NCBI RefSeq assembly: GCF_903772925.1
Contig: NZ_LR812090.1
Span: 2,810,333-2,874,332 of the forward strand
DNA from: Alteromonas macleodii
Lineage (GTDB): Bacteria > Pseudomonadota > Gammaproteobacteria > Enterobacterales > Alteromonadaceae
DNA: 64,000 nucleotides
Direction of reading: 5' to 3'
In this document: one piece after another, positions 1 through 64,000 of the stretch
Position numbering within the stretch: position 1 is the stretch's first letter
Layout of the letters: every line of letters starts with the position of its first letter
Program-made: the position numbers and the translations under genes
The notes under the pieces: model-generated
Told to the model about the DNA's origin: nothing
The model's database searches: none
The model's input: the letters and a program-made list of their open reading frames with translations, nothing else

Positions 1-631
1 TGTAGTCGTTATCTTGGAAAACATCGATTTGAGGGATAACGTTAAAGGCAATTTGTCGACTAAATGACTCTGACTTCACTTCACGAGCATTTAGCAAACC
101 CGCAGTTTGTTTAGCCAGCTCTTCCATGGCCTCTTTACCTGCACCAGACACTGACTGGTAGGTACACACGTTAATACGGTCAATACCAACAGCTTCTTGT
201 ATTGGTTGAAGTGCTACTAACATTTGAATAGTTGAGCAGTTTGGGTTCGCAATTATGTTTCTATTGCGAAACTCTGCCAGTGCATGCGCGTTAACTTCTG
301 GCACTACAAGAGGGATATCAGGCTCGTAACGAAACTCTGAAGTATTGTCGATTACAATACAGCCTTCTTCTGCTGCTAGCGGCGCAAATTTTGCTGAGAT
401 ACTTCCACCGGCTGAGAAAAAACCTAATTGTACTAATGACCAATCGAAGTCGTCAGCATCTAATACTTCAATGTCTTCGCCTTTAAACGATACAGTACTA
501 CCAGCTGAACGTTTACTGGCAAGCGGATACAAACGGTTTACCGGAAAGTCTCGCTCTTCTAATAGTTCAATCATGGTTTGGCCCACTAAACCAGTGGCAC
601 CAAGTACCGCTACGTCAAACGCTTGCGACAT
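1..631 (-). CDS. asd: Aspartate-semialdehyde dehydrogenase, 3' end cut by window edge
   Basis: Reduces aspartyl phosphate to aspartate semialdehyde with NADPH, in the cytoplasmic lysine/threonine/methionine/DAP pathway. The 210 codons present start with ATG at 629-631 and read MSQAFDVAVLGATGLVGQTM, an NADP-binding Rossmann start (GATGLVG, about residues 11-17). The catalytic cysteine is visible in NPNCST (Cys132), followed by the SVSGAGKEA segment. That cysteine argues for a true Asd rather than a catalytically dead Usg-like paralogue. The gene lies 29 bp downstream of pdxB on the same strand, matching the pdxB-usg/asd order of enterobacteria, so co-transcription is likely. The C-terminal part lies outside the window. 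The family identity is clear; only the choice between asd and usg naming is open. Confidence 0.93.
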   Translation of the reverse strand, partial: MSQAFDVAVLGATGLVGQTMIELLEERDFPVNRLYPLASKRSAGSTVSFKGEDIEVLDADDFDWSLVQLGFFSAGGSISAKFAPLAAEEGCIVIDNTSEFRYEPDIPLVVPEVNAHALAEFRNRNIIANPNCSTIQMLVALQPIQEAVGIDRINVCTYQSVSGAGKEAMEELAKQTAGLLNAREVKSESFSRQIAFNVIPQIDVFQDNDY

Positions 632-660
632 AATGCTTTATGCTCCTAATAAAAAAATAT

Positions 661-1869
661 CTAAACCAGACTAACGGAAAAGCCTAGTTTGGTGAAAGTG
701 TTTTGAATTTGTTTGCTGGTGTTCTTTGGCAATTGTAACTCATAGGCGCTGCACTCGCGACGTACTCTGTATTGCTTGCGCAGTGCAGAAAACGTATTCG
801 CTACATCAGAATTCGTCTTTTCGTTATTTTTTGATGTTGTTGAAAAAGCGTTTCGCGTTATTTCGTCATCAATAGCGACATCGTACACCTTGTGAAATAC
901 TGCTGTAAGATCTTCAACCGATAAGCGAGATGCTTCTGGCGATGCTAAATCACCGTTTATTGGGCTGGTCTTATCTAGAAAGTCGCTGAGCTCTTTATCT
1001 GGTGCTGTACCCACTACCTCACATATTTGCTCGTAAATCATTTGTGTACCGCGCACTTTGCCTTCAACAGAGTGACCCGCAATATGTGGCGTAACGAACC
1101 AAACATGGTCAAATAACGCTGTGTTTATTGCGGGCTCATTATCAAATACATCGAGCACCACCGTTGGCGCCTGTTCTTGTTGAAGCAGGTTAAGTAGCGC
1201 TTCTTCATCTATAACCTCACCCCGACATGCATTGATAAGCAGCTGGTCAGGTGTTAATGCTTCAAGAAAAGTCTGGTCGATCATCTGATACGTGGGATAG
1301 TCGCCGCCTTTAATGAAAGGCACATGAAGCGAGACAACGTCGCACGTTGCAATTTGTGCTAAATCTACAAACGACTGACCGTTGTGCTGTGTTTTACCAG
1401 TACTTGCTAACGCTTGTTGTAGCGGAGGGTCGTACAAGCAGTGTTTAACATCAATTGCCGTTAAAATACGTGATAGCGCGCTTCCCACGTTACCGGCCCC
1501 TACTATACCTACTGTCGCATTGTACAAGTCGAGCTTTTGGGCTTTTTGTGCATGTAATAAAACACTTAATACGTACTCAGCAACTGCAACGGCATTACAC
1601 CCTGCTGCGCTGCTATGCACAATACCAACCTTGTCTAGATGTATTTTATCTAGATGATTGGTTCCTGCCGTTGCTGTGGTAACAAACTTAAGCTTGTTAG
1701 CGTTCGTTAACAGTTCAGGGGTAACCTTGGTGGTAGAACGCAGCGCAAGAATATCAACATCGCACAACATCTCTGGCACAAGAGACTGCCAAGCATAGGT
1801 TTCAACTTGACCTACGCTGTTAAGGTAATCTGTGCCAAAAGGAATGGTATCTTCAAGAAGTATTTTCAT
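661..1869 (-). CDS. pdxB: Erythronate-4-phosphate dehydrogenase
   Basis: Oxidises 4-phospho-D-erythronate in de novo pyridoxal 5'-phosphate synthesis; cytoplasmic. It is a D-2-hydroxyacid dehydrogenase: NAD-binding GAGNVG at residues 124-129, then the catalytic Arg216 (NACRGEVID), Glu245 (DVFDNEP) and His262 (TPHIAGHS). These are spaced as in E. coli PdxB with a constant offset of 8. The C-terminal third matches the PdxB dimerisation region but carries a polar insertion around residues 340-360 (SKNNEKTNSD), which explains 402 aa against about 380 in E. coli. It starts with ATG at 1869 and asd follows after 29 bp, so the two probably form one operon. Confidence 0.95.
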   Translation of the reverse strand: MKILLEDTIPFGTDYLNSVGQVETYAWQSLVPEMLCDVDILALRSTTKVTPELLTNANKLKFVTTATAGTNHLDKIHLDKVGIVHSSAAGCNAVAVAEYVLSVLLHAQKAQKLDLYNATVGIVGAGNVGSALSRILTAIDVKHCLYDPPLQQALASTGKTQHNGQSFVDLAQIATCDVVSLHVPFIKGGDYPTYQMIDQTFLEALTPDQLLINACRGEVIDEEALLNLLQQEQAPTVVLDVFDNEPAINTALFDHVWFVTPHIAGHSVEGKVRGTQMIYEQICEVVGTAPDKELSDFLDKTSPINGDLASPEASRLSVEDLTAVFHKVYDVAIDDEITRNAFSTTSKNNEKTNSDVANTFSALRKQYRVRRECSAYELQLPKNTSKQIQNTFTKLGFSVSLV

Positions 1870-2109
1870 GGCGCTAAGTGTACCTTAAGTTAGGCTTTTA
1901 GTAACCTAGCGCCCTTAATTTACTTGCTTTTAATTGGCTTTAATTTACGTCATTTAATACAGGGTTGGCTGCAATATTTAAGATAAGGCCGAAATACAAA
2001 CAATCTGTTTAAAACGATAGCTTTTATGATAAGAGCTATTAGCCTAGTTCTTTTTTGCCTACCTCACCATTGTAGAGTTTTCTGTTAGATAACGTTTAAC
2101 TTCAAACCA

Positions 2110-2865
2110 TTACTTATCGTATCCAGGGAAGCGACGCTCAACGCGACGTTTAATACCTGGCCATGCCAGTGACCCACCCGCTTGCCTGGTAACTTGCTCG
2201 GCTTGTGCGCGAATACCCTCAAGAATTGCCGAGTGAATAGGAATCAACGGCTTACCTGTAGCCTGGGCTTTTAGCTGAATTTCACAGGCGCGCTGCATAA
2301 TAAACATAAACAAAAAGGCATCTGGAATATTATCAGCACAGGTTAAAAGCCCGTGATTGCGCAAAATCATAAATTGAGTATCGCCAAGGTCGCGAACCAG
2401 CCGAGCTTTTTCTTCTGGGTTCAACGCCACCCCTTCATAGGCATGATAAGAAAGGGACGCCAGTGGAAAAAGGGACTGCTGCGAGTAAGGCTGTAGACCG
2501 TCCTCTAAAATGGAAACCGCCACGCCTTCTGCTGTGTGCAAATGCAAAACGCATTTGGCATCGTCACGTGCCTCATGAACTGCGCTGTGAATAGTAAAAC
2601 CTGCAGGGTTAATATTGTACTCGCTTTCCATTACTTTGTTACCGTGCAAGTCAACTTTTACCAAACTTGATGCAGTAACCTCATCAAACATTAAACCGTA
2701 AGGGTTAATTAAAAAATGATGGTCAGGCCCTGGTACACGAGCGGAAATGTGAGTAAAAATAAGGTCATCCCAACCATACATAGCAACCGCACGGTAACAC
2801 GCGGCAAGGTCAACACGGGTTTGCCATTCTTCACTGCTTACCTTCGACTTTACTGAATCTGTCAT
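2110..2865 (-). CDS. Class II aldolase/adducin family protein
   Basis: A 251-residue protein of the class II aldolase/adducin fold, a zinc-dependent aldolase/decarboxylase scaffold. Visible metal-site elements are HLH at residues 108-110 (CVLHLHTAEG) and His171 in ILRNHGLL, with FTHISAR near residue 38 as the family's N-terminal motif. The substrate cannot be read from sequence; many relatives of this length are annotated only as class II aldolase/adducin proteins. It is divergent from the Crp/Fnr regulator at 3054, with a palindrome in the shared 188-bp promoter region, so control by that regulator is a reasonable inference. No signal peptide is seen. Confidence 0.85.
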   Translation of the reverse strand: MTDSVKSKVSSEEWQTRVDLAACYRAVAMYGWDDLIFTHISARVPGPDHHFLINPYGLMFDEVTASSLVKVDLHGNKVMESEYNINPAGFTIHSAVHEARDDAKCVLHLHTAEGVAVSILEDGLQPYSQQSLFPLASLSYHAYEGVALNPEEKARLVRDLGDTQFMILRNHGLLTCADNIPDAFLFMFIMQRACEIQLKAQATGKPLIPIHSAILEGIRAQAEQVTRQAGGSLAWPGIKRRVERRFPGYDK

Positions 2866-3019
2866 AGCTTTACTCTTTTTATATCTAAAATGATTCCATT
2901 GAGATTTGTCGTTTTAGACTTGTCAGCCCCTTTCTGGAGGCTCCTCACCTTAAGCGCTCAATGAAACTTCTATTTACTTTCTCTTACCGCCTACATTACG
3001 CGCAGTAATTGCTATACAC

Positions 3020-3035
3020 TGTCGGATATACGACA
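3020..3035. promoter_or_regulatory. Crp/Fnr-type operator candidate, TGTCG-N6-CGACA
   Basis: A perfect 5-bp inverted repeat, TGTCG-GATATA-CGACA, has exactly the arm-spacer-arm geometry of CRP/FNR sites (TGTGA-N6-TCACA). It ends 18 bp before the ATG of the Crp/Fnr-family gene and lies in the divergent promoter region shared with the class II aldolase. Autoregulation by the encoded protein is inferred. Confidence 0.55.
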
Positions 3036-3053
3036 TTGTAAGTGATTTGTTAA

Positions 3054-3743
3054 ATGGAAAAATTTAAACCTGTTCTGGCTGGCTCTACTTGGTTTAGCGC
3101 GATCCCTTCTTATTTACAGGAGGCTATGTTCGAAAAGATGCGCCTTAAGCATTTAAAAGCAGGACAGCAATTGCATGCCAAAGGTGAAGACGGTGTAGGT
3201 TTCTATGGTGTGTGCGAAGGCCGCTTAAGAGTTGTGACCGTGGGAGTAGACGGCCGAGAAATGCTATTTGCGTTGCTGGGGCCCGGCACCTGGTTTGGTG
3301 AAATATCAATGTTCGACGACCTCCCTCGTACCCACGACAACTTCTGTGAAACGAACTCCACCGTTGCTATTATTCAAAAAAACGCGTTTAAGGCATTACT
3401 TGAGCAGTACCCAGAATTATATCCGCATTTTACTCGCCTTTTATGCACGCGAGTGCGCAGTGCGTTTCAGTTTATTGACTCAAGCGCAGGGCTTAGCCTC
3501 AAACACCAGCTGGTGAAGCGGCTATTAATGCTTACCACCAGCTATGGCCAGCATTTACCTAAAAACAACGCGATTACACTCACCCTTTCGCAGGAGTCTT
3601 TGGCGCAAATGATAAATAGCAGTAGGCAAACGGTTAATCAGCTTTTAGGTGAGCTTGAAAGTGAAGGTTTACTGAAACGCCATTACGGGAAAATCTCTAT
3701 TCCCGAGCCAGATACTTTATTTAGTCGTTACCAGTTTATTTGA
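3054..3743 (+). CDS. Crp/Fnr family transcriptional regulator
   Basis: A 229-residue regulator with a cyclic-nucleotide-binding-type beta-roll (about residues 15-125; GTWFGEISMFDD is the conserved PBC-like stretch) and a C-terminal Crp-type winged helix (about 150-215; recognition region SQESLAQMINSSRQTVNQLL). It lacks the N-terminal cysteine cluster of FNR, so an oxygen-sensing Fe-S cluster is unlikely. The effector is unknown; several PBC residues needed for cAMP cannot be confirmed by eye. The ATG start lies 18 bp after a TGTCG-N6-CGACA palindrome, suggesting autoregulation and control of the divergent aldolase gene. Confidence 0.9.
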   Translation: MEKFKPVLAGSTWFSAIPSYLQEAMFEKMRLKHLKAGQQLHAKGEDGVGFYGVCEGRLRVVTVGVDGREMLFALLGPGTWFGEISMFDDLPRTHDNFCETNSTVAIIQKNAFKALLEQYPELYPHFTRLLCTRVRSAFQFIDSSAGLSLKHQLVKRLLMLTTSYGQHLPKNNAITLTLSQESLAQMINSSRQTVNQLLGELESEGLLKRHYGKISIPEPDTLFSRYQFI

Positions 3744-3773
3744 CCGAAATAATTAGCTGAATCGCTCAAGAGT

Positions 3774-4733
3774 TTGTGGAATATTATTGAAAGCGCAAAA
3801 ACGCAAAGAAAGGGAAAGTTCGCATTGAAAATTTTATCTGTCAGCATAGTTTTGCTTTTCATGGTTGGTTTTGTTTATCAGTCATATTCAAGCTATGTCG
3901 ATTCCACCTCTTTTGACAAGCGTGGAGAAATGATAGATATCGATGGCTACAGCCTGTATGTCGAGGATATTGGAACAGGAAAAGTTACCGTTATTTTTGA
4001 TGCTGGTATAGGTGATGACTCATCAGTCTGGAATAAAGTAGCAGAGGAAGTCTCACAGTTTTCTCGGGTCATTACCTATGATAGAGCTGGCCTTGGATGG
4101 AGTGAAAAAAGCCCGCACGAGAGAACCAGTAAAACTATTGTCTCTGAACTTCATTTGGTTCTAGAAAAGAAAGACATTACTGCACCAATAATCCTTGTAG
4201 GCCATTCATTTGGCGGGGTAAACATGCAACGCTATGCCCTCACCTATCCCGAATATATAGCCGCTTTGGTGTTGGTAGACTCTGCCCATGAAGATCAGAT
4301 AGATGAGATGCCTCAAACGAATTCTCTTCAAAAATATCTATTCAAATTTGGAATGTGGGCAGCCCCTGTCGGTATTCCCAGATTGTATCTTTCCAACACT
4401 AATCCAGAAGAAAAAGCCAAAAAAAGTACAACCAAACATCAATATACCAGCTTAGATGAAGCCGAATACTTTCCAAGAAGTCTTAGTGAATTAAATGAAT
4501 TAACGCCTAACTTTGGCAATTTGCCTTTGGTGGTGGTTGCACGCAATAAAGCATCTTCTGAAATCGATAATACCAAAACTAGAGATTTGGTATGGGCGAC
4601 TTTGCAGGAAGACATTGCCGCTCGCTCTACCGATAGCACAATTGTTTTTTCAGGGGAACGACAGCATTCTATTCACAAAAGGCAGCCAGAAATTGTTATT
4701 GAAGCAATCCAAAAATTAGCTGAAAAGCTTTAA
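3774..4733 (+). CDS. Membrane-anchored alpha/beta hydrolase
   Basis: A serine hydrolase of the alpha/beta fold. The nucleophile motif GHSFGG is at residues 143-148 (Ser145), preceded by the oxyanion-type segment FDAGIGDDSSVW and by YDRAGLGWS. The likely catalytic His is in ERQHSIHK near residue 298. One hydrophobic N-terminal segment (about residues 19-36) predicts an anchored or exported enzyme. The frame opens with TTG at 3774, and a TTG at about 3825 is a second candidate, so the exact start is uncertain. It lies 30 bp downstream of the Crp/Fnr gene on the same strand and may be co-transcribed with it. The substrate is unknown. Confidence 0.8.
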   Translation: MWNIIESAKTQRKGKFALKILSVSIVLLFMVGFVYQSYSSYVDSTSFDKRGEMIDIDGYSLYVEDIGTGKVTVIFDAGIGDDSSVWNKVAEEVSQFSRVITYDRAGLGWSEKSPHERTSKTIVSELHLVLEKKDITAPIILVGHSFGGVNMQRYALTYPEYIAALVLVDSAHEDQIDEMPQTNSLQKYLFKFGMWAAPVGIPRLYLSNTNPEEKAKKSTTKHQYTSLDEAEYFPRSLSELNELTPNFGNLPLVVVARNKASSEIDNTKTRDLVWATLQEDIAARSTDSTIVFSGERQHSIHKRQPEIVIEAIQKLAEKL

Positions 4734-4737
4734 GTAA

Positions 4738-4775
4738 TACTAGGATTCCGCCGTGGAATGCTTAGTAGTTATTTT
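4738..4775 (+). terminator. Hairpin after the alpha/beta hydrolase
   Basis: An imperfect stem, TACTAGGATTCC / GGAATGCTTAGTA, with loop GCCGT sits just after the stop codon, followed by a moderately T-rich stretch (AGTTATTTT). It is a probable but weak intrinsic terminator. Confidence 0.45.
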
Positions 4776-4951
4776 CCGGAAACTTAGAAATAACACAGTT
4801 GCCCTTTACTAATATTAGGGTGAGCTTACGATTTTACTTAGTTAGATATAGATTTGTACGTGACGCACTGTGTTGAGCAGTGCAACTTCGTTTCCGTCCT
4901 TAAGGTCTGCTTAAAACAAGGAGCGGACACCGAGTTTTTTGTTGGCTTGAT

Positions 4952-5239
4952 TTAGAGCCAGTCAACGACATCTTGCCCACCCCAAATTGCCATTATCTCA
5001 ACTTCAACACCATTGTATCGATAGTAAATACTGTCTGAGCCATAAGCGCAGCGTCTATACCCCTGTCGAATATGGTCAACTGATTGGTATGCCGATGGAT
5101 TACTCGCATTTTTTTTAAATGTCTGAAAAAAACCTTCGAAATACTTATCTGCTTGGAGTTCGCCAAATTCTACAAATCCATATGTATAAATACGCCTAAG
5201 ATCCTTTTTTGCATTCAGCGATAGCTTGTAGCTTTCCAT
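4952..5239 (-). CDS. RelE/ParE-family toxin
   Basis: A 95-residue toxin of the RelE/ParE superfamily. The N-terminal YKLSLNAKKDLRRIYTYGFVEFG, the central GYRRCAYGSDSIYYRY and the C-terminal IMAIWGGQDVVDWL are typical of ParE-like proteins. By family these act on gyrase (ParE) or on ribosome-bound mRNA (RelE); the sequence favours the ParE branch but does not settle the target. The ATG at 5237-5239 directly abuts the TAA of the antitoxin gene, so translation is probably coupled. The antitoxin-first order is usual for the family. Confidence 0.85.
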   Translation of the reverse strand: MESYKLSLNAKKDLRRIYTYGFVEFGELQADKYFEGFFQTFKKNASNPSAYQSVDHIRQGYRRCAYGSDSIYYRYNGVEVEIMAIWGGQDVVDWL

Positions 5240-5470
5240 TTATCTTTTTAACTCAGCCTTGAATTCTTTCAGCATATCTTCAGGCGATTGTTCAATGAAT
5301 CCGCTTCTCTCTGCGCTGACGAGCTTTTGATTGATTTCCTCAGCGCGTCTGGCCCGGCGAATCAAATCATTCACGAGTTCACTTTTGTTTGCATATTCTC
5401 GCGTATCTTCAACATGACTCTTGAGCCACGCATCATTTTTTTCGGTCAGAGTAATACTTTGACGAGGCAT
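5240..5470 (-). CDS. ParD-like ribbon-helix-helix antitoxin
   Basis: A short antitoxin that neutralises the adjacent ParE-like toxin and represses its own operon. The N-terminal RQSITLTEKNDAWLKSHV is the beta strand and first helix of a ribbon-helix-helix DNA-binding domain, followed by KSELVNDLIRRARR; the acidic, lysine-rich C-terminus would wrap the toxin. I chose the ATG at 5470 (MPRQS, 76 aa) because a GGAG ribosome-binding site lies 9-12 bases upstream. The longer reading frame would start inside the operator palindrome at 5495-5514. Confidence 0.85.
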   Translation of the reverse strand: MPRQSITLTEKNDAWLKSHVEDTREYANKSELVNDLIRRARRAEEINQKLVSAERSGFIEQSPEDMLKEFKAELKR

Positions 5471-5494
5471 GACATTTACTCCAATAGACATCAT

Positions 5495-5514
5495 CTGGTG
5501 CAATATTACACCAG
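5495..5514. promoter_or_regulatory. Operator palindrome of the ParDE-like module
   Basis: The 20-bp sequence CTGGTGCAATATTACACCAG is palindromic except at one base pair and lies 25 bp upstream of the antitoxin ATG, over the likely promoter. This is where a ribbon-helix-helix antitoxin would bind for autoregulation. Confidence 0.6.
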
Positions 5515-5520
5515 ACTTTG

Positions 5521-5990
5521 TTAAACATCAGCATTTTTTAATTTAGAGAAGACAAAAGCCACAATTATCAAAGTCAGCTTGAGTGACGGGTTAGTGTGCG
5601 CTGCCGAAGAATAGCCTATTCTGGCAAACGAAAAGCTATGAGTGTCCTTACCAAAGATGAATGCAGACGATTTTACTGTGAGTCTACTGGCCTTAAAGGT
5701 GGAGAAATTCACTTCCCCTAGGACCGCTTCACGTACTTTTCTGCCCTTCAGGAAGAATTGACTGGCACAAACAATGAGCAGACTTCCTACCGAGCGAAAT
5801 TTTAGTCAATGAGCGTTAAAAAAATGCGGCTCTTATTTTTTCCGTCGCTTTATTCGGTACAATGGCGCAGTACTTTGATTTTCGTATTAACCATCAAACG
5901 GTTTTCAAAGCACTATTCGTACGATATATACATAATTGCCTCACGCGCAAAAGCGAGGAAAATAGACCCCCCCCCCCCAACTTTTTGCCG
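5521..5990. other. Gene-free stretch with a C12 homopolymer
   Basis: About 470 bp between the toxin-antitoxin promoter and the end of the next gene. Short open frames on both strands (up to about 97 codons) show no recognisable motif or ribosome-binding site and are not called. A run of 12 C occupies 5967-5978, just beyond the stop codon of the minus-strand gene that ends at 5991. Confidence 0.5.
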
Positions 5991-6737
5991 TCACAGTGAA
6001 AGCGGCACAACCTTCTCTGCTATACACTTACCATTCATCATTTTTACGTTTTTCAGTATTGCTCTGTTAGCATATTTGTTGAGCTCAGCGCGAAACGCAT
6101 AAATTACACCTCTATCTATTACTGGGTCTATATATATTCTGTTTCCGCATTCATGCTTCGGATCCTTAACTGGCTTGCCGTCTTCATCCAGTAACCTGAA
6201 GAGAGCAAATTCCGGCATTAATTTGAGCATCGATACACGCATATCTCCTATGACATGATCGCCTGCCACAACGACTTTATCTTGCTGCGCTTTTTTTTGT
6301 TCTGCTTTCTTTTTGGCAACGTCTTCAGCGCTTGCCAGTACTTTAAACCCGGTAAAAGTGCATTGCAGACCACCAGCACCGTAATGTCGCTGAACACCAC
6401 TGAGTTCAATACTGGCACCCGCGTACTTATTAACAAAAGTAATATATTCTTCAGCGGTGTAACTCTCGTCTTTATAATACATTCTGCACGAGCGATAGCT
6501 GCTATTCCCTAAAAAAAGCTCTAAAGGGTATTGCGCCTTTAAGCCATAAGCCCGCGCCATATTTTCACGACTGCTATTGTACATTAAAGGTATTTCAGCA
6601 ATGCTCGTTTTACTAGCTAGTATTCCGCTTACGACCCCAACACTTTCCGAGCGTTTAATGCTGGAGTTATTAGCCAATGCATGTAAGGAAAAAAGTACCC
6701 AAACCACCACGAAAATCGATTTCTTATTAAATATCAT
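5991..6737 (-). CDS. Exported protein of unknown function
   Basis: I do not recognise this protein. From the ATG at 6737 (248 aa, MIFNKKSIFVVVWVLFSLHALA) it has a clear signal peptide with a probable cut after ALA, so it should be periplasmic or secreted. The mature part has four cysteines (in YRSCRMY, LQCTF, HECGN and GKCIA), which could form two disulfides, and a short Lys/Gln-rich linker near residues 140-152. I preferred this ATG to the one three codons upstream because an AGGA sequence lies about 8 bases before it, whereas it would directly abut the upstream ATG. No operon partner is evident. Confidence 0.65.
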   Translation of the reverse strand: MIFNKKSIFVVVWVLFSLHALANNSSIKRSESVGVVSGILASKTSIAEIPLMYNSSRENMARAYGLKAQYPLELFLGNSSYRSCRMYYKDESYTAEEYITFVNKYAGASIELSGVQRHYGAGGLQCTFTGFKVLASAEDVAKKKAEQKKAQQDKVVVAGDHVIGDMRVSMLKLMPEFALFRLLDEDGKPVKDPKHECGNRIYIDPVIDRGVIYAFRAELNKYANRAILKNVKMMNGKCIAEKVVPLSL

Positions 6738-7172
6738 ACTCAGCATCCTTGATGAAATTGTACAGCTTCAACTGATTATAAAGTGAACAAGTACTATATT
6801 CTACTCTTTGTTACAACTGTCTTTTTGATGACCTGATTCATTCAAAAAATGTTTGTGTTGGTATTTGTGAAACCTACGCCTGTTAGTATCTGAGGAAAAC
6901 TGCTTTTTTAGGCCAACTGATACTAAATAAATTCGTTATAAACTTAGTATATTTAGCAAATGATAGGAAATAGCAACCAAGTCAAAGTTAAAATAATAAG
7001 TACAAAAGCACTTTTGTCAGTGGGTAGTTAATAGAAAATATGTTTGCCTACAAATTCAAACAACTTTACTCTAACCTTTTCCTGTAAATAGTAATTGCGG
7101 TTTTCTGCAGCGTATTGAAGTTTGCTCTTCATCGGAAAAATTGAAAATAAGTGATAACAAGGAATCGTTATA
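6738..7172. other. AT-rich intergenic stretch
   Basis: About 430 bp between two divergent genes. It is AT-rich, with no supported coding frame, strong inverted repeat or RNA-like structure that I could see; it must hold both promoters. Confidence 0.4.
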
Positions 7173-8894
7173 ATGTCTAATTTTGCAGCACGTCTAGTCA
7201 TTGGTTTTCTACTATTGATTGGTTTATTCGCCTGCCAACCATCTTCAAAAACTGAAAAGCCTCTTAATAGCCCATCACAACAAACTATCGAGCTTGACCG
7301 ACTATTTGCCCAATTCGATGATATTAAAAAGCCTGGGGCCTCAGTTGCAGTTCTGCAGAATGGAGAGATTATATTTTCAAAAGGTTATGGTAGTGCAAAC
7401 CTAGAATACGATATACCTGTTACGCCAGAAACTATGTTTCACGTTGCATCTGTATCCAAGCAATTTACCGTATTCGCCATTCTTCTACTTGCAGAAGAAG
7501 GTAAGTTAAATTTCGATGATGACATACGACAATACATCCCAGAAGTGCCAGACTTTGGTCACACCATAACTTTACGACACTTAGCATCACATACAAGCGG
7601 CATGCGAGATCAATGGAATTTGTTGCGTATGGCTGGTTGGCGATTAGATGACGTAATCACTACCGAACACGTACTAAAAATAGTAGCCCGACAAAAAGAG
7701 CTAAACTTCAAACCGGGAGAAGAGTTTCTGTACTCAAATACCGGGTTTACACTATTAGCAGAGGTTGTTGCACGTGTTAGCGGTAAATCTTTTGCTCAAT
7801 TCACACAAGAAAGGCTGTTCACGCCATTGAATATGAGTAACAGCTTGTTTTATGACGACCATCAGAAGATCGTTAGCAATAGGGCCTACTCATACCAGCT
7901 CGATGGTAATGGTTACAAAAAAAGTGTGTTGAACTTTTCAAATGTTGGTGCAACCAGTTTGTTTACGACCGCAGAAGATCTGCTGAAATGGTCAGCTAAT
8001 TTTAGCGAACCGACTGTGGGTAGCCCTGCTATAATCGAGCAAATGAATACCCTTGCGTCCTTAAACAATGGAGAAACATTTGGTGGCGCATATGGGCAAT
8101 TTATTAGCTATTACAAAGGTACCAAATATATTCAGCATAGCGGCGGAGACGCAGGATTTCGTTCGTATTTGGCTCGATTCCCTAAACAAAATTTAGCAAT
8201 AGCAATATTGAATAATGGCGCAGACGCAAGGCCATGGGAATTGGCTCTACAAATTGCTGACAGACTTTTGGAGAAAGACACCCCTCCACCTCAGAACGCG
8301 ATTGCTAACGCATTTCTGGAGTCGATCTCACCTAAACAAATATCTGATTCTATTGAGTTAGATGAAGAGACACTCAATGCCTATGTGGGCCACTATTGGT
8401 ATGAACCAGAAGCGTACTCACGAGAGATTTATTTAGAAAACGGTAAACTAATGTATTCAAGAGGCCAAGACGACGTAAGCGTACTCGCTCCTATCAGCGA
8501 AAACACCTTTAAAATGCTGAATGTAGAGGGAGAGATTTATGTTGAGTTTACTAAAGATGACGATGAAAGCTTAATGACAGTGCAGGTAGACAATGTCGAT
8601 ACGTATGTGTCGGTTGGCTATACACCAGTCAAAATAACCAAAACCTGGTTATCGCAATTCGCCGGCAGTTACTTCAGCCCTGAGCTTTCTTCCACTTACC
8701 ACTTTTCACCGGAAAATAAACAACTAAAAATTTCTCATCACCGCCTAAACGACCATTATATTGCGCCAGTCAAAGGTGACTTTTTTAGCTCACAAGTTGG
8801 CGATATCCTATTTGAGCGCGATGTTCACGGTGAGGTGAATGGCTTCAGGATATCTAACGGTCGTGTTCGCAATCTTTATTTTAGAAAGCTCTAG
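7173..8894 (+). CDS. Serine beta-lactamase-like lipoprotein (class C / DD-peptidase family)
   Basis: A 573-residue lipoprotein. The signal peptide ends in LIGLFAC with lipobox Cys21. The beta-lactamase/transpeptidase-like domain (about residues 38-370) shows the SxxK nucleophile SVSK (Ser93-Lys96), YSN at 187-189 and HSGG at 322-325 in place of the class C KTG triad. Two further segments (about 385-465 and 475-573, each with a Y-V/A-G-x-Y start) resemble the C-terminal lipocalin-like domains common in this family. Relatives include esterases, D-aminopeptidases and DD-carboxypeptidases, so the substrate is open and true antibiotic hydrolysis is not implied. An ATG start with AAGGA upstream supports 7173. 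Confidence 0.85.
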   Translation: MSNFAARLVIGFLLLIGLFACQPSSKTEKPLNSPSQQTIELDRLFAQFDDIKKPGASVAVLQNGEIIFSKGYGSANLEYDIPVTPETMFHVASVSKQFTVFAILLLAEEGKLNFDDDIRQYIPEVPDFGHTITLRHLASHTSGMRDQWNLLRMAGWRLDDVITTEHVLKIVARQKELNFKPGEEFLYSNTGFTLLAEVVARVSGKSFAQFTQERLFTPLNMSNSLFYDDHQKIVSNRAYSYQLDGNGYKKSVLNFSNVGATSLFTTAEDLLKWSANFSEPTVGSPAIIEQMNTLASLNNGETFGGAYGQFISYYKGTKYIQHSGGDAGFRSYLARFPKQNLAIAILNNGADARPWELALQIADRLLEKDTPPPQNAIANAFLESISPKQISDSIELDEETLNAYVGHYWYEPEAYSREIYLENGKLMYSRGQDDVSVLAPISENTFKMLNVEGEIYVEFTKDDDESLMTVQVDNVDTYVSVGYTPVKITKTWLSQFAGSYFSPELSSTYHFSPENKQLKISHHRLNDHYIAPVKGDFFSSQVGDILFERDVHGEVNGFRISNGRVRNLYFRKL

Positions 8895-9028
8895 ACAAAA
8901 AAACAAAAACAACTTTTAATTTGTTCTCTTATCAATTAGGGCTATAAACAAAACGAAGTGAAGCAACCGCCACGTTTGCTGCCCATCGAGCCCGCGAGCG
9001 ACTTTATTAGATTGTTAGCGGACACCAG

Positions 9029-9292
9029 CTAGTAATGGTAACGACACGAGATAACCGTAATTGCGGTATCATCCACGGCATATACCAAACGGTTGGTGTC
9101 ATCTATTCTACGTGACCAGAAACCAGCAAGATTTTCTTTTAAAGGTTCAGGCTTTCCAATTCCATCAAATGGAGAGCGCTTAACATCGGTTATTAATTTA
9201 TTGATACGTTTCAAGGTTTTCTTGTCTTGGGATTGCCAATAAACGTAGCTATTCCAAGCTTCATCAGTCCATGACAACAACCTGTCACTCAT
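9029..9292 (-). CDS. yoeB: YoeB-family toxin (mRNA endonuclease)
   Basis: An 87-residue Txe/YoeB toxin, which by family cuts mRNA in the ribosomal A site. LLSWTDEAWNSYVYWQSQDKKTLKRINKLI, PFDGIGKPEPLKENLAGFWSRRI and the C-terminal VISCRYHY are signatures of YoeB; the terminal HY matches its catalytic end. The ATG at 9290-9292 is used in preference to a TTG one codon upstream. The gene overlaps the antitoxin gene by 8 bp, as expected for coupled expression with yefM upstream. Confidence 0.92.
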   Translation of the reverse strand: MSDRLLSWTDEAWNSYVYWQSQDKKTLKRINKLITDVKRSPFDGIGKPEPLKENLAGFWSRRIDDTNRLVYAVDDTAITVISCRYHY

Positions 9293-9539
9293 CAATAAGT
9301 TCTCGCTGTGCCGTTTTTGCCGCTTTAAACTGTGTAATCGAACGATTTAAGTGTTCAGCATTCGCTGGAGAACGAAGTAGATGAACGGTTTCCATAAGGC
9401 TGTTGTAGTAATCTAATGACATTACAACCGCATCTTCTGAGTCACGACGCGTGATTACTGTTGTATCTGCATCGTTGACTACATTGTCCAAAACGGCTTT
9501 TAATCCATTTCTTGCTTCTGTAAAAGAGACAATTCGCAT
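9285..9539 (-). CDS. yefM: YefM-family antitoxin
   Basis: An 84-residue Phd/YefM antitoxin that binds YoeB and represses the operon. The start MRIVSFTEARNGLKAVLDNV and VITRRDSEDAVVMSLDYYNSLMET are the conserved N-terminal dimerisation/DNA-binding core; the remaining acidic and basic tail is the toxin-binding part. Two TGTACA sequences upstream (9553-9558 and 9594-9599) match the known core of YefM operators. The module lies between the lipoprotein gene and fabB and looks like an independent accessory unit. Confidence 0.92.
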   Translation of the reverse strand: MRIVSFTEARNGLKAVLDNVVNDADTTVITRRDSEDAVVMSLDYYNSLMETVHLLRSPANAEHLNRSITQFKAAKTAQRELIDE

Positions 9540-9552
9540 TTTTCACCCCACT

Positions 9553-9599
9553 TGTACATTATATAGGACAAGTTTAGACTGCAAATGAGCACATGTACA
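9553..9599. promoter_or_regulatory. YefM-type operator: two TGTACA boxes
   Basis: TGTACA occurs at 9553-9558 and again at 9594-9599, upstream of the yefM ATG. TGTACA-cored palindromes are the recognised YefM binding element in E. coli. The 41-bp spacing between starts is wider than in the classic long/short palindrome pair, so the exact operator layout is uncertain. Confidence 0.55.
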
Positions 9600-9770
9600 G
9601 GATATTGTGCATTGCGGAGGCGTGATAGCTAAAAGCTTATTGCTGACACTTCATAGTAACGAATGTGGGACGTTTGCTTCACCTATAAAACTCTCGATTA
9701 CAATCACTCAAGCAACAACGTTGCTAAAGTGATTGTCATCAAAATGCAGGTTTAATTGAAAAACGGTAAT
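9600..9770. other. Intergenic segment between yefM promoter and fabB terminator
   Basis: Together with the operator and the fabB terminator this makes a 337-bp stretch without a gene. I see no coding frame or further signal in it. Confidence 0.4.
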
Positions 9771-9822
9771 AAAAAAGGGCGTTAACACAAACACTCAAGG
9801 TGTTCAGGTTTACGCCCTTTTT
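9771..9822 (-). terminator. Intrinsic terminator of fabB
   Basis: Stem AAAAAGGGCGT / ACGCCCTTTTT with an inner AACACTC...GGTGTT pairing. On the minus strand it is followed by a T6 run about 60 bp after the fabB stop. The A/T-rich flanks on both sides make it potentially bidirectional. Confidence 0.8.
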
Positions 9823-9876
9823 AGTTTAAAGCTTCTTAAAATGAAGCTAAAAATTTTCTGTACCTAGCTTCTTTGA

Positions 9877-11091
9877 CTAGCCATTATAACGCTGCATAAC
9901 TAACGTTGCGTTAGTGCCGCCGAAGCCAAAGCTATTTGACATCACTGTGTTTAGCGTTGCTTCACGTGCTTCAGTAACAATATCTAGCCCTTGTGCTGCA
10001 TCGTCCAGCGTGTCGATGTTAATTGATGGCGCGATAAAGTTATTTTCCATCATCAACAAGCTATAGATAGCTTCGTTTACACCCGCTGCACCTAGTGCGT
10101 GACCTGTCAGAGACTTTGTTGCACTAATAGGTACGCCGGCTTGGCCAAACACTTCTTGAATCGCCGCAAGTTCTTTTACATCACCTACAGGCGTTGATGT
10201 ACCGTGGGTATTCAAGTAATCGATTGGAGCATCGATATTTTGCATCGCCACCTTCATACAGCGAATTGCGCCTTCACCCGATGGTGCAACCATGTCGAAG
10301 CCATCTGATGTAGCACCGTAACCTACTACTTCACCGTAGATTTTTGCGCCGCGTGCTAGTGCGTGCTCAAGTTCTTCAACAACGACCATACCGCCGCCGC
10401 CTGAACTTACAAAGCCGTCGCGTGCCGCATCATAAGTACGTGATGCCACAGCTGGATTATCGTTATATTTGGAGCTTAGTGCGCCCATAGCGTCGAATTG
10501 GCTTGATAGTGACCAATGTAGTTCTTCGCCGCCACCGGCGAATACTACGTCTTGCTTACCAAGCTGAATAAGCTCTAGCGCATTACCAATACAGTGGGCG
10601 CTGGTTGCACACGCCGAGGCAATCGAATAGTTCGCGCCGCGAATTTTAAACGGTGTCGCTAGGCAAGCCGATACCGTAGATGCCATACAGCGAGGAACCA
10701 TGTATGGACCAACACGCTTAACGCCCTTTTCGCGAAGAATATCTGCAGAAAGTACTTGGTTTTCAGAAGACGCGCCACCTGAGCCTGCGATAATACCTGT
10801 GCGCTCGTTTGAAATGTCACTTTCTTCTAAACCAGAGTCTGCAATAGCTTGCTGCATTGCCACGTATGCGTAGCCCGCTGCATCGCCCATAAAACGCATA
10901 GCTTTACGGTCGATGTGCTCTTTTAAATCGATATCAATGTCGCCCCAAACTTGGCTGCGAAGGCCCATTTCGGCGAACTGTTCTGAAAATGTAATTCCAG
11001 ACTTACCCGCTTTTAGTGAAGCAAGTACGTCTTCTTTATTTACGCCGATGCTTGATACGATACCAAGACCGGTGATAACTGCTCTTCTCAT
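9877..11091 (-). CDS. fabB: 3-oxoacyl-ACP synthase I (beta-ketoacyl-ACP synthase I)
   Basis: Elongates acyl-ACP with malonyl-ACP and is needed for unsaturated fatty acid synthesis; cytoplasmic. At 404 aa it matches the E. coli FabB length. The thiolase-fold triad is visible: Cys161 ([11 protein letters not shown]), His296 ([11 protein letters not shown]) and His331 ([13 protein letters not shown]), with the C-terminal [11 protein letters not shown] loop. The text is closer to FabB than FabF ([24 protein letters not shown]). The ATG start is supported by a long upstream region of 294 bp. No fabA neighbour is present. A partial TGGTCTG near 11144 recalls a FadR half-site but is too weak to call. 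Confidence 0.95.
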
Positions 11092-11385
11092 AGTTTACCC
11101 TTTGCGTTGTTGCGGCTTATGGTAACGATTTTGAATGGTAAAGTGGTCTGCTCTGCCGATTGCCCCACTGGAATTAGTTAAACGTCAGCGTTGCAGCAAC
11201 TGCCTTAGTACCGTGCTTATGTTTACGAACAGGAGGTTTCCCAGTTCCTTTCTTTTATCGCTTTTACCGTCTGCGGCTACTTATTTTTTATTCTAATAAG
11301 TCCAATGTACCACGAATGCACAGGGTCATGACCAGTGTTAATTTATACCTTCACAAAACCTTCAAAATAGCTTTAGTGATTTCTT

Positions 11386-12951
11386 TTATTGACTAAATTG
11401 AGCTCTAAGTTTGTTCTTAAATATTTTACCCGTATCTTCTCTGGGCAGAGCATCGAGTATTTGTAACATTTTAGGCCACTTAAACCGCGCTAGCTTGCCA
11501 CCTAAATACCCGTGTAGCGTATCAATAGAAAGCGTATTGCCGGGTGAGCATTGAACAGCCACCACAACTTTTTCGCCATACTCAGCATCAGGCACACCGA
11601 ATACCGCACAGTCTGTAACCTCAGGCATTTCTATGATGACGCTCTCTATTTCAGCAGGAAATATATTGGCGCCACCTGAGATGATCATGTCTTTTTTTCT
11701 ATCGCAAATATATAAGTAACCATCTTTGTCCACATAACCCATATCGCCTAATGTCGTGAATTCACCAGCGTGTAAGTCACTCGAAGCGCCCGTAGTATTG
11801 GTATATTTGAATGGCGCGAACATGGAAAGGTGCGCATATATAACGCCAATGTCCCCTACTTCACACTCCTCTTTATTGTCGCTCAGTATTTTAATTGCGG
11901 CACCGGGAATGGGTTTACCCACAGAATTAGGCTTAGCTAAAGCCTCTTGAGATGAAATTAAGGTCATGAAGCCCAATTCACTAGCACCATAAGACTCATA
12001 GAAAATTGGCCCAAACCAGTTAATCATTGCTTCTTTCACGTCGCTTGGCAGTGCGGACCCAGTTGATAAGGCAAAACGCAAACTTGAAGTGTCGTATTTG
12101 CTTCTTATCGACTCGGGCAGTTTAAGTAGCCTCACCATCATGGTGGGAACAATATAGGCGTGAGTAAGTTTAAACCGCTCTATGTCTTGTAAAAAGCGTT
12201 CGGGGTCGAATTTAGGCTCAATGTATACATCAATATTACCCGCTGCTAAACAGCAGAGCGTAAGCGCATGTGGTGCGCTGTGATAAAGCGGTGCAGATAC
12301 GAAAAAGCGATCGCCTTCCGACAATTGCATTAACGCTTCAGAGAGTCCTTTGAATATTAAATAAGGGTCTGGCCGCGTTAAGTCTTCATCGCGCTTAATG
12401 CCTTTGGGTTTTCCTGTACTGCCCGACGTGTACGGAAACATGCCCTTAAAGCGTTTTGGCGTTTTACTGTGGCGCTTTGCGTTTGGGGCAGCTAATAGCG
12501 TATCAAGGCACTGATACTTTTCCCCATTTTTCGGCTCTGAGGCTAACAGTGAATTATCTATAAGGTGATAGCGCTCTAAAATGCTGTCCGGCGTTTTAAT
12601 CGTGTATATCACTGCCAAGGTGGGAACGAATGACAATGATTGGAGGTCATTCTCCCCCTTTAGTAAATCGCGATGCGCGAACAGCACTTTAGCACCGCAG
12701 TCGCCCAGAATAGGCACAAGTTCGACAATGGGGCTGTGCCAATTTAGCAGAACATAGCGCGAACCCACATATCGGCATGCCTCTACTATTTCGAATATAT
12801 CGACGTGATTTCGCATAAGAATAGCTACTACATCGTTATCGCACACACCTTGCTCAGCAAGTGCATGCGCGATGATACGTGCACGATCATCCATTTCGTC
12901 TCTTGTACGTTTGCAAATGCTTTGACCACATTGGTGAAACACGCCCGCCAT
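11386..12951 (-). CDS. AMP-dependent acyl-CoA synthetase/ligase
   Basis: An ANL-superfamily enzyme that activates a carboxylic acid as acyl-AMP, then as the CoA thioester. Motifs in order: P-loop YTSGSTGKPKG (about residue 175), YESYGASE (about 320), the FTTLGDMGY adenylate-binding stretch, hinge DRKKDMIISGG and the C-terminal lysine region REDTGKIFKNKLR. I start it at the ATG at 12951 (521 aa), because GGGAG lies 7 bases upstream; the open frame extends 16 codons further without a good site. The acid substrate cannot be read. It lies near fabB on the same strand but 294 bp away, so common transcription is doubtful. Confidence 0.88.
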   Translation of the reverse strand: MAGVFHQCGQSICKRTRDEMDDRARIIAHALAEQGVCDNDVVAILMRNHVDIFEIVEACRYVGSRYVLLNWHSPIVELVPILGDCGAKVLFAHRDLLKGENDLQSLSFVPTLAVIYTIKTPDSILERYHLIDNSLLASEPKNGEKYQCLDTLLAAPNAKRHSKTPKRFKGMFPYTSGSTGKPKGIKRDEDLTRPDPYLIFKGLSEALMQLSEGDRFFVSAPLYHSAPHALTLCCLAAGNIDVYIEPKFDPERFLQDIERFKLTHAYIVPTMMVRLLKLPESIRSKYDTSSLRFALSTGSALPSDVKEAMINWFGPIFYESYGASELGFMTLISSQEALAKPNSVGKPIPGAAIKILSDNKEECEVGDIGVIYAHLSMFAPFKYTNTTGASSDLHAGEFTTLGDMGYVDKDGYLYICDRKKDMIISGGANIFPAEIESVIIEMPEVTDCAVFGVPDAEYGEKVVVAVQCSPGNTLSIDTLHGYLGGKLARFKWPKMLQILDALPREDTGKIFKNKLRAQFSQ

Positions 12952-13174
12952 ATCTTCTCCCTGAACAATCTTCAATAGACTTAGCGCTAAATTTAACAAA
13001 TTATTTACAACAACAATTAAATAAACGTATTGTTTTTACTGATAGATTGTTATTTGCAGAAGCAATAAGAAAAGAAGAGTTTTAAGCAGGTACAAACTTT
13101 TGCGGAAAAACAAAAAGGTGACAGGTAGAATACGCGGCCAAACGTTCGAAATTTAGATAAAACTGAAGATTGCT

Positions 13175-14449
13175 GTGTTATTAAAAAAGCCAAGAACCAT
13201 TGCTCTACGCATTTTCCAAAGTGCAGTGCCCCGACTTTCTTTCGTGGTGGGTGCCTTTATCATTGCTTCTGCAGCGACTGTCTCAGCAGCAGCTGCGCCT
13301 ATCGTCCTTCCCGCGCTGCCAGAGCCTGTTTCAAACAATGCCGTAGCTTCTGTAACCATAGACGAAACACAATATGTATTTAGTTTTATGGGGCTGGGCA
13401 AAGACAAGACCCATAAAGACGTGCACAACCGTGCTTGGCAGCTTCCTATTGATAGCAAAGATAAACCTTTGCAATGGCAAGCCCTTACCCCAGTTCCATC
13501 CAGCCTTGCACTTAAAGGTCGGTTGGCTTCAGTAGCAGTGGGCGTTAATGACAGCATTTATATTTTTGGCGGTTACACGGTTGATGAAGAACACAATGAA
13601 ATTAGTACGCCAGATGTTTATAAATACGCTCCTGTAACAGGGGAATATACGCTATTAACGCCTATGCCTGTGCCTGTTGATGATGCAACTGCTTTAGTCT
13701 ACCAAGACCGTTACGTGTACTTAATTTCTGGCTGGCACAACGATGGGAACGTAAACCTTGTGCAGGTTTATGATACGCAAACCGACCAATGGCAACAAGC
13801 GAGCCCTTTTCTTGGCAACCCGGTATTCGGTCAAGCTGGAGGTATCGTTAATAACACTATAGTAATTTGTGACGGCGTATCAGTAACACCTCACAGCGAT
13901 AAACGCCGTAGCTTCGCTGCAGAAACTGCCTGCTTTAAAGGCGTAATTGATAAGAAAAACCCTTTAAAGATTGATTGGCGTACACTTGACCATCCAACAG
14001 GTACTGCGCGCTATCGCATGGCGGCAGCGGGCGATAAGGCCACCAATAAAATCTATTTTGTAGGCGGTTCAACTAACCCGTACAACTACAATGGCATCGG
14101 CTATAACGGCGAGCCTTCAACTGCAGATGACGCCATATGGACCTTTGATATTGCCGAAGGCACCTGGGTTATCTCAAAAACAGAAGCTGAAGCGCCTACA
14201 ATGGATCATCGCGGATTAATTAACGTTAACGGTTCTTGGGTTACTATTGGCGGTATGCTTGGCGCGCAGCTCGTGACCAGTAAAGTAACATCGCACTTTT
14301 CAACACCTGCAGAAGTGTCCTGTCCCTCTAAAAGCCAGGTTAGCTCTGGCGTTTCAAAACAAGCAACGGATGGGCGAGCTATTGAAGTAGTGAAAACTGC
14401 CTCCAATTCAAAGTGCCAACACAACAACGACATAAACGGAGAAAAATAA
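13175..14449 (+). CDS. Exported Kelch-repeat protein
   Basis: A 424-residue protein with an N-terminal hydrophobic export segment (about 20-42, ending AATVSAAAA) and a six-bladed Kelch-type propeller. Repeat signatures: SIYIFGGYT, YVYLISGWHN, KIYFVGGST and SWVTIGGML. It resembles the propeller fold of N-acetylneuraminate epimerases, but I see no reason to assign that activity. The tail from about residue 385 is Ser/Thr/Asn-rich with paired Cys. The start is GTG at 13175 after TGAAGAT. mnmC begins 3 bp after its stop, so the two are probably co-transcribed though functionally unlinked. Confidence 0.75.
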   Translation: MLLKKPRTIALRIFQSAVPRLSFVVGAFIIASAATVSAAAAPIVLPALPEPVSNNAVASVTIDETQYVFSFMGLGKDKTHKDVHNRAWQLPIDSKDKPLQWQALTPVPSSLALKGRLASVAVGVNDSIYIFGGYTVDEEHNEISTPDVYKYAPVTGEYTLLTPMPVPVDDATALVYQDRYVYLISGWHNDGNVNLVQVYDTQTDQWQQASPFLGNPVFGQAGGIVNNTIVICDGVSVTPHSDKRRSFAAETACFKGVIDKKNPLKIDWRTLDHPTGTARYRMAAAGDKATNKIYFVGGSTNPYNYNGIGYNGEPSTADDAIWTFDIAEGTWVISKTEAEAPTMDHRGLINVNGSWVTIGGMLGAQLVTSKVTSHFSTPAEVSCPSKSQVSSGVSKQATDGRAIEVVKTASNSKCQHNNDINGEK

Positions 14450-14452
14450 ACA

Positions 14453-16516
14453 GTGAAATCTAAGCATGCACAGGTTCATTTTAATGAGAGCGGTACGCCT
14501 GTCGCCGACCATTTTGACGACGTTTATTTTTCTAACGATAGCGGAATTGATGAAACCCAACACGTTTTTGTTGCAGGCAACGACCTTGCTGAGCGCTGGC
14601 AACAGTGGCGCAACCCAACTTTTGTCATTGCCGAAACAGGTTTTGGTACAGGGCTGAACTTTTTGGTCGCCATGCGCGCCTTCAACGAATTTAGAGCAGC
14701 GAACCCTGATCATCCGTTAAAGCGCCTGTATTTTATTACCACGGAAAAGTTTCCACTGCCTCAACAGGATATGCAGCGTGCACTAGAAGCTTTTCCTGCC
14801 CTCAAAGACGAAGCGCAAGCACTCGCTTCACTTTACCCCATGGGCCTTGAAGGTTGTCATCGCCTTCATTTTGATAACCATTCAACCACACTCGACTTAT
14901 GGATTGGTGATGTGCACGAGCTTTTGCCTCAATGGCATTCCCCTGTAAATGGCCTCATCGATGCCTGGTTTTTAGATGGTTTTGCACCTAGCAAAAACCC
15001 TGATATGTGGACAGATGCTCTGTTTAGCCAAATGGCTCGCTTGTCAAAAACCGGAACTACCTTTGGAACCTTTACCGCCGCAGGAATCGTAAAGCGTGGG
15101 CTAGCTGGAGTGGGTTTTACCATTAAAAAACGCAACGGTTTTGGCCGTAAGCGCGACATGCTGACCGGCGTTTTTAACCAAGACAATGAGAATGTGCAGC
15201 ATAAACTTCGTCTGCCTGCTGGCCCCTATTACAGGTACGTTAACGGCAGTTTAGATAAAACAAGTGAAGTCGCAGTAGTAGGCTCCGGCCTTGCAGCAGC
15301 TACGGCATGTCTGGCTTTAGTAAAACGCGGCATTAGCACTACTTTGTATTTTGATGGTGACACCCTTGCAAGCGGCGCGTCTGGCAACCCGCAAGGCGGC
15401 TTTTACCCGCAGCTTCATAGCGAAGCAAGTATTGCCAGCCGCATTCAGGCGCACAGTTTTTTGTATGCTAGACAAGCCTACGACCACACTATTGAACATG
15501 CAAAAACCTGTGGCCTAGCCGACGTTGCCCATGATTTCTGTGGCGTTATTCAACTAAGCTTTAACGACAAGGTAGCAGAGCGTCAAAATAAACTGGCAGC
15601 AGCCGACGTATGGCCTGAAGCTTTGATTAAGCCCGTAGACAGCAAAGAAGTGAGCGATATCGCTAACCTAGCTCTTCCCTACTCTGGCTTATACATTGGC
15701 CTCGGCGGATGGATTTCTCCTCCACAGCTAGTTACTGCCATGATTGAAGAAGCACTTCAAAGTGGCAAACTCACGCTGAAACCCAATCATACCTATATAT
15801 CTCATGAGGCAATTGAGACAACAAAGCAGCGGGTGCAGATTCGTTTTAACTTAGATAGCGCTGAGAGTGAAGAAGTTATTACTGCCGATCACCTTATCCT
15901 TGCCCTTGGAGCAGGTGCGGTAAACGCTAGCGATTTTGACAGCCTGTCCCTTCGCCCTGTTCGCGGACAGGTTGAAGCTATTCCAACCCAAATGCCAATT
16001 GAACAGCTTAACACTGTGTTGTGTCACAAAGGCTATATGACACCTGTATTCGAAGGTCGGCATGCGTTAGGTTCAACCTACGTCAAAAACGACTTAAGTA
16101 CCGATGTGAGAAGTGACGAAACTGAAATGAACCTCGCCACACACGAACAGGCGCTGGCAAACACCGACATCGTGCAAGCATTACAACATGACGGTAAAGC
16201 CAGAGCGGCTACGCGTTTAGGTTCACCCGACCACCAGCCTGTTGTCGGTGCACTACATAATTTTGACTCATTAAAAGAACACTACACTATGCTAGGCGTG
16301 GGCAAACCGTTAACCAGCGCGCCAGTGTTGCCAACCAGCGTAGTTTCCACCCTTACTTGCTTAGGGTCACGAGGGTTAACTACAGCGCCTTTAATGGCAG
16401 AAGTCTTGGTGAGCAGTCTATGTAATGAGCCGCTACCTTTAAGCAGTGATCTGCTTAATGCTGTAAACACAAGCCGCTTTATGACTCGCGAAGCGATTAG
16501 AAGTCAGGGTAAATAG
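14453..16516 (+). CDS. mnmC: Bifunctional tRNA 5-methylaminomethyl-2-thiouridine modification enzyme
   Basis: Carries out the last two steps of mnm5s2U34 synthesis on tRNA wobble uridines. The N-terminal MnmD methyltransferase domain (about 1-250) has the SAM-binding AETGFGTGLNF (60-70) and WFLDGFAPSKNPDMW. The C-terminal FAD oxidoreductase domain (about 270-670) has VAVVGSGLAAATACLAL and ASGNPQGGFYPQL. The length of 687 aa is close to the E. coli enzyme. The start is GTG at 14453 with GGAG about 11 bases upstream; no in-frame ATG fits better. Both catalytic halves appear intact. It follows the Kelch gene by 3 bp. Confidence 0.95.
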   Translation: MKSKHAQVHFNESGTPVADHFDDVYFSNDSGIDETQHVFVAGNDLAERWQQWRNPTFVIAETGFGTGLNFLVAMRAFNEFRAANPDHPLKRLYFITTEKFPLPQQDMQRALEAFPALKDEAQALASLYPMGLEGCHRLHFDNHSTTLDLWIGDVHELLPQWHSPVNGLIDAWFLDGFAPSKNPDMWTDALFSQMARLSKTGTTFGTFTAAGIVKRGLAGVGFTIKKRNGFGRKRDMLTGVFNQDNENVQHKLRLPAGPYYRYVNGSLDKTSEVAVVGSGLAAATACLALVKRGISTTLYFDGDTLASGASGNPQGGFYPQLHSEASIASRIQAHSFLYARQAYDHTIEHAKTCGLADVAHDFCGVIQLSFNDKVAERQNKLAAADVWPEALIKPVDSKEVSDIANLALPYSGLYIGLGGWISPPQLVTAMIEEALQSGKLTLKPNHTYISHEAIETTKQRVQIRFNLDSAESEEVITADHLILALGAGAVNASDFDSLSLRPVRGQVEAIPTQMPIEQLNTVLCHKGYMTPVFEGRHALGSTYVKNDLSTDVRSDETEMNLATHEQALANTDIVQALQHDGKARAATRLGSPDHQPVVGALHNFDSLKEHYTMLGVGKPLTSAPVLPTSVVSTLTCLGSRGLTTAPLMAEVLVSSLCNEPLPLSSDLLNAVNTSRFMTREAIRSQGK

Positions 16517-16631
16517 ACGGAGAGGCCTTTGTAAAAACTCTCCTGTGCAAGACACAAAAGATCGGATGTTTAGAGGTTTTAAAGCGAACATGAAACGAGT
16601 TCGCTTTGAAAAAACAGAGCGTAATGGAAGT

Positions 16632-16660
16632 AAATGGCTAGTTTACGCTAGCCATTTTAT
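16632..16660. terminator. Terminator between convergent mnmC and flgO-like gene
   Basis: A perfect 10-bp stem, AAATGGCTAG / CTAGCCATTT, with loop TTTACG is followed on the plus strand by TATTTAAAT. Its left half overlaps the final codons and stop of the minus-strand FlgO-like gene, so it can serve both directions. Confidence 0.7.
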
Positions 16661-17363
16661 TTAAATCCATCACGATAAACGCAGGAATGTATACGTTGGC
16701 GCTTGCCACCACTTGTTTATTTTCCAGCGACACGATACGGGCGTTTACGCGGACGCCTCTGTCATCTTCAATGATGGTGCCAGTTACAACATGGTCCATT
16801 TCAACCTGTTTAGCGAGTGCAGTACCATCTCGAGTAAGTACGAAATCGCCAATTGGCGTTACGGTAATGCCACCAGCAAGCTTAAAGTCGACAACCGCTA
16901 ACCCGAAGTCTTGCAGCTCAGCAATTAAATACTCTGAAAGCTGATTGCCTAACACGGTGCTGTCGCTCAACGACTGATTAAGCCTCACAAAGCTCGCCAC
17001 ACCCACCATATCTTGCTGCGTAAGACGGGTTGCATTGTCCATTAACTCCATCGCAAGTTGCGAGGCGTAATCATTTAAGCGCTTATGCGTTTGTGAAGGT
17101 GAATAGCCATGATGTAGTGGGTCTTTATAGCCAGGTTCGACTTCCACGTGCTGTTGATATTGTCTATCGCGAGAATCTGGTGTGTACTCCAGCCCTGAGC
17201 GGCTTGGTACAGGCACTGGCTCGGCGTGATGAGTAATTTCACCGTCTTCACCTAACCAAAATGAGCCAATAGACTCTGTGCTAGTGCACCCTGTCATACA
17301 TACACTCAGCAGCACGCCAACGGCTGCCCAACTGCTTGACACAAGCTTCTTTGTAAACACCAT
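16638..17363 (-). CDS. FlgO-like lipoprotein, copy 3 of 3
   Basis: A 241-residue predicted lipoprotein (VCMTGC lipobox, Cys26). The conserved FlgO-type core lies at about 90-235: an SQLAMELMDN helix, VGVASFV, LGNQLSEYLIAELQDFGLAVVDFK, DFVLTRD, DHVVTGTI, VRVNARIVSLENKQVVASANVYIP. FlgO proteins are outer-membrane lipoproteins tied to the flagellar H-ring/motility in Vibrio. It is the last of three tandem paralogues on the same strand, 10 bp from the next. No flagellar genes are in the window, so a flagellar role is only inferred. Confidence 0.75.
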   Translation of the reverse strand: MVFTKKLVSSSWAAVGVLLSVCMTGCTSTESIGSFWLGEDGEITHHAEPVPVPSRSGLEYTPDSRDRQYQQHVEVEPGYKDPLHHGYSPSQTHKRLNDYASQLAMELMDNATRLTQQDMVGVASFVRLNQSLSDSTVLGNQLSEYLIAELQDFGLAVVDFKLAGGITVTPIGDFVLTRDGTALAKQVEMDHVVTGTIIEDDRGVRVNARIVSLENKQVVASANVYIPAFIVMDLNKMASVN

Positions 17364-17373
17364 GCTGAAACTC

Positions 17374-18138
17374 CTAGCCGCGACTTAGCTTAACGCCATC
17401 GCGCATACCGTTTTGCTGGCTACCGTCACTTGGAATAAGTGCATCTACTACGTAGAACGGCACTAACATTTGCGCAGTTGCCACCACTGCGCGCGATTCC
17501 ATGCCCAAAATACGAGCGTTAACTAACACGCCACCTTGGTGCTTTGTCATCGTTCCCGTTAACACGTATTCAATAGGAAGGCTGCTGCTCAATTCCAAAT
17601 AGTCTCGGCTTAATACAAAATCGCCATCGTCAGTAATGCGAATATACTCGGTGGCTTTGAAGTCGATAACCGGCACGCGGAATTTATGCAGTTCATGAAC
17701 AAAAGATTCCGCCATCTGACGACCAAGCAAATCTGTTTTCTGCAAGTCAGTATCCAGTAGTGCGAAATGGGTTACACCAATAGGTGTTTTGTTATTCACA
17801 TATTCCATATTGGCAATTAAGTCTTGCGCCATGTTCTTCACATAGTCGCCAATATGCTTGGTTAGAGGTCGACCTTTATACGCGCCCTGTACGCTCGAAT
17901 ACAAAGGGGGTTGACCGATAGCGCCGTACGCGTCCATACCCTGAGGCTGAGTATCACTGGTATTTTCAACTGGCTTCGTAGGAGCGCGGTCGGCGGCAGT
18001 AATATCAATCACATTCATGGCCGGGCGCTGAGGCGCTTGTTCGGCGACCTCTTCTTCCCCCATCATCATAGAGCACCCGCTAACGCTTAGCAGTGAAGCA
18101 CAAAGCGAAAGCGCCGCGTATTGATTTCGTCTTTTCAT
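17374..18138 (-). CDS. FlgO-like lipoprotein, copy 2 of 3
   Basis: A 254-residue lipoprotein (LSVSGC lipobox, Cys22) with a proline/glutamine-rich linker up to about residue 95, then the same FlgO core: IGVTHFALLDTDLQKTDLLGRQMAESFVHEL, VPVIDFKATEYI, DFVLSRDY, IEYVLTGTM, GVLVNARILGMESRAVVATAQMLVP. It shares the DFVL-[ST]-RD and VNARI blocks with both neighbours, which marks tandem duplication followed by divergence. It lies 4 bp from the upstream copy and 10 bp from the downstream one: one operon. The ATG start at 18138 is preceded by GGTAAC. Confidence 0.75.
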   Translation of the reverse strand: MKRRNQYAALSLCASLLSVSGCSMMMGEEEVAEQAPQRPAMNVIDITAADRAPTKPVENTSDTQPQGMDAYGAIGQPPLYSSVQGAYKGRPLTKHIGDYVKNMAQDLIANMEYVNNKTPIGVTHFALLDTDLQKTDLLGRQMAESFVHELHKFRVPVIDFKATEYIRITDDGDFVLSRDYLELSSSLPIEYVLTGTMTKHQGGVLVNARILGMESRAVVATAQMLVPFYVVDALIPSDGSQQNGMRDGVKLSRG

Positions 18139-18142
18139 GGGG

Positions 18143-18808
18143 TTACCTCGTACCTTCAGTTCTGTATAACTTACCGTTTCTGGTGGTTACTTGTTCTTCG
18201 CGCCAAAACAGTTCGGCAGGGAAAAAGCGTGTTGCTGCAGCGACAATGTTTTTATTTCTAGCGTTGATAATTCGAGCGTTAACCACCGCACCAGACTCTT
18301 GATACACCATGGTGCCGGTAATATAAAAATCGACGCGCTCAATGTTGGAAAGCTGGTCGATATCGCGGGTTAATACTCTGTCGCTTTCGTTACTAACAAT
18401 TATATCGTTCGAAAGCTTAAATTCTTGAGTAGAAAAGCCTCTTTTCGTGGCCTCAGTAATCATTCCCTGTTCAAGTTGATGGCCCAATAGCATTAACGGG
18501 TGTTGATGGTCGGCGCTGTATTTCATAGTATCTGCAGGTACAAAGCCAACTACCGCGTAGCGTGACTGACGTGCCGGACCCACATCCGCAAAAAGTTCAT
18601 TTGCCAACATATAGGTATGGTATTCCACATTCCCCAATGCCGATACGTCGCTGGCATCGGTTTGCGCAAATTGACTTTTAGGTTTGTCAGATGAAGAGCA
18701 ACCAGAGAGTAAGCCTAGGAAAAGCGCGGCATATGCCAAGGCTTTCGCGACTAAGCGACCATTTTCTGTCGGCAAAGCGTGAGAGGCAGGTTTTGTGATA
18801 CTTTTCAT
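18143..18808 (-). CDS. FlgO-like lipoprotein, copy 1 of 3
   Basis: The first gene of the three-gene operon: 221 residues, with an LLSGC lipobox (Cys37) after an unusually long N-terminal region. It has the shared core: YAVVGFVPADTM, LMLLGHQLEQGMITEATKRGFSTQEFK, DRVLTRDID, VDFYITGTM, AVVNARIINARNKNIVAAATRFFP. It has lost most of the linker seen in copies 2 and 3. As with the others, FlgO-family membership rests on motif order and not on a search. The promoter should lie in the 385-bp region upstream. Confidence 0.72.
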   Translation of the reverse strand: MKSITKPASHALPTENGRLVAKALAYAALFLGLLSGCSSSDKPKSQFAQTDASDVSALGNVEYHTYMLANELFADVGPARQSRYAVVGFVPADTMKYSADHQHPLMLLGHQLEQGMITEATKRGFSTQEFKLSNDIIVSNESDRVLTRDIDQLSNIERVDFYITGTMVYQESGAVVNARIINARNKNIVAAATRFFPAELFWREEQVTTRNGKLYRTEGTR

Positions 18809-19060
18809 TACACGTGTCCAGTGAAAAACGTCAAATTTCTATCGGAAAGAAGCAAAAACTCATCGAAAAACAGTGATCAGCTACTACGCAAACCGACATT
18901 TTCAGTGTCTTTAAACAGGCTTTTGCAAAATTCACACCAAAGAGAGGCTACAAGTCGAATTGAGAACGCTACTTTTAAGCGTGTTAGATAAGGCGGCTAA
19001 TTTCAGGGGGGATATAGTTTTTCAGTGCTGAAGGAATTTAAGATTCAACGCCATACAATT
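18809..19060. other. Intergenic region upstream of the FlgO-like operon
   Basis: Part of a 385-bp gene-free stretch. It should carry the promoter of the FlgO-like operon. I saw no convincing palindrome or RNA element; a c-di-GMP riboswitch was looked for and not found. Confidence 0.35.
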
Positions 19061-19088
19061 CAAAAAAGCGGAGGGGACTTGCCGCTTT
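19061..19088 (-). terminator. Terminator of the GNAT/VOC gene group
   Basis: Stem AAAGCGG / CCGCTTT with a 10-base loop. Read on the minus strand it ends in a T6 run (CCGCTTTTTTG), about 105 bp after the stop of the acetyltransferase gene at 19194. Confidence 0.65.
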
Positions 19089-19193
19089 AGGACAGAAAGC
19101 TGCCGATAATTAAATAGGCAAAGATCACCATGCCAAGTGATTAAAAAACTTGAGAACTCCCGGGACTCTCATGCCACGTTAATGACCAAGTAG

Positions 19194-19613
19194 CTAAATA
19201 AACCTACACAGGCCTAAACCTAAGCTCTGACCATCGCGAGGTTTAAAGCCAAACTTAAGATAAAAGCTCTCTTTACCGTGCGCAGCCAACAGGCCAATGG
19301 TTGCGCCAGGTGCGCAGCAAGACTCCAAATGTGCAATCAACGTGTTCATTATCTTCGATCCCAAACCTTTATTCTGATGTCCTGGATGAATAATGACGTC
19401 TTGAATATAAAAATACATTGCGCCATCGCCAATCACCCGACCACAGCCTACAAGGTTGCTGTCGAGGTAAATTGTTGCCCAAAACAACGAGGCATCAATA
19501 CTTTTTTGAACAACCGATAAACCCGGGTTACTCCATCCAATCAACTTTCTTAAATTGGCAAAGTCTTCAACTGACGGAGGGCTTTCTTTAATGGTGTAAT
19601 TCGTATGCATCAT
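19194..19613 (-). CDS. GNAT family N-acetyltransferase
   Basis: A 139-residue GNAT protein. The acetyl-CoA pyrophosphate loop is HPGHQNKGLGSKIM (motif A; the Q/RxxGxG/A element is QNKGLG), preceded by the strand IQDVIIHP; FYLKFGFKPR is motif B. The substrate is unknown. It is the third of three small same-strand genes (GNAT, VOC, GNAT) with gaps of 30-45 bp, ending at a T-run terminator. It looks like accessory metabolism or resistance; nothing in the sequence narrows that further. Confidence 0.82.
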   Translation of the reverse strand: MMHTNYTIKESPPSVEDFANLRKLIGWSNPGLSVVQKSIDASLFWATIYLDSNLVGCGRVIGDGAMYFYIQDVIIHPGHQNKGLGSKIMNTLIAHLESCCAPGATIGLLAAHGKESFYLKFGFKPRDGQSLGLGLCRFI

Positions 19614-19643
19614 TCGTCATTCCGCCCTTCGTTCTCGCAAAAG

Positions 19644-19988
19644 CTAGCTACCTAATTCGGTAATGTGAAGTAGTTCGCCCGACGGGCCCCATATATAGAA
19701 AACACTTCCCCAATGTTGTTGCTCAATTGATGAAATTTTCGTTTTATGTAATGAGCGTGAGCACAGATCAAAAGCGTCCTGAATGTCTGCTACACATATT
19801 TGTAGCATAAAGTTATTCGCCAATTCAGGATTATAAAAGCGCTGAAGAAAGAAGAGACAATCACCATTTTCAAACAGTGTGAGGTCTTCATTTACGTACT
19901 CTGCATTAAATCCAATCTCAGAATAAAATGCTTTAGAAATGTCGTAGTTTTTGCTTGGAATAAAAGTCTTAATATCTATGACGTCCAT
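19644..19988 (-). CDS. VOC superfamily (glyoxalase/bleomycin-resistance fold) protein
   Basis: A 114-residue vicinal-oxygen-chelate protein: IKTFIPSKNYDISKAFYSEIGF is the first beta-alpha-beta unit and VFYIWGPSGELLHITEL the last strands. The first metal ligand position is not a clear His/Gln, although His109 and Glu112 near the end could be ligands, so it may be a binding protein and not an enzyme. It lies between two GNAT genes on the same strand. The function is not assignable. Confidence 0.75.
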   Translation of the reverse strand: MDVIDIKTFIPSKNYDISKAFYSEIGFNAEYVNEDLTLFENGDCLFFLQRFYNPELANNFMLQICVADIQDAFDLCSRSLHKTKISSIEQQHWGSVFYIWGPSGELLHITELGS

Positions 19989-20033
19989 ATCTTGAGATCC
20001 CTCGCATTTCGCTGCTTTAAATTTAAGTCGTGG

Positions 20034-20471
20034 CTAAATGGCAATAACAGCAAGCATGTCTTCGCCATCTTCATCTAACCCCACCTCTTCGAAACCAAAG
20101 CTTGAATAGAAGGCTTTGGCGACAGGATTCTTGGGGTTATAGCATATCTCTATCTGTTTGAGCTCAGAAGTTTGCTTTATAAGCGTGATAGCTTGAGATA
20201 GAGCAACTCTGCCAATTCCATTATTCTGATGGCTCTCATCAATCATAAAGCGCCAAATGGACACTTTGGTTGGCGTTTCCTGAACCCACATCAAGAATCC
20301 TACGGGCTGGTCGTTGCAATAAATGGCTTTGCAGGTATGGTTCTCGTTGTAAAAAGACTCAACCAACGACCACATATTGCACGCTACAAACGCTTGCTGA
20401 TTTTCCGCCACATCCAAGTCACAAACCTGCTCATAGTTAGATTTGTTTATTTCTTCCAGTGAAATTTTCAT
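20034..20471 (-). CDS. GNAT family N-acetyltransferase
   Basis: A 145-residue acetyltransferase: VSIWRFMIDESHQNNGIGRVAL contains the acetyl-CoA loop QNNGIG, and NPVAKAFYSSFGFEEVG is the conserved C-terminal helix-strand. YNENHTCKAIYCNDQPVGFLMW gives the central strands. The overall pattern is like diamine/spermidine acetyltransferase-type GNATs, but this is a loose resemblance. It is the first gene of the GNAT-VOC-GNAT group; the ATG start is at 20471. Confidence 0.8.
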   Translation of the reverse strand: MKISLEEINKSNYEQVCDLDVAENQQAFVACNMWSLVESFYNENHTCKAIYCNDQPVGFLMWVQETPTKVSIWRFMIDESHQNNGIGRVALSQAITLIKQTSELKQIEICYNPKNPVAKAFYSSFGFEEVGLDEDGEDMLAVIAI

Positions 20472-20740
20472 CCTGTCTTCTTTTTCCGGTTAATTATTAA
20501 GAACAAATAAATAATTGTGGCTGTTTTGGTATTTTAAACTTTCTTATCAGCAATTGAGGTAAGTAATTTCGTTATTCATTGTGATATGTTGTTCTTGGTT
20601 CGTGTTTTAATCTTTATAATATAGTGACACGCTTTACAGGAACTGTTGGTTAGGAGCATACGGAATAGCGCTTTTGACAGAGGTAATCTTACCCACAACA
20701 AGCACATCACCTTTCAGTTATTGAAATAAGGATATTTATA

Positions 20741-21451
20741 TTGAAAAAACTCTCTTTTGTTTTGACCGCAGTATTGTTCACTACTGTGGGTTACCTTATC
20801 GGTTCGTTAACCAGTGAGCCACGTCTTCAGAAACAAGGCCAAGCAACTAACCTAAACAATACAGCAGCTCCCCACGCGGATAAGTCAGGTTCAACTTCGT
20901 TTCAGGCACTAACTTCAGCGGAAGAACTTACGGTGACGAAAGTCGATACTGACGCTGAGCTAAAAAATGAAAAGCTAACTAGTGATGAAACCAATGTTCA
21001 CGCTTTGATTGAACCAGAAGACCCCATTGACGATACAAGTCACATTTTGCAGGTCAATAACGACGTGGCCACATTAGACACTAAGCGTTTAGGTTCGTTG
21101 ACTATTACGGAATTAAAGGGTCTTGTTGAGACGATAAAGTTTGCTCCAAAAACTAGTGAGACCCTTTCAATAGAAAACGATCTGCAAGATTCACTTATCG
21201 ACAAACTAAATGAGCAAGACGCAGCACTGTATCAAGAGGCCGTTTGCAATAATGACCTTTGTGCAATAGAGGTGGCGTCAGATGACACTGAAATATTAAA
21301 TAGTCTAGTAGATGACTTAATGTTTGACGCAGACATTTCCTCTAGTATGCAAGGAGGCTTTGTTAGGCTATACAGTGAAGATAATCAACACGTTGCTACA
21401 TTTCTTGGCGTAAGAAAAGGTAAGGCATCAACTGTAATAATCGCCAACTGA
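20741..21451 (+). CDS. Hypothetical protein with N-terminal membrane anchor
   Basis: I do not recognise this 236-residue protein. It begins with TTG at 20741, 8 bases after a TAAGGA ribosome-binding site, and has a hydrophobic segment at residues 5-22 (a signal anchor or uncleaved signal). The following 90 residues are Thr/Asp/Glu-rich and probably disordered; the rest is acidic with one cysteine pair (CNNDLC). It stands alone between oppositely oriented genes. Confidence 0.6.
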   Translation: MKKLSFVLTAVLFTTVGYLIGSLTSEPRLQKQGQATNLNNTAAPHADKSGSTSFQALTSAEELTVTKVDTDAELKNEKLTSDETNVHALIEPEDPIDDTSHILQVNNDVATLDTKRLGSLTITELKGLVETIKFAPKTSETLSIENDLQDSLIDKLNEQDAALYQEAVCNNDLCAIEVASDDTEILNSLVDDLMFDADISSSMQGGFVRLYSEDNQHVATFLGVRKGKASTVIIAN

Positions 21452-21557
21452 ATGCTCCCAGTTACCGCTTATTTTACTAGCTAATACCTTCCCTAAACAG
21501 ATTCTGTCTGGCACTCTGCAGCTTTTATTTGTATTTACCGCTCGACCAACTCCATTA

Positions 21558-22049
21558 CTATAAGGACAGGACGGAACTAAGAACTAATGCCGAAAGGTAC
21601 AACCCTAAGCCAAATACTGCATGGTTTAAAACGCTATGTAGACGGACAGCGTTAGGATTAGGCGTTTTCGACGCGGCAACTCCTGCGCCCATACCAGGCT
21701 GCAATATAAAGAACGGTGCAATGACCGTAGCGATACCGAGCGCTACTGCTGGACCTAGTGTCGGCTCGAACAACCAAGCCTCTCCAAATATAAGAAAAAG
21801 TAACACCGCATAGCCAATACCAATCACGTAATGCGCTGTCCACCCAATGATCTTCTCACCACTCACATCATCGGCGTGTGCTATAGAAGTATGCGAGAAC
21901 CGCCCTTTTCTCATATGCCCTATCCAACGCCCTACCATGCCCCAATTTGTTGGAGCAATACCAAACAGTTGTTGCCTTAGCAGCGCCCATAAATCCATCA
22001 CTAGGGTAGCCCCAATACCAATTAGCATGATAAAAACAATATTCTGCAT
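21558..22049 (-). CDS. DUF2938 family membrane protein
   Basis: A 163-residue protein with four predicted membrane helices, matching the DUF2938 pattern: GIGATLVMDLWALLRQ at the N-terminus, GWTAHYVIGIGYAV in the middle, HSVLNHAVFGLGLYLSAL at the end. The function is unknown. I start it at the ATG at 22049; an upstream in-frame TTG is possible. It is divergent from a MerR-type regulator, and its promoter has the 19-bp spacer with an embedded palindrome typical of MerR-activated genes, so it is probably induced by whatever that regulator senses. Confidence 0.82.
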   Translation of the reverse strand: MQNIVFIMLIGIGATLVMDLWALLRQQLFGIAPTNWGMVGRWIGHMRKGRFSHTSIAHADDVSGEKIIGWTAHYVIGIGYAVLLFLIFGEAWLFEPTLGPAVALGIATVIAPFFILQPGMGAGVAASKTPNPNAVRLHSVLNHAVFGLGLYLSALVLSSVLSL

Positions 22050-22089
22050 ATTCACACTCAACAGCTAGTTACAATTAATTAGAGATGAT

Positions 22090-22120
22090 AGCCTACAACT
22101 TCAAGTTAACTTTAAGTCAA
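22090..22120 (-). promoter_or_regulatory. MerR-type promoter with operator in a 19-bp spacer
   Basis: On the minus strand, -35 TTGACT (22115-22120) and -10 TAGGCT (22090-22095) are separated by exactly 19 bp. A 20-bp palindrome with one mismatched pair, ACTTCAAGTTAACTTTAAGT at 22098-22117, sits in that spacer. This over-long spacer with a dyad is the hallmark of promoters activated by MerR-family DNA distortion. It drives the DUF2938 gene; the adjacent MerR regulator is the obvious binder. Confidence 0.8.
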
Positions 22121-22140
22121 GCGAACCTTTGGAAAAGTGT

Positions 22141-22554
22141 ATGGAAATATCTCAAGTTGCAAAAAAGTCCGGAGTTTCAGCTTCCACGCTGCGGTTTTAT
22201 GAAGAGAAAGGTCTTATCAGTTCTATTGGTAGACAAGGTATACGCCGCGTGTTTAGCCCAAATGTACTAGAGCGGCTTGAACTAATTGCACTAGGTCGCG
22301 CTGCAGGTTTTTCTCTAGAAGAAATTGCGGGCATTTTGGGGAACGAGGCAAAGCCGGAAATTGATCGTGAACTACTACTGAGAAAAGCTAATAAATTAGA
22401 CGGAACAATAAAGAAGCTTACAGCTATGCGTGATGGTCTGAAACATGCGGCAGCCTGCACAGCGCCAAGCCACTTAGAATGCCCTAGATTTCGTCGTTTA
22501 ATGAACCTCGCCGGTACAGGGGCAATAAAAGGCTTAACAACGAACAGAAAGTAA
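22141..22554 (+). CDS. MerR family transcriptional regulator
   Basis: A 137-residue MerR-type activator. The N-terminal winged helix MEISQVAKKSGVSASTLRFYEEKGLI, wing SSIGRQGIRRVFSPN and LIALGRAAGFSLEEIAGIL are canonical, followed by a coiled dimerisation helix and a C-terminal ACTAPSHLECPRF segment with two cysteines that may bind a metal or respond to redox. The ATG at 22141 is preferred to the TTG four codons upstream because GGAAAA precedes it. It is divergent from the DUF2938 gene across a MerR-type promoter. Confidence 0.88.
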   Translation: MEISQVAKKSGVSASTLRFYEEKGLISSIGRQGIRRVFSPNVLERLELIALGRAAGFSLEEIAGILGNEAKPEIDRELLLRKANKLDGTIKKLTAMRDGLKHAAACTAPSHLECPRFRRLMNLAGTGAIKGLTTNRK

Positions 22555-22783
22555 AATGACAGCTTTTAGACGTGTATTTGTTCGAGCTGGAATTTGAAAT
22601 TATACGCGCACACCCTTCTTGCTATTCACCCAGCGCAATTATCCTATTAAAAGCCACAGCAATAATTTAATTTTATTAAAATAATAATAATCCATAATTT
22701 TAAGTTAATAACTTTAAGAACTAGTATATCGGTCAATCAAGGGCGCTTGCCCGGTTTACAGTAATACAACAGTTAAGGAAGTT

Positions 22784-23392
22784 ATGATGAAGAAGTGGCT
22801 ATTAATGATGGCGAGTTTATCGGTAATCACTCTACCGACATTTACAGCAAATGCTGTGCAGGAAACAATGACGAAAGAAGAGCAAGCCTTACAAACGGCT
22901 TATCCACGTGCCTTTTCTCACATTGGTATTTCGGTACCAGATTTGGAAAAAGCGGTAGAGTTTTACAGTGAAGTACTTGGTTGGTACACCATAATGGAGC
23001 CGACTAGTGTGCAAGAAGATAACAGCGCAATTGGCAAAATGTCGACCGACGTATTCGGCAAGGGATGGGGCAGTTATAAAATTGCTCATATGTCGACCAG
23101 CGATAAGATAGGTATTGAGCTGTTCCAATTTGAACAACAGAAAAACCCTGACAATAACTTTAAATATTGGGAAACGGGCGTATTTCCCTTTGCAGTTCAA
23201 GATCCAAATGTTGAAGAACTGGCGCAGAAAATTGTGGATGCCGGCGGTAAGCGCCGTATGGAAAAACCTCGCTACTATTACCCGGGTGAAAAGCCATATC
23301 GTATGATTTATATGGAAGACCCGTTCGGTAACATCATCGAAATTTACAGCCACAGCTACGAACTTCACTACGCTAGCGGTGCTTATCAGTAA
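22784..23392 (+). CDS. Exported VOC-family protein
   Basis: A 202-residue VOC (glyoxalase-like) protein with a Sec signal peptide (MKKWLLMMASLSVITLPTFTANA). The fold units are FSHIGISVPDLEKAVEFYSEVLGW (His as first metal ligand), IGIELFQFE (Glu) and MEDPFGNIIEIYSHSYE (Glu), so a metal site like that of active VOC enzymes is present. Its periplasmic location is unusual for this superfamily and rules out a classic cytoplasmic glyoxalase I role. The start is ATG-ATG at 22784 after AAGGAAG. A strong hairpin follows the stop. Confidence 0.82.
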   Translation: MMKKWLLMMASLSVITLPTFTANAVQETMTKEEQALQTAYPRAFSHIGISVPDLEKAVEFYSEVLGWYTIMEPTSVQEDNSAIGKMSTDVFGKGWGSYKIAHMSTSDKIGIELFQFEQQKNPDNNFKYWETGVFPFAVQDPNVEELAQKIVDAGGKRRMEKPRYYYPGEKPYRMIYMEDPFGNIIEIYSHSYELHYASGAYQ

Positions 23393-23406
23393 GTCTAACA
23401 ATCGTT

Positions 23407-23434
23407 AAAACGCCCGCATGTAGCGGGCGCTTTA
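23407..23434 (+). terminator. Terminator after the exported VOC gene
   Basis: A perfect 7-bp GC stem, CGCCCGC / GCGGGCG, with loop ATGTA, flanked by AAAA on the left and CTTTAG on the right, sits 18 bp after the stop. It may also stop transcripts from the convergent M15 gene. Confidence 0.75.
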
Positions 23435-23478
23435 GCTAATCGAAAATTAAATGCAACTGAGAGACCCCGATAATCTGC

Positions 23479-24549
23479 TTAAGGCTTTCTCCACCGCGCT
23501 TTAATACCACGGGTATCAATATGAATAAATGGACCTCGGTGAGGTTTAGGCCCATAAACCCCCATACCACCGATTAAGCCTTTATATTCACTGCGTTTGT
23601 TTAGCTCTGCAATCATGTTGGCCATTACGTCAGCATCTTTAATATTCACTACCCCATCGCTGTTCAAGTCATCCATTCTGTAGTTACCGTCATTATCTAC
23701 AAAAATGTCGGCTGCATCGCCATATACATGTCGACTAAACTTGACGTTACCGATTGCCTTATTATATTGAGGCGTTCTGTATCCGCTCATGATCACCATG
23801 TTTGAAACATGAATTTTGTTCATATTCATTTCTCTTCTAAGCATTTCGAGCTTTAAAAGTAGAGATGGACGAAGATACACGAATTTAGGGTAGCCAGAGC
23901 GCTGTTTACTGGTGAACTCTTTCAATTTGAAATGGGGAGACAATAGTAAGTCTTGGTTTTTCTGGGTAACTTCAATAAAGCCTTCGGGTTCAACGTAAAC
24001 GTCTTTATTTTTTACTTCGCTTTCATCTGGATAGGGCCCTATATGATAATATTTTAGGCGTCCTCCTTGGACTTCCTCGGCAGGAATCATCACAAATACA
24101 TTTAACGACATATTAACCTGCCCGTCTTCGCTTCTTATTTCTAAGCGCTGCTCGCCAGGGGTATCTTTCGCCTGCCAATGCCATGTCATAGACTCGGATT
24201 TTGCAACCATTACACCGTTTTCAAACAGCTGATAGTTTTTATCCGGTTGCGGATAAATAATTTCTAGCTCTGTAATCTCTTCAGGCAATACAAATGAAGA
24301 AAAGACGTTGTAAGGCACCACGATATTATTGATCTTTAAACTAAACTCAGCATCCTCCAAGTGAGCTTTATTCTCAACGACAACTGGCTCGTGTGGCGCT
24401 CTTTGAGTGCTTCTTTTAGAGACTTTTTTCTGAACCACCTCGGCATTTTTTGCATCTGCGCCCTGCGCAAGGGCATGTGCATAATGTGCGTTAAAAAGTA
24501 ATGCGAATGCCACTACCGAAGCTATTAGGTTGTTCACTATCATCTTCAT
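23479..24549 (-). CDS. M15-family (MepK/YcbK-like) peptidase with an EF-hand-like insert
   Basis: A 356-residue exported protein (signal peptide ending AHYAHA). Residues 65-200 form an extra beta-rich N-terminal region. The C-terminal domain is M15/DUF882-like: SGYRTPQYNKAIG (about 255-267), zinc motif SRHVYGDAAD (272-281) and HIDTRG (343-348). Between the zinc motifs lies DLNSDGVVNIKD (294-305), a perfect DxNxDG...D calcium-loop pattern as in EF-hands or dockerins. Its partner upstream is an L,D-transpeptidase, the same pairing as ldtD-mepK in E. coli, where MepK cuts 3-3 peptidoglycan crosslinks. That activity is inferred here; MepK itself is about half this length. Confidence 0.8.
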   Translation of the reverse strand: MKMIVNNLIASVVAFALLFNAHYAHALAQGADAKNAEVVQKKVSKRSTQRAPHEPVVVENKAHLEDAEFSLKINNIVVPYNVFSSFVLPEEITELEIIYPQPDKNYQLFENGVMVAKSESMTWHWQAKDTPGEQRLEIRSEDGQVNMSLNVFVMIPAEEVQGGRLKYYHIGPYPDESEVKNKDVYVEPEGFIEVTQKNQDLLLSPHFKLKEFTSKQRSGYPKFVYLRPSLLLKLEMLRREMNMNKIHVSNMVIMSGYRTPQYNKAIGNVKFSRHVYGDAADIFVDNDGNYRMDDLNSDGVVNIKDADVMANMIAELNKRSEYKGLIGGMGVYGPKPHRGPFIHIDTRGIKARWRKP

Positions 24550-24584
24550 TTACCTTGTTACCACTATTATTCGTTTATATTTTT

Positions 24585-25973
24585 TTACAGAGACGCTACC
24601 TGAGTAAGCGCCTTAGCGTCGCGTCTATCGCGCTGATAAATATCATTTCTAAAGTTCACGGTACCGTCTTGGTCAGCCCACGCGGTCCAATACACCAAAT
24701 GAATAGGCAGAGGCTCTTCGAGGTGAAAGGTTTTTGACTGGCTTAACTCACGAGCTGTCATGACGTTGTCCATTAGACTCTCTACGCCCTGCTCTTCTGC
24801 AATTAACTTTGCTAGTGAAAAGGGGTCTTCCAATCTAATACAGCCGTGAGACGCTGCGCGGTTTGTTTCACTAAACCACTGTTGATAGGGCGTATCGTGC
24901 ACGTACACAGCGTGTCGATTCGGGAATAGATACTTAACCTTGCCTAACGGATTCTTTTTGTTGGGGAGCTTTACTAAAAAATGATCAAACTGATAGGGCT
25001 TTATGTTTTCCCAATCGATTGTATTGGGGTCAACCAACTCTTCATCAACAAAACTATTTTTACGAATAACAATGTTGTTTTCTTCTAAGTAATTAGGGTT
25101 GTCTGCTACTTTTGGGGCGATCTCTTTAGTCGTGATCGAAAGTGGTATACGCCACTCTGGGTTAACGACGAACTTTTCGATATGATCGCTAAAAGAAGGC
25201 GTAGCCCAGCTTGGCTTGCCTACTACCACATCTTTAGTGGCTTTTACTTTACCTTGACTAATATAACGAAGGCGGAATTCTGGAATGTTAACTAACACGT
25301 AAGCATCGCTGTCTTTTTCTTCGAACATCTCCAAGCGTGTTATATTCAGTGCTAATTGCTGGGCTTTCTCATCTGCCGATACATTCAGTGCAGCAAGCGT
25401 CTTTTTGCCTACTACACCATCTACTAGAAGGCCATGACGGCGTTGAAAATCTTTTACTGCATTTTCGACATCTTTATCGAAAATGCATGGTTTGGAGTGA
25501 GTAGCGGTTAATGCATAAGTACAATTTGTATCTATCGAGGTGTATTCTCTGCCTAAACGAGCGACTAATGCACTTACAGCTTGAGCTTCCTCTTCACTGT
25601 AGATAGGTGTTGCATCTGCTGAAGCCTTTCTCAATGCACCATGCTTGAGAAGCAAGTCTTCGTCTAAGGCTACCCAACCACCTTGCTGAGCTATAGAAGA
25701 ATAAAAAGCATAGGCACTTTTCATTTGCTTTAACTGTGTCTGCAAAACAGAGTTGTTACTTGTCTGTTCTAATGCTTTTGGCGAGGAAGTAGAAACGGTC
25801 GAGGCAACACCTACTAAAGGTAACCAGAAAGATGCAGCAGCAATAAGGAGTTTTTTCGCTATGCTAGAAGTTCGCTTTTTAGGCGCTAAAAAGCGGCCAG
25901 AAGCGTTCACTTCTAATTGATTACTATGGCGCAATTGAACAGTATGCTTGACGGCTCGATGTTCGGTTTCCAT
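24585..25973 (-). CDS. L,D-transpeptidase (YcbB/LdtD-like)
   Basis: Forms 3-3 crosslinks in peptidoglycan. I start it at the ATG at 25973 (462 aa), with AGGAA about 5 bases upstream; the open frame goes on 23 codons without a site. A membrane/signal segment lies at about 38-58; the peptidoglycan-binding domain at about 165-197 (AVKDFQRRHGLLVDGVVGKKTLAALN region); the YkuD catalytic domain at about 225-400, with the nucleophile in SHGCIRLEDP (Cys378). YcbB enzymes have a cap insertion in the catalytic domain, and the 60-70 residues before the HGC motif fit that. It lies 35 bp upstream of the M15 peptidase, on the same strand. Confidence 0.9.
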   Translation of the reverse strand: METEHRAVKHTVQLRHSNQLEVNASGRFLAPKKRTSSIAKKLLIAAASFWLPLVGVASTVSTSSPKALEQTSNNSVLQTQLKQMKSAYAFYSSIAQQGGWVALDEDLLLKHGALRKASADATPIYSEEEAQAVSALVARLGREYTSIDTNCTYALTATHSKPCIFDKDVENAVKDFQRRHGLLVDGVVGKKTLAALNVSADEKAQQLALNITRLEMFEEKDSDAYVLVNIPEFRLRYISQGKVKATKDVVVGKPSWATPSFSDHIEKFVVNPEWRIPLSITTKEIAPKVADNPNYLEENNIVIRKNSFVDEELVDPNTIDWENIKPYQFDHFLVKLPNKKNPLGKVKYLFPNRHAVYVHDTPYQQWFSETNRAASHGCIRLEDPFSLAKLIAEEQGVESLMDNVMTARELSQSKTFHLEEPLPIHLVYWTAWADQDGTVNFRNDIYQRDRRDAKALTQVASL

Positions 25974-26450
25974 TGTTCCTTTCCTTGAAAATACACACAT
26001 AGACAAGGTCGCAAAACAAGTGCCAGAGAATAACAAAAACATAACCCGCTGAAAAATATAACTTATTTACATAAACAGGAAGTGAAAGGCTTTAGATAAC
26101 AGAATTATTATGTGTAGGTAATTCAGCTTTTCAGTAAGATTTTTACGGGAAAAGGTTAGAAAATCGCCGTAAATTTTACAAACTAGATAGGTTTAGAAAT
26201 ATAAATAGAGCCGTAATAGCGCTAAACGCTTCAGTGGAAAGCTCGATGTTTGGCGAAGACATATCTGGTAGTAGCCAAGAAGATTTAGTTAGGTAAGCAA
26301 CTAAAAGGCTAAACACTTAACTTAACTAAACTATTTAACTAATTGAACTAGCATCGTTTTTACAACAGTAAAAGTATTGTTGAACAAATATAACAATACG
26401 TCTAGGATGGTGACGGTGTTTACAAAGCAAGCAGAATAAGGATATCAACA
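25974..26450. other. Intergenic region with an 8-bp inverted repeat
   Basis: About 475 bp, AT-rich, between divergent genes. The only structure I see is the GTATTGTT-N10-AACAATAC repeat at 26374-26399, listed separately. Confidence 0.4.
26374..26399. promoter_or_regulatory. Inverted repeat GTATTGTT-N10-AACAATAC
   Basis: A perfect 8-bp inverted repeat with a 10-bp spacer, ending about 50 bp before the ATG of the Sel1-like gene. It could be a repressor site or a 5'-leader hairpin; no regulator is adjacent to assign it to. Confidence 0.4.
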
Positions 26451-27281
26451 ATGCTCAAATACTGTCTTTTCTTACTTTCGGTTATTGCAATTTCACAGGC
26501 TAACGCTGCATCTATTTCTTATTTCCCTTGCGCAGAACGGGAATGTGTTCAACGCTTCAAAGATATTAAAGTAAGCGCTCGCAAGCACATAAACGCAAAT
26601 ATTATATTGGGGGATATGTACCTTAATGGTTACGGAACCGATAAAAGTAAAAGCAAAGCATTAAAAGCTTTTAAAAAAGCGGGTAGCTGGGGTTCTACTG
26701 AGGGAAATTATAAAGCAGGACTATTAATTATCTCTGACGATAACCTTGCTGATAAAGAGACAGGCTTACGCTTTCTTAGAGATTCAGCCAAGAGTGGTCA
26801 CAAAAACGCGGTTTATTTTATGGCTGAGATTTTATCGAACCCAAGCTATAGCGTACAAAATTTAGAGCAAGCTGACTTTTGGTTGGCTAAAGCGGCTGAG
26901 CAGCGCCATGAGCTGGTGCCTAACACAGTAGCTAGATTGAAGTCGGAGCAAAAGCTTAATGAACAAAACTTCCCACAAACGCTATCAACACTAGAAGAAC
27001 TATCCGCGAAGAATTCTGATGAACAAGCCCCACTTGGCCACCAAGCAGGGACATTAGTGCCAGATGGTAACGAGATTGAAGTCGTTACCGTTAAAACCCC
27101 CAAACTTGGCGACCTTATTGATACCGGTATCGAATACTATCAAAGCGCACCAATCTCCATTACAAAAAACACCACAGGTACAAGAATTAAGGGCCGTAGT
27201 TGTCAGGATAAAGCCAACGCATGCTCTGACGTACCCACTGACCAATTCATACGCTATTACTGGCAATTTCTTATGGATTAG
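26451..27281 (+). CDS. Exported Sel1-like repeat protein
   Basis: A 276-residue protein with a signal peptide (cut after ANA near residue 19). Sel1-type helical repeats fill about 45-165: ANIILGDMYLNGYGTDKSKSKALKAFKKAG, NYKAGLLIISDDNLADKETGLRFLRDSAKSG, NAVYFMAEIL...QADFWLAKAAEQ. The C-terminal third has no recognised domain and two cysteines (CQDKANAC). Sel1 repeats mediate protein contacts; the partner is unknown. The ATG follows AAGGATATCAAC. It stands alone, with an upstream inverted repeat and a downstream hairpin. Confidence 0.75.
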   Translation: MLKYCLFLLSVIAISQANAASISYFPCAERECVQRFKDIKVSARKHINANIILGDMYLNGYGTDKSKSKALKAFKKAGSWGSTEGNYKAGLLIISDDNLADKETGLRFLRDSAKSGHKNAVYFMAEILSNPSYSVQNLEQADFWLAKAAEQRHELVPNTVARLKSEQKLNEQNFPQTLSTLEELSAKNSDEQAPLGHQAGTLVPDGNEIEVVTVKTPKLGDLIDTGIEYYQSAPISITKNTTGTRIKGRSCQDKANACSDVPTDQFIRYYWQFLMD

Positions 27282-27313
27282 ATCTAGGAAAAGTTGACGC
27301 TTTTTGCAAATGA

Positions 27314-27346
27314 CGCGCCCGGTTGATCATATAATCGGGCGTTATA
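27314..27346 (+). terminator. Hairpin after the Sel1-like gene
   Basis: Arms CGCCCG (27316-27321) and CGGGCG (27336-27341), extended by partial pairing of GTTGAT with ATAAT, about 35 bp after the stop and followed by TTATATAA. A moderate intrinsic terminator. Confidence 0.6.
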
Positions 27347-27452
27347 TAACAAACGGCTAGATTTTCCCGTAGATATTTTCAACAAAGTCTATTTGATAGA
27401 AACTTCTGTAAGTACTAGTACGGTTACAAATCGCACTTATTCTAATCGAAAA

Positions 27453-27842
27453 TCAATCACTTCTAGAAACTAATATAAATCTACAGCGCCATTCACACAA
27501 ACCAAATATTGCTACAAATATGCACTCTGCACCAATAAATAGTAGTGCGAACATACTCGCTTGTTCGAAGTAAATTAGGATAACTCCTACACATACAATT
27601 GCCCAAAGAAAGTTTGCAATAGCTAAACCTGTTACTACTTTAAGTGATCTATTGCATATAAGGGCAAGCCTCAATGCGTATATGCCATAGCATACATTAG
27701 CACCGGCTAAGAAAAGAATTAGCCCTTTCGGCAGTTGGTAGAAGTCGCTCGCTATATCTTGGAAAAACAGAAGCAATAGCCCAACACTCGTTCCTGCAAA
27801 ACCATCAATATGAAGTATGTATTTAACTAAAAGAGCTTTCAT
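27453..27842 (-). CDS. Small four-helix membrane protein, unknown function
   Basis: 129 residues with four predicted membrane segments (about 14-28, 38-60, 67-92, 97-116). I do not recognise a family. It is the last gene of a same-strand group with the GNAT gene (20 bp upstream) and the SDR gene. The hydrophobic pattern and tight spacing support it as real. Confidence 0.65.
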   Translation of the reverse strand: MKALLVKYILHIDGFAGTSVGLLLLFFQDIASDFYQLPKGLILFLAGANVCYGIYALRLALICNRSLKVVTGLAIANFLWAIVCVGVILIYFEQASMFALLFIGAECIFVAIFGLCEWRCRFILVSRSD

Positions 27843-27861
27843 TTGTGCTGAAACGCTTAAC

Positions 27862-28350
27862 CTATTTCAATGTAGCAAAAATATGGCTATCGTAAAACTG
27901 TCCATCTTTGAAAATGGCGCGTTGCAATATCGCTTCCTGCTTGAACCCTGCATTTAGCAGCAGCTTTTGCGAAGCAAAATTGGATGAAAATACGCAGGCA
28001 AAAATGCGCTCTATATTTGTGTTTGAGAAAGTAAGCGCAATAATCTGGCGCAGCGCCTCGCGCATAATGCCTTTTCGCCAATGTGATGTGCAAAGCCAGT
28101 ACCCAACTTCTCCAGACCTCTCATATTCAAAGTCACCTGGGTTAACACCAATACACCCTACTAACTCGCCCTCATACTCAACAGCTCTTATAAAGCCTTG
28201 GGTACTACCCTCTTGAACCCACCACATGGCATCTTCTTTTGTATAAGGGTTAGGAATTTTTGTCGAAAGATATTGAGTAACCGACGGTTGATTTAAAATA
28301 TCTACCAGTCTACCCACATCGCCCATTTTAAAATCTCTGAGTGTTATCAT
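27862..28350 (-). CDS. GNAT N-acetyltransferase, RimJ/RimL-like
   Basis: A 162-residue GNAT protein of the RimJ/RimL type: MITLRDFKMGDVGRLVDILNQPSVTQYLST is the typical start, YWLCTSHWRKGIMREALRQII holds the acetyl-CoA loop (WRKGIM), and NFASQKLLLNAGFKQEAILQRA is the conserved C-terminal block (NxxSxxLLxxxGF). The substrate could be a protein N-terminus or a small amine. It lies 5 bp downstream of the SDR gene and is probably co-transcribed. Confidence 0.85.
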   Translation of the reverse strand: MITLRDFKMGDVGRLVDILNQPSVTQYLSTKIPNPYTKEDAMWWVQEGSTQGFIRAVEYEGELVGCIGVNPGDFEYERSGEVGYWLCTSHWRKGIMREALRQIIALTFSNTNIERIFACVFSSNFASQKLLLNAGFKQEAILQRAIFKDGQFYDSHIFATLK

Positions 28351-28355
28351 GCGCT

Positions 28356-29087
28356 TTACTTCCCACCCGCTAAATCAATAAACGACCCTGTAACATATGA
28401 AGACTGAGGTGATAGAAGCCAGGCTATCGCCTGTGCGACTTCATCTGCTGTACCGCCCCGCTGCATAGGAATTTGTGGGCTTAACCGCTCTACTCTGCCA
28501 GGTTCACCACCATCGGCATGAATGTCTGTTTTAATAAAACCAGGCCGGACGCTGTTTACACGAATGTTCTTCGTAGCAAGTTCTAATGAAAGCCCTTTGG
28601 TGAATGAATCCATTGCCCCTTTCGACGTCGCATAGTCGACGTATTCAAAAGGAGCACCAGTACGAGAGGCAATGGACGAAACATTAACGATTGCGCCCCC
28701 TGCAACGTTTTGTTTTACAAAAGCCTTCGAACACAAGAATGCGCTAAGCACATTGGTATTAAGTACTTTGGTGAAGCGCTCTGCAGTGACGTTTATTAAC
28801 TCAGTTTTGGTGAATAAAACGCCCACATTGTTTACCAAATGCGTTATTTCACCCCATCGGCCGTTCACAGTCTCGAACATGTTCAGCACTTGCGCTTCAT
28901 CTGAAACATCGGCTTTATGAGCAAATGCAACGCCACCGTTGTCAGCTATCGACGCGCACACCCTATCCGCAGCATTTTTATCTGATAGGTAATTAACGCA
29001 AACCTTATAATCGTTACTTCCTAGCAGTTTAGCGGTTGCGGCACCAATACCACGGCTTGCTCCAGTAACAATGACTACTTCTTCCAC
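28356..29087 (-). CDS. SDR family oxidoreductase
   Basis: A 243-residue short-chain dehydrogenase. Cofactor motif TGASRGIG (8-15), NNVG (about 86-89), Ser in VNVSSIAS (about 138) and the catalytic Tyr152-Lys156 (YATSK) are all present. The C-terminal SFIDLAGGK is typical of classical SDRs. The segment VNYLSDKNAA after beta-2 suggests NADP use, but that is a guess. It is the first gene of the SDR-GNAT-membrane protein operon. The substrate is unknown. Confidence 0.88.
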   Translation of the reverse strand: MEEVVIVTGASRGIGAATAKLLGSNDYKVCVNYLSDKNAADRVCASIADNGGVAFAHKADVSDEAQVLNMFETVNGRWGEITHLVNNVGVLFTKTELINVTAERFTKVLNTNVLSAFLCSKAFVKQNVAGGAIVNVSSIASRTGAPFEYVDYATSKGAMDSFTKGLSLELATKNIRVNSVRPGFIKTDIHADGGEPGRVERLSPQIPMQRGGTADEVAQAIAWLLSPQSSYVTGSFIDLAGGK

Positions 29088-29113
29088 TCGATATCCCTTT
29101 CTAAAGAATTTGT

Positions 29114-29770
29114 TTACTCTTTACTCAGCAATCGCTTTATAAAGTACGCTTGAGTACAACACACAATCACAATTAACGTTACTGAAATTTCTGAAGGCAT
29201 TCCCAATTGTGCAAGAGCGATAACAGGCTCAGGTAGCTTCCCACCGATAAATATTAAGTGGCGAAGGTCAAAAAAGACTGGGAAAATTGAGTAGCATAGC
29301 AGGTCATAAAACATAAAAGCGCCGAAGACACACACTTTTTTCAAGATACCCACAGGGCTGCATAGCCAAAGGAAAATGGTACATAGCAAAGAGATTAAGT
29401 AAGTTGTACCACTTCCCATCAAAAGCACTACAGCTACACGGTTTTGGTCGTATAAAACGCTGCTATGCTTTATGTTTAGGATAGGCTTTATAATATAAGA
29501 GTTAAATTCGCGGTGAATATCAACACTTAAAGATTTTACCTCAGGAATGAAGCTAACAACTGCTACCGCTCTGCCGGGCCAATGCTTTATATGATTCAGC
29601 GCCCCCATTTCCGGAAAAATTTCGAAGCCAGGCCAAACAGCAATGACTAACTGCCCCATCCCTAATATTTTCCCTGCTATTCCGTGCCCTAACTCGTGTA
29701 TAAAAACCGAAATAATAAAATAAATGAGTGCTACACAGATTAGTGTAAATCCTTTTTTAAACGTAATCAT
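29114..29770 (-). CDS. M50-like membrane metalloprotease
   Basis: A 218-residue polytopic membrane protein whose first helix carries HELGH (25-29), the zinc-binding HExxH placed in the membrane as in M50 site-2-type peptidases. A second metal ligand (NPDG-like motif) is not evident by eye, so catalytic competence is uncertain. Five or so further hydrophobic segments follow. It lies 26 bp upstream of the SDR gene on the same strand and may head that operon. Its substrate is unknown. Confidence 0.65.
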   Translation of the reverse strand: MITFKKGFTLICVALIYFIISVFIHELGHGIAGKILGMGQLVIAVWPGFEIFPEMGALNHIKHWPGRAVAVVSFIPEVKSLSVDIHREFNSYIIKPILNIKHSSVLYDQNRVAVVLLMGSGTTYLISLLCTIFLWLCSPVGILKKVCVFGAFMFYDLLCYSIFPVFFDLRHLIFIGGKLPEPVIALAQLGMPSEISVTLIVIVCCTQAYFIKRLLSKE

Positions 29771-30007
29771 TCCTTGTTCTCTTAAATTATCTATTTGGGC
29801 AATAAGTATTAAAAGTTGAAGCTGTTGGTTTTTAATACAAATACTAAGAGGTGTAAATTACATCAAGGTTCCCACGATAATCGTGATTAAACATAAAGCG
29901 CCATTTTCGAAAGGCACTGCAGGCTGATTAGCTCTACTGAGGAATAACATCATTGACAGGTAACCAGAAAACTTCACAATAGTTCTACTTCTTATCCACT
30001 CGCAATC

Positions 30008-31495
30008 ATGATGCTGTATCTTTCAGAATTTCAAACAAAGCTTTCTAATCAATATATTACCCCTGCATTTTCGTTAACGCTAAACAATGAAAAACCATTC
30101 TCGCACTACCTTATTGCAGGTAGAAATAGTAGCGGGAAGTCGCTCTTAATTTCATCACTAGCGGGTAACGGTAAAGTAGAAAGCGGTATTCGCGAAAGTA
30201 GTTCTCTTGTTGCGGAAGTATCGGTATTTAAGCAACAGGCGTTAATTGAAGAAGAAAAACAAAAAGACAGTGCGGATATTTTAGATGTAATCGCTGAGCC
30301 AACACAGGTACGCGAGTTATTCTTACGCACCAACGAGGATTATCAAAATCACCCTTATTACAGCGAACTTACTTCTGCGCTGAGAATTGAACATATACTT
30401 GATAATGCGTTTATTTCGCTGTCGACGGGAGAAACCCGCAAGGTAATTATCATGCTGGCATGGTTGAGCGATGCCGCAATTATTTTGCTTGATGAACCTT
30501 TCGAAGGCTTAGATGTTGAAGCGATTGATGCATTTAGTCGCTTTCTTGTTTCTCAACAGCAAGCCGCACTGGCGTTGACCGCCAACAAGCTTGCAGACAT
30601 TCCTGAGGGCCTTCACGCACAACTCATCGTCATGGATGATCTAGCTATTACTTGGAAATCTGACGGCACACTTAACTATGATGACTTGCGCTCAGAGTTA
30701 AGCACTTGGTTTGCGCTGGAGTCTGATGATATCGATGTACCCGCAGCGCTTAGCGCTAATGATCAAAACCGCAGCGACCCAAATCACAAGGAGTCAACCA
30801 GTGAACTTGATTCACTACCCCATATATTAATCCAGCTGAACGACGGCTTTGTGCGTTTCGATGAACGTACTGTATTTGAAAAGCTTAACTTTACGCTTAA
30901 TAAAAATGAGCATTGGCAGATAACGGGCCCGAACGGGTCAGGTAAAACTTGTTTGCTTCAAATGTTTACTGGTGATAATTCCCATTGTTATACCAACGAC
31001 TTAACGATGTTTGGAATAAAACGGGGGACTGGCGAGAGCATATGGGATATTAAGAAGCACATTGGAATTATGTCGAATGCGCTGCACATGCAATACAAAG
31101 TAAACGCAAGTGTTGAACATGTAATCATTTCTGGCTTTCACGACAGCATTGGTCTATACACCCGACCAACGTTGGCTGAGCGAAACGTAGCAGAACAATG
31201 GCTTGCTGTACTGGGCTTACAACAGAAGAAGAATACACCGTTTCAGTCGCTATCGTTTGGCGATCAGCGATTAGTGCTCATAGCGAGGTCTATGGTAAAA
31301 CACCCTGCACTGCTTATATTAGACGAACCCTGTAACGGTTTAGACGACTTCAACCGTCAAAAAGCACTTAAGCTCATTGATATATTGGCAAAGGCTGGCA
31401 CCAGCACTCTTTTGTATGTTAATCACAACCCAGGGGAGTGCATTCCCAGCATTCGCAACACCTTGAATATGAAAGACTACAATGTAGCAAACTAA
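30008..31495 (+). CDS. ModF-like duplicated ABC ATPase
   Basis: A 495-residue soluble protein of two ABC ATPase domains, the size and layout of E. coli ModF (490 aa). Domain 1: Walker A GRNSSGKS (38-45), signature LSTGE, Walker B IILLDEPFEGLD. Domain 2: Walker A GPNGSGKT, signature LSFGD, Walker B LLILDEPCNGLD and switch His in VNHNP. No membrane segments. ModF is linked to molybdate genes in E. coli, but there is no modABC or modE here, so the role is unproven. Start ATG-ATG at 30008; no clear ribosome-binding site was seen. Confidence 0.8.
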   Translation: MMLYLSEFQTKLSNQYITPAFSLTLNNEKPFSHYLIAGRNSSGKSLLISSLAGNGKVESGIRESSSLVAEVSVFKQQALIEEEKQKDSADILDVIAEPTQVRELFLRTNEDYQNHPYYSELTSALRIEHILDNAFISLSTGETRKVIIMLAWLSDAAIILLDEPFEGLDVEAIDAFSRFLVSQQQAALALTANKLADIPEGLHAQLIVMDDLAITWKSDGTLNYDDLRSELSTWFALESDDIDVPAALSANDQNRSDPNHKESTSELDSLPHILIQLNDGFVRFDERTVFEKLNFTLNKNEHWQITGPNGSGKTCLLQMFTGDNSHCYTNDLTMFGIKRGTGESIWDIKKHIGIMSNALHMQYKVNASVEHVIISGFHDSIGLYTRPTLAERNVAEQWLAVLGLQQKKNTPFQSLSFGDQRLVLIARSMVKHPALLILDEPCNGLDDFNRQKALKLIDILAKAGTSTLLYVNHNPGECIPSIRNTLNMKDYNVAN

Positions 31496-31504
31496 AAACT
31501 GAGA

Positions 31505-31555
31505 AGAAAAAGGCGCTATCACAAGGGAAAACTCATGAAAAAGAGTGATAGCGCC
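31505..31555 (-). terminator. Terminator of the COG0523-DUF1826 operon
   Basis: A perfect 11-bp stem, GGCGCTATCAC / GTGATAGCGCC, with a 22-base loop. On the minus strand it is followed by TTTTTCTTC, so it ends the operon whose last gene stops at 31633; it may also stop the convergent ModF-like transcript. Confidence 0.75.
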
Positions 31556-31632
31556 AAAGAAACAGTAGAAAGTCATTATAAGCGCTTAAAATCTGCATCT
31601 GGCTCATATTCAATGCAGTGCACTTTTTGAAA

Positions 31633-32316
31633 CTACATTGGGTCTAGAGTAAGCAGCACACGTTGAGTATTTGGCTGCACTTTGCAAGACCGATGTACGG
31701 CGGCAAACTCTTCATGACCTTGCCAAGACTTTCCTTTGAGTAAACCCACATCAAAAGCACTCATTTGTTTAACGCTGCTTTCTTGGTAGCGCTGCCCTAG
31801 CCTATTCTTCGTAAGCCCTTGCGTATTCGCTTCGTTAAGGCCAATCATCGGGCTAGTTACCACACTTTCTTTAGGTAACCACTCAGTACCTTCGCCTAAA
31901 TAAGTATTTACCAATCGAACAGGAATATTGTCTACATGAAAGCTGGGGCACATTGCCGAAGATAAGGGCACGAGTCTTACCCCTACACTGTCACAATCAA
32001 ATAGTGTGGTAAGCATGTCAGAAAGCAGATAAATATCATCAATGGCGGCTTGTTTTCCAATACTGGTTTCTTCGCCTGGTAGAAGCGTGGCAATTTCCTT
32101 CCTTAGAGAAGCAACAGAAAACACACCACGAATACCCATCCCTAATGATTTAAAAAACTCGCCATAATATTGGGAGATGAGCGGCGCCTCGGGTCTATTC
32201 CATACCGTAACGCTAACCCCTTCTTCAAAAATATCCCCCAGAACCATAGCGTCGGCGCTTGTACGCCAAGAGTTGCTATGTTCGAAGACTGTATTGTGGT
32301 CTTGTAACGCCTGCAT
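31633..32316 (-). CDS. DUF1826 domain protein
   Basis: A 227-residue protein matching DUF1826, a family usually found next to COG0523 GTPases. Conserved blocks: VTVWNRPEAPLISQYY, VGVRLVPLSSAMCPSFHVDNIPVRLVNTYLGEGTEWLP and AVHRSCKVQPNTQRVLLTLDPM. The Cys/His residues in CPSFHVD and HRSC could bind metal. The ATG at 32316 lies 1 bp from the upstream gene's stop, with GGGAG about 11 bases before it, so the longer frame that overlaps the GTPase gene is rejected. It is probably zinc-regulated through the shared Zur-like site. Confidence 0.85.
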   Translation of the reverse strand: MQALQDHNTVFEHSNSWRTSADAMVLGDIFEEGVSVTVWNRPEAPLISQYYGEFFKSLGMGIRGVFSVASLRKEIATLLPGEETSIGKQAAIDDIYLLSDMLTTLFDCDSVGVRLVPLSSAMCPSFHVDNIPVRLVNTYLGEGTEWLPKESVVTSPMIGLNEANTQGLTKNRLGQRYQESSVKQMSAFDVGLLKGKSWQGHEEFAAVHRSCKVQPNTQRVLLTLDPM

Positions 32317-32317
32317 A

Positions 32318-33520
32318 CTAGTGCTCCCACGCTGGAAAAGGATCTGGCATTTCAGCCCAAACATGGTGGCCTTGAATAAGCTGTTCATCAGTTAACAAGC
32401 AACTGTCTAAGCGCCTAATTATGTCCTCTTTATTAAGCCCTTGCCCAATAAATACCAGCTCTTGACGCATATCACCGAAAGGCTCCATCCATTGCTCTTC
32501 AATAGCTTTAAGGTAGTCAGGGTCTTCAGGCCACTGCTCTTTGGGTACGGCTTTCCAAAACAATCCAGCGGCTCCGTATCTCGCCATGCCGCCAGCTTGG
32601 CTCCAACTGCCTGCAAGCTGTGGGCGTGTTGCTAACCAGAAAAAACCTTTTGAACGAATTAATTTGCCAGCTATTTCTTTACTATGAAGAAAATCATAAA
32701 ACTTCTGCGGGTCAAACGGACGTCTTGCTTCGTACGAAAAGCTGCTTATACCAAACTCTTCAGTCTCTGGTACGTGCTCGCCACGCATTTCTTTCAGCCA
32801 ACCAGGCGACTGCTGAGCACGCTCGAAGCTAAACCGCCCTGTGTTCAGCACTTTGTCGAGGGGCACTTTTCCATGCTCGATAGGAACTTGAATAGCCTCG
32901 GTGTTGAGGGTTTGCAGAATACTTTTAAGGCGCGCCAACTCTTGTTCAGAGATAAGGTCGGTTTTGCTTATTAGCAATATATCAGCAAATTCCACTTGTT
33001 CGACCAACAAGTCTGCCACGCTTCGCTCGTCTTCCTCCCCCAAGCTCTCACCCACTTCGTTGAGAAACTTAGCTTCGTCATAGTCTTTAAGAAAATTCAA
33101 TGCGTCGACAACGGTAACCATCGAATCGAGGCGTGATATTTCCGACAAGCTTTTACCGTCTTCATCGGCGAACGTGAAGGTCTCAGCTACAGGCAAAGGC
33201 TCCGAAATACCTGTAGACTCTATTACCAGATAATCGTATTTACCTTCATGCGCTAAACGCTCTATCTCTTCAAGCAAATCTTCTCGCAACGTGCAGCAAA
33301 TACAGCCATTGCTCATTTCAACCAGCTTTTCTTCAGCTCGATTAAAGCTAACTTCATTTTTCACCGTAGCAGCATCGATATTGATTTCACTCATATCGTT
33401 AACAATGACGGCTACTCTTAATCCATCACGATTATTCAGAATATGGTTTAGAACCGTGGTCTTACCGGCGCCTAGAAAGCCCGATAGTACGGTAACGGGA
33501 AGCTGAGTTTGAATAGACAT
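32318..33520 (-). CDS. COG0523 (CobW-like) zinc-homeostasis GTPase
   Basis: A 400-residue G3E GTPase of the COG0523 family, which includes zinc metallochaperones such as ZigA, YeiR and ZNG1. Walker A GFLGAGKT (14-21), metal-binding CxCC in NGCICCTLR (Cys73, Cys75, Cys76), Walker B region [13 protein letters not shown] and guanine motif SKTD are visible. The C-terminal CobW-C domain (about 260-390) contains FWLATRPQ and HHVW. A Zur-box-like palindrome ends 43 bp upstream and a DUF1826 gene follows, both typical of zinc-starvation-induced members. Confidence 0.9.
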
Positions 33521-33562
33521 AACGACTCGCTAAGTTTCATTTTAAATCTCGAATTTAATAAA

Positions 33563-33577
33563 TGTTATAACATAACA
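33563..33577. promoter_or_regulatory. Zur-box-like palindrome
   Basis: TGTTAT-AAC-ATAACA is a perfect 6-bp inverted repeat inside AATGTTATAACATAACAATT. It matches the gammaproteobacterial Zur core GTTATANTATAAC at all but one position. It lies 43 bp upstream of the COG0523 GTPase start, where a repressor of that operon would bind. Confidence 0.75.
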
Positions 33578-33601
33578 ATTAAAATGAAAATAACGATATG
33601 A

Positions 33602-34558
33602 TTAATTTATTGCAAAACGCTTGCGGTATTCCACCGGACTAAGCCCATACTCTTTACGGAATATCTTCCTAAACGCATTGACGTTTTGATAGCCCACGTT
33701 GAATGCAATATCAGCAATGCTGCGCGTTGATACTTCAATTTGCTGACAAGCATGATGAAGTCTCAGCTTCTGCAGATAGTCGATGACTGACATACCTAAC
33801 GCTTGCGTAAATCTTCGCTGTAAGGTTCGCTGACTAACGAAAGTGTGGCTAGCTAAATCGCTAAGAGAAATTGACTGACTGTAATGGTTTTCCAAGTAAT
33901 TTTGCGTTTTAACAACGAGAGCATCGCCATGATCTTTTTTAGGTGAAAACTGGTGATAAAAGCCTTGCTCCCTGTAACCTGTATCCACCACCATCTCTTT
34001 AGAAAGATTCAAGGCAATGGTGGGTGAACTTAAGGTCGATATGATTTCAAACACAAGATCAATCCACGCCATTCTCCCGCCAGCTGTTATTACGCCCTCC
34101 CCGTTTACCACGATAGCCTTAGCATCTAGTTTTGCTGTGGGAAAGGCTGCCATGAAGTGATCGGCAATTCGCCAGTGTGTAGTACACACTTTGTTATCTA
34201 AAAAGCCCCCCTTGCCAAGAATAAATGCACCTACGCAAGCAGATGCGAGCAATGCACCTTGGGACTGCATGACTTCCATATAGTTGATGAGTGATGTGAA
34301 GTCATGCTCAAAAAATGTTTCACTCATGCTTGGCGGCAAGATGACGACATCAACCAGTGCATTTGAATTCAACTGCTCCGCTTTGTAAATACTCGCGCTA
34401 AATGCCACATCAGCGTTGATTTGCTCACACATCGCATTTGCTAACTCTAACATCTCAACGATGCCGTAAAGCGCAGATTGGCTTGCGGTTGGATAGTTTA
34501 TTACTGCTATTTTTATTTCTTTCATCGTTTCATTGTCGTTCTGTGAACGCTGTCGCAT
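33602..34558 (-). CDS. GlxA family AraC-type transcriptional regulator
   Basis: 318 residues: an N-terminal DJ-1/PfpI (class I glutamine amidotransferase-like) domain (about 15-185, with ASACVGAFILGKGG as the nucleophile-elbow region) fused to a C-terminal AraC double helix-turn-helix (about 215-315; ISLSDLASHTFVSQRTLQRRF and SIADIAFNVGYQNVNAFRKIF). This is the GlxA/FtrA architecture. An ATG 11 codons inside (34525) is an alternative start. It is divergent from an isochorismatase-like hydrolase, the likely target gene. The signal sensed is unknown. Confidence 0.88.
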   Translation of the reverse strand: MRQRSQNDNETMKEIKIAVINYPTASQSALYGIVEMLELANAMCEQINADVAFSASIYKAEQLNSNALVDVVILPPSMSETFFEHDFTSLINYMEVMQSQGALLASACVGAFILGKGGFLDNKVCTTHWRIADHFMAAFPTAKLDAKAIVVNGEGVITAGGRMAWIDLVFEIISTLSSPTIALNLSKEMVVDTGYREQGFYHQFSPKKDHGDALVVKTQNYLENHYSQSISLSDLASHTFVSQRTLQRRFTQALGMSVIDYLQKLRLHHACQQIEVSTRSIADIAFNVGYQNVNAFRKIFRKEYGLSPVEYRKRFAIN

Positions 34559-34683
34559 TTGGCGCGCTTTTTGTCATTATCGTCACTCTCTATTACACGT
34601 GAAAACCCGCAAAATAGTCAATATCGAGTAAGCACAACTTAAACCGTGCTAGAGACTATTTCTTGGAAAAAGAGGGTAAGACC

Positions 34684-35208
34684 GTGGTTAAACAAGCACT
34701 TATTGTTATAGATATTCAAAACGATTACTTTCCTGAAGGGAAGTATCCTTTACACAAACCAGAGCTTGCGATGCAAGAAACACTTAAAGCGATGGCTATT
34801 GCAAAGGAAAAGAGCATTCCAATTATTCACATACAGCACCTTGTGCCTGTTGAGGCCGGAGAAGGGTTGTTTTTCTATGAAGGATCTCACGGCGCTGAAA
34901 TTCATAAAGAGGTGATAGCCGCAGCCCCGGATGCGCCAATCATCACAAAGCAACACGCCGATTGTTTTGAGAACACCAATTTAGAAGAAACCTTACAGTC
35001 ATTGGGCGTGGATGAAATTCTTCTTGCAGGTATGATGACGCACAACTGCGTAACTCACACAGCATTGTCACCAGCGGCTGCCAAGTATTCCCCCAAAGTC
35101 ATTGAACCTTGCACCTGTACGCGTGACGCCATTGGTCATCTATTGGCGCTGGATTCTATGCAAGTGCGTGGTATTGACATTGTATCGATAGAAACCGCAT
35201 TCGCTTAG
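34684..35208 (+). CDS. Isochorismatase-like cysteine hydrolase
   Basis: A 174-residue member of the isochorismatase-like hydrolases, which includes nicotinamidases and N-carbamoyl amidases. The triad is Asp10 (VIDIQNDYF), Lys89 (IITKQHADCF) and Cys122 (MMTHNCVTHTAL). I chose GTG at 34684, with AGAGGG 7 bases upstream, over the TTG seven codons earlier. It is divergent from the GlxA-type regulator, a common pairing for inducible amidohydrolases. The substrate is not assignable. Confidence 0.87.
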   Translation: MVKQALIVIDIQNDYFPEGKYPLHKPELAMQETLKAMAIAKEKSIPIIHIQHLVPVEAGEGLFFYEGSHGAEIHKEVIAAAPDAPIITKQHADCFENTNLEETLQSLGVDEILLAGMMTHNCVTHTALSPAAAKYSPKVIEPCTCTRDAIGHLLALDSMQVRGIDIVSIETAFA

Positions 35209-35316
35209 CTCCGACTTGTTTCGCTCATCACGTTGTTCGACTACTTGTTGAGCGCTAACACTTTCTTTTTCTGGATAACCGCTTTGTTTCAAAGCAATAA
35301 CATAAAGTTAATTGCC

Positions 35317-36624
35317 TCACACAAACCGCAATACCAAGGAAATAATGACACCGGTTACGATAAGCTGAACCAAGCAAAAGCCCATAATGTCTTTGGCTTT
35401 AAGGCCGGCTATGGCAAGTACGGGGAGCGCCCAAAATGGCTGAATCAAATTGGTCCACGCATCACCCCACGCTACCGCCATGGCAACTCTATTTATTTCG
35501 GCTCCAAGTTCAGCGGCAGCAGGCAAGATTACTGGGGCTTGCACTGCCCACTGCCCTCCACCCGACGGCACAAAGATATTAACAATGCCTGCACTAATAA
35601 AACTCCATACGGGCAACGACTCTGCAGATGCAAAGCTAATCAGCCATTCTGACATGGTTTGGGCCAATCCTGATTGAACCATTACCGCCATGATCCCCGC
35701 ATAAAATGGGAACTGTATAACAATACCACTACCGCCCTGAACGGCTTGCTGCAGGCTGTGCAGTACATTGCGTGGTGTACCGTGAAGGACAATAGCGAGA
35801 AAGAGAAATAGCGTATTAACGATATTGAGATTAAGCCCGCCGCCAGAAATAAAATAATTTGTAAGATAAGCAAGCCCAGCGAAACCGACCAGTAAACCAA
35901 GAACTTTGCTGTTTTCAAGTTTATCGGCGGGTCTTTCGTTTTCTGCTGAAGGTAAAGCATCGTCTTGTAGCTTTGTGCTATCCACAATCACGCTTTCAGA
36001 TTTAGGAGGGAGCATTAAACGATTCACGAGGGGGATAACTACAAACATAATCGCCAACAACAGTAAGTTGAAACCGCTAAAAATAGTCTCGCTGGTACCA
36101 ATTACGCCTATTTGTGCCTCTGAAAAATGGCCCGGTGTTGCAATAGTTAACGGTACAGAGCCCGCTAGACCGCCATGCCATACAATAAAGCCTGAGTACG
36201 CGCTTGCCACCAATAACCGATAATCAACCGACACTTTTCTTGCTAAGGCTTTAGCAAACAACGCGCCCACAACAAGACCAAAGCCCCAGTTTATCCAGCT
36301 TGCGATAAGCGACACTAAAGTAACCATTAGAATAGCGCTTCCTGGGCTTTTAGCTAGACGGGCGAGACTTTCTAGCAGTGTCTTGACTAGCGGCGTGCAT
36401 GCCAGCATAAACCCGGTTACCAATACCAAGAGCATTTGCATTGAGAAGGTTAGCAACCCCCAGAAGCCGTCGCCCCACTGTTGAACTGTGGTAAGTGGCG
36501 ATTGGTCTTGAATGACCACCGCAAAGACAAGCGTTATGAGCGTTAACAATAAAACGAAAATATAAGGGTCGGGAAGATATCTTTCGACGAGTTTTACGAA
36601 GGGTTTTGATGCACGATTTAGCAT
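35317..36624 (-). CDS. AtoE-type short-chain fatty acid transporter
   Basis: A 435-residue polytopic membrane protein of the AtoE/TIGR00366 family, which by family takes up short-chain fatty acids such as acetoacetate or butyrate. There are about 11-12 hydrophobic segments; conserved stretches include LLVLVTGFMLA, SWINWGFGLVVGALFAK, YSGFIVWHGGLAGSVPL, IVNIFVPSGGGQWAVQAP and WGDAWTNLIQPFWALP. The ATG at 36624 is preferred to a GTG four codons upstream. There are no adjacent CoA-transferase genes, so it stands alone. Confidence 0.88.
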   Translation of the reverse strand: MLNRASKPFVKLVERYLPDPYIFVLLLTLITLVFAVVIQDQSPLTTVQQWGDGFWGLLTFSMQMLLVLVTGFMLACTPLVKTLLESLARLAKSPGSAILMVTLVSLIASWINWGFGLVVGALFAKALARKVSVDYRLLVASAYSGFIVWHGGLAGSVPLTIATPGHFSEAQIGVIGTSETIFSGFNLLLLAIMFVVIPLVNRLMLPPKSESVIVDSTKLQDDALPSAENERPADKLENSKVLGLLVGFAGLAYLTNYFISGGGLNLNIVNTLFLFLAIVLHGTPRNVLHSLQQAVQGGSGIVIQFPFYAGIMAVMVQSGLAQTMSEWLISFASAESLPVWSFISAGIVNIFVPSGGGQWAVQAPVILPAAAELGAEINRVAMAVAWGDAWTNLIQPFWALPVLAIAGLKAKDIMGFCLVQLIVTGVIISLVLRFV

Positions 36625-36691
36625 TAACGCTCTCACAACTTGTTAAAAACTTGTTGCATATTAACGCGTTTACTTCCTCGTTGGCGAGAGG

Positions 36692-39600
36692 CTAGTTAAT
36701 TTTGCTAAGCCACTTCTGTAAGGTTGAGGTTACTTTTTGGTGATCGATAGGCTTTGTTAGAAAGTCGTCCATACCTGCTGCCATGCACATATCTTTGTCA
36801 CTCTGCATGGCATTGGCCGTCATCGCAATAATAGGCGTACTTTTATAGATATCTCCTGCCGCTCCTTCACGGATGCATTTCGTTGCTTCAAACCCATCCA
36901 TTTGTGGCATCTGGCAATCCATAATAATTGCGATGTATTGAGCTTCAAGCTTGCAGTTCTTCAACATATCTAACGCTTCTAAGCCGTTGTTCGCCACTTC
37001 TACCTCATACCCTTCGCTTTCGAGCACATTAGTAGCGACCAGTTGATTTATCACGTTGTCTTCAACTAACAAAATTCGTGGTGCTTCAATAGTAAGGGGG
37101 CGGTTTCCAGTTTCTTGCTCTGCTAGGTCTTCATCTGGATGTTGCTCTACAAAGTCTGCAGTACCCATAACCAACTGCCGTGAATGCACATCGTTTTGTG
37201 TGCCGGGTTTACCTACCGTATTTTCTAGTATTCTCAGTAAATCTGTTGTCGTTATAGGTTTGGGCAGACATTCGTCAATTGGCAGCCCTCTAAACTCTCT
37301 ATAGCTATCGACATCGCTTAATTTCGTCATAAGAATAGTACGACTGAAACTTAAGTTTTCGATACCCTTAAGATTCAGTAATTGATTGTCTTGCTCGTGG
37401 TCATCAACGACTTTTTCCAAAAACAAAATATCAATACTTAAAGGGTCTTGTTCACTAATCTCGTCAGCTAAGTAAAGCGTTGCAGCCTCTTCTAATGACG
37501 ATGCAGTTAACGCATTCACACCCCACAGCCCAAGCTGATTTTGCAAGGTATGCCTTGTTAATGCATTGTTATCCACTATTAAGCAACGGGTGTTTTCTTT
37601 AATAAGTTCAGGTTGCAGTGTCGTGCTTTCCTTTGAGCCCGTAACTTTGCATATAACGTTGAAGCAGCTACCTTTGCCAAGCTCTGACGCAACGCTTATG
37701 TCACCACCCAATAAATGACACAAATTTTTTGTAATACTTAAACCAAGTCCTGTGCCCCCGAAGCGCCTCGTTGTAGACGCGTCTACTTGGGTGAAGGCGT
37801 CGAACAAATGAGGAAGTTTGGATTCCGGGATGCCTATTCCCGTATCTTTTACAGTTAAGTGCAGCATAGCTTCATTTTCAACATCACTTGGAAGCAACTT
37901 TGCTGCAATGTATATTTCACCCTGTTCAGTGAATTTAACGGCATTGCTCAAGAGATTAGTCAGAATTTGTTGAATCCGGTTTGGATCTGAATATATCTTT
38001 GTTTCGCTGATCTCAGAAACATCAACGACTAATTCTAGGTTTTTTTCTTGGGCTGAGTGCGCTACTGATAGCGCGACACTTTCCACTAGCTCCCTTAGGT
38101 CAAAATCCAAAGATTCTAATTCAAGCTTGCCCGCTTCTATCTTCGAAAAATCCAGGATGTCATTGATAAGCACAAGCAGTGAGTTAGCACTGGTTTTAGC
38201 AATACTCACGCGCTGGCTTTGTTCTGCTGTTAGGTCACTCTTTTTCAACAGGCCAAGCATGCCAATAACTCCGTTCATTGGCGTCCTAATTTCATGGCTC
38301 ATATTGGCGAGAAATTCAGACTTCAATTTCGTGGCCTCTTCAGCACGTTCGAGCGCTTGTTTTAAATCATTAGCCTGCGCTTTTAGCGACGCAGTTTTTT
38401 CAGAGACCTGTTGCTCTAGTGTTTGAACGAAGCGTTTTTGTTTAGTGATTTCGGTTTGCTGTAGACGGGTGCGCAGATAAACCACCAATACAAGTATGCC
38501 TAACAAAAATAAGCCGTAGATAGTATATGCCCACCAGCTTTTCCACGGTGCGACTGCCACATGTAAATTCAACGATAGGGTATCATCACCCCACTCTCCA
38601 TTTGGTTTCATGGCTTTTACGAGTAATCTGTAGTCTCCCCCATTTAAATTGGTAAACGACACCGAAGTATGATTTCCAATATCAATCCACTGCTCATCGT
38701 ACCCTTCTAACTTGTACGCAAAGTGGGCGCGCTTAGGGTCTGAAAAATCCAAAAGCGCAAAATCTAATGAAAAAAAGTAATCTTCATAAGAAAGGTCGAT
38801 ATCAGTAACATAGGACAGTGGCTTATTAAGCTCTACTGATTCTCCCATTTTGTTAAAACCTGTAAGAACTATGTTTGCGCTAACGGCGTCAATTTGTTCT
38901 CGGTTATATTTGAAGTACTCTATCCCCCGCTGACTACTCGTAAAATAGGTATTCTTACCCGCTTTAATTAAGCTATCTGAGTAAAAGTTTTTACCTGCCA
39001 AATCTGTGGCACTGTTGTAGCTAATAACATTTTGTGTGTTAGGATTATAAAGAAAAACACCTTTATTGGTGGTAAGCCACAGCCTGCCATCATCGCCATC
39101 GGCGATAGCTCTTATTAAGGTGGTGGGCAGCCCATTCTTTTCACTGAAATGCTTGAAGGATTTAGACTCGGCGAAATACTGATACAGCCCCGTTTGCGTC
39201 GCTACCCATATTTCTCCATCATTGGTTTGGTGGATGTCTTCCACAATGCTATCGACCAAACTTCCCTGCAGATCCTTTGCGCCACTAAAGAACGCGAAAC
39301 TTTCACTTTCAGCTGACCATAAATTCACACCTCCGCCCGTGCCAACCCACATATTGCCGCTGGCGTCTTTATATAGACTATGAATTTCTGGGTGCGTTAA
39401 ACCGTCCTCGATTGTGAGATGTCTGAATTCCTCGGAATGCTTGTTGTAAATGTAGATACCGTGCTTATAAGTACCAATCCAAACGTTGCCATTATTGTCT
39501 AGTTCAAGTGCTCTGAACTCACGAAACTGGCGATAATTGCTGTCAGTCTTAGGGTATTCAATGCGGCTTATTGCTTTAGTACGTCGGTCAACTCTGGCCA

Positions 39601-40948
39601 CAAAGTCATCTTGTGCAACCCACAGAAATCCTTCCTGGTCCGGCACTATAATGGGTCTTTCTATAACCCCACGCTCTTTATAACCTCTAAGCTCTTTAAA
39701 TACCGAGTCGTATTCTTTTTGCAAAAGCTCTTCTTTCACTTTCCATTTGAACACGTCGGCGTTTGCCGTAACAATGAGTACATCGCCATTTTTATTGCCA
39801 TTTTTATCGACGTTATCAAGTGCGATACCACTTGGTGCGGTTAGTAATTCACTATTAATTTGTTTAATTTTGCCGCGAGGAGAAAATTTAAAAATTCCAT
39901 GAACCTCACTGGTAATCCACTTGGTTTTAGTATGGTCTTCAAAAATTATGCGAAGGCCATTTTCATAACCAAAGTCGACCTTTTCAACATAGTTCCCCTC
40001 TCCGGTATGTCGATACAATCCCTCAGTAGTGACGAACCATATTTGACCATCATGGTCCTCAATCATTGAGTTTACTTGACTTAGTGCTTTACCTTCTCGT
40101 GTCTTTTGAGGCAAAAAGACTCCGGAACTTGGAAAGAATAAGAAGGGCCCGTTTTGCGTAGCGACGAATAGCTGATGCGAAGATGTACGGAGTAAGCTGC
40201 GTATTTCATTTGCGCCTGTAGCCGTTTTGTTTTTTGGTTCGGGCAAGAAATGTTTGACGTTTAGCGTCTTTTTATCGAGCAAATTTATCCCATAGCTGGT
40301 TGCTACCCAAAGGCTATCAGCATCGTTATCAATAATGTCCCAAATGCGATTATGGGAAAGACTGTTTTTATCTCCTGGTACTTTTTGAACTCGCTGAAAT
40401 CGCCCGTTGCCTAAAAAACGATTAATCCCTTTGTCGTAAGAGCCTAGCCAGATATCACCTGCGTTATCTTGAAAAAGTGACTGAATTCGGTTTGATGACA
40501 GAGAATTTGCATCATCAGGCACATTTAAATAGCGCGAATACTGACCGGTTGTAGGGTCGTATTGGTTAACACCACCGCCCCACGTACCCACCCAAATATT
40601 GCCCTCGGCATCCAACATTAAGTTGCCGGCATCGTTATGAGAAAGGCTTTGGTCGTCTTCGCTATTCGACTCAAAGAGCTTGACGTTGCGACCGTCGTAG
40701 CGCATTACGCCATTTTCTGCTGTGCCAAACCAAAGGAATCCTTGGCGATCTTGCACTATGGAATAGATTTCCGATGAAACAAAGCCATCTTCAGCAGTTA
40801 AAAGCTCAACCGCATATTCATTCATTAACTTGTTTGAACCAGATGCGAGCGCAACGCTAATGTAGACTACATTTAGAAGAGCTACTGCAAACACGCGAAT
40901 GGGTGAGAGTATAAATTTTGTCGTGTTCACCAGAGAGGTTGTCTTCAA
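36692..40948 (-). CDS. Propeller-type hybrid sensor histidine kinase
   Basis: A 1418-residue hybrid two-component sensor. An N-terminal export/anchor segment is followed by two beta-propeller sensor blocks (repeats of the GxLWxGTxxGV type, about 45-735), a Y_Y_Y domain (about 740-800), a membrane helix (about 803-826), a coiled coil, HisKA with [12 protein letters not shown] (His about 885), HATPase_c ([26 protein letters not shown]), a first receiver (about 1135-1250) and a second receiver (about 1290-1415, Asp in [12 protein letters not shown] near 1343). In the first receiver the phospho-acceptor position is Glu (ILFLEKV), so it is a pseudo-receiver. There is no DNA-binding domain, so a separate partner is needed. 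The frame opens with TTG at 40948 without a clear ribosome-binding site. Confidence 0.88.
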
Positions 40949-41017
40949 ATCAAAAATGGAGCTGCTAATTAAACTTGTTTAACTTTAGTGCATGTTGTCG
41001 CCGCTCACCATTCTACA

Positions 41018-41242
41018 AAAGGCGCATTTGTCACCAACAAATAATCGCCTCTTGACTTTGCGATTGGTATTGCAACGCGATGTGATGACTGCATAGGTTT
41101 TCATGCTAAAGCTTTAATGCATTTAGGTGCTACCCGTGAAGAAATAGAAGAAGTGTATGGTATGTCGGTTTACATGGGCGGAGGCCCATCATTTATGTAC
41201 GCTGCCGATGCTTTGCGCGCATTTGACGAATTTAGCGAATAA
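41018..41242 (+). pseudogene. Decayed AhpD/carboxymuconolactone decarboxylase-like gene
   Basis: From 41057 the frame reads FAIGIATRCDDCIGFHAKAL and continues to a TAA at 41240-41242. This is the C-terminal part of an AhpD/CMD-type protein with its CxxC redox motif. Upstream in the same frame, KGAFVTNK then TAA (41042-41044) aligns without gaps to the usual KGAL-TKTKELIALAIGIA stretch, so a stop codon has replaced a conserved position. No start codon or intact N-terminus exists. It lies between the hybrid kinase gene and a strong terminator. Confidence 0.75.
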
Positions 41243-41250
41243 TTCTGAAT

Positions 41251-41282
41251 AAAAAAGGGCCGAGAAATTTCTCGGCCCTTTC
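41251..41282. terminator. Bidirectional terminator
   Basis: A perfect palindrome AAAGGGCCGAG / CTCGGCCCTTT around AAATTT, flanked by A6 on the left and TTT on the right. It serves the decayed CMD gene on the plus strand and the M16 peptidase on the minus strand (stop at 41305). Confidence 0.85.
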
Positions 41283-41304
41283 GCTTGCTTTGCAGTGTCA
41301 CTTA

Positions 41305-44058
41305 TTACAGCGAATTCATACTTTGAACACTAACAGGTCCAAGCTCCGCTGCTTCAACATCCGCTTTGATTTTTTCTGCATCACCAATGATTATCCAAGT
41401 CAATTTTTCCGGATGCAGCACTTCTTTCGCCGCACTACTTAAATCGTCTAAAGATAAGCCATTGTACTTTTCAACCAAAGACTCTGGATAATTATATTCT
41501 CTATTGAATCTCTTACTTGATAAGAGGCTATACATTACCGCATTGGCTGTTTCAAATTGACCAGGCAACGAGCGAACTTCATCCAATCGAGCTCTTTCCA
41601 ATTCATTTGCCATCGGCGGCTTATCCCCTACATATGCATTGAGCTCTTTTTTGAGTTCATGTAAAGACGGCCCTGTTTTATCGGTTTGCACTGGCGCATA
41701 AACCATAAACGGCCGCTGCCCTCTGGCATCTTGAAGGAAGGTATACGCACCATAAGACCAGCTTTTATCTTCACGTAGGTTCATATTCACACGCGCCGTA
41801 AAAGCACCACCTAGGGTTTTATTCATAGCATTGATGGCTATATTATTGTCGGCCCCTGTTGGTGGCGCTAAATGCGCAGCTAGTATAAGAGACTGTTGTG
41901 CACCGGGACGGTCGATGATAATCGCTTGGCCTTGCTCTGGCATAGACGCTTCGGTAATTTGTTTAACGCCCTTATTGCCTTTGACTTTCCAGCGGCCAAA
42001 TTCTTTTTCCAGCATTGGCTTGATTGTATCCAATGTGGTGTCACCCACTACAAAAATTGTCGCGTTATCAGGGCGTAGCCAGGTATTTTTGAAATTAACT
42101 AAATCGCTTCGCGTAATTTCTTTGACGTCTTGAGCAGCGCCTGTACCGGTAAATGGAATACCGTAGGCATGATCATTACCATAGATAAGTGGCGGTAGCA
42201 GAGTCAGCGCAATGCTCACAGGACGCGTTTTTTGCTGTGCAATATTACTTAATATAAGGCCACGTTGACGTTCAATCTCTTCTTCTTTAAACGTGGGCGA
42301 TTTCAATATATCTCCCAAAAGCGCCAAAGAAGGCTTCATGTTTTCTGTCAACATCGACATGCTAACTGTTGTAGTGTCTAAATTTGAGCCAGCATTTAGA
42401 TTCGTCCCCAACTGCTCAAGCTCTGCAGCTAGTTCCAAGGCATCGTATTTACCCGCCCCTTCATCAAGCATCTGTGTGGTGAAACTCGCAAGCCCAAGTT
42501 TACCGCCCGCATCAGCAGCATAACCTGCATCAAACTGCACCGCCACATTAACTAAAGGCACCGTAGAGCGCTTCGCAAACACTACATTCACACCGTTAGA
42601 TAAAGTGGTCTGCGTAACCTCAGGGAAGCTTAGCTGTGTCTCTGCATTAATTGGCGGCAAACCTGAACTGCGATCAACGCTTTCAGTGGATGCTGTATGT
42701 TCAATAAACGGCACAACCGTGATTTGGTGCCACCCTTCTTTTAACCATTTATTCGCAGCCGCTTTAACGTCTTTGGGCGTCGCTTTTGCTAGCTCGTCTA
42801 ATTCAGTTTTAAAATAGTTAGGGTCTCCAGCAATAAACTCCCCGCTAGCAAGGGTGTCAGCTTTCCCGCCAAAGCCCCCTACTTCTTCGAGTCCTCGAAT
42901 GATTGAAGCGCGTTGTTTCGTCGACACAAGCTTAACTTCGTCTTTGCTAGGGCCTTTACGCAAGAATTCGCTAATGACCTTATCAATCTCTTTTTCTACT
43001 TTTGCTACGTCAACGCCGTCTTTTACGTCAACCGTAACACCAAAGATGGATGCCATTTGTAGCTCGTAATTAAATACCGACGCATTGGTAGCAATTTGCT
43101 GATCGTAAACAAGTTCTTTATAAAGACGTGAGTTTTTGCCATCCCCCATGACACTTGCGGCGATGAACAGATCGGTTGCAGTTGAAGATGTGTTTTCAGG
43201 TGAAACCCAAAGGCGATAAATGCGCGACTGTGGCACTTTATCTTGAATCACTTCTCGGGTGTTAGCGCTACGCTTCGGTACCCATGCTTCCCATTTAGAC
43301 AGCGCTGGACCCGGTTCAATATCAGCGAAGTACTTATTAACCAAAGGTTTGGCTTCTTCTGCGTTGATATCGCCGCTCAGCACCAATATTACGTTATTGG
43401 GGCCATAATATTGATTAAACCAACCCTTAACGTCGTCAAGCGACGCTGAGTTGAGGTCTTCCATAGAGCCTATTACCGTATGATGATAGGGATGCCCAAT
43501 GGGAAATAAGCCCTCAAAAATATGAGTGAATACGCTACCATAAGGCTGGTCTTCGCCTTGGCGCTTTTCATTTTGTACAACGCCACGTTGTTCGTCTAAT
43601 TTCTCTTGTGTTACTGCACCTAACAGGTGACCCATACGGTCAGACTCCATCCACAAAATGCGGTCTAGCGCAGGTGTTGGGACGGTTTGAAAATAGTTAG
43701 TACGGTCAAAATTTGTGGTACCATTGAGGCCTGTAGCCCCGGCTTCTTGAAGCGGCCCGAACCACTCATCATCATAGTTTTCGGTACCGTTGAACATGAG
43801 ATGTTCAAATAGATGGGCAAACCCAGATTTACCCTCTGGCTCATCTTTTGAGCCCACTTTATACCACACAGCCACAGCAACTACTGGAGCTTTGCGGTCT
43901 TCGTGAACAATTACGGTTAACCCGTTATCAGTAGTAAATTTTTCGTAATCAATATTAATATCGTTCTTGGCAAACGCTGAGCTTATCAGCGTACTGCTTA
44001 CTGCTAGCACACCTACGCTCACTTTCAAACGCTGGGTGAGATGCTTAAGTACAGTCAT
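41305..44058 (-). CDS. Exported M16 (insulinase/pitrilysin family) zinc peptidase
   Basis: A 917-residue two-half M16 peptidase. The signal peptide ends ISSAFA (about residue 30). The inverted zinc motif HLFEH is at 82-86 (Glu about 76 residues later in EKRQGE is the expected third ligand). A second M16 half from about 485 lacks HxxEH, as usual for the inactive half. I start it at the ATG at 44058 because AAGGAT lies about 10 bases upstream; the open frame continues 26 codons without a site. It should degrade peptides in the periplasm. It is a single gene with its own terminator at 41251. Confidence 0.9.
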   Translation of the reverse strand: MTVLKHLTQRLKVSVGVLAVSSTLISSAFAKNDINIDYEKFTTDNGLTVIVHEDRKAPVVAVAVWYKVGSKDEPEGKSGFAHLFEHLMFNGTENYDDEWFGPLQEAGATGLNGTTNFDRTNYFQTVPTPALDRILWMESDRMGHLLGAVTQEKLDEQRGVVQNEKRQGEDQPYGSVFTHIFEGLFPIGHPYHHTVIGSMEDLNSASLDDVKGWFNQYYGPNNVILVLSGDINAEEAKPLVNKYFADIEPGPALSKWEAWVPKRSANTREVIQDKVPQSRIYRLWVSPENTSSTATDLFIAASVMGDGKNSRLYKELVYDQQIATNASVFNYELQMASIFGVTVDVKDGVDVAKVEKEIDKVISEFLRKGPSKDEVKLVSTKQRASIIRGLEEVGGFGGKADTLASGEFIAGDPNYFKTELDELAKATPKDVKAAANKWLKEGWHQITVVPFIEHTASTESVDRSSGLPPINAETQLSFPEVTQTTLSNGVNVVFAKRSTVPLVNVAVQFDAGYAADAGGKLGLASFTTQMLDEGAGKYDALELAAELEQLGTNLNAGSNLDTTTVSMSMLTENMKPSLALLGDILKSPTFKEEEIERQRGLILSNIAQQKTRPVSIALTLLPPLIYGNDHAYGIPFTGTGAAQDVKEITRSDLVNFKNTWLRPDNATIFVVGDTTLDTIKPMLEKEFGRWKVKGNKGVKQITEASMPEQGQAIIIDRPGAQQSLILAAHLAPPTGADNNIAINAMNKTLGGAFTARVNMNLREDKSWSYGAYTFLQDARGQRPFMVYAPVQTDKTGPSLHELKKELNAYVGDKPPMANELERARLDEVRSLPGQFETANAVMYSLLSSKRFNREYNYPESLVEKYNGLSLDDLSSAAKEVLHPEKLTWIIIGDAEKIKADVEAAELGPVSVQSMNSL

Positions 44059-44264
44059 GTCGTCATCCTTAATCTTGTTATCTGTGCTAAACACGCAAAT
44101 GTGCCAAGCACCATAAAGCGGCTTTGCCGCCAACACTAAACATAAATCAATTTGACAGTATATAAAGCGCTATGATGCAGAAAACTGTAACGGATTGTAA
44201 AAGAGGGAAAAACGACGCGTAGGGGAGATAGCTCTTATGAAAAAGTAGATAAGGAAAGCCGCAA

Positions 44265-44558
44265 TTACATTGCGACTAACCGTGCCCATAGTGCTTTGAC
44301 TTGTTGAGCATCTTCACTTTCTAATTCGTTGTTAGCGAAAGCTTTATTAAGGCTTTCAAGCATTTTTTCATTAAGCATCGCAACGGTAGCGCCTTCTTCC
44401 ATCTCTAGTTGGCGTGCCTCTACCGCGAAATGGCCTTGTAAGTAGCTGGCAATAAACAATTCATCATCGCTACCATGATTTACCACGTCATCAAGCGATG
44501 CCTCAATATCTGCAATAGCTTTAACGACACTTTCTGGTGCTGCAGCAGGTGGTAACAC
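44265..44558 (-). CDS. YfcL family protein
   Basis: 97 residues, matching the small YfcL family found near aroC/epmC in gammaproteobacteria: SYLQGHFAVEARQLE, LNEKMLESLNKAFANNELESEDAQQVKALWARL. Function unknown; helical and acidic, with no signal peptide. It follows the ATP-NAD-kinase-like and epmC genes on the same strand (gap 119 bp), a grouping also seen in relatives. Confidence 0.82.
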   Translation of the reverse strand: MLPPAAAPESVVKAIADIEASLDDVVNHGSDDELFIASYLQGHFAVEARQLEMEEGATVAMLNEKMLESLNKAFANNELESEDAQQVKALWARLVAM

Positions 44559-44677
44559 GTCTTACTCCTTTCTGTTGTTAATTTCAGTTCTTTATCTCTA
44601 CATTTCAATTCTTATTTCGAGACAAACCTCGTTGTTCTAAAGGCTATGAGTTTGCTTTGGTATATGGCGCAATGCCC

Positions 44678-45841
44678 TTAAACAGCTTGGCAAAGTACTT
44701 TGTCTTTGTAGCCTGTAATAACCGTAAAGGCGCCTGCTAATTCAGTATCGAGCGCAGCATCGCTTGAATCTAAACGAAGCGGTTTGCCGTGTAACGCCTG
44801 TAGTTTTTGTTTAGTGGCAACGACAAGCATATTCTGCTTGCCAATCTGACGAATAAACACCGGGCTTAACTGTTGATTTCCGCGCCCCAAGATGTGGCCC
44901 TGACCACCGATAACCGTCAAAATGACCTTCGTGGGCTTATCTTGAGTTAGCTCAATCAGTTCACTGGCAGTAACGTCACTTGCAATTAACTCACCTTGCT
45001 TCACCACATCAACGCCTAACAAGGTATTGTCTAAGCCAAGAAACTCCATGACAGCGCCTACCGTAGAGCCCGAGCCCATAACAAAGTACGTATCAGGCTC
45101 ATCGTCCATAATTTCGCTCAAATACGCCGCAATATCATCAAGCACCAACGCCTCGTCTTCTTTGCCGCCCATTTTTACAGCTTGAACGTAAGTGAGTTCA
45201 GCGGGTACGCGCATTTCACCATAGTGTTTGGCAATAACTTTCCCGTCGCGAAAGGCGTTTTCGTCAATATCTCGGACTTCAGCGTCCATTTCACTTACAA
45301 GCTCGCCAGCAATCATTTGGCTTACTACCTGCCCTGCCGCTGACGGCGATACACAGTAAACGCCAGAGTGAATTTTGCATCCTGCAGGCACGCCTAGTAC
45401 GGGCACTTGGGTTCCCACTACACTACAAATATTGCGCGCGGTTCCGTCACCACCCGCAAACAGCAGCAAGTCAACATTAGCGTGTACCATGGCTTTAGCC
45501 GCGCCTTCTGAGTCTTCACCTTCAGTTTGCGCGGCATCGGCTGTGTAGATAACTTCACAAGGGATACCTAAAGATTCACATACGGTCTCCCCCATGTCGC
45601 CTGAGGCTGTAACTACTGTGAACTGACCTGACAACGCTTCTAGAATACTGAGCGCTTTAGCCATTTTTTCGTTAGCTTTTTTCTCTGCTCCCATAGCGAG
45701 GGCTTTTTCACGAATCTCAGCACCATCGCTACCTTTAAGCGCAAGCGCTCCGCCAATACCCGCAAAGGGGTTAACTATAACGCCTAGCTTGAATGTAGGC
45801 TTGTGATCAGACACTGATTGACTAGTGCTAACTTGACTCAT
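44678..45841 (-). CDS. ATP-NAD kinase family protein
   Basis: 387 residues, of the COG3199-type predicted polyphosphate/ATP-NAD kinases. The diagnostic GGDGTARN sits near residue 130, preceded by VNPFAGIGG (about 24-32) as the phosphate-binding start; LGVPAGCKIHSGVY and MGSGSTVGAVM are family blocks. Whether it phosphorylates NAD or another substrate has not been established for this subgroup as far as I know. It overlaps the epmC stop by 4 bp (ATGA), so translation is coupled. Confidence 0.85.
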   Translation of the reverse strand: MSQVSTSQSVSDHKPTFKLGVIVNPFAGIGGALALKGSDGAEIREKALAMGAEKKANEKMAKALSILEALSGQFTVVTASGDMGETVCESLGIPCEVIYTADAAQTEGEDSEGAAKAMVHANVDLLLFAGGDGTARNICSVVGTQVPVLGVPAGCKIHSGVYCVSPSAAGQVVSQMIAGELVSEMDAEVRDIDENAFRDGKVIAKHYGEMRVPAELTYVQAVKMGGKEDEALVLDDIAAYLSEIMDDEPDTYFVMGSGSTVGAVMEFLGLDNTLLGVDVVKQGELIASDVTASELIELTQDKPTKVILTVIGGQGHILGRGNQQLSPVFIRQIGKQNMLVVATKQKLQALHGKPLRLDSSDAALDTELAGAFTVITGYKDKVLCQAV

Positions 45842-46467
45842 TCAGCAACAACTCCTATCCCGTAACCTGTTTCGCTTCTTTCTACACCTGTTGGCGCATT
45901 TCCAGCCGCCTTATCTGTTGCTTTGCTGATGGGTAAAGCAGACAATTTACTTTTGCCAAACTCAGATGACAGCGCTTGTATAAAACGTTCAGCGCGTGGT
46001 GGAAAACCATTCGCTTTATAGGCTTCTAGCTGAGCAGCTACGTTTCGGGTAAATCCTTCTCTGTCGGGCTCAGCACCATTTAAATTATCTGTGCTTACCT
46101 GAAATTTTCTGCCTGCCGCTTCAGTAAACGCCCATTCAATAGCCTGTGGCTTAATTTCTACTTTTTCAAAATCGGCTTGCTGCGCTGCATCTCGACCGTC
46201 TGGGCAATACCAGTAACCGTAGTCTTCTAATAGTCGGCGCTTTTCACCGGCTATACACCAGTGTGCAATTTCATGCAAAGCACTTGAAAAGAATCCATGG
46301 GCAAACACGATTTGATGGTAAGGCTTTTCACCGTCTGCTGGGAGGTAAATGGGTTCATCATCACCTAAAACCAAGCGCGTATTAAAATCTTCAAATGTAG
46401 AATTAAACAGTGCTATTAACGCAGGTACGTCTGAGTCAGGCTTAGCGTGATGACTTGCAATCTTCAT
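45838..46467 (-). CDS. epmC: Elongation factor P hydroxylase
   Basis: Hydroxylates the beta-lysylated lysine of elongation factor P, the last step of that modification. 209 residues; the metal site HEIAH (65-69) lies in FFSSALHEIAHWCIAG, followed by EDYGYWYCPDGRD and KPQAIEWAFTEAAGRKF, all typical of EpmC/YfcM. The C-terminus carries about 30 extra residues beyond the core. It is the first gene of the epmC / ATP-NAD kinase / yfcL group. epmA, epmB and efp are not in the window. Confidence 0.92.
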   Translation of the reverse strand: MKIASHHAKPDSDVPALIALFNSTFEDFNTRLVLGDDEPIYLPADGEKPYHQIVFAHGFFSSALHEIAHWCIAGEKRRLLEDYGYWYCPDGRDAAQQADFEKVEIKPQAIEWAFTEAAGRKFQVSTDNLNGAEPDREGFTRNVAAQLEAYKANGFPPRAERFIQALSSEFGKSKLSALPISKATDKAAGNAPTGVERSETGYGIGVVAE

Positions 46468-46621
46468 GTCGGCAAATAAGTTCTATACGAGTGAGCTAAA
46501 TCAATGGCGGTGGAGTATACCAGCAAAACTTTGTCTTCTCACTTGAAAGGCATGCTGGCATAGGTCAATCTAGGTTTACAAGAGCGAACAAGTCACATTA
46601 GTTCAACAGGGAGTTTCTCAT

Positions 46622-47332
46622 TTGGCGCAACAGATAATTAAACATATTCATCGGGTAAATGCCCTTCGTGATTTGGCTAATCAGTTGGGTGTAATGCCTA
46701 TTATTCATCAGCTGCAGCATTGGCAGTGTGAGCGTTTACTGGTCACGCACGACGATTTGGCGCAGCAAACACGCTATCAAAAAGCCATGGCGTTCTTTGT
46801 AGATGAATTGTACGGGCCAAAAGATTTCAGCCAGCGCGACGCTGACTTAGTTCGCGTTATTCCTAAGCTCGCAAAAGTATTGCCCGACAAAGCCATGAAC
46901 GCTATGGACGACGCATTATCGTTAAACGCACTATCGTTCGATTTAGACATGGAAATGGCCCAATATCTACAAAGCCATTTTCCTTCAGAGCCAATTAACC
47001 GAGATAACTACGCTCTGGCTTATCGCAATGTGGGCAGGATGGAAGACAGAGCGCATCAAATCGATATAATTTCTCATTTGGGCGATCAACTCTCTGACGT
47101 AATAAAGATTCGTGGTATAGGTATGTTGATTTCGCTATCTCGACGTCCAGCCAAATTAGCTGGCTTACTGGCTCTGCATGAGTTTTTAGAGCGTGGTTTT
47201 AATGCATTTAAAGCGCTAGGCGATGTGCAAGGCTTTATACAACCCGTGTTGGTAAGAGAAAAAGCAATTATGCAATCATTGTTAAGTGACGATTTAACCT
47301 TACCTGAAGATAATCCGTTGCCTGTGGTATAA
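46622..47332 (+). CDS. FFLEELY-motif-like protein, unknown function
   Basis: A 236-residue cytoplasmic helical protein with AFFVDELYGPKDFSQRD at about 57-73, the segment that names the FFLEELY-motif group of marine gammaproteobacteria (my recollection, not checked). No catalytic motif is evident. The start is TTG at 46622 with GGGAG about 9 bases upstream. It is divergent from epmC and lies 106 bp upstream of the thioesterase gene on the same strand. Confidence 0.7.
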   Translation: MAQQIIKHIHRVNALRDLANQLGVMPIIHQLQHWQCERLLVTHDDLAQQTRYQKAMAFFVDELYGPKDFSQRDADLVRVIPKLAKVLPDKAMNAMDDALSLNALSFDLDMEMAQYLQSHFPSEPINRDNYALAYRNVGRMEDRAHQIDIISHLGDQLSDVIKIRGIGMLISLSRRPAKLAGLLALHEFLERGFNAFKALGDVQGFIQPVLVREKAIMQSLLSDDLTLPEDNPLPVV

Positions 47333-47438
47333 GTTGCAAAGAAAGAGATCCAAAAGCAGGCCTTCGTGAGCAACGGCGCTACGCCGGCGGTAATGAAGCA
47401 GCTAGGGTATAAACAAGATATATGAATAAGGAAGAGGT

Positions 47439-47888
47439 TTGAGCTTCACCACGCTAAATTGGATGTTAGACAACCCCTATGTTCAGCAATGGCATATTGA
47501 TGAAACACATATTGATCACTATCAGCATGTGAACAATGTGGCGTATCTGTCGCAGTTAGAAAGCCTAGCGTGGGCTCATTCAAACGCCCTTGGCTTACAG
47601 TTTGCCGATTATCAATCGCTCAACCGCGGCATGGTTATTAAGCGTCACGAGCTTAACTACCACCTGCCAACACATCTTGGAGATACGTTAGACTGTGCAA
47701 CTTGGATAGTGTTTTGCGATCGCAAACTAACTCTGAAGCGCCAATTCCAGTTCATCTGCCCAAAGCGTAACAAACCCGTTTTTGATGCACTAACAACTTT
47801 TGTTTGCGTCAGCCTTGATACTGGTACGCCCAAAAGGATGCCTAAGCAATTTGTGGACATATACGGCGAGGCTTGTATATCCAAATGA
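47439..47888 (+). CDS. Acyl-CoA thioesterase, 4HBT family
   Basis: A 149-residue hotdog-fold thioesterase: DETHIDHYQHVNNVAYLSQLESLAWAHS has the 4HBT helix with the Asp-type active-site region (HIDHYQHVNNVAYL), followed by GMVIKRHELNYHLPTHLGDTL. It probably hydrolyses medium- or long-chain acyl-CoA. The start is TTG at 47439 with GAAGAGG just upstream. The last bases overlap the next gene's ATG (ATGA), so it is in an operon with the aspartyl protease. Confidence 0.85.
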   Translation: MSFTTLNWMLDNPYVQQWHIDETHIDHYQHVNNVAYLSQLESLAWAHSNALGLQFADYQSLNRGMVIKRHELNYHLPTHLGDTLDCATWIVFCDRKLTLKRQFQFICPKRNKPVFDALTTFVCVSLDTGTPKRMPKQFVDIYGEACISK

Positions 47889-49117
47889 GAACCTGGCTAG
47901 CAGTGCTGCTTCTATGTACGTTGTGTGTTTCGTTAAGCTTTAATATATACCTGTGGGTTAGCTTAAAACAGCACAATGATAAAGCTTATGAAATAGAGGC
48001 AAGCTATGAACACCGCCTAGAAGATAATGCAAAGCACAAAAGCGGTCTAAATGTAGGAAGTAAGGCAGTACCTATTTCTGACCCAAGATCTTCTGACTTT
48101 CGCACTGACTTTCCCACTGACATCAGCGGGGCAAATACGGCATCAAATGAGATAAAAGGGCAAGGCTTCTCTTCATCTCAATTAGACCAAGACCAGCTGT
48201 CAGAGCTAACAGCTTTACTCAATAATGGGCAATATGCACTGCTTGCCACAGAGCTTACAAAGTATCTGAAAAATGATCCGCTTAATGAATCACTACTGCT
48301 ACTAGAAGCTGAACTAATTGAGTTAACCAAGCCCCTGCCCACAGCGATAGTGCACTACTACGACTTAGCTGAACTGCCTCTTTCAAACAAAACGCTTACG
48401 TTTATTGACACAAAAATTGCCACCTTGTATCAACAAGCACAGACGCAGTTAAGTCAAGACGAACAGTGGGAACTGGTTGCCAGATTAAATGAGCCACTTT
48501 ATCAACGCATTCCCGACGCGAAACACTACACACTTAACCTGGCTGAAGCCTACGCTTATCAGCAAAAGCTTACCTTAATGGAAGATGTGCTCGCCGCCTT
48601 GCCATTAAACGACAGAGACGCAAATATCATTCGCAATAAAGCTTATGAAATACGCGATATTGCTAACGCCGACACTACACCGAACAACAGTGAACTAACG
48701 CCGACAGGCGCGGAGGACGCACGTTATCAAACACGCGTAGATTTAGAGCGTATCGGCGACCAATATCGCCTTGAAGCAAAGGCGCTTAATCAAAAAGCCA
48801 CCATGATTCTAGATACGGGTGCCAGCACAACAGCAATATCGTCACGACTATTCGCTCGCTTAGGTCGCATGCGAAACCTCACGTTTATCGGTAATTTCAA
48901 CATTAGAACCGCGTCAGGAACCATTGAAGCCCCTCTGGTACAGATACCGCGCTTTTATTTCGCAGGCTATGAGTTCAACGATGTTTCAGCCATCGTTCTG
49001 CCCGAAAACGCATTACCCGATTCTGATGGATTGTTGGGAATGAACGTCTTAGGGCAGTTTGACTTCGCGATAATGCCCCAGTCTAGTGAATTGATTTTAA
49101 CCGAACGTCACGAATAA
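47885..49117 (+). CDS. Membrane-anchored retropepsin-like aspartyl protease
   Basis: 410 residues: one N-terminal membrane segment (about 4-26), a linker, a helical TPR-like region (about 100-255) and a C-terminal clan AA aspartic protease domain with DTGAST at 310-315 (MILDTGASTTAISSRLFARLG) and the flap/second-half DGLLGMNVLGQFDF. This is the TIGR02281-like single-domain type, active as a dimer and facing the periplasm. I use the ATG at 47885 that overlaps the thioesterase stop (ATGA), not the TTG four codons upstream. The substrate is unknown. Confidence 0.82.
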   Translation: MRTWLAVLLLCTLCVSLSFNIYLWVSLKQHNDKAYEIEASYEHRLEDNAKHKSGLNVGSKAVPISDPRSSDFRTDFPTDISGANTASNEIKGQGFSSSQLDQDQLSELTALLNNGQYALLATELTKYLKNDPLNESLLLLEAELIELTKPLPTAIVHYYDLAELPLSNKTLTFIDTKIATLYQQAQTQLSQDEQWELVARLNEPLYQRIPDAKHYTLNLAEAYAYQQKLTLMEDVLAALPLNDRDANIIRNKAYEIRDIANADTTPNNSELTPTGAEDARYQTRVDLERIGDQYRLEAKALNQKATMILDTGASTTAISSRLFARLGRMRNLTFIGNFNIRTASGTIEAPLVQIPRFYFAGYEFNDVSAIVLPENALPDSDGLLGMNVLGQFDFAIMPQSSELILTERHE

Positions 49118-49203
49118 CCCCACATAAGATGTTTGCATTATTAGGACGTGCTTGCGTTAACATGATACCCTATACAAACTATTAACATATTAGAGTTTTT
49201 GAC

Positions 49204-51432
49204 GTGCCGCGTATTGTTGTATTAGCCCTTACTTTGCTGTTTGTTTTTTCAAGCTACGCGTCTTACGCTAGTGAGTCTTCACAATGCGTAAGTTGTCATG
49301 CCGAACAAGTAAAACAGTGGAGAACATCAGACCATGGAAAAGCCATGGATCATGCGACAAACGAAACGGTTTTAGGCAATTTTGATAACGCAACAACTAC
49401 GCACTTTTCGCAACGTGCAACTTTCTCTAGAAAAAATGGTAAATTTTTGGCTACGCTCACAGAGGCAGGCGAAGCTACACAGTACACTATCTCTTATGTA
49501 TTTGGTCACTATCCATTACAACAATTTTTAATTGAAACCGAAAAGGGTCGTTTACAGGTTTTCCCATTCGCATGGGATAGCCGTGACGAAAAAGAAGGCG
49601 GTCAACGCTGGTACCCTAACTATCAAGATGAAGATATTGGCGTGAATGATAGGCTGCACTGGAAGCAGCCGATGCAAAACTGGAACGGAATGTGTGCTGA
49701 TTGCCATTCAACCGGCTTAACACGTAATTTCGACGCCGACACATCAACATTTAACAGTCATTTTGATGCTATTAACGTGTCTTGTGCGTCTTGTCACGGA
49801 GATATGGCAAACCATTATAAGCAAAATAGCAACACACTTTCTTCTACGCACGCTTCGAAGACTGATACAGCTACCAGTAACGACACGCCCCCCTATTCCC
49901 ACAATACCTTGTCGACAGGTGAACAAAAGGCTATGGGCCAATGGTTATTAAAAGAAGGGGATAAAATTGCTAGTTGGCAAGAGCTTGAAAATGGCGAATA
50001 TAGGCCTGCGAAACGGGACAATAGCTTTATGGATACCTGTTTTGGCTGTCACTCTCTTCGTTCTCCACTAACTGATGGCATAAACCCTGAACACCACTAT
50101 CTGGATCAGTTCACTCCTTCATTGCTTATATCCCCTCTTTACTTTGCTGACGGGCAAATAAAAGAGGAAGTGTATGTGTATGGGTCTTTTCTTCAAAGTC
50201 GGATGTATGAGGCTGGGGTTAATTGTATAGACTGTCACAACCCACACACCATGAAGCTGAAAGTAGAAGGTAATGGGCTGTGTTTGCAGTGCCACTCTGC
50301 ACAAGCATACGAAGGTGAAAAGCACACCAAACATCCTAGTGACAGTGAAGCTAGCCAGTGTGTAAATTGTCACATGCCGACGCGCACCTTTATGGGGGTA
50401 GACGCCAGGCGCGATCATAGTTTTAGCATCCCTACTCCACATGTATCAGCGAAAACCGGCGCGCCTAACGCCTGCCTAAACTGCCATGAAAACGACAATG
50501 ATTGGGTGTCGAAGCAGTTAAATGAGTGGTATGGCAGAGATGCGACATTAAATAGCGATGAGGAAAAATACATTGCTTTTATGCACGGCGAAGCTATGGG
50601 TAAAAATGAAATGCTAAGACTTGCCCATGCTAAAACGCTGCCTGTTATAAAGCGTGCGACAGTGGTCACAATGCTATCTAGTCGTATTGAGGCGCTGAGC
50701 GATAAAGATCTTAGACCATTTATTAGAAACAAAGAGCCATTACTGCGACTTGCGGCGGCCCAAGCTGGCAGAACTCTACCAGCGGGCGAACGGCTGAAAT
50801 CATATAAAGGGTTACTTAACGATAAATATAAAAGCGTCCGCGTTGCCGCGGTTAATAATTTAATTGGTTTGGGTATTGATTCTGCTGCGTTTAAACAAGC
50901 ATTGGACGAACTGAAAGTATCTAACATCATCAATCAGTGGCGTGGTGAAGGGAATCTCAATCAAAGTATGATTGAATACCAGCTAGGAAACATTCAAGAA
51001 ACAGAAACACTTTTAAAACAGGGTATTAAAGTAGACCCGTTCTTTGAAGCTAATTACATAAATCTTGCCGAACTGTACCGCAGCCAAAATAAAGCGGCGC
51101 TTGAAAAACAAACCCTCGAAGAAGCAGTAAAGGCGGTTCCTACTAGCGACATTGTTTACTATTCACTGGGAATGCTCAACATTCGCCAGCAGAATAAACC
51201 TGCTGCAGTTAAATTATTTAAAAAAGCCTCTGAACTAGCACCGACCAATACTCAGAACTGGTATATCTACGCCCTTGCTCTGGATAATATAGGTAAAACA
51301 CAAAATGCGATTACCGTGCTAAAAGAGGGACTTTCGCATGTTCGAGACAGCAGGCTTATTGAACTGGGTATGTCTTTTTCACAGAAGCTCGGAGACCGCG
51401 AATCTTTTACTTATTTTCGCTCCCTAGGTTAG
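49204..51432 (+). CDS. Octaheme c-type cytochrome with C-terminal TPRs
   Basis: A 742-residue exported protein (signal peptide ending SYASYAS). Eight CxxCH haem sites occur in order: CVSCH, CADCH, CASCH, CFGCH, CIDCH, CLQCH, CVNCH and CLNCH, all within the first 430 residues. From about 450 the protein is helical, with HEAT-like then TPR repeats (NYINLAELYRSQNKAALEKQTLEEAVK, VYYSLGMLNIRQQNKPAAVKLFKKASELAP). It should be a periplasmic electron-transfer or N/S-compound reductase component; the TPR tail suggests a protein partner. Start GTG at 49204. No cognate quinol dehydrogenase is adjacent. Confidence 0.88.
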   Translation: MPRIVVLALTLLFVFSSYASYASESSQCVSCHAEQVKQWRTSDHGKAMDHATNETVLGNFDNATTTHFSQRATFSRKNGKFLATLTEAGEATQYTISYVFGHYPLQQFLIETEKGRLQVFPFAWDSRDEKEGGQRWYPNYQDEDIGVNDRLHWKQPMQNWNGMCADCHSTGLTRNFDADTSTFNSHFDAINVSCASCHGDMANHYKQNSNTLSSTHASKTDTATSNDTPPYSHNTLSTGEQKAMGQWLLKEGDKIASWQELENGEYRPAKRDNSFMDTCFGCHSLRSPLTDGINPEHHYLDQFTPSLLISPLYFADGQIKEEVYVYGSFLQSRMYEAGVNCIDCHNPHTMKLKVEGNGLCLQCHSAQAYEGEKHTKHPSDSEASQCVNCHMPTRTFMGVDARRDHSFSIPTPHVSAKTGAPNACLNCHENDNDWVSKQLNEWYGRDATLNSDEEKYIAFMHGEAMGKNEMLRLAHAKTLPVIKRATVVTMLSSRIEALSDKDLRPFIRNKEPLLRLAAAQAGRTLPAGERLKSYKGLLNDKYKSVRVAAVNNLIGLGIDSAAFKQALDELKVSNIINQWRGEGNLNQSMIEYQLGNIQETETLLKQGIKVDPFFEANYINLAELYRSQNKAALEKQTLEEAVKAVPTSDIVYYSLGMLNIRQQNKPAAVKLFKKASELAPTNTQNWYIYALALDNIGKTQNAITVLKEGLSHVRDSRLIELGMSFSQKLGDRESFTYFRSLG

Positions 51433-51443
51433 TTTTCTTAATC

Positions 51444-51476
51444 AAAAAATTGAGGGGAACTCCCTCAATTTTTATT
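51444..51476. terminator. Bidirectional terminator between cytochrome and TonB receptor genes
   Basis: A perfect 12-bp stem, AAAAATTGAGGG / CCCTCAATTTTT, with loop GAACT lies between convergent genes, with A-rich and T-rich flanks suited to both directions. Confidence 0.88.
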
Positions 51477-51526
51477 TAATACAGCAACTTAATTTAACAA
51501 AGGTTTGTAAAGTAAGTCCGACTCTT

Positions 51527-54244
51527 TTACCATTTCATAGTGAAGGACGCTCTAAGTGTTCTTCCTCTTTCAGTATTAGTTAATAGCGCTATTGGAAACT
51601 GTGCATACGTGCGATTGTTCTCTTCTGTTAAGTTGTTCCCCTGCAGCGAAACACTCATGTTATCGTTAATCGTGTATTTGTAAGTTAAAGCCAATTGGTT
51701 GAATTCATCGCTATACCAGCCTAAATCCTCGGTACCTATAGACTGCAAGTAAGGATCTCTAAAATTGTAGGCAACCCTAATACTGTGTTTTTCCTTTTCA
51801 TAATACGCAATTAAATTTCCACTCTTTTTAGATAGCCCTAAATACGGTTGCGGGTTACCGGATAAATCTGTTAAGTCAGTATCACTATTGATTACCGCAT
51901 AGCTCGCCGTTACCCCAAATCCGTCAAAGGGTGCAGGGAGAAAGTCAAAAGCTTGTTGATAGTAGAATTCAATGCCCTCAATAGTCCCACCTTCTCCGTT
52001 GGCATCCTGAGCAATGGTGAAAAAAGGCACTTCCGGGTAGGAAGGAAAGCTTAAATTATTTTGTCTAGGTATAACGAACGACGCAATATCTTTTGTGAAG
52101 AGCGTTGTAGTAAAGGCAGAGGATTCGTTGAAATACCACTCAGCGGATACATCAAATTGCGTAGCTTCAAAAGGTTTTAGTTCAGGAGAGCCTCCATTGC
52201 CGAAACCCGGTACTAAATTTCCGTTGTCATCTGTATCCGTTCTCACAAATAGTCTAAATGAATTACGCATTGAAGCAGTGCTAGGGTACGCAAGCACTTT
52301 AGCCCCGCCTAATCTCAACTTAAAATCATCTGTAACATCTAAATTGAAAATTACTGAGGGTAAGAAAGTTGAATTCGTTACCTCAACAGTCGACCCTGTC
52401 ACTTCAGTCGATGATACAGCCTGATTCCCTATCGATGTAAGGTCACGCTTTAACCACCTACCACCAAAGTTGCCACTAGCTCTCATACCAGCAAACTCAA
52501 AGTCGTAGTTAATTTTCAAATAGGCAGCTAAGTGGTCTTCTTCAATATTCCATGTACTTAATAAATTATTGATGTCAGCGTCAGGGTTTAAACACTTTTG
52601 GCGATCTGCTTCAGTAAATACATCAATAACAAATTCGCACCCAACAATATTCCTTCCTTGCCCAATCAAATAACTTCTCGGTAACTCACTTAACGCATTG
52701 GGTAGATAATCTGTATTTGAGAATGTTTCAAAAAAACCGTCTAAATTGAATTTTTGCTCATAATCAATAAGATTGTCGGTCGGTTGATTACGAAACGGAA
52801 CTAACTGTCTATTCCCCGCATCTGTATTGGTTTGGTATCGTTGTAATCTAACACCTGCCTCTAGTTTCGTGAAAATAGGACTATCGAGATATATATCGCT
52901 ATCTATACTTAAAGCGTAGTGTTCAGTACGTGTACTTTGCTTATTATCGAAGTAGTTATTCCATCGATAGGCACGTTTATCTAATGGGTCAGCATCGAAG
53001 TTAAATTCACCACCAAAATCACCTTCTCTTACGTCAAAGTCGATATCAAACGTTTCTAGGGTTTGTACTCGATTAAATACTTGGATTCTATCGGACTCCG
53101 AATTACTGTAAGTAAGCTCGGAAGAAATAATAGCCTCGTCAGTAATTTGCCATTCGTTTTGTAATGCAACGGATAAAAGGTCAGTTGAAAGGTCAACGTA
53201 CTCCGCATTGTTTTGTAAGGGACTTTGTGCCGACCCTGCCACTAGGAAATTGTTTTCATCGACTACAGCATTAGAAAAATCCCCCAGCAATGGCGTTGAT
53301 AACCAATGCCTATCTCTTACTGAGTCAAATTTTGAATATAGTGCATCGAAAACAAAATAAAGGGTCTCTAATGGTTGCCACTGTACTATTGACGACGCAC
53401 TCAATCTGTCGCGGTCGTCTATTATTTGTTGAAAACGGGGATCGCTATTTATAAATAACTTTTGTTCTGCGCCTTGCGCATCTAAATCTAAACGATTACC
53501 GTCAGAATCCGTTGCCATCCGGTCGGTAGCAAGCGAAGTCCACCCGTTAAACGTACCGACACCATCTTGTGATACTTCCCTTTTGTCTAAATTCGCGCTT
53601 AAAAGTATCCCCACTTGATCGTCAGAAAACGTATTTGAATAGGAGCCGAACAACTGGTTCCCTAAACTATTATTCTGATCATTATAATTTACAGCATAGG
53701 AAAATGCTTTTTGTTCGCCAGGGTTATCGAATGCGGTTTGGCTTTTGATGTTAATCACGCCGCCCATAGCACCATCAATCATATCGGCTGATGATAGTTT
53801 CGTTACAGTTAAGGATTTTGTTAACGCAGAAGGTACCATGGCCATAATGGAATAGGTCGATGTGTTCAACGTATCCATTCCCGTTCCTCCGCGCCCGTTT
53901 ACATCTACAATTGTCCTTCCATTGTACAAAATAACATTGTCACGTAACCCCCTTATAGATACGGAAGAGCCTTCACCAATACCTTGGTCGACTTGAACGC
54001 CCGCCACCCTTCCGAGGGATTCTGCGACCGTCACGTCTGGCAACTTTCCTATATCATCGGCAATAATGGAGTCTTCAATTTGGTCTGAGTAGCGCTTATT
54101 TGCAGTCGCTGCAATCAATGACGTTCTTACCCCTTTAACCTCTATCACTTCCACAGACTTATCGATTTCCTGTGCAGTTCCGATGTTGGTACACAAAATC
54201 GTACCTACCGCCGAAGCTACCATTGAAAGTTTTTTTATCTTCAT
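51527..54244 (-). CDS. TonB-dependent receptor (polysaccharide-locus type)
   Basis: A 905-residue outer-membrane receptor. The signal peptide ends GTAQ; TonB-box-like VEVIEVKG precedes a plug domain (about 45-170: DSIIADDIGKLPDVTVAESLGRVAGVQV, SVSIRGLRDNVILYNGR), then a 22-strand-type barrel ending in aromatic KW. The TIGR01782-like plug wording (AESLGRVAGV) is typical of carbohydrate receptors in Alteromonadales. I start it at ATG 54244 after GAGGATTG. It probably imports the oligosaccharide released by the GH16 enzymes. A candidate operator (54271-54289) sits 27 bp upstream, over a TATTAT -10-like sequence. Confidence 0.9.
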   Translation of the reverse strand: MKIKKLSMVASAVGTILCTNIGTAQEIDKSVEVIEVKGVRTSLIAATANKRYSDQIEDSIIADDIGKLPDVTVAESLGRVAGVQVDQGIGEGSSVSIRGLRDNVILYNGRTIVDVNGRGGTGMDTLNTSTYSIMAMVPSALTKSLTVTKLSSADMIDGAMGGVINIKSQTAFDNPGEQKAFSYAVNYNDQNNSLGNQLFGSYSNTFSDDQVGILLSANLDKREVSQDGVGTFNGWTSLATDRMATDSDGNRLDLDAQGAEQKLFINSDPRFQQIIDDRDRLSASSIVQWQPLETLYFVFDALYSKFDSVRDRHWLSTPLLGDFSNAVVDENNFLVAGSAQSPLQNNAEYVDLSTDLLSVALQNEWQITDEAIISSELTYSNSESDRIQVFNRVQTLETFDIDFDVREGDFGGEFNFDADPLDKRAYRWNNYFDNKQSTRTEHYALSIDSDIYLDSPIFTKLEAGVRLQRYQTNTDAGNRQLVPFRNQPTDNLIDYEQKFNLDGFFETFSNTDYLPNALSELPRSYLIGQGRNIVGCEFVIDVFTEADRQKCLNPDADINNLLSTWNIEEDHLAAYLKINYDFEFAGMRASGNFGGRWLKRDLTSIGNQAVSSTEVTGSTVEVTNSTFLPSVIFNLDVTDDFKLRLGGAKVLAYPSTASMRNSFRLFVRTDTDDNGNLVPGFGNGGSPELKPFEATQFDVSAEWYFNESSAFTTTLFTKDIASFVIPRQNNLSFPSYPEVPFFTIAQDANGEGGTIEGIEFYYQQAFDFLPAPFDGFGVTASYAVINSDTDLTDLSGNPQPYLGLSKKSGNLIAYYEKEKHSIRVAYNFRDPYLQSIGTEDLGWYSDEFNQLALTYKYTINDNMSVSLQGNNLTEENNRTYAQFPIALLTNTERGRTLRASFTMKW

Positions 54245-54270
54245 TTTTAACAATCCTCACTTAGTCGTAA

Positions 54271-54289
54271 AATCACTATAATAGCAATT
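54271..54289. promoter_or_regulatory. IclR-operator candidate, site 1
   Basis: AATCACTATAATAGCAATT, a pseudo-palindrome centred on CTATAATAG. Its 14-bp core on the minus strand (AATTGCTATTATAG) is identical to that of site 3 at 59483. It lies 27 bp upstream of the TonB receptor start. Confidence 0.55.
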
Positions 54290-54379
54290 ACCATGAAAGC
54301 ACAAGTGATTTTGTTATCAATATGTAATAAATATAAAAATAATATGTTTGATGTTTTAAACTAAGTAGATTATTATCGT

Positions 54380-54398
54380 AATATCTATTATAGCAATT
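54380..54398. promoter_or_regulatory. IclR-operator candidate, site 2
   Basis: AATATCTATTATAGCAATT, the same pseudo-palindrome (AATNNCTATWATAGMAATT), ends 15 bp before the ATG of the GH16 lipoprotein gene. It is in the same divergent region as site 1, with centres 109 bp apart. Confidence 0.55.
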
Positions 54399-54413
54399 AG
54401 AGGGGGGGTAAGT

Positions 54414-55325
54414 ATGAATGTTTGCAGAAAAATGTCTGTGTTAACGGTAGTCGCATTGGGGTTAGGTGCGTGTTCTGATCTGGCAGAGACAAAGGTGCAG
54501 CCGCTATTAGAAGCGAATAACGATAATTATACGCTGGTCTGGAACGATGAGTTCGATGGAAATGCGATTGATGAAACTCGTTGGCAGTATCGACTAGATT
54601 GTAAGCACTGGAGCAAACAACTGCAATCTAATAACGTCGTAGCTGATGGTTACTACACTATCTTATTAAAAAAAGAACGTGTGGAATGCCCCAATAATAC
54701 CTGGTTGCAGCCGGGCCAAAAAGAAGGTGATGAGCCCGCTCGTGCTGTGCATTACACGGGTGGAGGGATTATCTCTAAATCACTATTTCGCTATGGTTTT
54801 TACGAAGCGCGCTTAAAAACACCGGTGGGTGCTGGTTGGCATAGCTCTTTTTGGATGATGAAATACCTAGAAAAAACCGAAAACAGCGACAGTCTTAAAT
54901 TTAATCCGCTGGATGATCCAAGTTTACACAGTCACATCGAACTTGATCCCTTTGAAAATGACTCCATCGATCCTACCCATTTTCAAACCGATGCCCACCA
55001 ATGGAAACCTGAACCAGGGACCGAAGATAAGGGCCGCAAACAAAATAAAGTTGGCACTAAGCAAATTCGATTTAATGACGGCACTACACTAACGGAATTC
55101 CATGTTTATGGCATGGAGTTTACCGAGACCCACGTGCGCTATTATTTCGACGGAAAACTGGTGAGCGAAACAGAGTTTCCAGCCCCCCGTTACAAACACA
55201 ACGACGTGAATATTTGGCTCACTGGGCTAGGAACCTTCCTTGGAAATACTCAAGCAATAGATGACAGTAAATTGCCTGAGCAAATAACCGTAGATTATGT
55301 GCGCTTTTTCAAAAAGAACAATTAA
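54414..55325 (+). CDS. GH16-family glycoside hydrolase, lipoprotein
   Basis: A 303-residue predicted lipoprotein (LGLGAC, Cys20) with a GH16 jelly-roll. LVWNDEFDGNAIDETRW opens the domain, and the catalytic ExDxxE is ELDPFE (Glu176, Asp178, Glu181), preceded by WHSSFWMM. C-terminal FHVYGMEFTETHVRYYFDGK and ITVDYVRFF complete the fold. GH16 enzymes cut beta-1,3 or beta-1,4 galactan or glucan chains; the neighbouring sulfatase favours a sulfated galactan, but the subfamily cannot be set by eye. It heads an operon with the symporter and sulfatase. Start ATG 54414 after a G-rich AGAGGGGGGG site. Confidence 0.85.
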   Translation: MNVCRKMSVLTVVALGLGACSDLAETKVQPLLEANNDNYTLVWNDEFDGNAIDETRWQYRLDCKHWSKQLQSNNVVADGYYTILLKKERVECPNNTWLQPGQKEGDEPARAVHYTGGGIISKSLFRYGFYEARLKTPVGAGWHSSFWMMKYLEKTENSDSLKFNPLDDPSLHSHIELDPFENDSIDPTHFQTDAHQWKPEPGTEDKGRKQNKVGTKQIRFNDGTTLTEFHVYGMEFTETHVRYYFDGKLVSETEFPAPRYKHNDVNIWLTGLGTFLGNTQAIDDSKLPEQITVDYVRFFKKNN

Positions 55326-55336
55326 GTGAGATAATT

Positions 55337-57046
55337 TTGACTTCATTTGACGTTTCAATTGCTATCACCTTCGCATTGCTTGTTGTTCTGCTAGGACTCT
55401 CTTTTGGCAAAAAAGAAGGCTCGGTATCCTCTTTCTTCGCTGCTGGAGGTGCAGTTCCCTGGTGGATTTCCGGACTTTCCTTGTTTATGAGCTTTTTCTC
55501 TGTAGGAACCTTCGTTGTATGGGGCTCTATTGCGTACAAGACGGGGCTTGTTTCTGTTACAATACAAACAACAATGAGTCTAGCTGGACTTGCAGTTGGG
55601 TATTTCATCGCGCCGAAATGGAATCGAACTAACGTTTTAACAGCCGCAGAATTTATCTCAACAAAGCTTGGACATGCATCTCAGAAGTTCTATACGTATC
55701 TCTTTTTCATAATCTCTATCTTTAGTGGTGGCGCGTTTTTATACCCTGTAGGAAAAATGATAGAAGTCACAACGGGCATACCGCTTGTCTCGGCTATTCT
55801 TTTTCTCGGCGTACTCATTATTGCCTATACCGCCGTAGGTGGTTTATGGGCAGTTTTGGTTACCGACGTTTTGCAATTTATCGTTCTAATGGCCGCGGTT
55901 AGCATAATCGTCCCCTTGGCATTTGAGGAAATTGGTGGTGTGGGTATGTTTATAGCTAACGCACCCAGCGATTTTTTTCAGGTAACAAACGCTGAGTATG
56001 ATTGGCTATTTATGGCCGCGTTTGGCTTCTATAACATGGTTTTTATTGGTGGAAGTTGGGCATACGTACAGCGCTACACGAGTGTTAAATCAGAAAAAGA
56101 TGCAAAAAAAGTTGGCTATCTATTTGGAGTTTTATACCTAATTGCGCCGATCATATGGATGTTGCCACCTATGGTTTACCGCATTATTAGTCCTGATACA
56201 GCCTCCACTGACGCCGAAGGAGCTTACCTACAAATCAGTAAATTAGTGGTGCCAAATGGATTAATGGGGTTAATTCTTGGCGCGATGGTATTCGCGACAG
56301 CCAGTTCCGTTAACACCACATTGAATATTGCCGCAGGCGTATTCACTAACGATATTTACCCACAAATAAAACGAAAACGTAGTGCGTTTGAAACTATGTG
56401 GGTTGCTAGAACGTCAACGGTATTTTTTGGCGTATTATCGATAGTTATCGCGCTTTGCGTATCAAGCATGGGGGGTATTGTAGAGGTCGCTTTTAGTTTA
56501 GCCGCTATTACTGGGGTTGCCTTATTTCTACCTCCTGTATGGACGCTATTTTCGGACAATCAAACACAGTTGAGTGTTATTTCTACTAGTGTTATCAGTC
56601 TTTCAATCAATGTCGCTTTTAAATTTTTTATCCCAGAGCTATTGGGGATATCGCTTGACCGCTCAAGTGAAATGTTTGTGGGTGTGATTGTGCCAATATT
56701 CCTTTTGGCAATTTGGGAACTTTACTACCGCTTTCTTTCCAATACACATAATGCGCCCGGCAATAAACAACCGGTTCAAAGGGCGGGCTTCTCTCCCTCT
56801 AACGTAAAAACGCCAGAAGCCACTCATTCAAACGACTTACCCCCTTCGACTAACGATGCCAACGAACAAGGAAAGAAAATTATCGCAATTGGCATTGGTG
56901 GTATAGGGCTCATTATTTTCGGCTTGGGCCTTCAAGCTGACAAAGGGCAAAACACTATCCTACTGGTGGGCACTTTTGTATTAGCTTTATGTATTACCGT
57001 ATACCCCAAAACATTATTTAATCAACGTAAGGACACTCACGTATGA
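55337..57046 (+). CDS. Sodium/solute symporter (SSS family)
   Basis: A 569-residue transporter with about 13-14 membrane helices, of the SSS/SLC5 family. FFAAGGAVPWWISGLSLFMSFFSVGTF, AYTAVGGLWAVLVTDVLQFIVL and MVFATASSVNTTLNIAAGVF are the conserved blocks. Near the C-terminus a Pro/Ser/Asn-rich loop (about 470-512) separates the last two helices from the core, which is unusual. It probably carries a monosaccharide or sulfated sugar from the locus into the cell. The start is TTG at 55337, after GTGAG just past the GH16 stop; its stop overlaps the sulfatase ATG (ATGA). Confidence 0.88.
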   Translation: MTSFDVSIAITFALLVVLLGLSFGKKEGSVSSFFAAGGAVPWWISGLSLFMSFFSVGTFVVWGSIAYKTGLVSVTIQTTMSLAGLAVGYFIAPKWNRTNVLTAAEFISTKLGHASQKFYTYLFFIISIFSGGAFLYPVGKMIEVTTGIPLVSAILFLGVLIIAYTAVGGLWAVLVTDVLQFIVLMAAVSIIVPLAFEEIGGVGMFIANAPSDFFQVTNAEYDWLFMAAFGFYNMVFIGGSWAYVQRYTSVKSEKDAKKVGYLFGVLYLIAPIIWMLPPMVYRIISPDTASTDAEGAYLQISKLVVPNGLMGLILGAMVFATASSVNTTLNIAAGVFTNDIYPQIKRKRSAFETMWVARTSTVFFGVLSIVIALCVSSMGGIVEVAFSLAAITGVALFLPPVWTLFSDNQTQLSVISTSVISLSINVAFKFFIPELLGISLDRSSEMFVGVIVPIFLLAIWELYYRFLSNTHNAPGNKQPVQRAGFSPSNVKTPEATHSNDLPPSTNDANEQGKKIIAIGIGGIGLIIFGLGLQADKGQNTILLVGTFVLALCITVYPKTLFNQRKDTHV

Positions 57047-58551
57047 AGTACTTATTGTTATCTCTTATCTTAATTTTTAGCCCATTCGCATTCGCTACCC
57101 CCGAGAAAAAACCGAATGTACTTGTGCTCTTTTTTGACGATATGCGATTTGATACATTTTCTTATCGAGATGGGCCAGTACCAACCCCAAATATCGATAT
57201 GCTTGCAGAGCAAAGTGTACAGTTTAACTCAGCTATGACGACAACCGGCCTTTGTTCACCTTCAAGGGCTGCCTTATTTACCGGCAGATGGGGGCACAAA
57301 ACGGGCCTCGACGACAATGTTGAGCTGTTTCACTCTCGTCAATACCAACTTTCGCCTTCTGAAGGGGGACTAATAAAACGGGCGGTAGATAGCGACTATT
57401 TTGTAGGATATGTTGGTAAATGGCATATAGGCCCCCAAGGGCCAAAGATACGTGGCGCTCAATTTATTCGGGAGCACGCAGATACGCGCACCAGAAAGCC
57501 TCGCCATTATGTACCTTACGCCGATGTAGAAAGTATTAAAGGCTATTATCAAGGGCAGCGAGATGAAAACGGTGAGAAACACGTTTACTACCAAACTATA
57601 CCGGGTACTTATAAAGATACAGAAGCGTACCATAAAGTTGAGTATGGAAAAGAGATGTTGGTTGCGGCCGCTCAACAAGACAAGCCCTTTTTCGGCGTGG
57701 TGAGTTTTAATCAACCTCACCCACCCTATCGTGTTCCCGAACCGTACTCCAGTATGTTTGATCCCAAGGACATTTCTTTGCCCGACAATTTTGTGCAAGA
57801 AAGAAATTTTAAACCAATGGCGCAGGACAAGGTATTGTGGCCTTGGCATGATGTGGGGCATATGACAGAAAGCGATTGGCGTCGTTCTCAGGCACACTAC
57901 TACGGCGCCATAGCAATGGTTGACGACATGGTTGGGGAGCTATTGCAAACAGCGAAAGACCTCGGTTTATATGATGATTTACATATTGTTCTTTTAGGCG
58001 ATCAAGGGAGCATGATAGGTGAACACAATCTTTTTGATAAAGGTCCATATGCCTATGACGAACTCATGCGCATTCCCCTACTCTATCGGAATCCAGATAC
58101 CACGCCCAAAGTAATTACCCGGCAAGTATCGATGATAGATTTGGCGCCCACATTAGGTGAGCTAATGCACCTTCCCAGTGATGGGGACGTAGATGGGCGC
58201 TCATTAGTACCGCTTATGATAAACGGGGACAAGGCTGAAGCAGGCCAAGAGGATACCGCACTTTATATGTACGAATGGTACAACGGAGCTTGGTTTGGAC
58301 TAAGAGCGCTGCGCACGCCCGACTTAAAATTCGTTTGGTACCCGGGAGATAACAGAGATGAACTCTATGATTTGAAAAAAGACCCTGGTGAACTTACAAA
58401 CTTGATTAAAAACGCTGACTATAAGCAAAAGCTAGCCCATATTACCTCACTTTTAGAGCGTGAACTGGCGCGGGTAGATGATCCTAGGTTGGACGTATAT
58501 CAACATCACCTGAAAAGTATTCTTTTACAAGAGAAAGAAGCGAGCTGGTAG
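57043..58551 (+). CDS. Type I (formylglycine) sulfatase
   Basis: A 502-residue exported S1 sulfatase (signal peptide ending FAFA). The maturation motif CSPSR with Cys71 (GLCSPSRAALFTGR) gives the catalytic formylglycine; VLFFDDMRFD supplies metal-binding aspartates and LLGDQGSMIGEH the second metal site, with GKWHIG near residue 125. It removes sulfate esters from a polysaccharide or oligosaccharide. Its start overlaps the symporter stop by 4 bp. The sulfatase-maturating enzyme it needs is not in the window. Substrate inferred from context: a sulfated galactan. Confidence 0.92.
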   Translation: MKYLLLSLILIFSPFAFATPEKKPNVLVLFFDDMRFDTFSYRDGPVPTPNIDMLAEQSVQFNSAMTTTGLCSPSRAALFTGRWGHKTGLDDNVELFHSRQYQLSPSEGGLIKRAVDSDYFVGYVGKWHIGPQGPKIRGAQFIREHADTRTRKPRHYVPYADVESIKGYYQGQRDENGEKHVYYQTIPGTYKDTEAYHKVEYGKEMLVAAAQQDKPFFGVVSFNQPHPPYRVPEPYSSMFDPKDISLPDNFVQERNFKPMAQDKVLWPWHDVGHMTESDWRRSQAHYYGAIAMVDDMVGELLQTAKDLGLYDDLHIVLLGDQGSMIGEHNLFDKGPYAYDELMRIPLLYRNPDTTPKVITRQVSMIDLAPTLGELMHLPSDGDVDGRSLVPLMINGDKAEAGQEDTALYMYEWYNGAWFGLRALRTPDLKFVWYPGDNRDELYDLKKDPGELTNLIKNADYKQKLAHITSLLERELARVDDPRLDVYQHHLKSILLQEKEASW

Positions 58552-58569
58552 CAATATCATTAAGGTACG

Positions 58570-58608
58570 ATTGTTGGCCTACGCTTTAAAGCAGCGGCCA
58601 ACAATTAT
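58570..58608. terminator. Bidirectional terminator between sulfatase and IclR genes
   Basis: A perfect 10-bp stem, ATTGTTGGCC / GGCCAACAAT, with a 16-base loop sits between the convergent sulfatase and IclR genes, followed by TATT on the plus strand. Confidence 0.75.
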
Positions 58609-58621
58609 TCCCCATATATCT

Positions 58622-59383
58622 TTACGGTACCGGCATTTTGCCCAATTCACTTTCTATTTTAGTTCGAGCATCTTTAAGCACACATACAAGATCATCTACA
58701 TCTACAGGTTTTATTTTACCCTGGAGTGCAATGGCTGAGTTGGCTGGGGAGCCTATGGTCATTGCTAAAGAGTAATAAGCTTTGTCATTTTCCGCTTGAA
58801 GTTCATGACTTTGAAAAAGTGCGTAGCCACGCTGTTTAATTTCTTCCAGTTCACTAAGCAGGCTCTCTAGGCCATCTGGAAACCCTTCGATAACCTTGTT
58901 TTGATATGCATCTATAACAGCTTCTCTCGGAGAATTAGCTAACATCACCATACCGATACCGCTTGTGGTGGCGCTACGCACGCCAATTCTACCTATCCCT
59001 TCGGTAGCGCGCATACCTGGCTTTGCGTGATAAATAAATGAAACCGTATCAAACCATAACACACCCATTGCAACGGTTAAGTCAAATTTGCCAAGTTGCT
59101 CCAACGTAGGCATTGCGCTTCGAAGCAATCCTGAGGCATATAAGCTCTGAGCTGAAAGTACGTGTATACCTGGTCCTGGAATGTACTTTCGTCCCTTTGT
59201 TTGCTGTGTCATTCCAATTGAAGCAAGGGTTTTCAAAAGTCTGTTAACCCTAGTGCTATCCATGTTTAGCTTTTCTGATAAATCCTTCCCCCCTACGGGC
59301 ATGTCAGAACCAGCAAGAGCTTGCAACACTGAAATCCCGTCCAAGATGCTCTGATTTATTTGTGCGCCTGGTTTAGTTTTCAT
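58622..59383 (-). CDS. IclR family transcriptional regulator
   Basis: A 253-residue IclR-type regulator: N-terminal winged helix (about 8-70: GISVLQALAGSDMPVGGKDLSEKLNMDSTRVNRLLKTL) and C-terminal effector domain (about 90-250: GIGMVMLANSPREAV, YALFQSHELQAEND, SIALQGKIKP). The ATG at 59383 is preferred to an upstream TTG. It is divergent from the FAD oxidoreductase, with a candidate operator in between that recurs in the TonB receptor/GH16 promoter region. It therefore probably controls the whole polysaccharide locus, with a sugar or sugar acid as effector. Activator or repressor status is not known. Confidence 0.88.
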   Translation of the reverse strand: MKTKPGAQINQSILDGISVLQALAGSDMPVGGKDLSEKLNMDSTRVNRLLKTLASIGMTQQTKGRKYIPGPGIHVLSAQSLYASGLLRSAMPTLEQLGKFDLTVAMGVLWFDTVSFIYHAKPGMRATEGIGRIGVRSATTSGIGMVMLANSPREAVIDAYQNKVIEGFPDGLESLLSELEEIKQRGYALFQSHELQAENDKAYYSLAMTIGSPANSAIALQGKIKPVDVDDLVCVLKDARTKIESELGKMPVP

Positions 59384-59482
59384 TTGTTTTCTATCTTTCA
59401 ACGATCAAAGTGAATTACAGGGATCATACCACAAAAGTTACAAACGCAATTTAACCGAAATCAACTAAAACAAGCTGACCAA

Positions 59483-59501
59483 AATTGCTATTATAGAAAT
59501 T
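59483..59501. promoter_or_regulatory. IclR-operator candidate, site 3
   Basis: AATTGCTATTATAGAAATT, the best palindrome of the three; with one more base on each side it is self-complementary at all but three of 21 positions counting the centre. It lies in the promoter region shared by iclR and the FAD oxidoreductase gene. Confidence 0.6.
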
Positions 59502-59548
59502 TAGTGGTAGTTTTGTTCTATATTAAACCGCTATAACAAAGGTAAAGA

Positions 59549-61393
59549 ATGAAGAGTTTTATTGATTTGGCTGACCGCTCTAACGACAACTGGACACAAA
59601 TGGGAAACTTTGAAAGGAAGACACCCATACGAGATAAAACAGTAACGCTTGATGTAGCAGTCGTAGGTGGTGGTATGGCGGGAATCTGTGCTGCTGTTGC
59701 TGCGGCTAGAAATGGCGCGAAAGTACTCCTAATCCAAGATAGAGCGGTATTAGGAGGAAATGCCTCAAGTGAAATTAGAGTAATTGTGCATGGTGTAACA
59801 AAGTTAAAAAGTGGGCTTCCAGAACGAGAAACGGGAATTTTAGAGGAAATTCTCTTGCTTAACCGTTTTTGCAATGAGCAACACTCATTTACTGTATGGG
59901 ATCATGTCTTATACGACTTCGTTACCCGCGAACCCAATATAACCTTGATGCTTAACACCCATGCTGTGCGCTCAGTAGTGGAAAGTGAAAAAATAGTTCA
60001 AGTGTTATGCTGGCAGTTGAGCACAGAAACCCTAATCAGTGTGGAAGCTAATACTTTTATCGATTGCTCTGGCGATGGCTTGATGGCAGCAACAGCCGGT
60101 GCAGAATACCGCACGGGTCGTGAGGGTAAACAAGAATTTAATGAGCAATACGCGCCTGACGAACCTGATGGTTGGCAAATGGGGGCCACTATTTTGTTGT
60201 CATCAAAAGACATGGGAAAACCTATGCCTTATCAAGCGCCCCCGTTTGCGATTAAGTATGACGCTGAAAAAACACATCCAGATAGACGCATCATTCCTTT
60301 TGTTGAAGGGTTTTGGTGGGTAGAGGTAGGAAGTAACGATGACATTATAGGTACGGCAGAAACAGATATGCATCGGCTACTCGCGTTTGCGTACGGCGTG
60401 TGGGAGCATGTTAAGTGTTCGGGGCTTTATCCGGAAGCTGATAACTTTGCGCTTGATTGGGTAGGCTCCCTTCCAGGTCGGCGGGAGTCACGACGGTTTA
60501 TGGGAGACTATATATTATGCGAACCCGATCAACTGAGTCTTAAGCAGTTTGATGACGCAGTGGCCTTCGGAGGCTGGCCTCTTGATGAACACAACCCTGG
60601 GGGCATTGAGAATCTTGCGGAGCCACCGAGTTTTTGGCACGAGCACTTTGAAGAAGTGTACCAAATCCCCCTTCGTTCTCTATATTCCAAAAATATTAAG
60701 AATTTAATGTTTGCTGGTCGCAATATTAGTCAAACCCACGTTGCGTTATCTTCATCTCGCGTAATGGGGACATGTGCTGTACAAGGTCAAGCTGTGGGTA
60801 CTGCTGCTGCATTATGCTTAAAGCATAGCGCACTACCAAGAGACATTGCGACTGACCATATAGATGAATTACAAGAGCAACTGTTACGGGATGATGCATA
60901 CATTCCTCAACGCTATGCAAACGACCCTAACGACCTATCGCGAACAGCAGACAGAATTATTGCCAGTAGCACCCTTTCAGGCGAAGTGAAAAACCTAATA
61001 GATGGTATGGCAAGAGATGAGCGGGGTGAAGTTCATCATTGGTGTAGCAAAGGTTTAGGCGCTACCGTTTCTTTTGAGTGGGATACACCTATAGCAGCTT
61101 CTCAAATAGAGGTGAAATGCGACACCAATGTCAAGAAAAACATAATGATGCTAAAAAACCCCCGTGAAAATGAAGCCTATACCACAAAGATCCCTGTCGA
61201 GTTGTTAAAGCGTCTTACCCTTGAATTAAATATAAACGGCGTTTGGAAAACGATTTGCGAGAAAGATGATAATCAACGTCGGCTGATAAAGTTTAATTTC
61301 GAGAAGCAAAAGATAGATGGCTTCCGTCTAACTTTGAAAGAAACCTATGGCGCTAAGAACGTTAAGTTATTTGAGGTCAGATGCTACCAATAA
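59549..61393 (+). CDS. FAD-dependent oxidoreductase (PF12831-like) with C-terminal beta-rich domain
   Basis: 614 residues with no signal peptide. The dinucleotide-binding site is VAVVGGGMAGICAAVAAARN (GGGMAG at 40-45), followed by LIQDRAVLGGNASSEIRV, the GGNASS pattern of the FAD_oxidored (PF12831) family; AGRNISQTHVALSSSRVMGTCAVQGQAVGTAAAL closes the FAD domain near residue 425. Residues about 500-614 look like a beta-sandwich, galactose-binding-like domain (SFEWDTPIAASQIEVKCD, IDGFRLTLKETYGAKNVKLFEV). It probably oxidises a sugar released by the locus; the substrate is unknown. The ATG at 59549 follows AAAGG. It is transcribed away from iclR. Confidence 0.82.
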   Translation: MKSFIDLADRSNDNWTQMGNFERKTPIRDKTVTLDVAVVGGGMAGICAAVAAARNGAKVLLIQDRAVLGGNASSEIRVIVHGVTKLKSGLPERETGILEEILLLNRFCNEQHSFTVWDHVLYDFVTREPNITLMLNTHAVRSVVESEKIVQVLCWQLSTETLISVEANTFIDCSGDGLMAATAGAEYRTGREGKQEFNEQYAPDEPDGWQMGATILLSSKDMGKPMPYQAPPFAIKYDAEKTHPDRRIIPFVEGFWWVEVGSNDDIIGTAETDMHRLLAFAYGVWEHVKCSGLYPEADNFALDWVGSLPGRRESRRFMGDYILCEPDQLSLKQFDDAVAFGGWPLDEHNPGGIENLAEPPSFWHEHFEEVYQIPLRSLYSKNIKNLMFAGRNISQTHVALSSSRVMGTCAVQGQAVGTAAALCLKHSALPRDIATDHIDELQEQLLRDDAYIPQRYANDPNDLSRTADRIIASSTLSGEVKNLIDGMARDERGEVHHWCSKGLGATVSFEWDTPIAASQIEVKCDTNVKKNIMMLKNPRENEAYTTKIPVELLKRLTLELNINGVWKTICEKDDNQRRLIKFNFEKQKIDGFRLTLKETYGAKNVKLFEVRCYQ

Positions 61394-61411
61394 CGCGAAA
61401 TTAAGCAATTT

Positions 61412-61446
61412 GTGCTTTAACAATCATGTTAAAGCACGCCGATTTT
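61412..61446 (+). terminator. Hairpin after the FAD oxidoreductase gene
   Basis: A perfect 11-bp stem, GTGCTTTAACA / TGTTAAAGCAC, with loop ATCA lies 19 bp after the stop; GCCGATTTTAG follows, so the T tract is weak. It may reduce read-through into the second GH16 gene. Confidence 0.6.
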
Positions 61447-61558
61447 AGATCCCTTCTCTACTTCTTTACATTTTCACTACAACTTTTCATCGTTCCATAT
61501 TAAAATCCTTAATACATATGATGTTTTTTATAATAATACTATTGAGAGAAAAACTAGC

Positions 61559-62560
61559 ATGCCAAATATTCAAATCAAAAAAGTCTACTCTTTTGCTTTA
61601 TCGTTAAGTTTCTTTTTTAGCGTTCAATCAAGTGCCGCCCCTGTTTTCCCTCTTTCCGACCCTATGAATAAAGGAGGTTGGGTACTAAATAAAGAAGTAA
61701 GCGATGAATTTGATGCAGATAAAGTGGACGAAGATAGATGGTTTATTGTTGGCAAATTCAAAGACGGTAAACCGCAATATGTTCATCCTGACGACCCAGA
61801 TAAATGGGTGTGGAAAGGTCGCGCTCCTTCACAGTTTTCAGGCCGCAACTATCGCTTAGAAGATGGAAAGCTGATGCTTGAAGCGCGCTGGGAGCCTGAT
61901 TTCCCATTCACTGACGAGATTAGAAAGCCGACATTTGGTGAACCCATGAAGCACGAAAATATCACTACGCCGTGTTTTATAGGTCGCCGTTCTTTTACCT
62001 ATGGCTATATTGAAATAAAGAGTAAGTCTGCCGATGCGGAAGTCACCAGTGCGTTTTGGTCTATGGGACCTAAAATGGAGTTCGACTTTTTCGAGTCGTT
62101 TGGCGACAGCCGAGAAGATCCTAACAAAGACCATTTAGACAGTGAACTATGGTGGTCTATTCGCGACTGGGAAAAACCTGTCGGCGGCAAACCCAGCTAC
62201 ACAGAAAGAAAGCAGCTGGGCTTTAGAATGGCTGATGACTTTCATGTTTACGGTATTGAATGGAGCGAGGACGGCATAAACTATTACATTGACGGAGAGC
62301 TATTTTCATCTATGACGCCAGAACAAGCGACTGCGTGGGCTAAGCAAAACCGTGAAGGACTTCCTGATGACTACAACGGATACGTGGCCACTCGCCCTAT
62401 TAATTTATGGCTCGATATGGAAACCTTCCCATGGCATGGCTACCCTAATAGTCTAGAGGATTTAGAAAAAAACAGCCCCGAAGACAAAAAACTCGATGGT
62501 GTGGTAGATTTTGAAGTGGAATACATTCGCGTATGGCAAAAGCCTGAAAATATCCAATAG
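61559..62560 (+). CDS. GH16-family glycoside hydrolase, secreted
   Basis: A 333-residue exported GH16 enzyme (signal peptide ending VQSSAA). SDEFDADKVDEDRW opens the domain; the catalytic ExDxxE is EFDFFE (Glu174, Asp176, Glu179) after SAFWSMGPKM; FHVYGIEWSEDGINYYIDGE and VDFEVEYIRVW close it. WVWKGRAPSQFSGRNYRLEDGKL recalls agarase/porphyranase-like members, but the subfamily is uncertain. With the sulfatase and lipoprotein GH16 it probably starts depolymerisation outside the cell. No copy of the operator palindrome was seen upstream. Confidence 0.87.
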   Translation: MPNIQIKKVYSFALSLSFFFSVQSSAAPVFPLSDPMNKGGWVLNKEVSDEFDADKVDEDRWFIVGKFKDGKPQYVHPDDPDKWVWKGRAPSQFSGRNYRLEDGKLMLEARWEPDFPFTDEIRKPTFGEPMKHENITTPCFIGRRSFTYGYIEIKSKSADAEVTSAFWSMGPKMEFDFFESFGDSREDPNKDHLDSELWWSIRDWEKPVGGKPSYTERKQLGFRMADDFHVYGIEWSEDGINYYIDGELFSSMTPEQATAWAKQNREGLPDDYNGYVATRPINLWLDMETFPWHGYPNSLEDLEKNSPEDKKLDGVVDFEVEYIRVWQKPENIQ

Positions 62561-62575
62561 AAATTAAAATTCGGC

Positions 62576-62608
62576 AGCTGCTTTAATCATTCTTTCTTCA
62601 AAGCAGCT
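62576..62608. terminator. Hairpin between convergent GH16 and UnbV-like genes
   Basis: A perfect 9-bp stem, AGCTGCTTT / AAAGCAGCT, with a 15-base T-rich loop lies 16 bp after the GH16 stop. No clear T run follows on either side. Confidence 0.5.
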
Positions 62609-62694
62609 CCTAATACTCACTTTACCTACTATGAGTTACCCTTAACTTTGTCTTTTGTCACTGTTTAAGCTATTGAGCACGTGTCCGCCATTCT

Positions 62695-64000
62695 CTAAAG
62701 CTTAATATTTGTTCCGGTTACGATGTTCCCTACTGACTTTTTCTCACCGTTAGCCCAGATAACATGTACATTCTCAACAACATCACATTCACCAATTCCA
62801 AAATGCATTTTGCTATTTAGCATATGGTGGAAGCCATCCCCAGTGGCACCTACATGTTGAGTTTGCTGCCTACCGCAAGCCGTAATAGTTACTCTTGCAC
62901 CTGTGGGCTGGGCTTGTTGGTCGGCAGACGCTCCTACTTCTACCTTGATAAAGTTACCCAAAACATTTTTTGGTAACTGATTTTGAGCTAAGTACCAGCG
63001 ACCTCTTTCATTGCCATAAACCAAGTCCATACGGCCGTCTTGGTCATAATCGAATGCGGTGACTCCGACACCCGTGGCTCCTATTTCATCAGAGGTTAGT
63101 CCAACGTGAGGAAGCTTTTTAAATCCCGTCCCAGCTTCGTTCATCAATACGTAATGCTCCACAGGCAAGGCCATATTTCCATAAGGGGTAATCGCTAAAT
63201 CCATAAAACCGTCATTGTTGAAATCGGCTGCGGCAACACTGGTGGTTTGTTCTTGGATATCAACACCTACACTATCTGTAGCATCCACAAATTTACCGCC
63301 TCGATTTTCGAGCAAAAGTGCTGGCATAGGCTTTCGCTTCAATTCACCAGGGTGGTTAATAACATTTTTTATTACCGCCGATAAACGAGATTTAACTGCG
63401 CCGCCAACACGCCATTTTCCGTTACCTATATAGCCAATATGCATGCCCTTAAGTATTTCACCTTCTGGCCACCCCATCGCCTCGTTTGGTGTAATCTCAA
63501 GGCGACCATCCATATAGTGCGCAGTGCGCTCAGCTTCAACAACCTTCCGTTCGCTGCCTAACTGAATGTCATAGGTTGCATAGGTTTCTTGGATATTTTC
63601 CAAGATAAGGTTTTCGCCTTCAACGGTGATGTCGTCATACATAAAGTTGTTTCTGAACACAAAGAAAGCAAAGTTTTTATTTTTAGGATCGTAGTAGGCT
63701 TCTTGTTGAAATTGGTAAGGACTACGTGCGAGAAATAAGTCAAAGTCCCCGTCGTTGTCATAGTCTATTTCTGCAATGTTGATTACATTGTGGGTATTAG
63801 CCAAATCACCTAAAGCTTCCTTTGTTTTATCTACATAGCTCCCGTCCCCTTGCCCTACCGATAGTGTCATGTCTTTACCTCCGAAGGTAATTACATCGGA
63901 AATATGGTCGTTATTTACATCTGTAACAAGCGCTTTTACTGAAAGCGCATCATGAGGGATAGATAAGGTTAATGGGTGTGAAAAGCTTGTCCCTGAATTC
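62695..64000 (-). CDS. VCBS/FG-GAP repeat protein with ASPIC/UnbV domain, 5' end outside window
   Basis: The reading frame is open to the right edge (435 codons present). FG-GAP/VCBS repeats with calcium-loop aspartates recur: DVNNDHISDV, DYDNDGDFDLFL, DFNNDGFMDLAI, DYDQDGRMDLVY. The C-terminal 80 residues are an ASPIC/UnbV domain (GARVTITACGRQQTQHVGATGDGF, MHFGIGECDVVENVHVIWANGEK). Such CRTAC1-like proteins are exported and bind calcium and probably carbohydrate or surfaces. It converges on the second GH16 gene. An internal ATG at 63870 is not the true start. Confidence 0.85.
   Translation of the reverse strand, partial: NSGTSFSHPLTLSIPHDALSVKALVTDVNNDHISDVITFGGKDMTLSVGQGDGSYVDKTKEALGDLANTHNVINIAEIDYDNDGDFDLFLARSPYQFQQEAYYDPKNKNFAFFVFRNNFMYDDITVEGENLILENIQETYATYDIQLGSERKVVEAERTAHYMDGRLEITPNEAMGWPEGEILKGMHIGYIGNGKWRVGGAVKSRLSAVIKNVINHPGELKRKPMPALLLENRGGKFVDATDSVGVDIQEQTTSVAAADFNNDGFMDLAITPYGNMALPVEHYVLMNEAGTGFKKLPHVGLTSDEIGATGVGVTAFDYDQDGRMDLVYGNERGRWYLAQNQLPKNVLGNFIKVEVGASADQQAQPTGARVTITACGRQQTQHVGATGDGFHHMLNSKMHFGIGECDVVENVHVIWANGEKKSVGNIVTGTNIKL

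Follow-up and report, generated by a model that had tools for sequence, protein, structure and literature searches.

Three candidate IclR-family operators in a predicted carrageenan locus of Alteromonas macleodii and their conservation with the regulator gene

The DNA analysed here, a 64-kb stretch of the Alteromonas macleodii genome (the window; C1:2810333-2874332 of a single contig of 4.67 Mb), carries three 19-bp palindromes in a polysaccharide locus, and we conclude that these very probably serve as operators for the IclR-family protein whose gene lies at 58622-59401. This conclusion draws on the sequence of the sites, their position, their conservation and their co-occurrence with this group of IclR proteins; at that comparative-genomics level, the candidate IclR regulon put forward in a preliminary description of the window is supported.

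The locus and its three palindromes

The genes and sites of the locus, in window coordinates, are as follows; bit scores refer to the scoring matrix described below.

51527..54253, minus strand: TonB-dependent receptor (TBDR), TIGR01782 subfamily (Pfam/NCBIfam match)
54271..54289, no strand: site 1, AATCACTATAATAGCAATT, in front of the receptor gene; its centre precedes the receptor ATG at 54244 by 36 bp; 20.0 bits, rank 3 in the window
54380..54398, no strand: site 2, AATATCTATTATAGCAATT, in front of the GH16 gene; its centre precedes the ATG at 54414 by 25 bp; 25.1 bits
54414..55325, plus strand: GH16 glycoside hydrolase (Pfam; weak relatives laminarinase and kappa-carrageenase)
55337..57046, plus strand: sodium:solute symporter, SSS (Pfam)
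57043..58551, plus strand: S1 sulfatase, very close to exo-2S-iota-carrageenan sulfatase PDB 6pt4 (E 1.9e-216)
58622..59401, minus strand: IclR-family regulator, 259 aa from the TTG at 59401, the ATG at 59383 being the likelier start; HTH_IclR and IclR_C above the Pfam cut-offs
59483..59501, no strand: site 3, AATTGCTATTATAGAAATT, in the iclR/FAD oxidoreductase interval; 26.7 bits, best in the window
59549..61393, plus strand: FAD-dependent oxidoreductase, PF12831 (Pfam, E 3e-87)
61559..62560, plus strand: second GH16, with PDB 9ijc and porphyranases as relatives

The IclR protein is the sole regulator among the eight scanned genes of the locus. Its length of 259 aa and its scores against PF09339 (26.3 bits, cut-off 22) and PF01614 (29.8 bits, cut-off 24) place it in the IclR family, and it reaches no cut-off among the NCBIfam models. 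The second GH16 gene possibly shares the operon of the FAD oxidoreductase gene. Downstream of the window lie genes for two further proteins, one related to iota-carrageenase (E 1.3e-47) and the other to exo-4S-kappa-carrageenan sulfatase 6prm (E 4.2e-191). With sulfatase and carrageenase genes both present, the locus is, as predicted from its gene content, a carrageenan module.

A second carrageenan-type gene set (L110:7146-19741; C1:2897145-2909740) begins about 25 kb and ends about 37 kb beyond the window locus. It comprises genes for a GH127 protein, an aldehyde dehydrogenase, a mandelate-racemase-family enzyme, a DGOK kinase, a KDPG/KHG-type aldolase and a GntR/FCD regulator (L110:17169-17918, about 35 kb from the window locus), together with two sulfatase-like genes, one of which matches the window sulfatase type at 62%. 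The 40 kb from C1:2870000, which include this set and its GntR gene, contain no site above 11 bits, so the IclR regulon is seemingly limited to the window module. With two carrageenan gene sets, one of them beside a GntR gene, two regulators may share the work. As a separate observation, FG-GAP/ASPIC-UnbV proteins recur in carrageenan-type loci (window 62695-63999; L109:3028-4938; L109:11878-13806), with relatives in 10 of the 20 sulfatase control loci described below.

All three 19-mers lie at the coordinates first reported for them. The shared 14-bp core described at that stage also holds: with sites 1 and 2 taken in minus-strand orientation, site 1 (AATTGCTATTATAGTGATT) has the same core as site 3, and site 2 is one base off. 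Within the locus the sites are restricted to its two divergent promoter regions, receptor/GH16 and iclR/FAD oxidoreductase, again as proposed; the centre of site 3 is 57 bp before the FAD oxidoreductase ATG at 59549 and 109 bp before the iclR ATG at 59383. The suggestion that site 1 overlaps a -10 element of the receptor gene fared less well. The minus strand does carry TATTAT, but the promoter scan gave it no -35 partner, which leaves the overlap weaker than claimed; the scan placed two other minus-strand promoter-like pairs further upstream in this region. For GH16, a TTGATG-17-TATTAT promoter-like pair ends 3 bases before site 2. The receptor/GH16 region as a whole has four promoter-like pairs where shuffled versions have 1.4 (sd 1.4), and the scan found none in the FAD oxidoreductase region. 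The promoter-pair evidence around the sites is weak.

Specificity and conservation of the motif

In the 64 kb of the window, AATNNCTATWATAGMAATT at up to three mismatches finds only the three sites (six strand matches); 100 shuffles of the window gave a mean of 1.41 matches, and three of them reached six or more. A scoring matrix built from 13 sites, all from other genomes and excluding those of the window, ranks the three sites first to third, with the next best place at 13.8 bits, and none of 100 simulated 64-kb windows (third-order Markov) reached the 20.0 bits of the weakest site. Likeness to the window consensus was how the 13 training sites had first been picked, which makes the matrix test partly circular when taken alone; that circularity is answered by a blind search that left the window out and by a protein-selected set of loci scanned with a pattern fixed beforehand, both described below.

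Across the whole A. macleodii genome, four places match at up to two mismatches, namely the three sites and one place inside a 126-aa ORF. With AATTGCTATWATAGCAATT at up to three mismatches there are six, and reversed AATTGCTATWATAGCAATT likewise gives six, so this loose genome-wide count is unconvincing on its own. The three additional places were treated as chance: C1:911766 (one mismatch) is the one inside the 126-aa ORF, C1:3321070 is also inside an ORF, which we take to be DJ-1-like, and C1:723092 falls between convergent ORFs, in what looks by eye like a terminator stem.

Nor is the motif common in genomes at large, an outcome that would have told against the proposal. In a sample of 196 family genomes scanned at up to two mismatches, a hand tally gave 47 places across the 189 genomes that lack a close IclR orthologue (0.25 per genome; five of the 189 possess a distant orthologue), against 12 places in the seven genomes with one (IclR 52-63% identical, own genome counted). 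Nine of these 12 are in the iclR locus; two of the seven genomes (G591 and G400) have no place at this threshold, and the two places of a third (G249) lie outside its iclR locus. The regulator itself is rare: counting the A. macleodii genome, an orthologue is present in 3 genomes out of 59 in the genus (E <= 1e-20), 12 out of 394 in the order (E <= 1e-25) and 14 out of 395 in the family (E <= 1e-40).

Conservation at orthologous loci, which the preliminary description had made a test of its proposal, is seen at three distances: in 5 of 6 close loci, in 11 of 13 more distant ones when judged by the core, and in 49 of 70 selected independently. The five close family loci (IclR 52-63%) each have at least two palindromes in promoter regions, although their gene order varies. 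Sites occur in the FAD/iclR and SSS/TBDR promoters of L060, in FAD/iclR and before SSS in L059, in DHDPS/iclR and TBDR/SMP30 in L061, in GH16/SSS in L029 and in SMP30/DHDPS in L030. L060 (Catenovulum agarivorans DS-2, the same as L162) has five sites, two in FAD/iclR and three in SSS/TBDR, with pairs 22 and 33 bp apart; its gene order is unlike that of the window, which indicates that the sites track promoters rather than one inherited block of DNA. The sixth close locus, L031 (IclR 52%), has no convincing site in 60 kb, its best place scoring 11.7 bits inside an ORF.

When the iclR/FAD region was aligned across three sequences, the longest invariant run (nine columns) fell in the site, against a mean column identity of 60%; a two-sequence alignment was set aside, as the sites failed to line up. 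A blind palindrome search of nine promoters from the five close loci, with the window excluded, returned ATTGCTATWATAGCAAT at a score of 175.8, compared with 110.0 +/- 3.5 (maximum 118.2) in 20 shuffles. In one of the nine promoters, upstream of iclR in L029, its pick was a half-site only. A count of 6-mer dyads was uninformative, since 40 of 40 shuffles also gave patterns common to all five loci, and the palindromic matrix search was used instead. In the stretches covered, the FAD oxidoreductase (window 59549-61393, L059, L060) and a set of SDR, SMP-30, DHDPS and mandelate-racemase genes (L029, L030, L061, L164) look mutually exclusive, and the two may replace one another in the pathway.

The 13 more distant loci are those with an IclR protein 42-47% identical, plus L031 recounted; one (L032) comes from another family of the order and the others from the same family. 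They contain 16 CTATWATAG cores where 2.5 were expected (maximum 6 in 50 shuffles). The core is intergenic in 11 loci, nine of which have it adjoining a TBDR or SSS gene, and is absent from L031 and L067. The outer arms at these loci are unlike AATTGC and are often of a TGTATC type. In the families f9 and f18 no core was found in five of six loci. The exception, L040, from another family, has two overlapping cores just before the Shine-Dalgarno sequence of a FAD oxidoreductase gene; these overlapping operators (L040:4422-4455), separated by 15 bp, together make up an inverted repeat, its arms 14 bp long, that directly precedes the start of that gene.

As a negative control we took twenty 20-kb loci with a sulfatase 62-66% identical to that of the window and no iclR match. 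They represent 20 of 34 sulfatase places, the omitted ones being 11 in genomes with a close IclR orthologue, G049, and the second places of G527 and G573; three of the 20 control genomes (G502, G573, G716) have a distant IclR relative elsewhere. None of the 20 has a site of at least 16 bits (best 15.3) or a CTATWATAG core, and this includes L147, which bears a 60% identical FAD oxidoreductase. Under a looser test, TTGCTATWATAGCAA at up to two mismatches, 4 of the 20 match (L148, L149 and L154 at two, L156 at one); the loose 15-mer pattern is not fully specific in AT-rich loci.

Recurrence of the operator across phyla

For an independent set, loci were selected by protein alone. The single IclR protein as query found no relative, and a six-protein alignment found 74 loci, reduced to 70 by dropping four that repeat training loci (L162, L163, L165, L166). 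With the pattern fixed beforehand, TTGCTATWATAGCAA occurs in 49 of the 70 at up to two mismatches and in 31 at up to one. The reversed pattern gave 1 and 0 loci at these thresholds, and shuffles a mean of 1.0 (maximum 4) and 0. The G+C content of 23 of the 49 positive loci is at least 64%. The positives span Proteobacteria, Bacteroidota, Verrucomicrobiota/Lentisphaerota, Planctomycetota, Spirochaetota and Clostridia, many of them being bins whose single taxon labels may be wrong; they include Stenotrophomonas, Luteibacter, Pseudovibrio, Aestuariibaculum and a complete planctomycete genome, as well as metagenome-assembled Lentisphaerae, Spirochaetia and Clostridia records. Among the 21 loci with no site at up to two mismatches are six from Sphingomonas, one of the three from Massilia and all four from actinobacteria. 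The scope given in the title of the preliminary description is too narrow: the motif is no Alteromonas speciality and belongs to an IclR group found in several phyla.

A pattern relaxed at the outer base, RTTGCTATWATAGCAAY, was chosen after the 74 loci had been seen and does not enter the main count; with it, 41 of 72 sites in these loci lie within 350 bp of iclR. The site centre falls 6-55 bp before the matched iclR start in 18 of the 74 loci, where the match may miss the first few codons of the gene. Within flanks of up to 10 kb, some on short contigs, the 74 loci have neighbours of mandelate-racemase type (41), DHDPS-type aldolases (40), TBDR (36), SMP-30 (28), SSS (13) and FAD oxidoreductases (11). 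In Stenotrophomonas panacihumi the IclR orthologue is near genes for DgoK and a KDPG/KHG-type aldolase, a set that resembles a De Ley-Doudoroff route (PMC5507952). A Clostridia bin (L204:7442-9814) has two perfect operators between iclR and the gene for a 790-aa protein, whose 4Fe-4S matches are weak and below the Pfam cut-offs; sugar ABC transporter-like ORFs, read by eye, lie nearby, and the target set is very different.

A profile of 81 sites, chosen by similarity to TTGCTATWATAGCAA, reads T, A/G, T, T, G, C, T, A, T from -9, followed by a central W. Comparison with published systems draws on the available parts of the papers cited. Group 1 operators of the IclR family (WTT-11-AAW, GTT-11-AAC; Suvorova and Gelfand 2021, PMC8222616) share with ours an odd-length palindrome, C/G at -4/+4, a W3 centre, TT at -7/-6 and WTT or GTT outer arms. 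They differ in having RY at -3/-2, where TA is found here, and Y at -5, where most half-sites here have G; set against the group 1 consensus GKTYCRYW3RYGRAMC, the frame, C at -4, W3 and TT arms of these similarity-chosen 81 sites agree, and -2, -3 and mostly -5 disagree. Centres of IclR-family sites are mostly at -20 to -80 from the gene start, a zone into which the window centres at -36, -25 and -57 fall, and tandem sites are about two to three turns apart, which the L060 pairs resemble (PMC8222616).

Among individual regulators, PcaU and PcaR of the beta-ketoadipate pathway (PMC8222616, Table 1) come near in operator form: the PcaU site TTTGTTCGATWATCGMACAMA has the same ATWAT centre and C at -4, but G at -3 in place of T, and it serves aromatic rather than sugar genes. 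On the PcaR/PcaU/PobR NCBIfam model, whose cut-off is 284.75 bits, the window protein reaches 40.3. KdgR, the IclR-family pectin regulator, also controls polysaccharide breakdown genes, through a different operator, GAAACG..CGTTTC (PMC8222616, Table 1); against the KdgR equivalog NF011671 the window protein scores 43.6 bits, below the cut-off of 275. A predicted IclR-family GalR in Salinivirga HL-109 (PMC5507952), compared by description, adjoins the galactonate gene dgoK, and the S. panacihumi orthologue of the window protein is likewise close to a DgoK gene. Regulators tied to carrageenan belong to other families: CgrA of the Zobellia carrageenan locus is of the AraC family (PMC5698469), and a GntR protein is found beside the Pseudoalteromonas carrageenovora locus (PMC6262041), as a GntR/FCD protein is in the A. 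macleodii genome. The literature covered, in the parts available, names no IclR regulator for a carrageenan locus; PMC12125979, in its available part, names IclR only for alginate and xylan loci, and five 15-mer forms of the operator had no match in the text covered. With an operator that departs from group 1 at -3/-2 and -5, and a protein that reaches no NCBIfam cut-off, we class the regulator as an orthologous group that is new but of a known kind, with an earlier listing among the 181 groups of PMC8222616 possible.

Residue 39 of the window IclR protein is Lys, and many orthologues have Arg. Across 51 loci, with the window counted, Arg39 occurs in 26 of 28 with G at operator position -8 and in 9 of 23 with A (Fisher p 5e-5, with no correction for multiple tests or phylogeny); this covariation of residue and base is a lead only.

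A model for regulation and its alternatives

In the mechanism that we favour, a dimer of the IclR protein would read two inverted half-sites, each an outer A or G followed by TTGCTAT, around a central A/T. Bound at the three promoters, it would control the TonB receptor gene, a GH16-symporter-sulfatase operon and a FAD-oxidoreductase-GH16 operon, with operon limits as predicted, and probably its own gene too. Our best guess is that it represses when substrate is lacking and would be released once its C-terminal domain has bound a small sugar or sugar acid derived from galactan. The dehydratase- and aldolase-type neighbours, with the DgoK/KDPG-type set of S. panacihumi, lead us to guess a galactose-derived acid as effector.

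Expression in Colwellia echini bears on this model. A contig of this species matches L029 (the same as L165), whose order GH16, SSS, SMP-30, SDR, sulfatase fits Ce372 to Ce376, and by gene order and count, without a locus-tag match, the GH16 behind the two L029 sites is taken to be Ce372. In the available part of PMC6952198, the carrageenan gene cluster is jointly regulated, the GH16 gene Ce372 has a logFC of 3.03 on kappa-carrageenan versus glucose, and Ce376 is an S1_NC sulfatase, with upregulation not stated for Ce376 itself. The GH16 behind these sites is probably carrageenan-induced.

Such induction would fit either sign of regulation. A variant of the preferred explanation, whose odds overlap with it, keeps the operator and makes the IclR protein mainly an activator or a dual regulator. 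We hold this to be possible, if the less likely sign: the family includes activators and dual regulators, as far as the available part of PMC8222616 goes, and the FAD region gave no promoter-like pair, but site 2 would cover the start of the weakly predicted GH16 promoter, and the 18 loci with a site centre so close before the iclR start suit autorepression.

It is improbable that a different regulator, encoded elsewhere and co-occurring with carrageenan genes, binds the sites. Binding by the IclR protein is predicted from sequence, and the genome has a carrageenan-linked GntR/FCD candidate; against such a regulator, the sulfatase loci that lack iclR, L147 included, have neither a 16-bit site nor an exact core, nothing exceeds 11 bits in the 40 kb that hold the GntR gene, and across phyla the site often adjoins iclR while the neighbouring enzymes change. 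That the sites are chance AT-rich palindromes or -10 boxes is barely credible and largely refuted: the two promoter regions are 71% A+T, the core contains TATAAT/TATTAT, and both the three-mismatch genome scan and the loose 15-mer test found matches in their controls, but the simulated windows never reached the weakest site, the blind search rediscovered the motif, and the forward pattern far outnumbered the reversed one in the 70 loci, with 23 fresh positives at high G+C.

Returning to IclR as the cognate regulator, a broader reading, to which we give even chances, is that one nearly invariant operator, TRTTGCTATWATAGCAAYA, is read by this IclR group across several phyla while the targets change. 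Regulator and operator would form a deeply conserved pair serving galactose-derived sugar acids, which marine Gammaproteobacteria took over for the breakdown of carrageenan, and residue 39 (Lys or Arg) would have a part in selecting the outer base. The changing targets would be a FAD oxidoreductase and symporter, a galactonate-type dehydratase and aldolase, the carrageenan module, and other genes in Clostridia.

A defined operator, three promoters and one regulator make a ready-to-test set for a carrageenan module. The same operator in several phyla, including loci of 64-70% G+C, is an unusual persistence for a bacterial operator, and one that could aid the prediction of function in uncharacterised loci.
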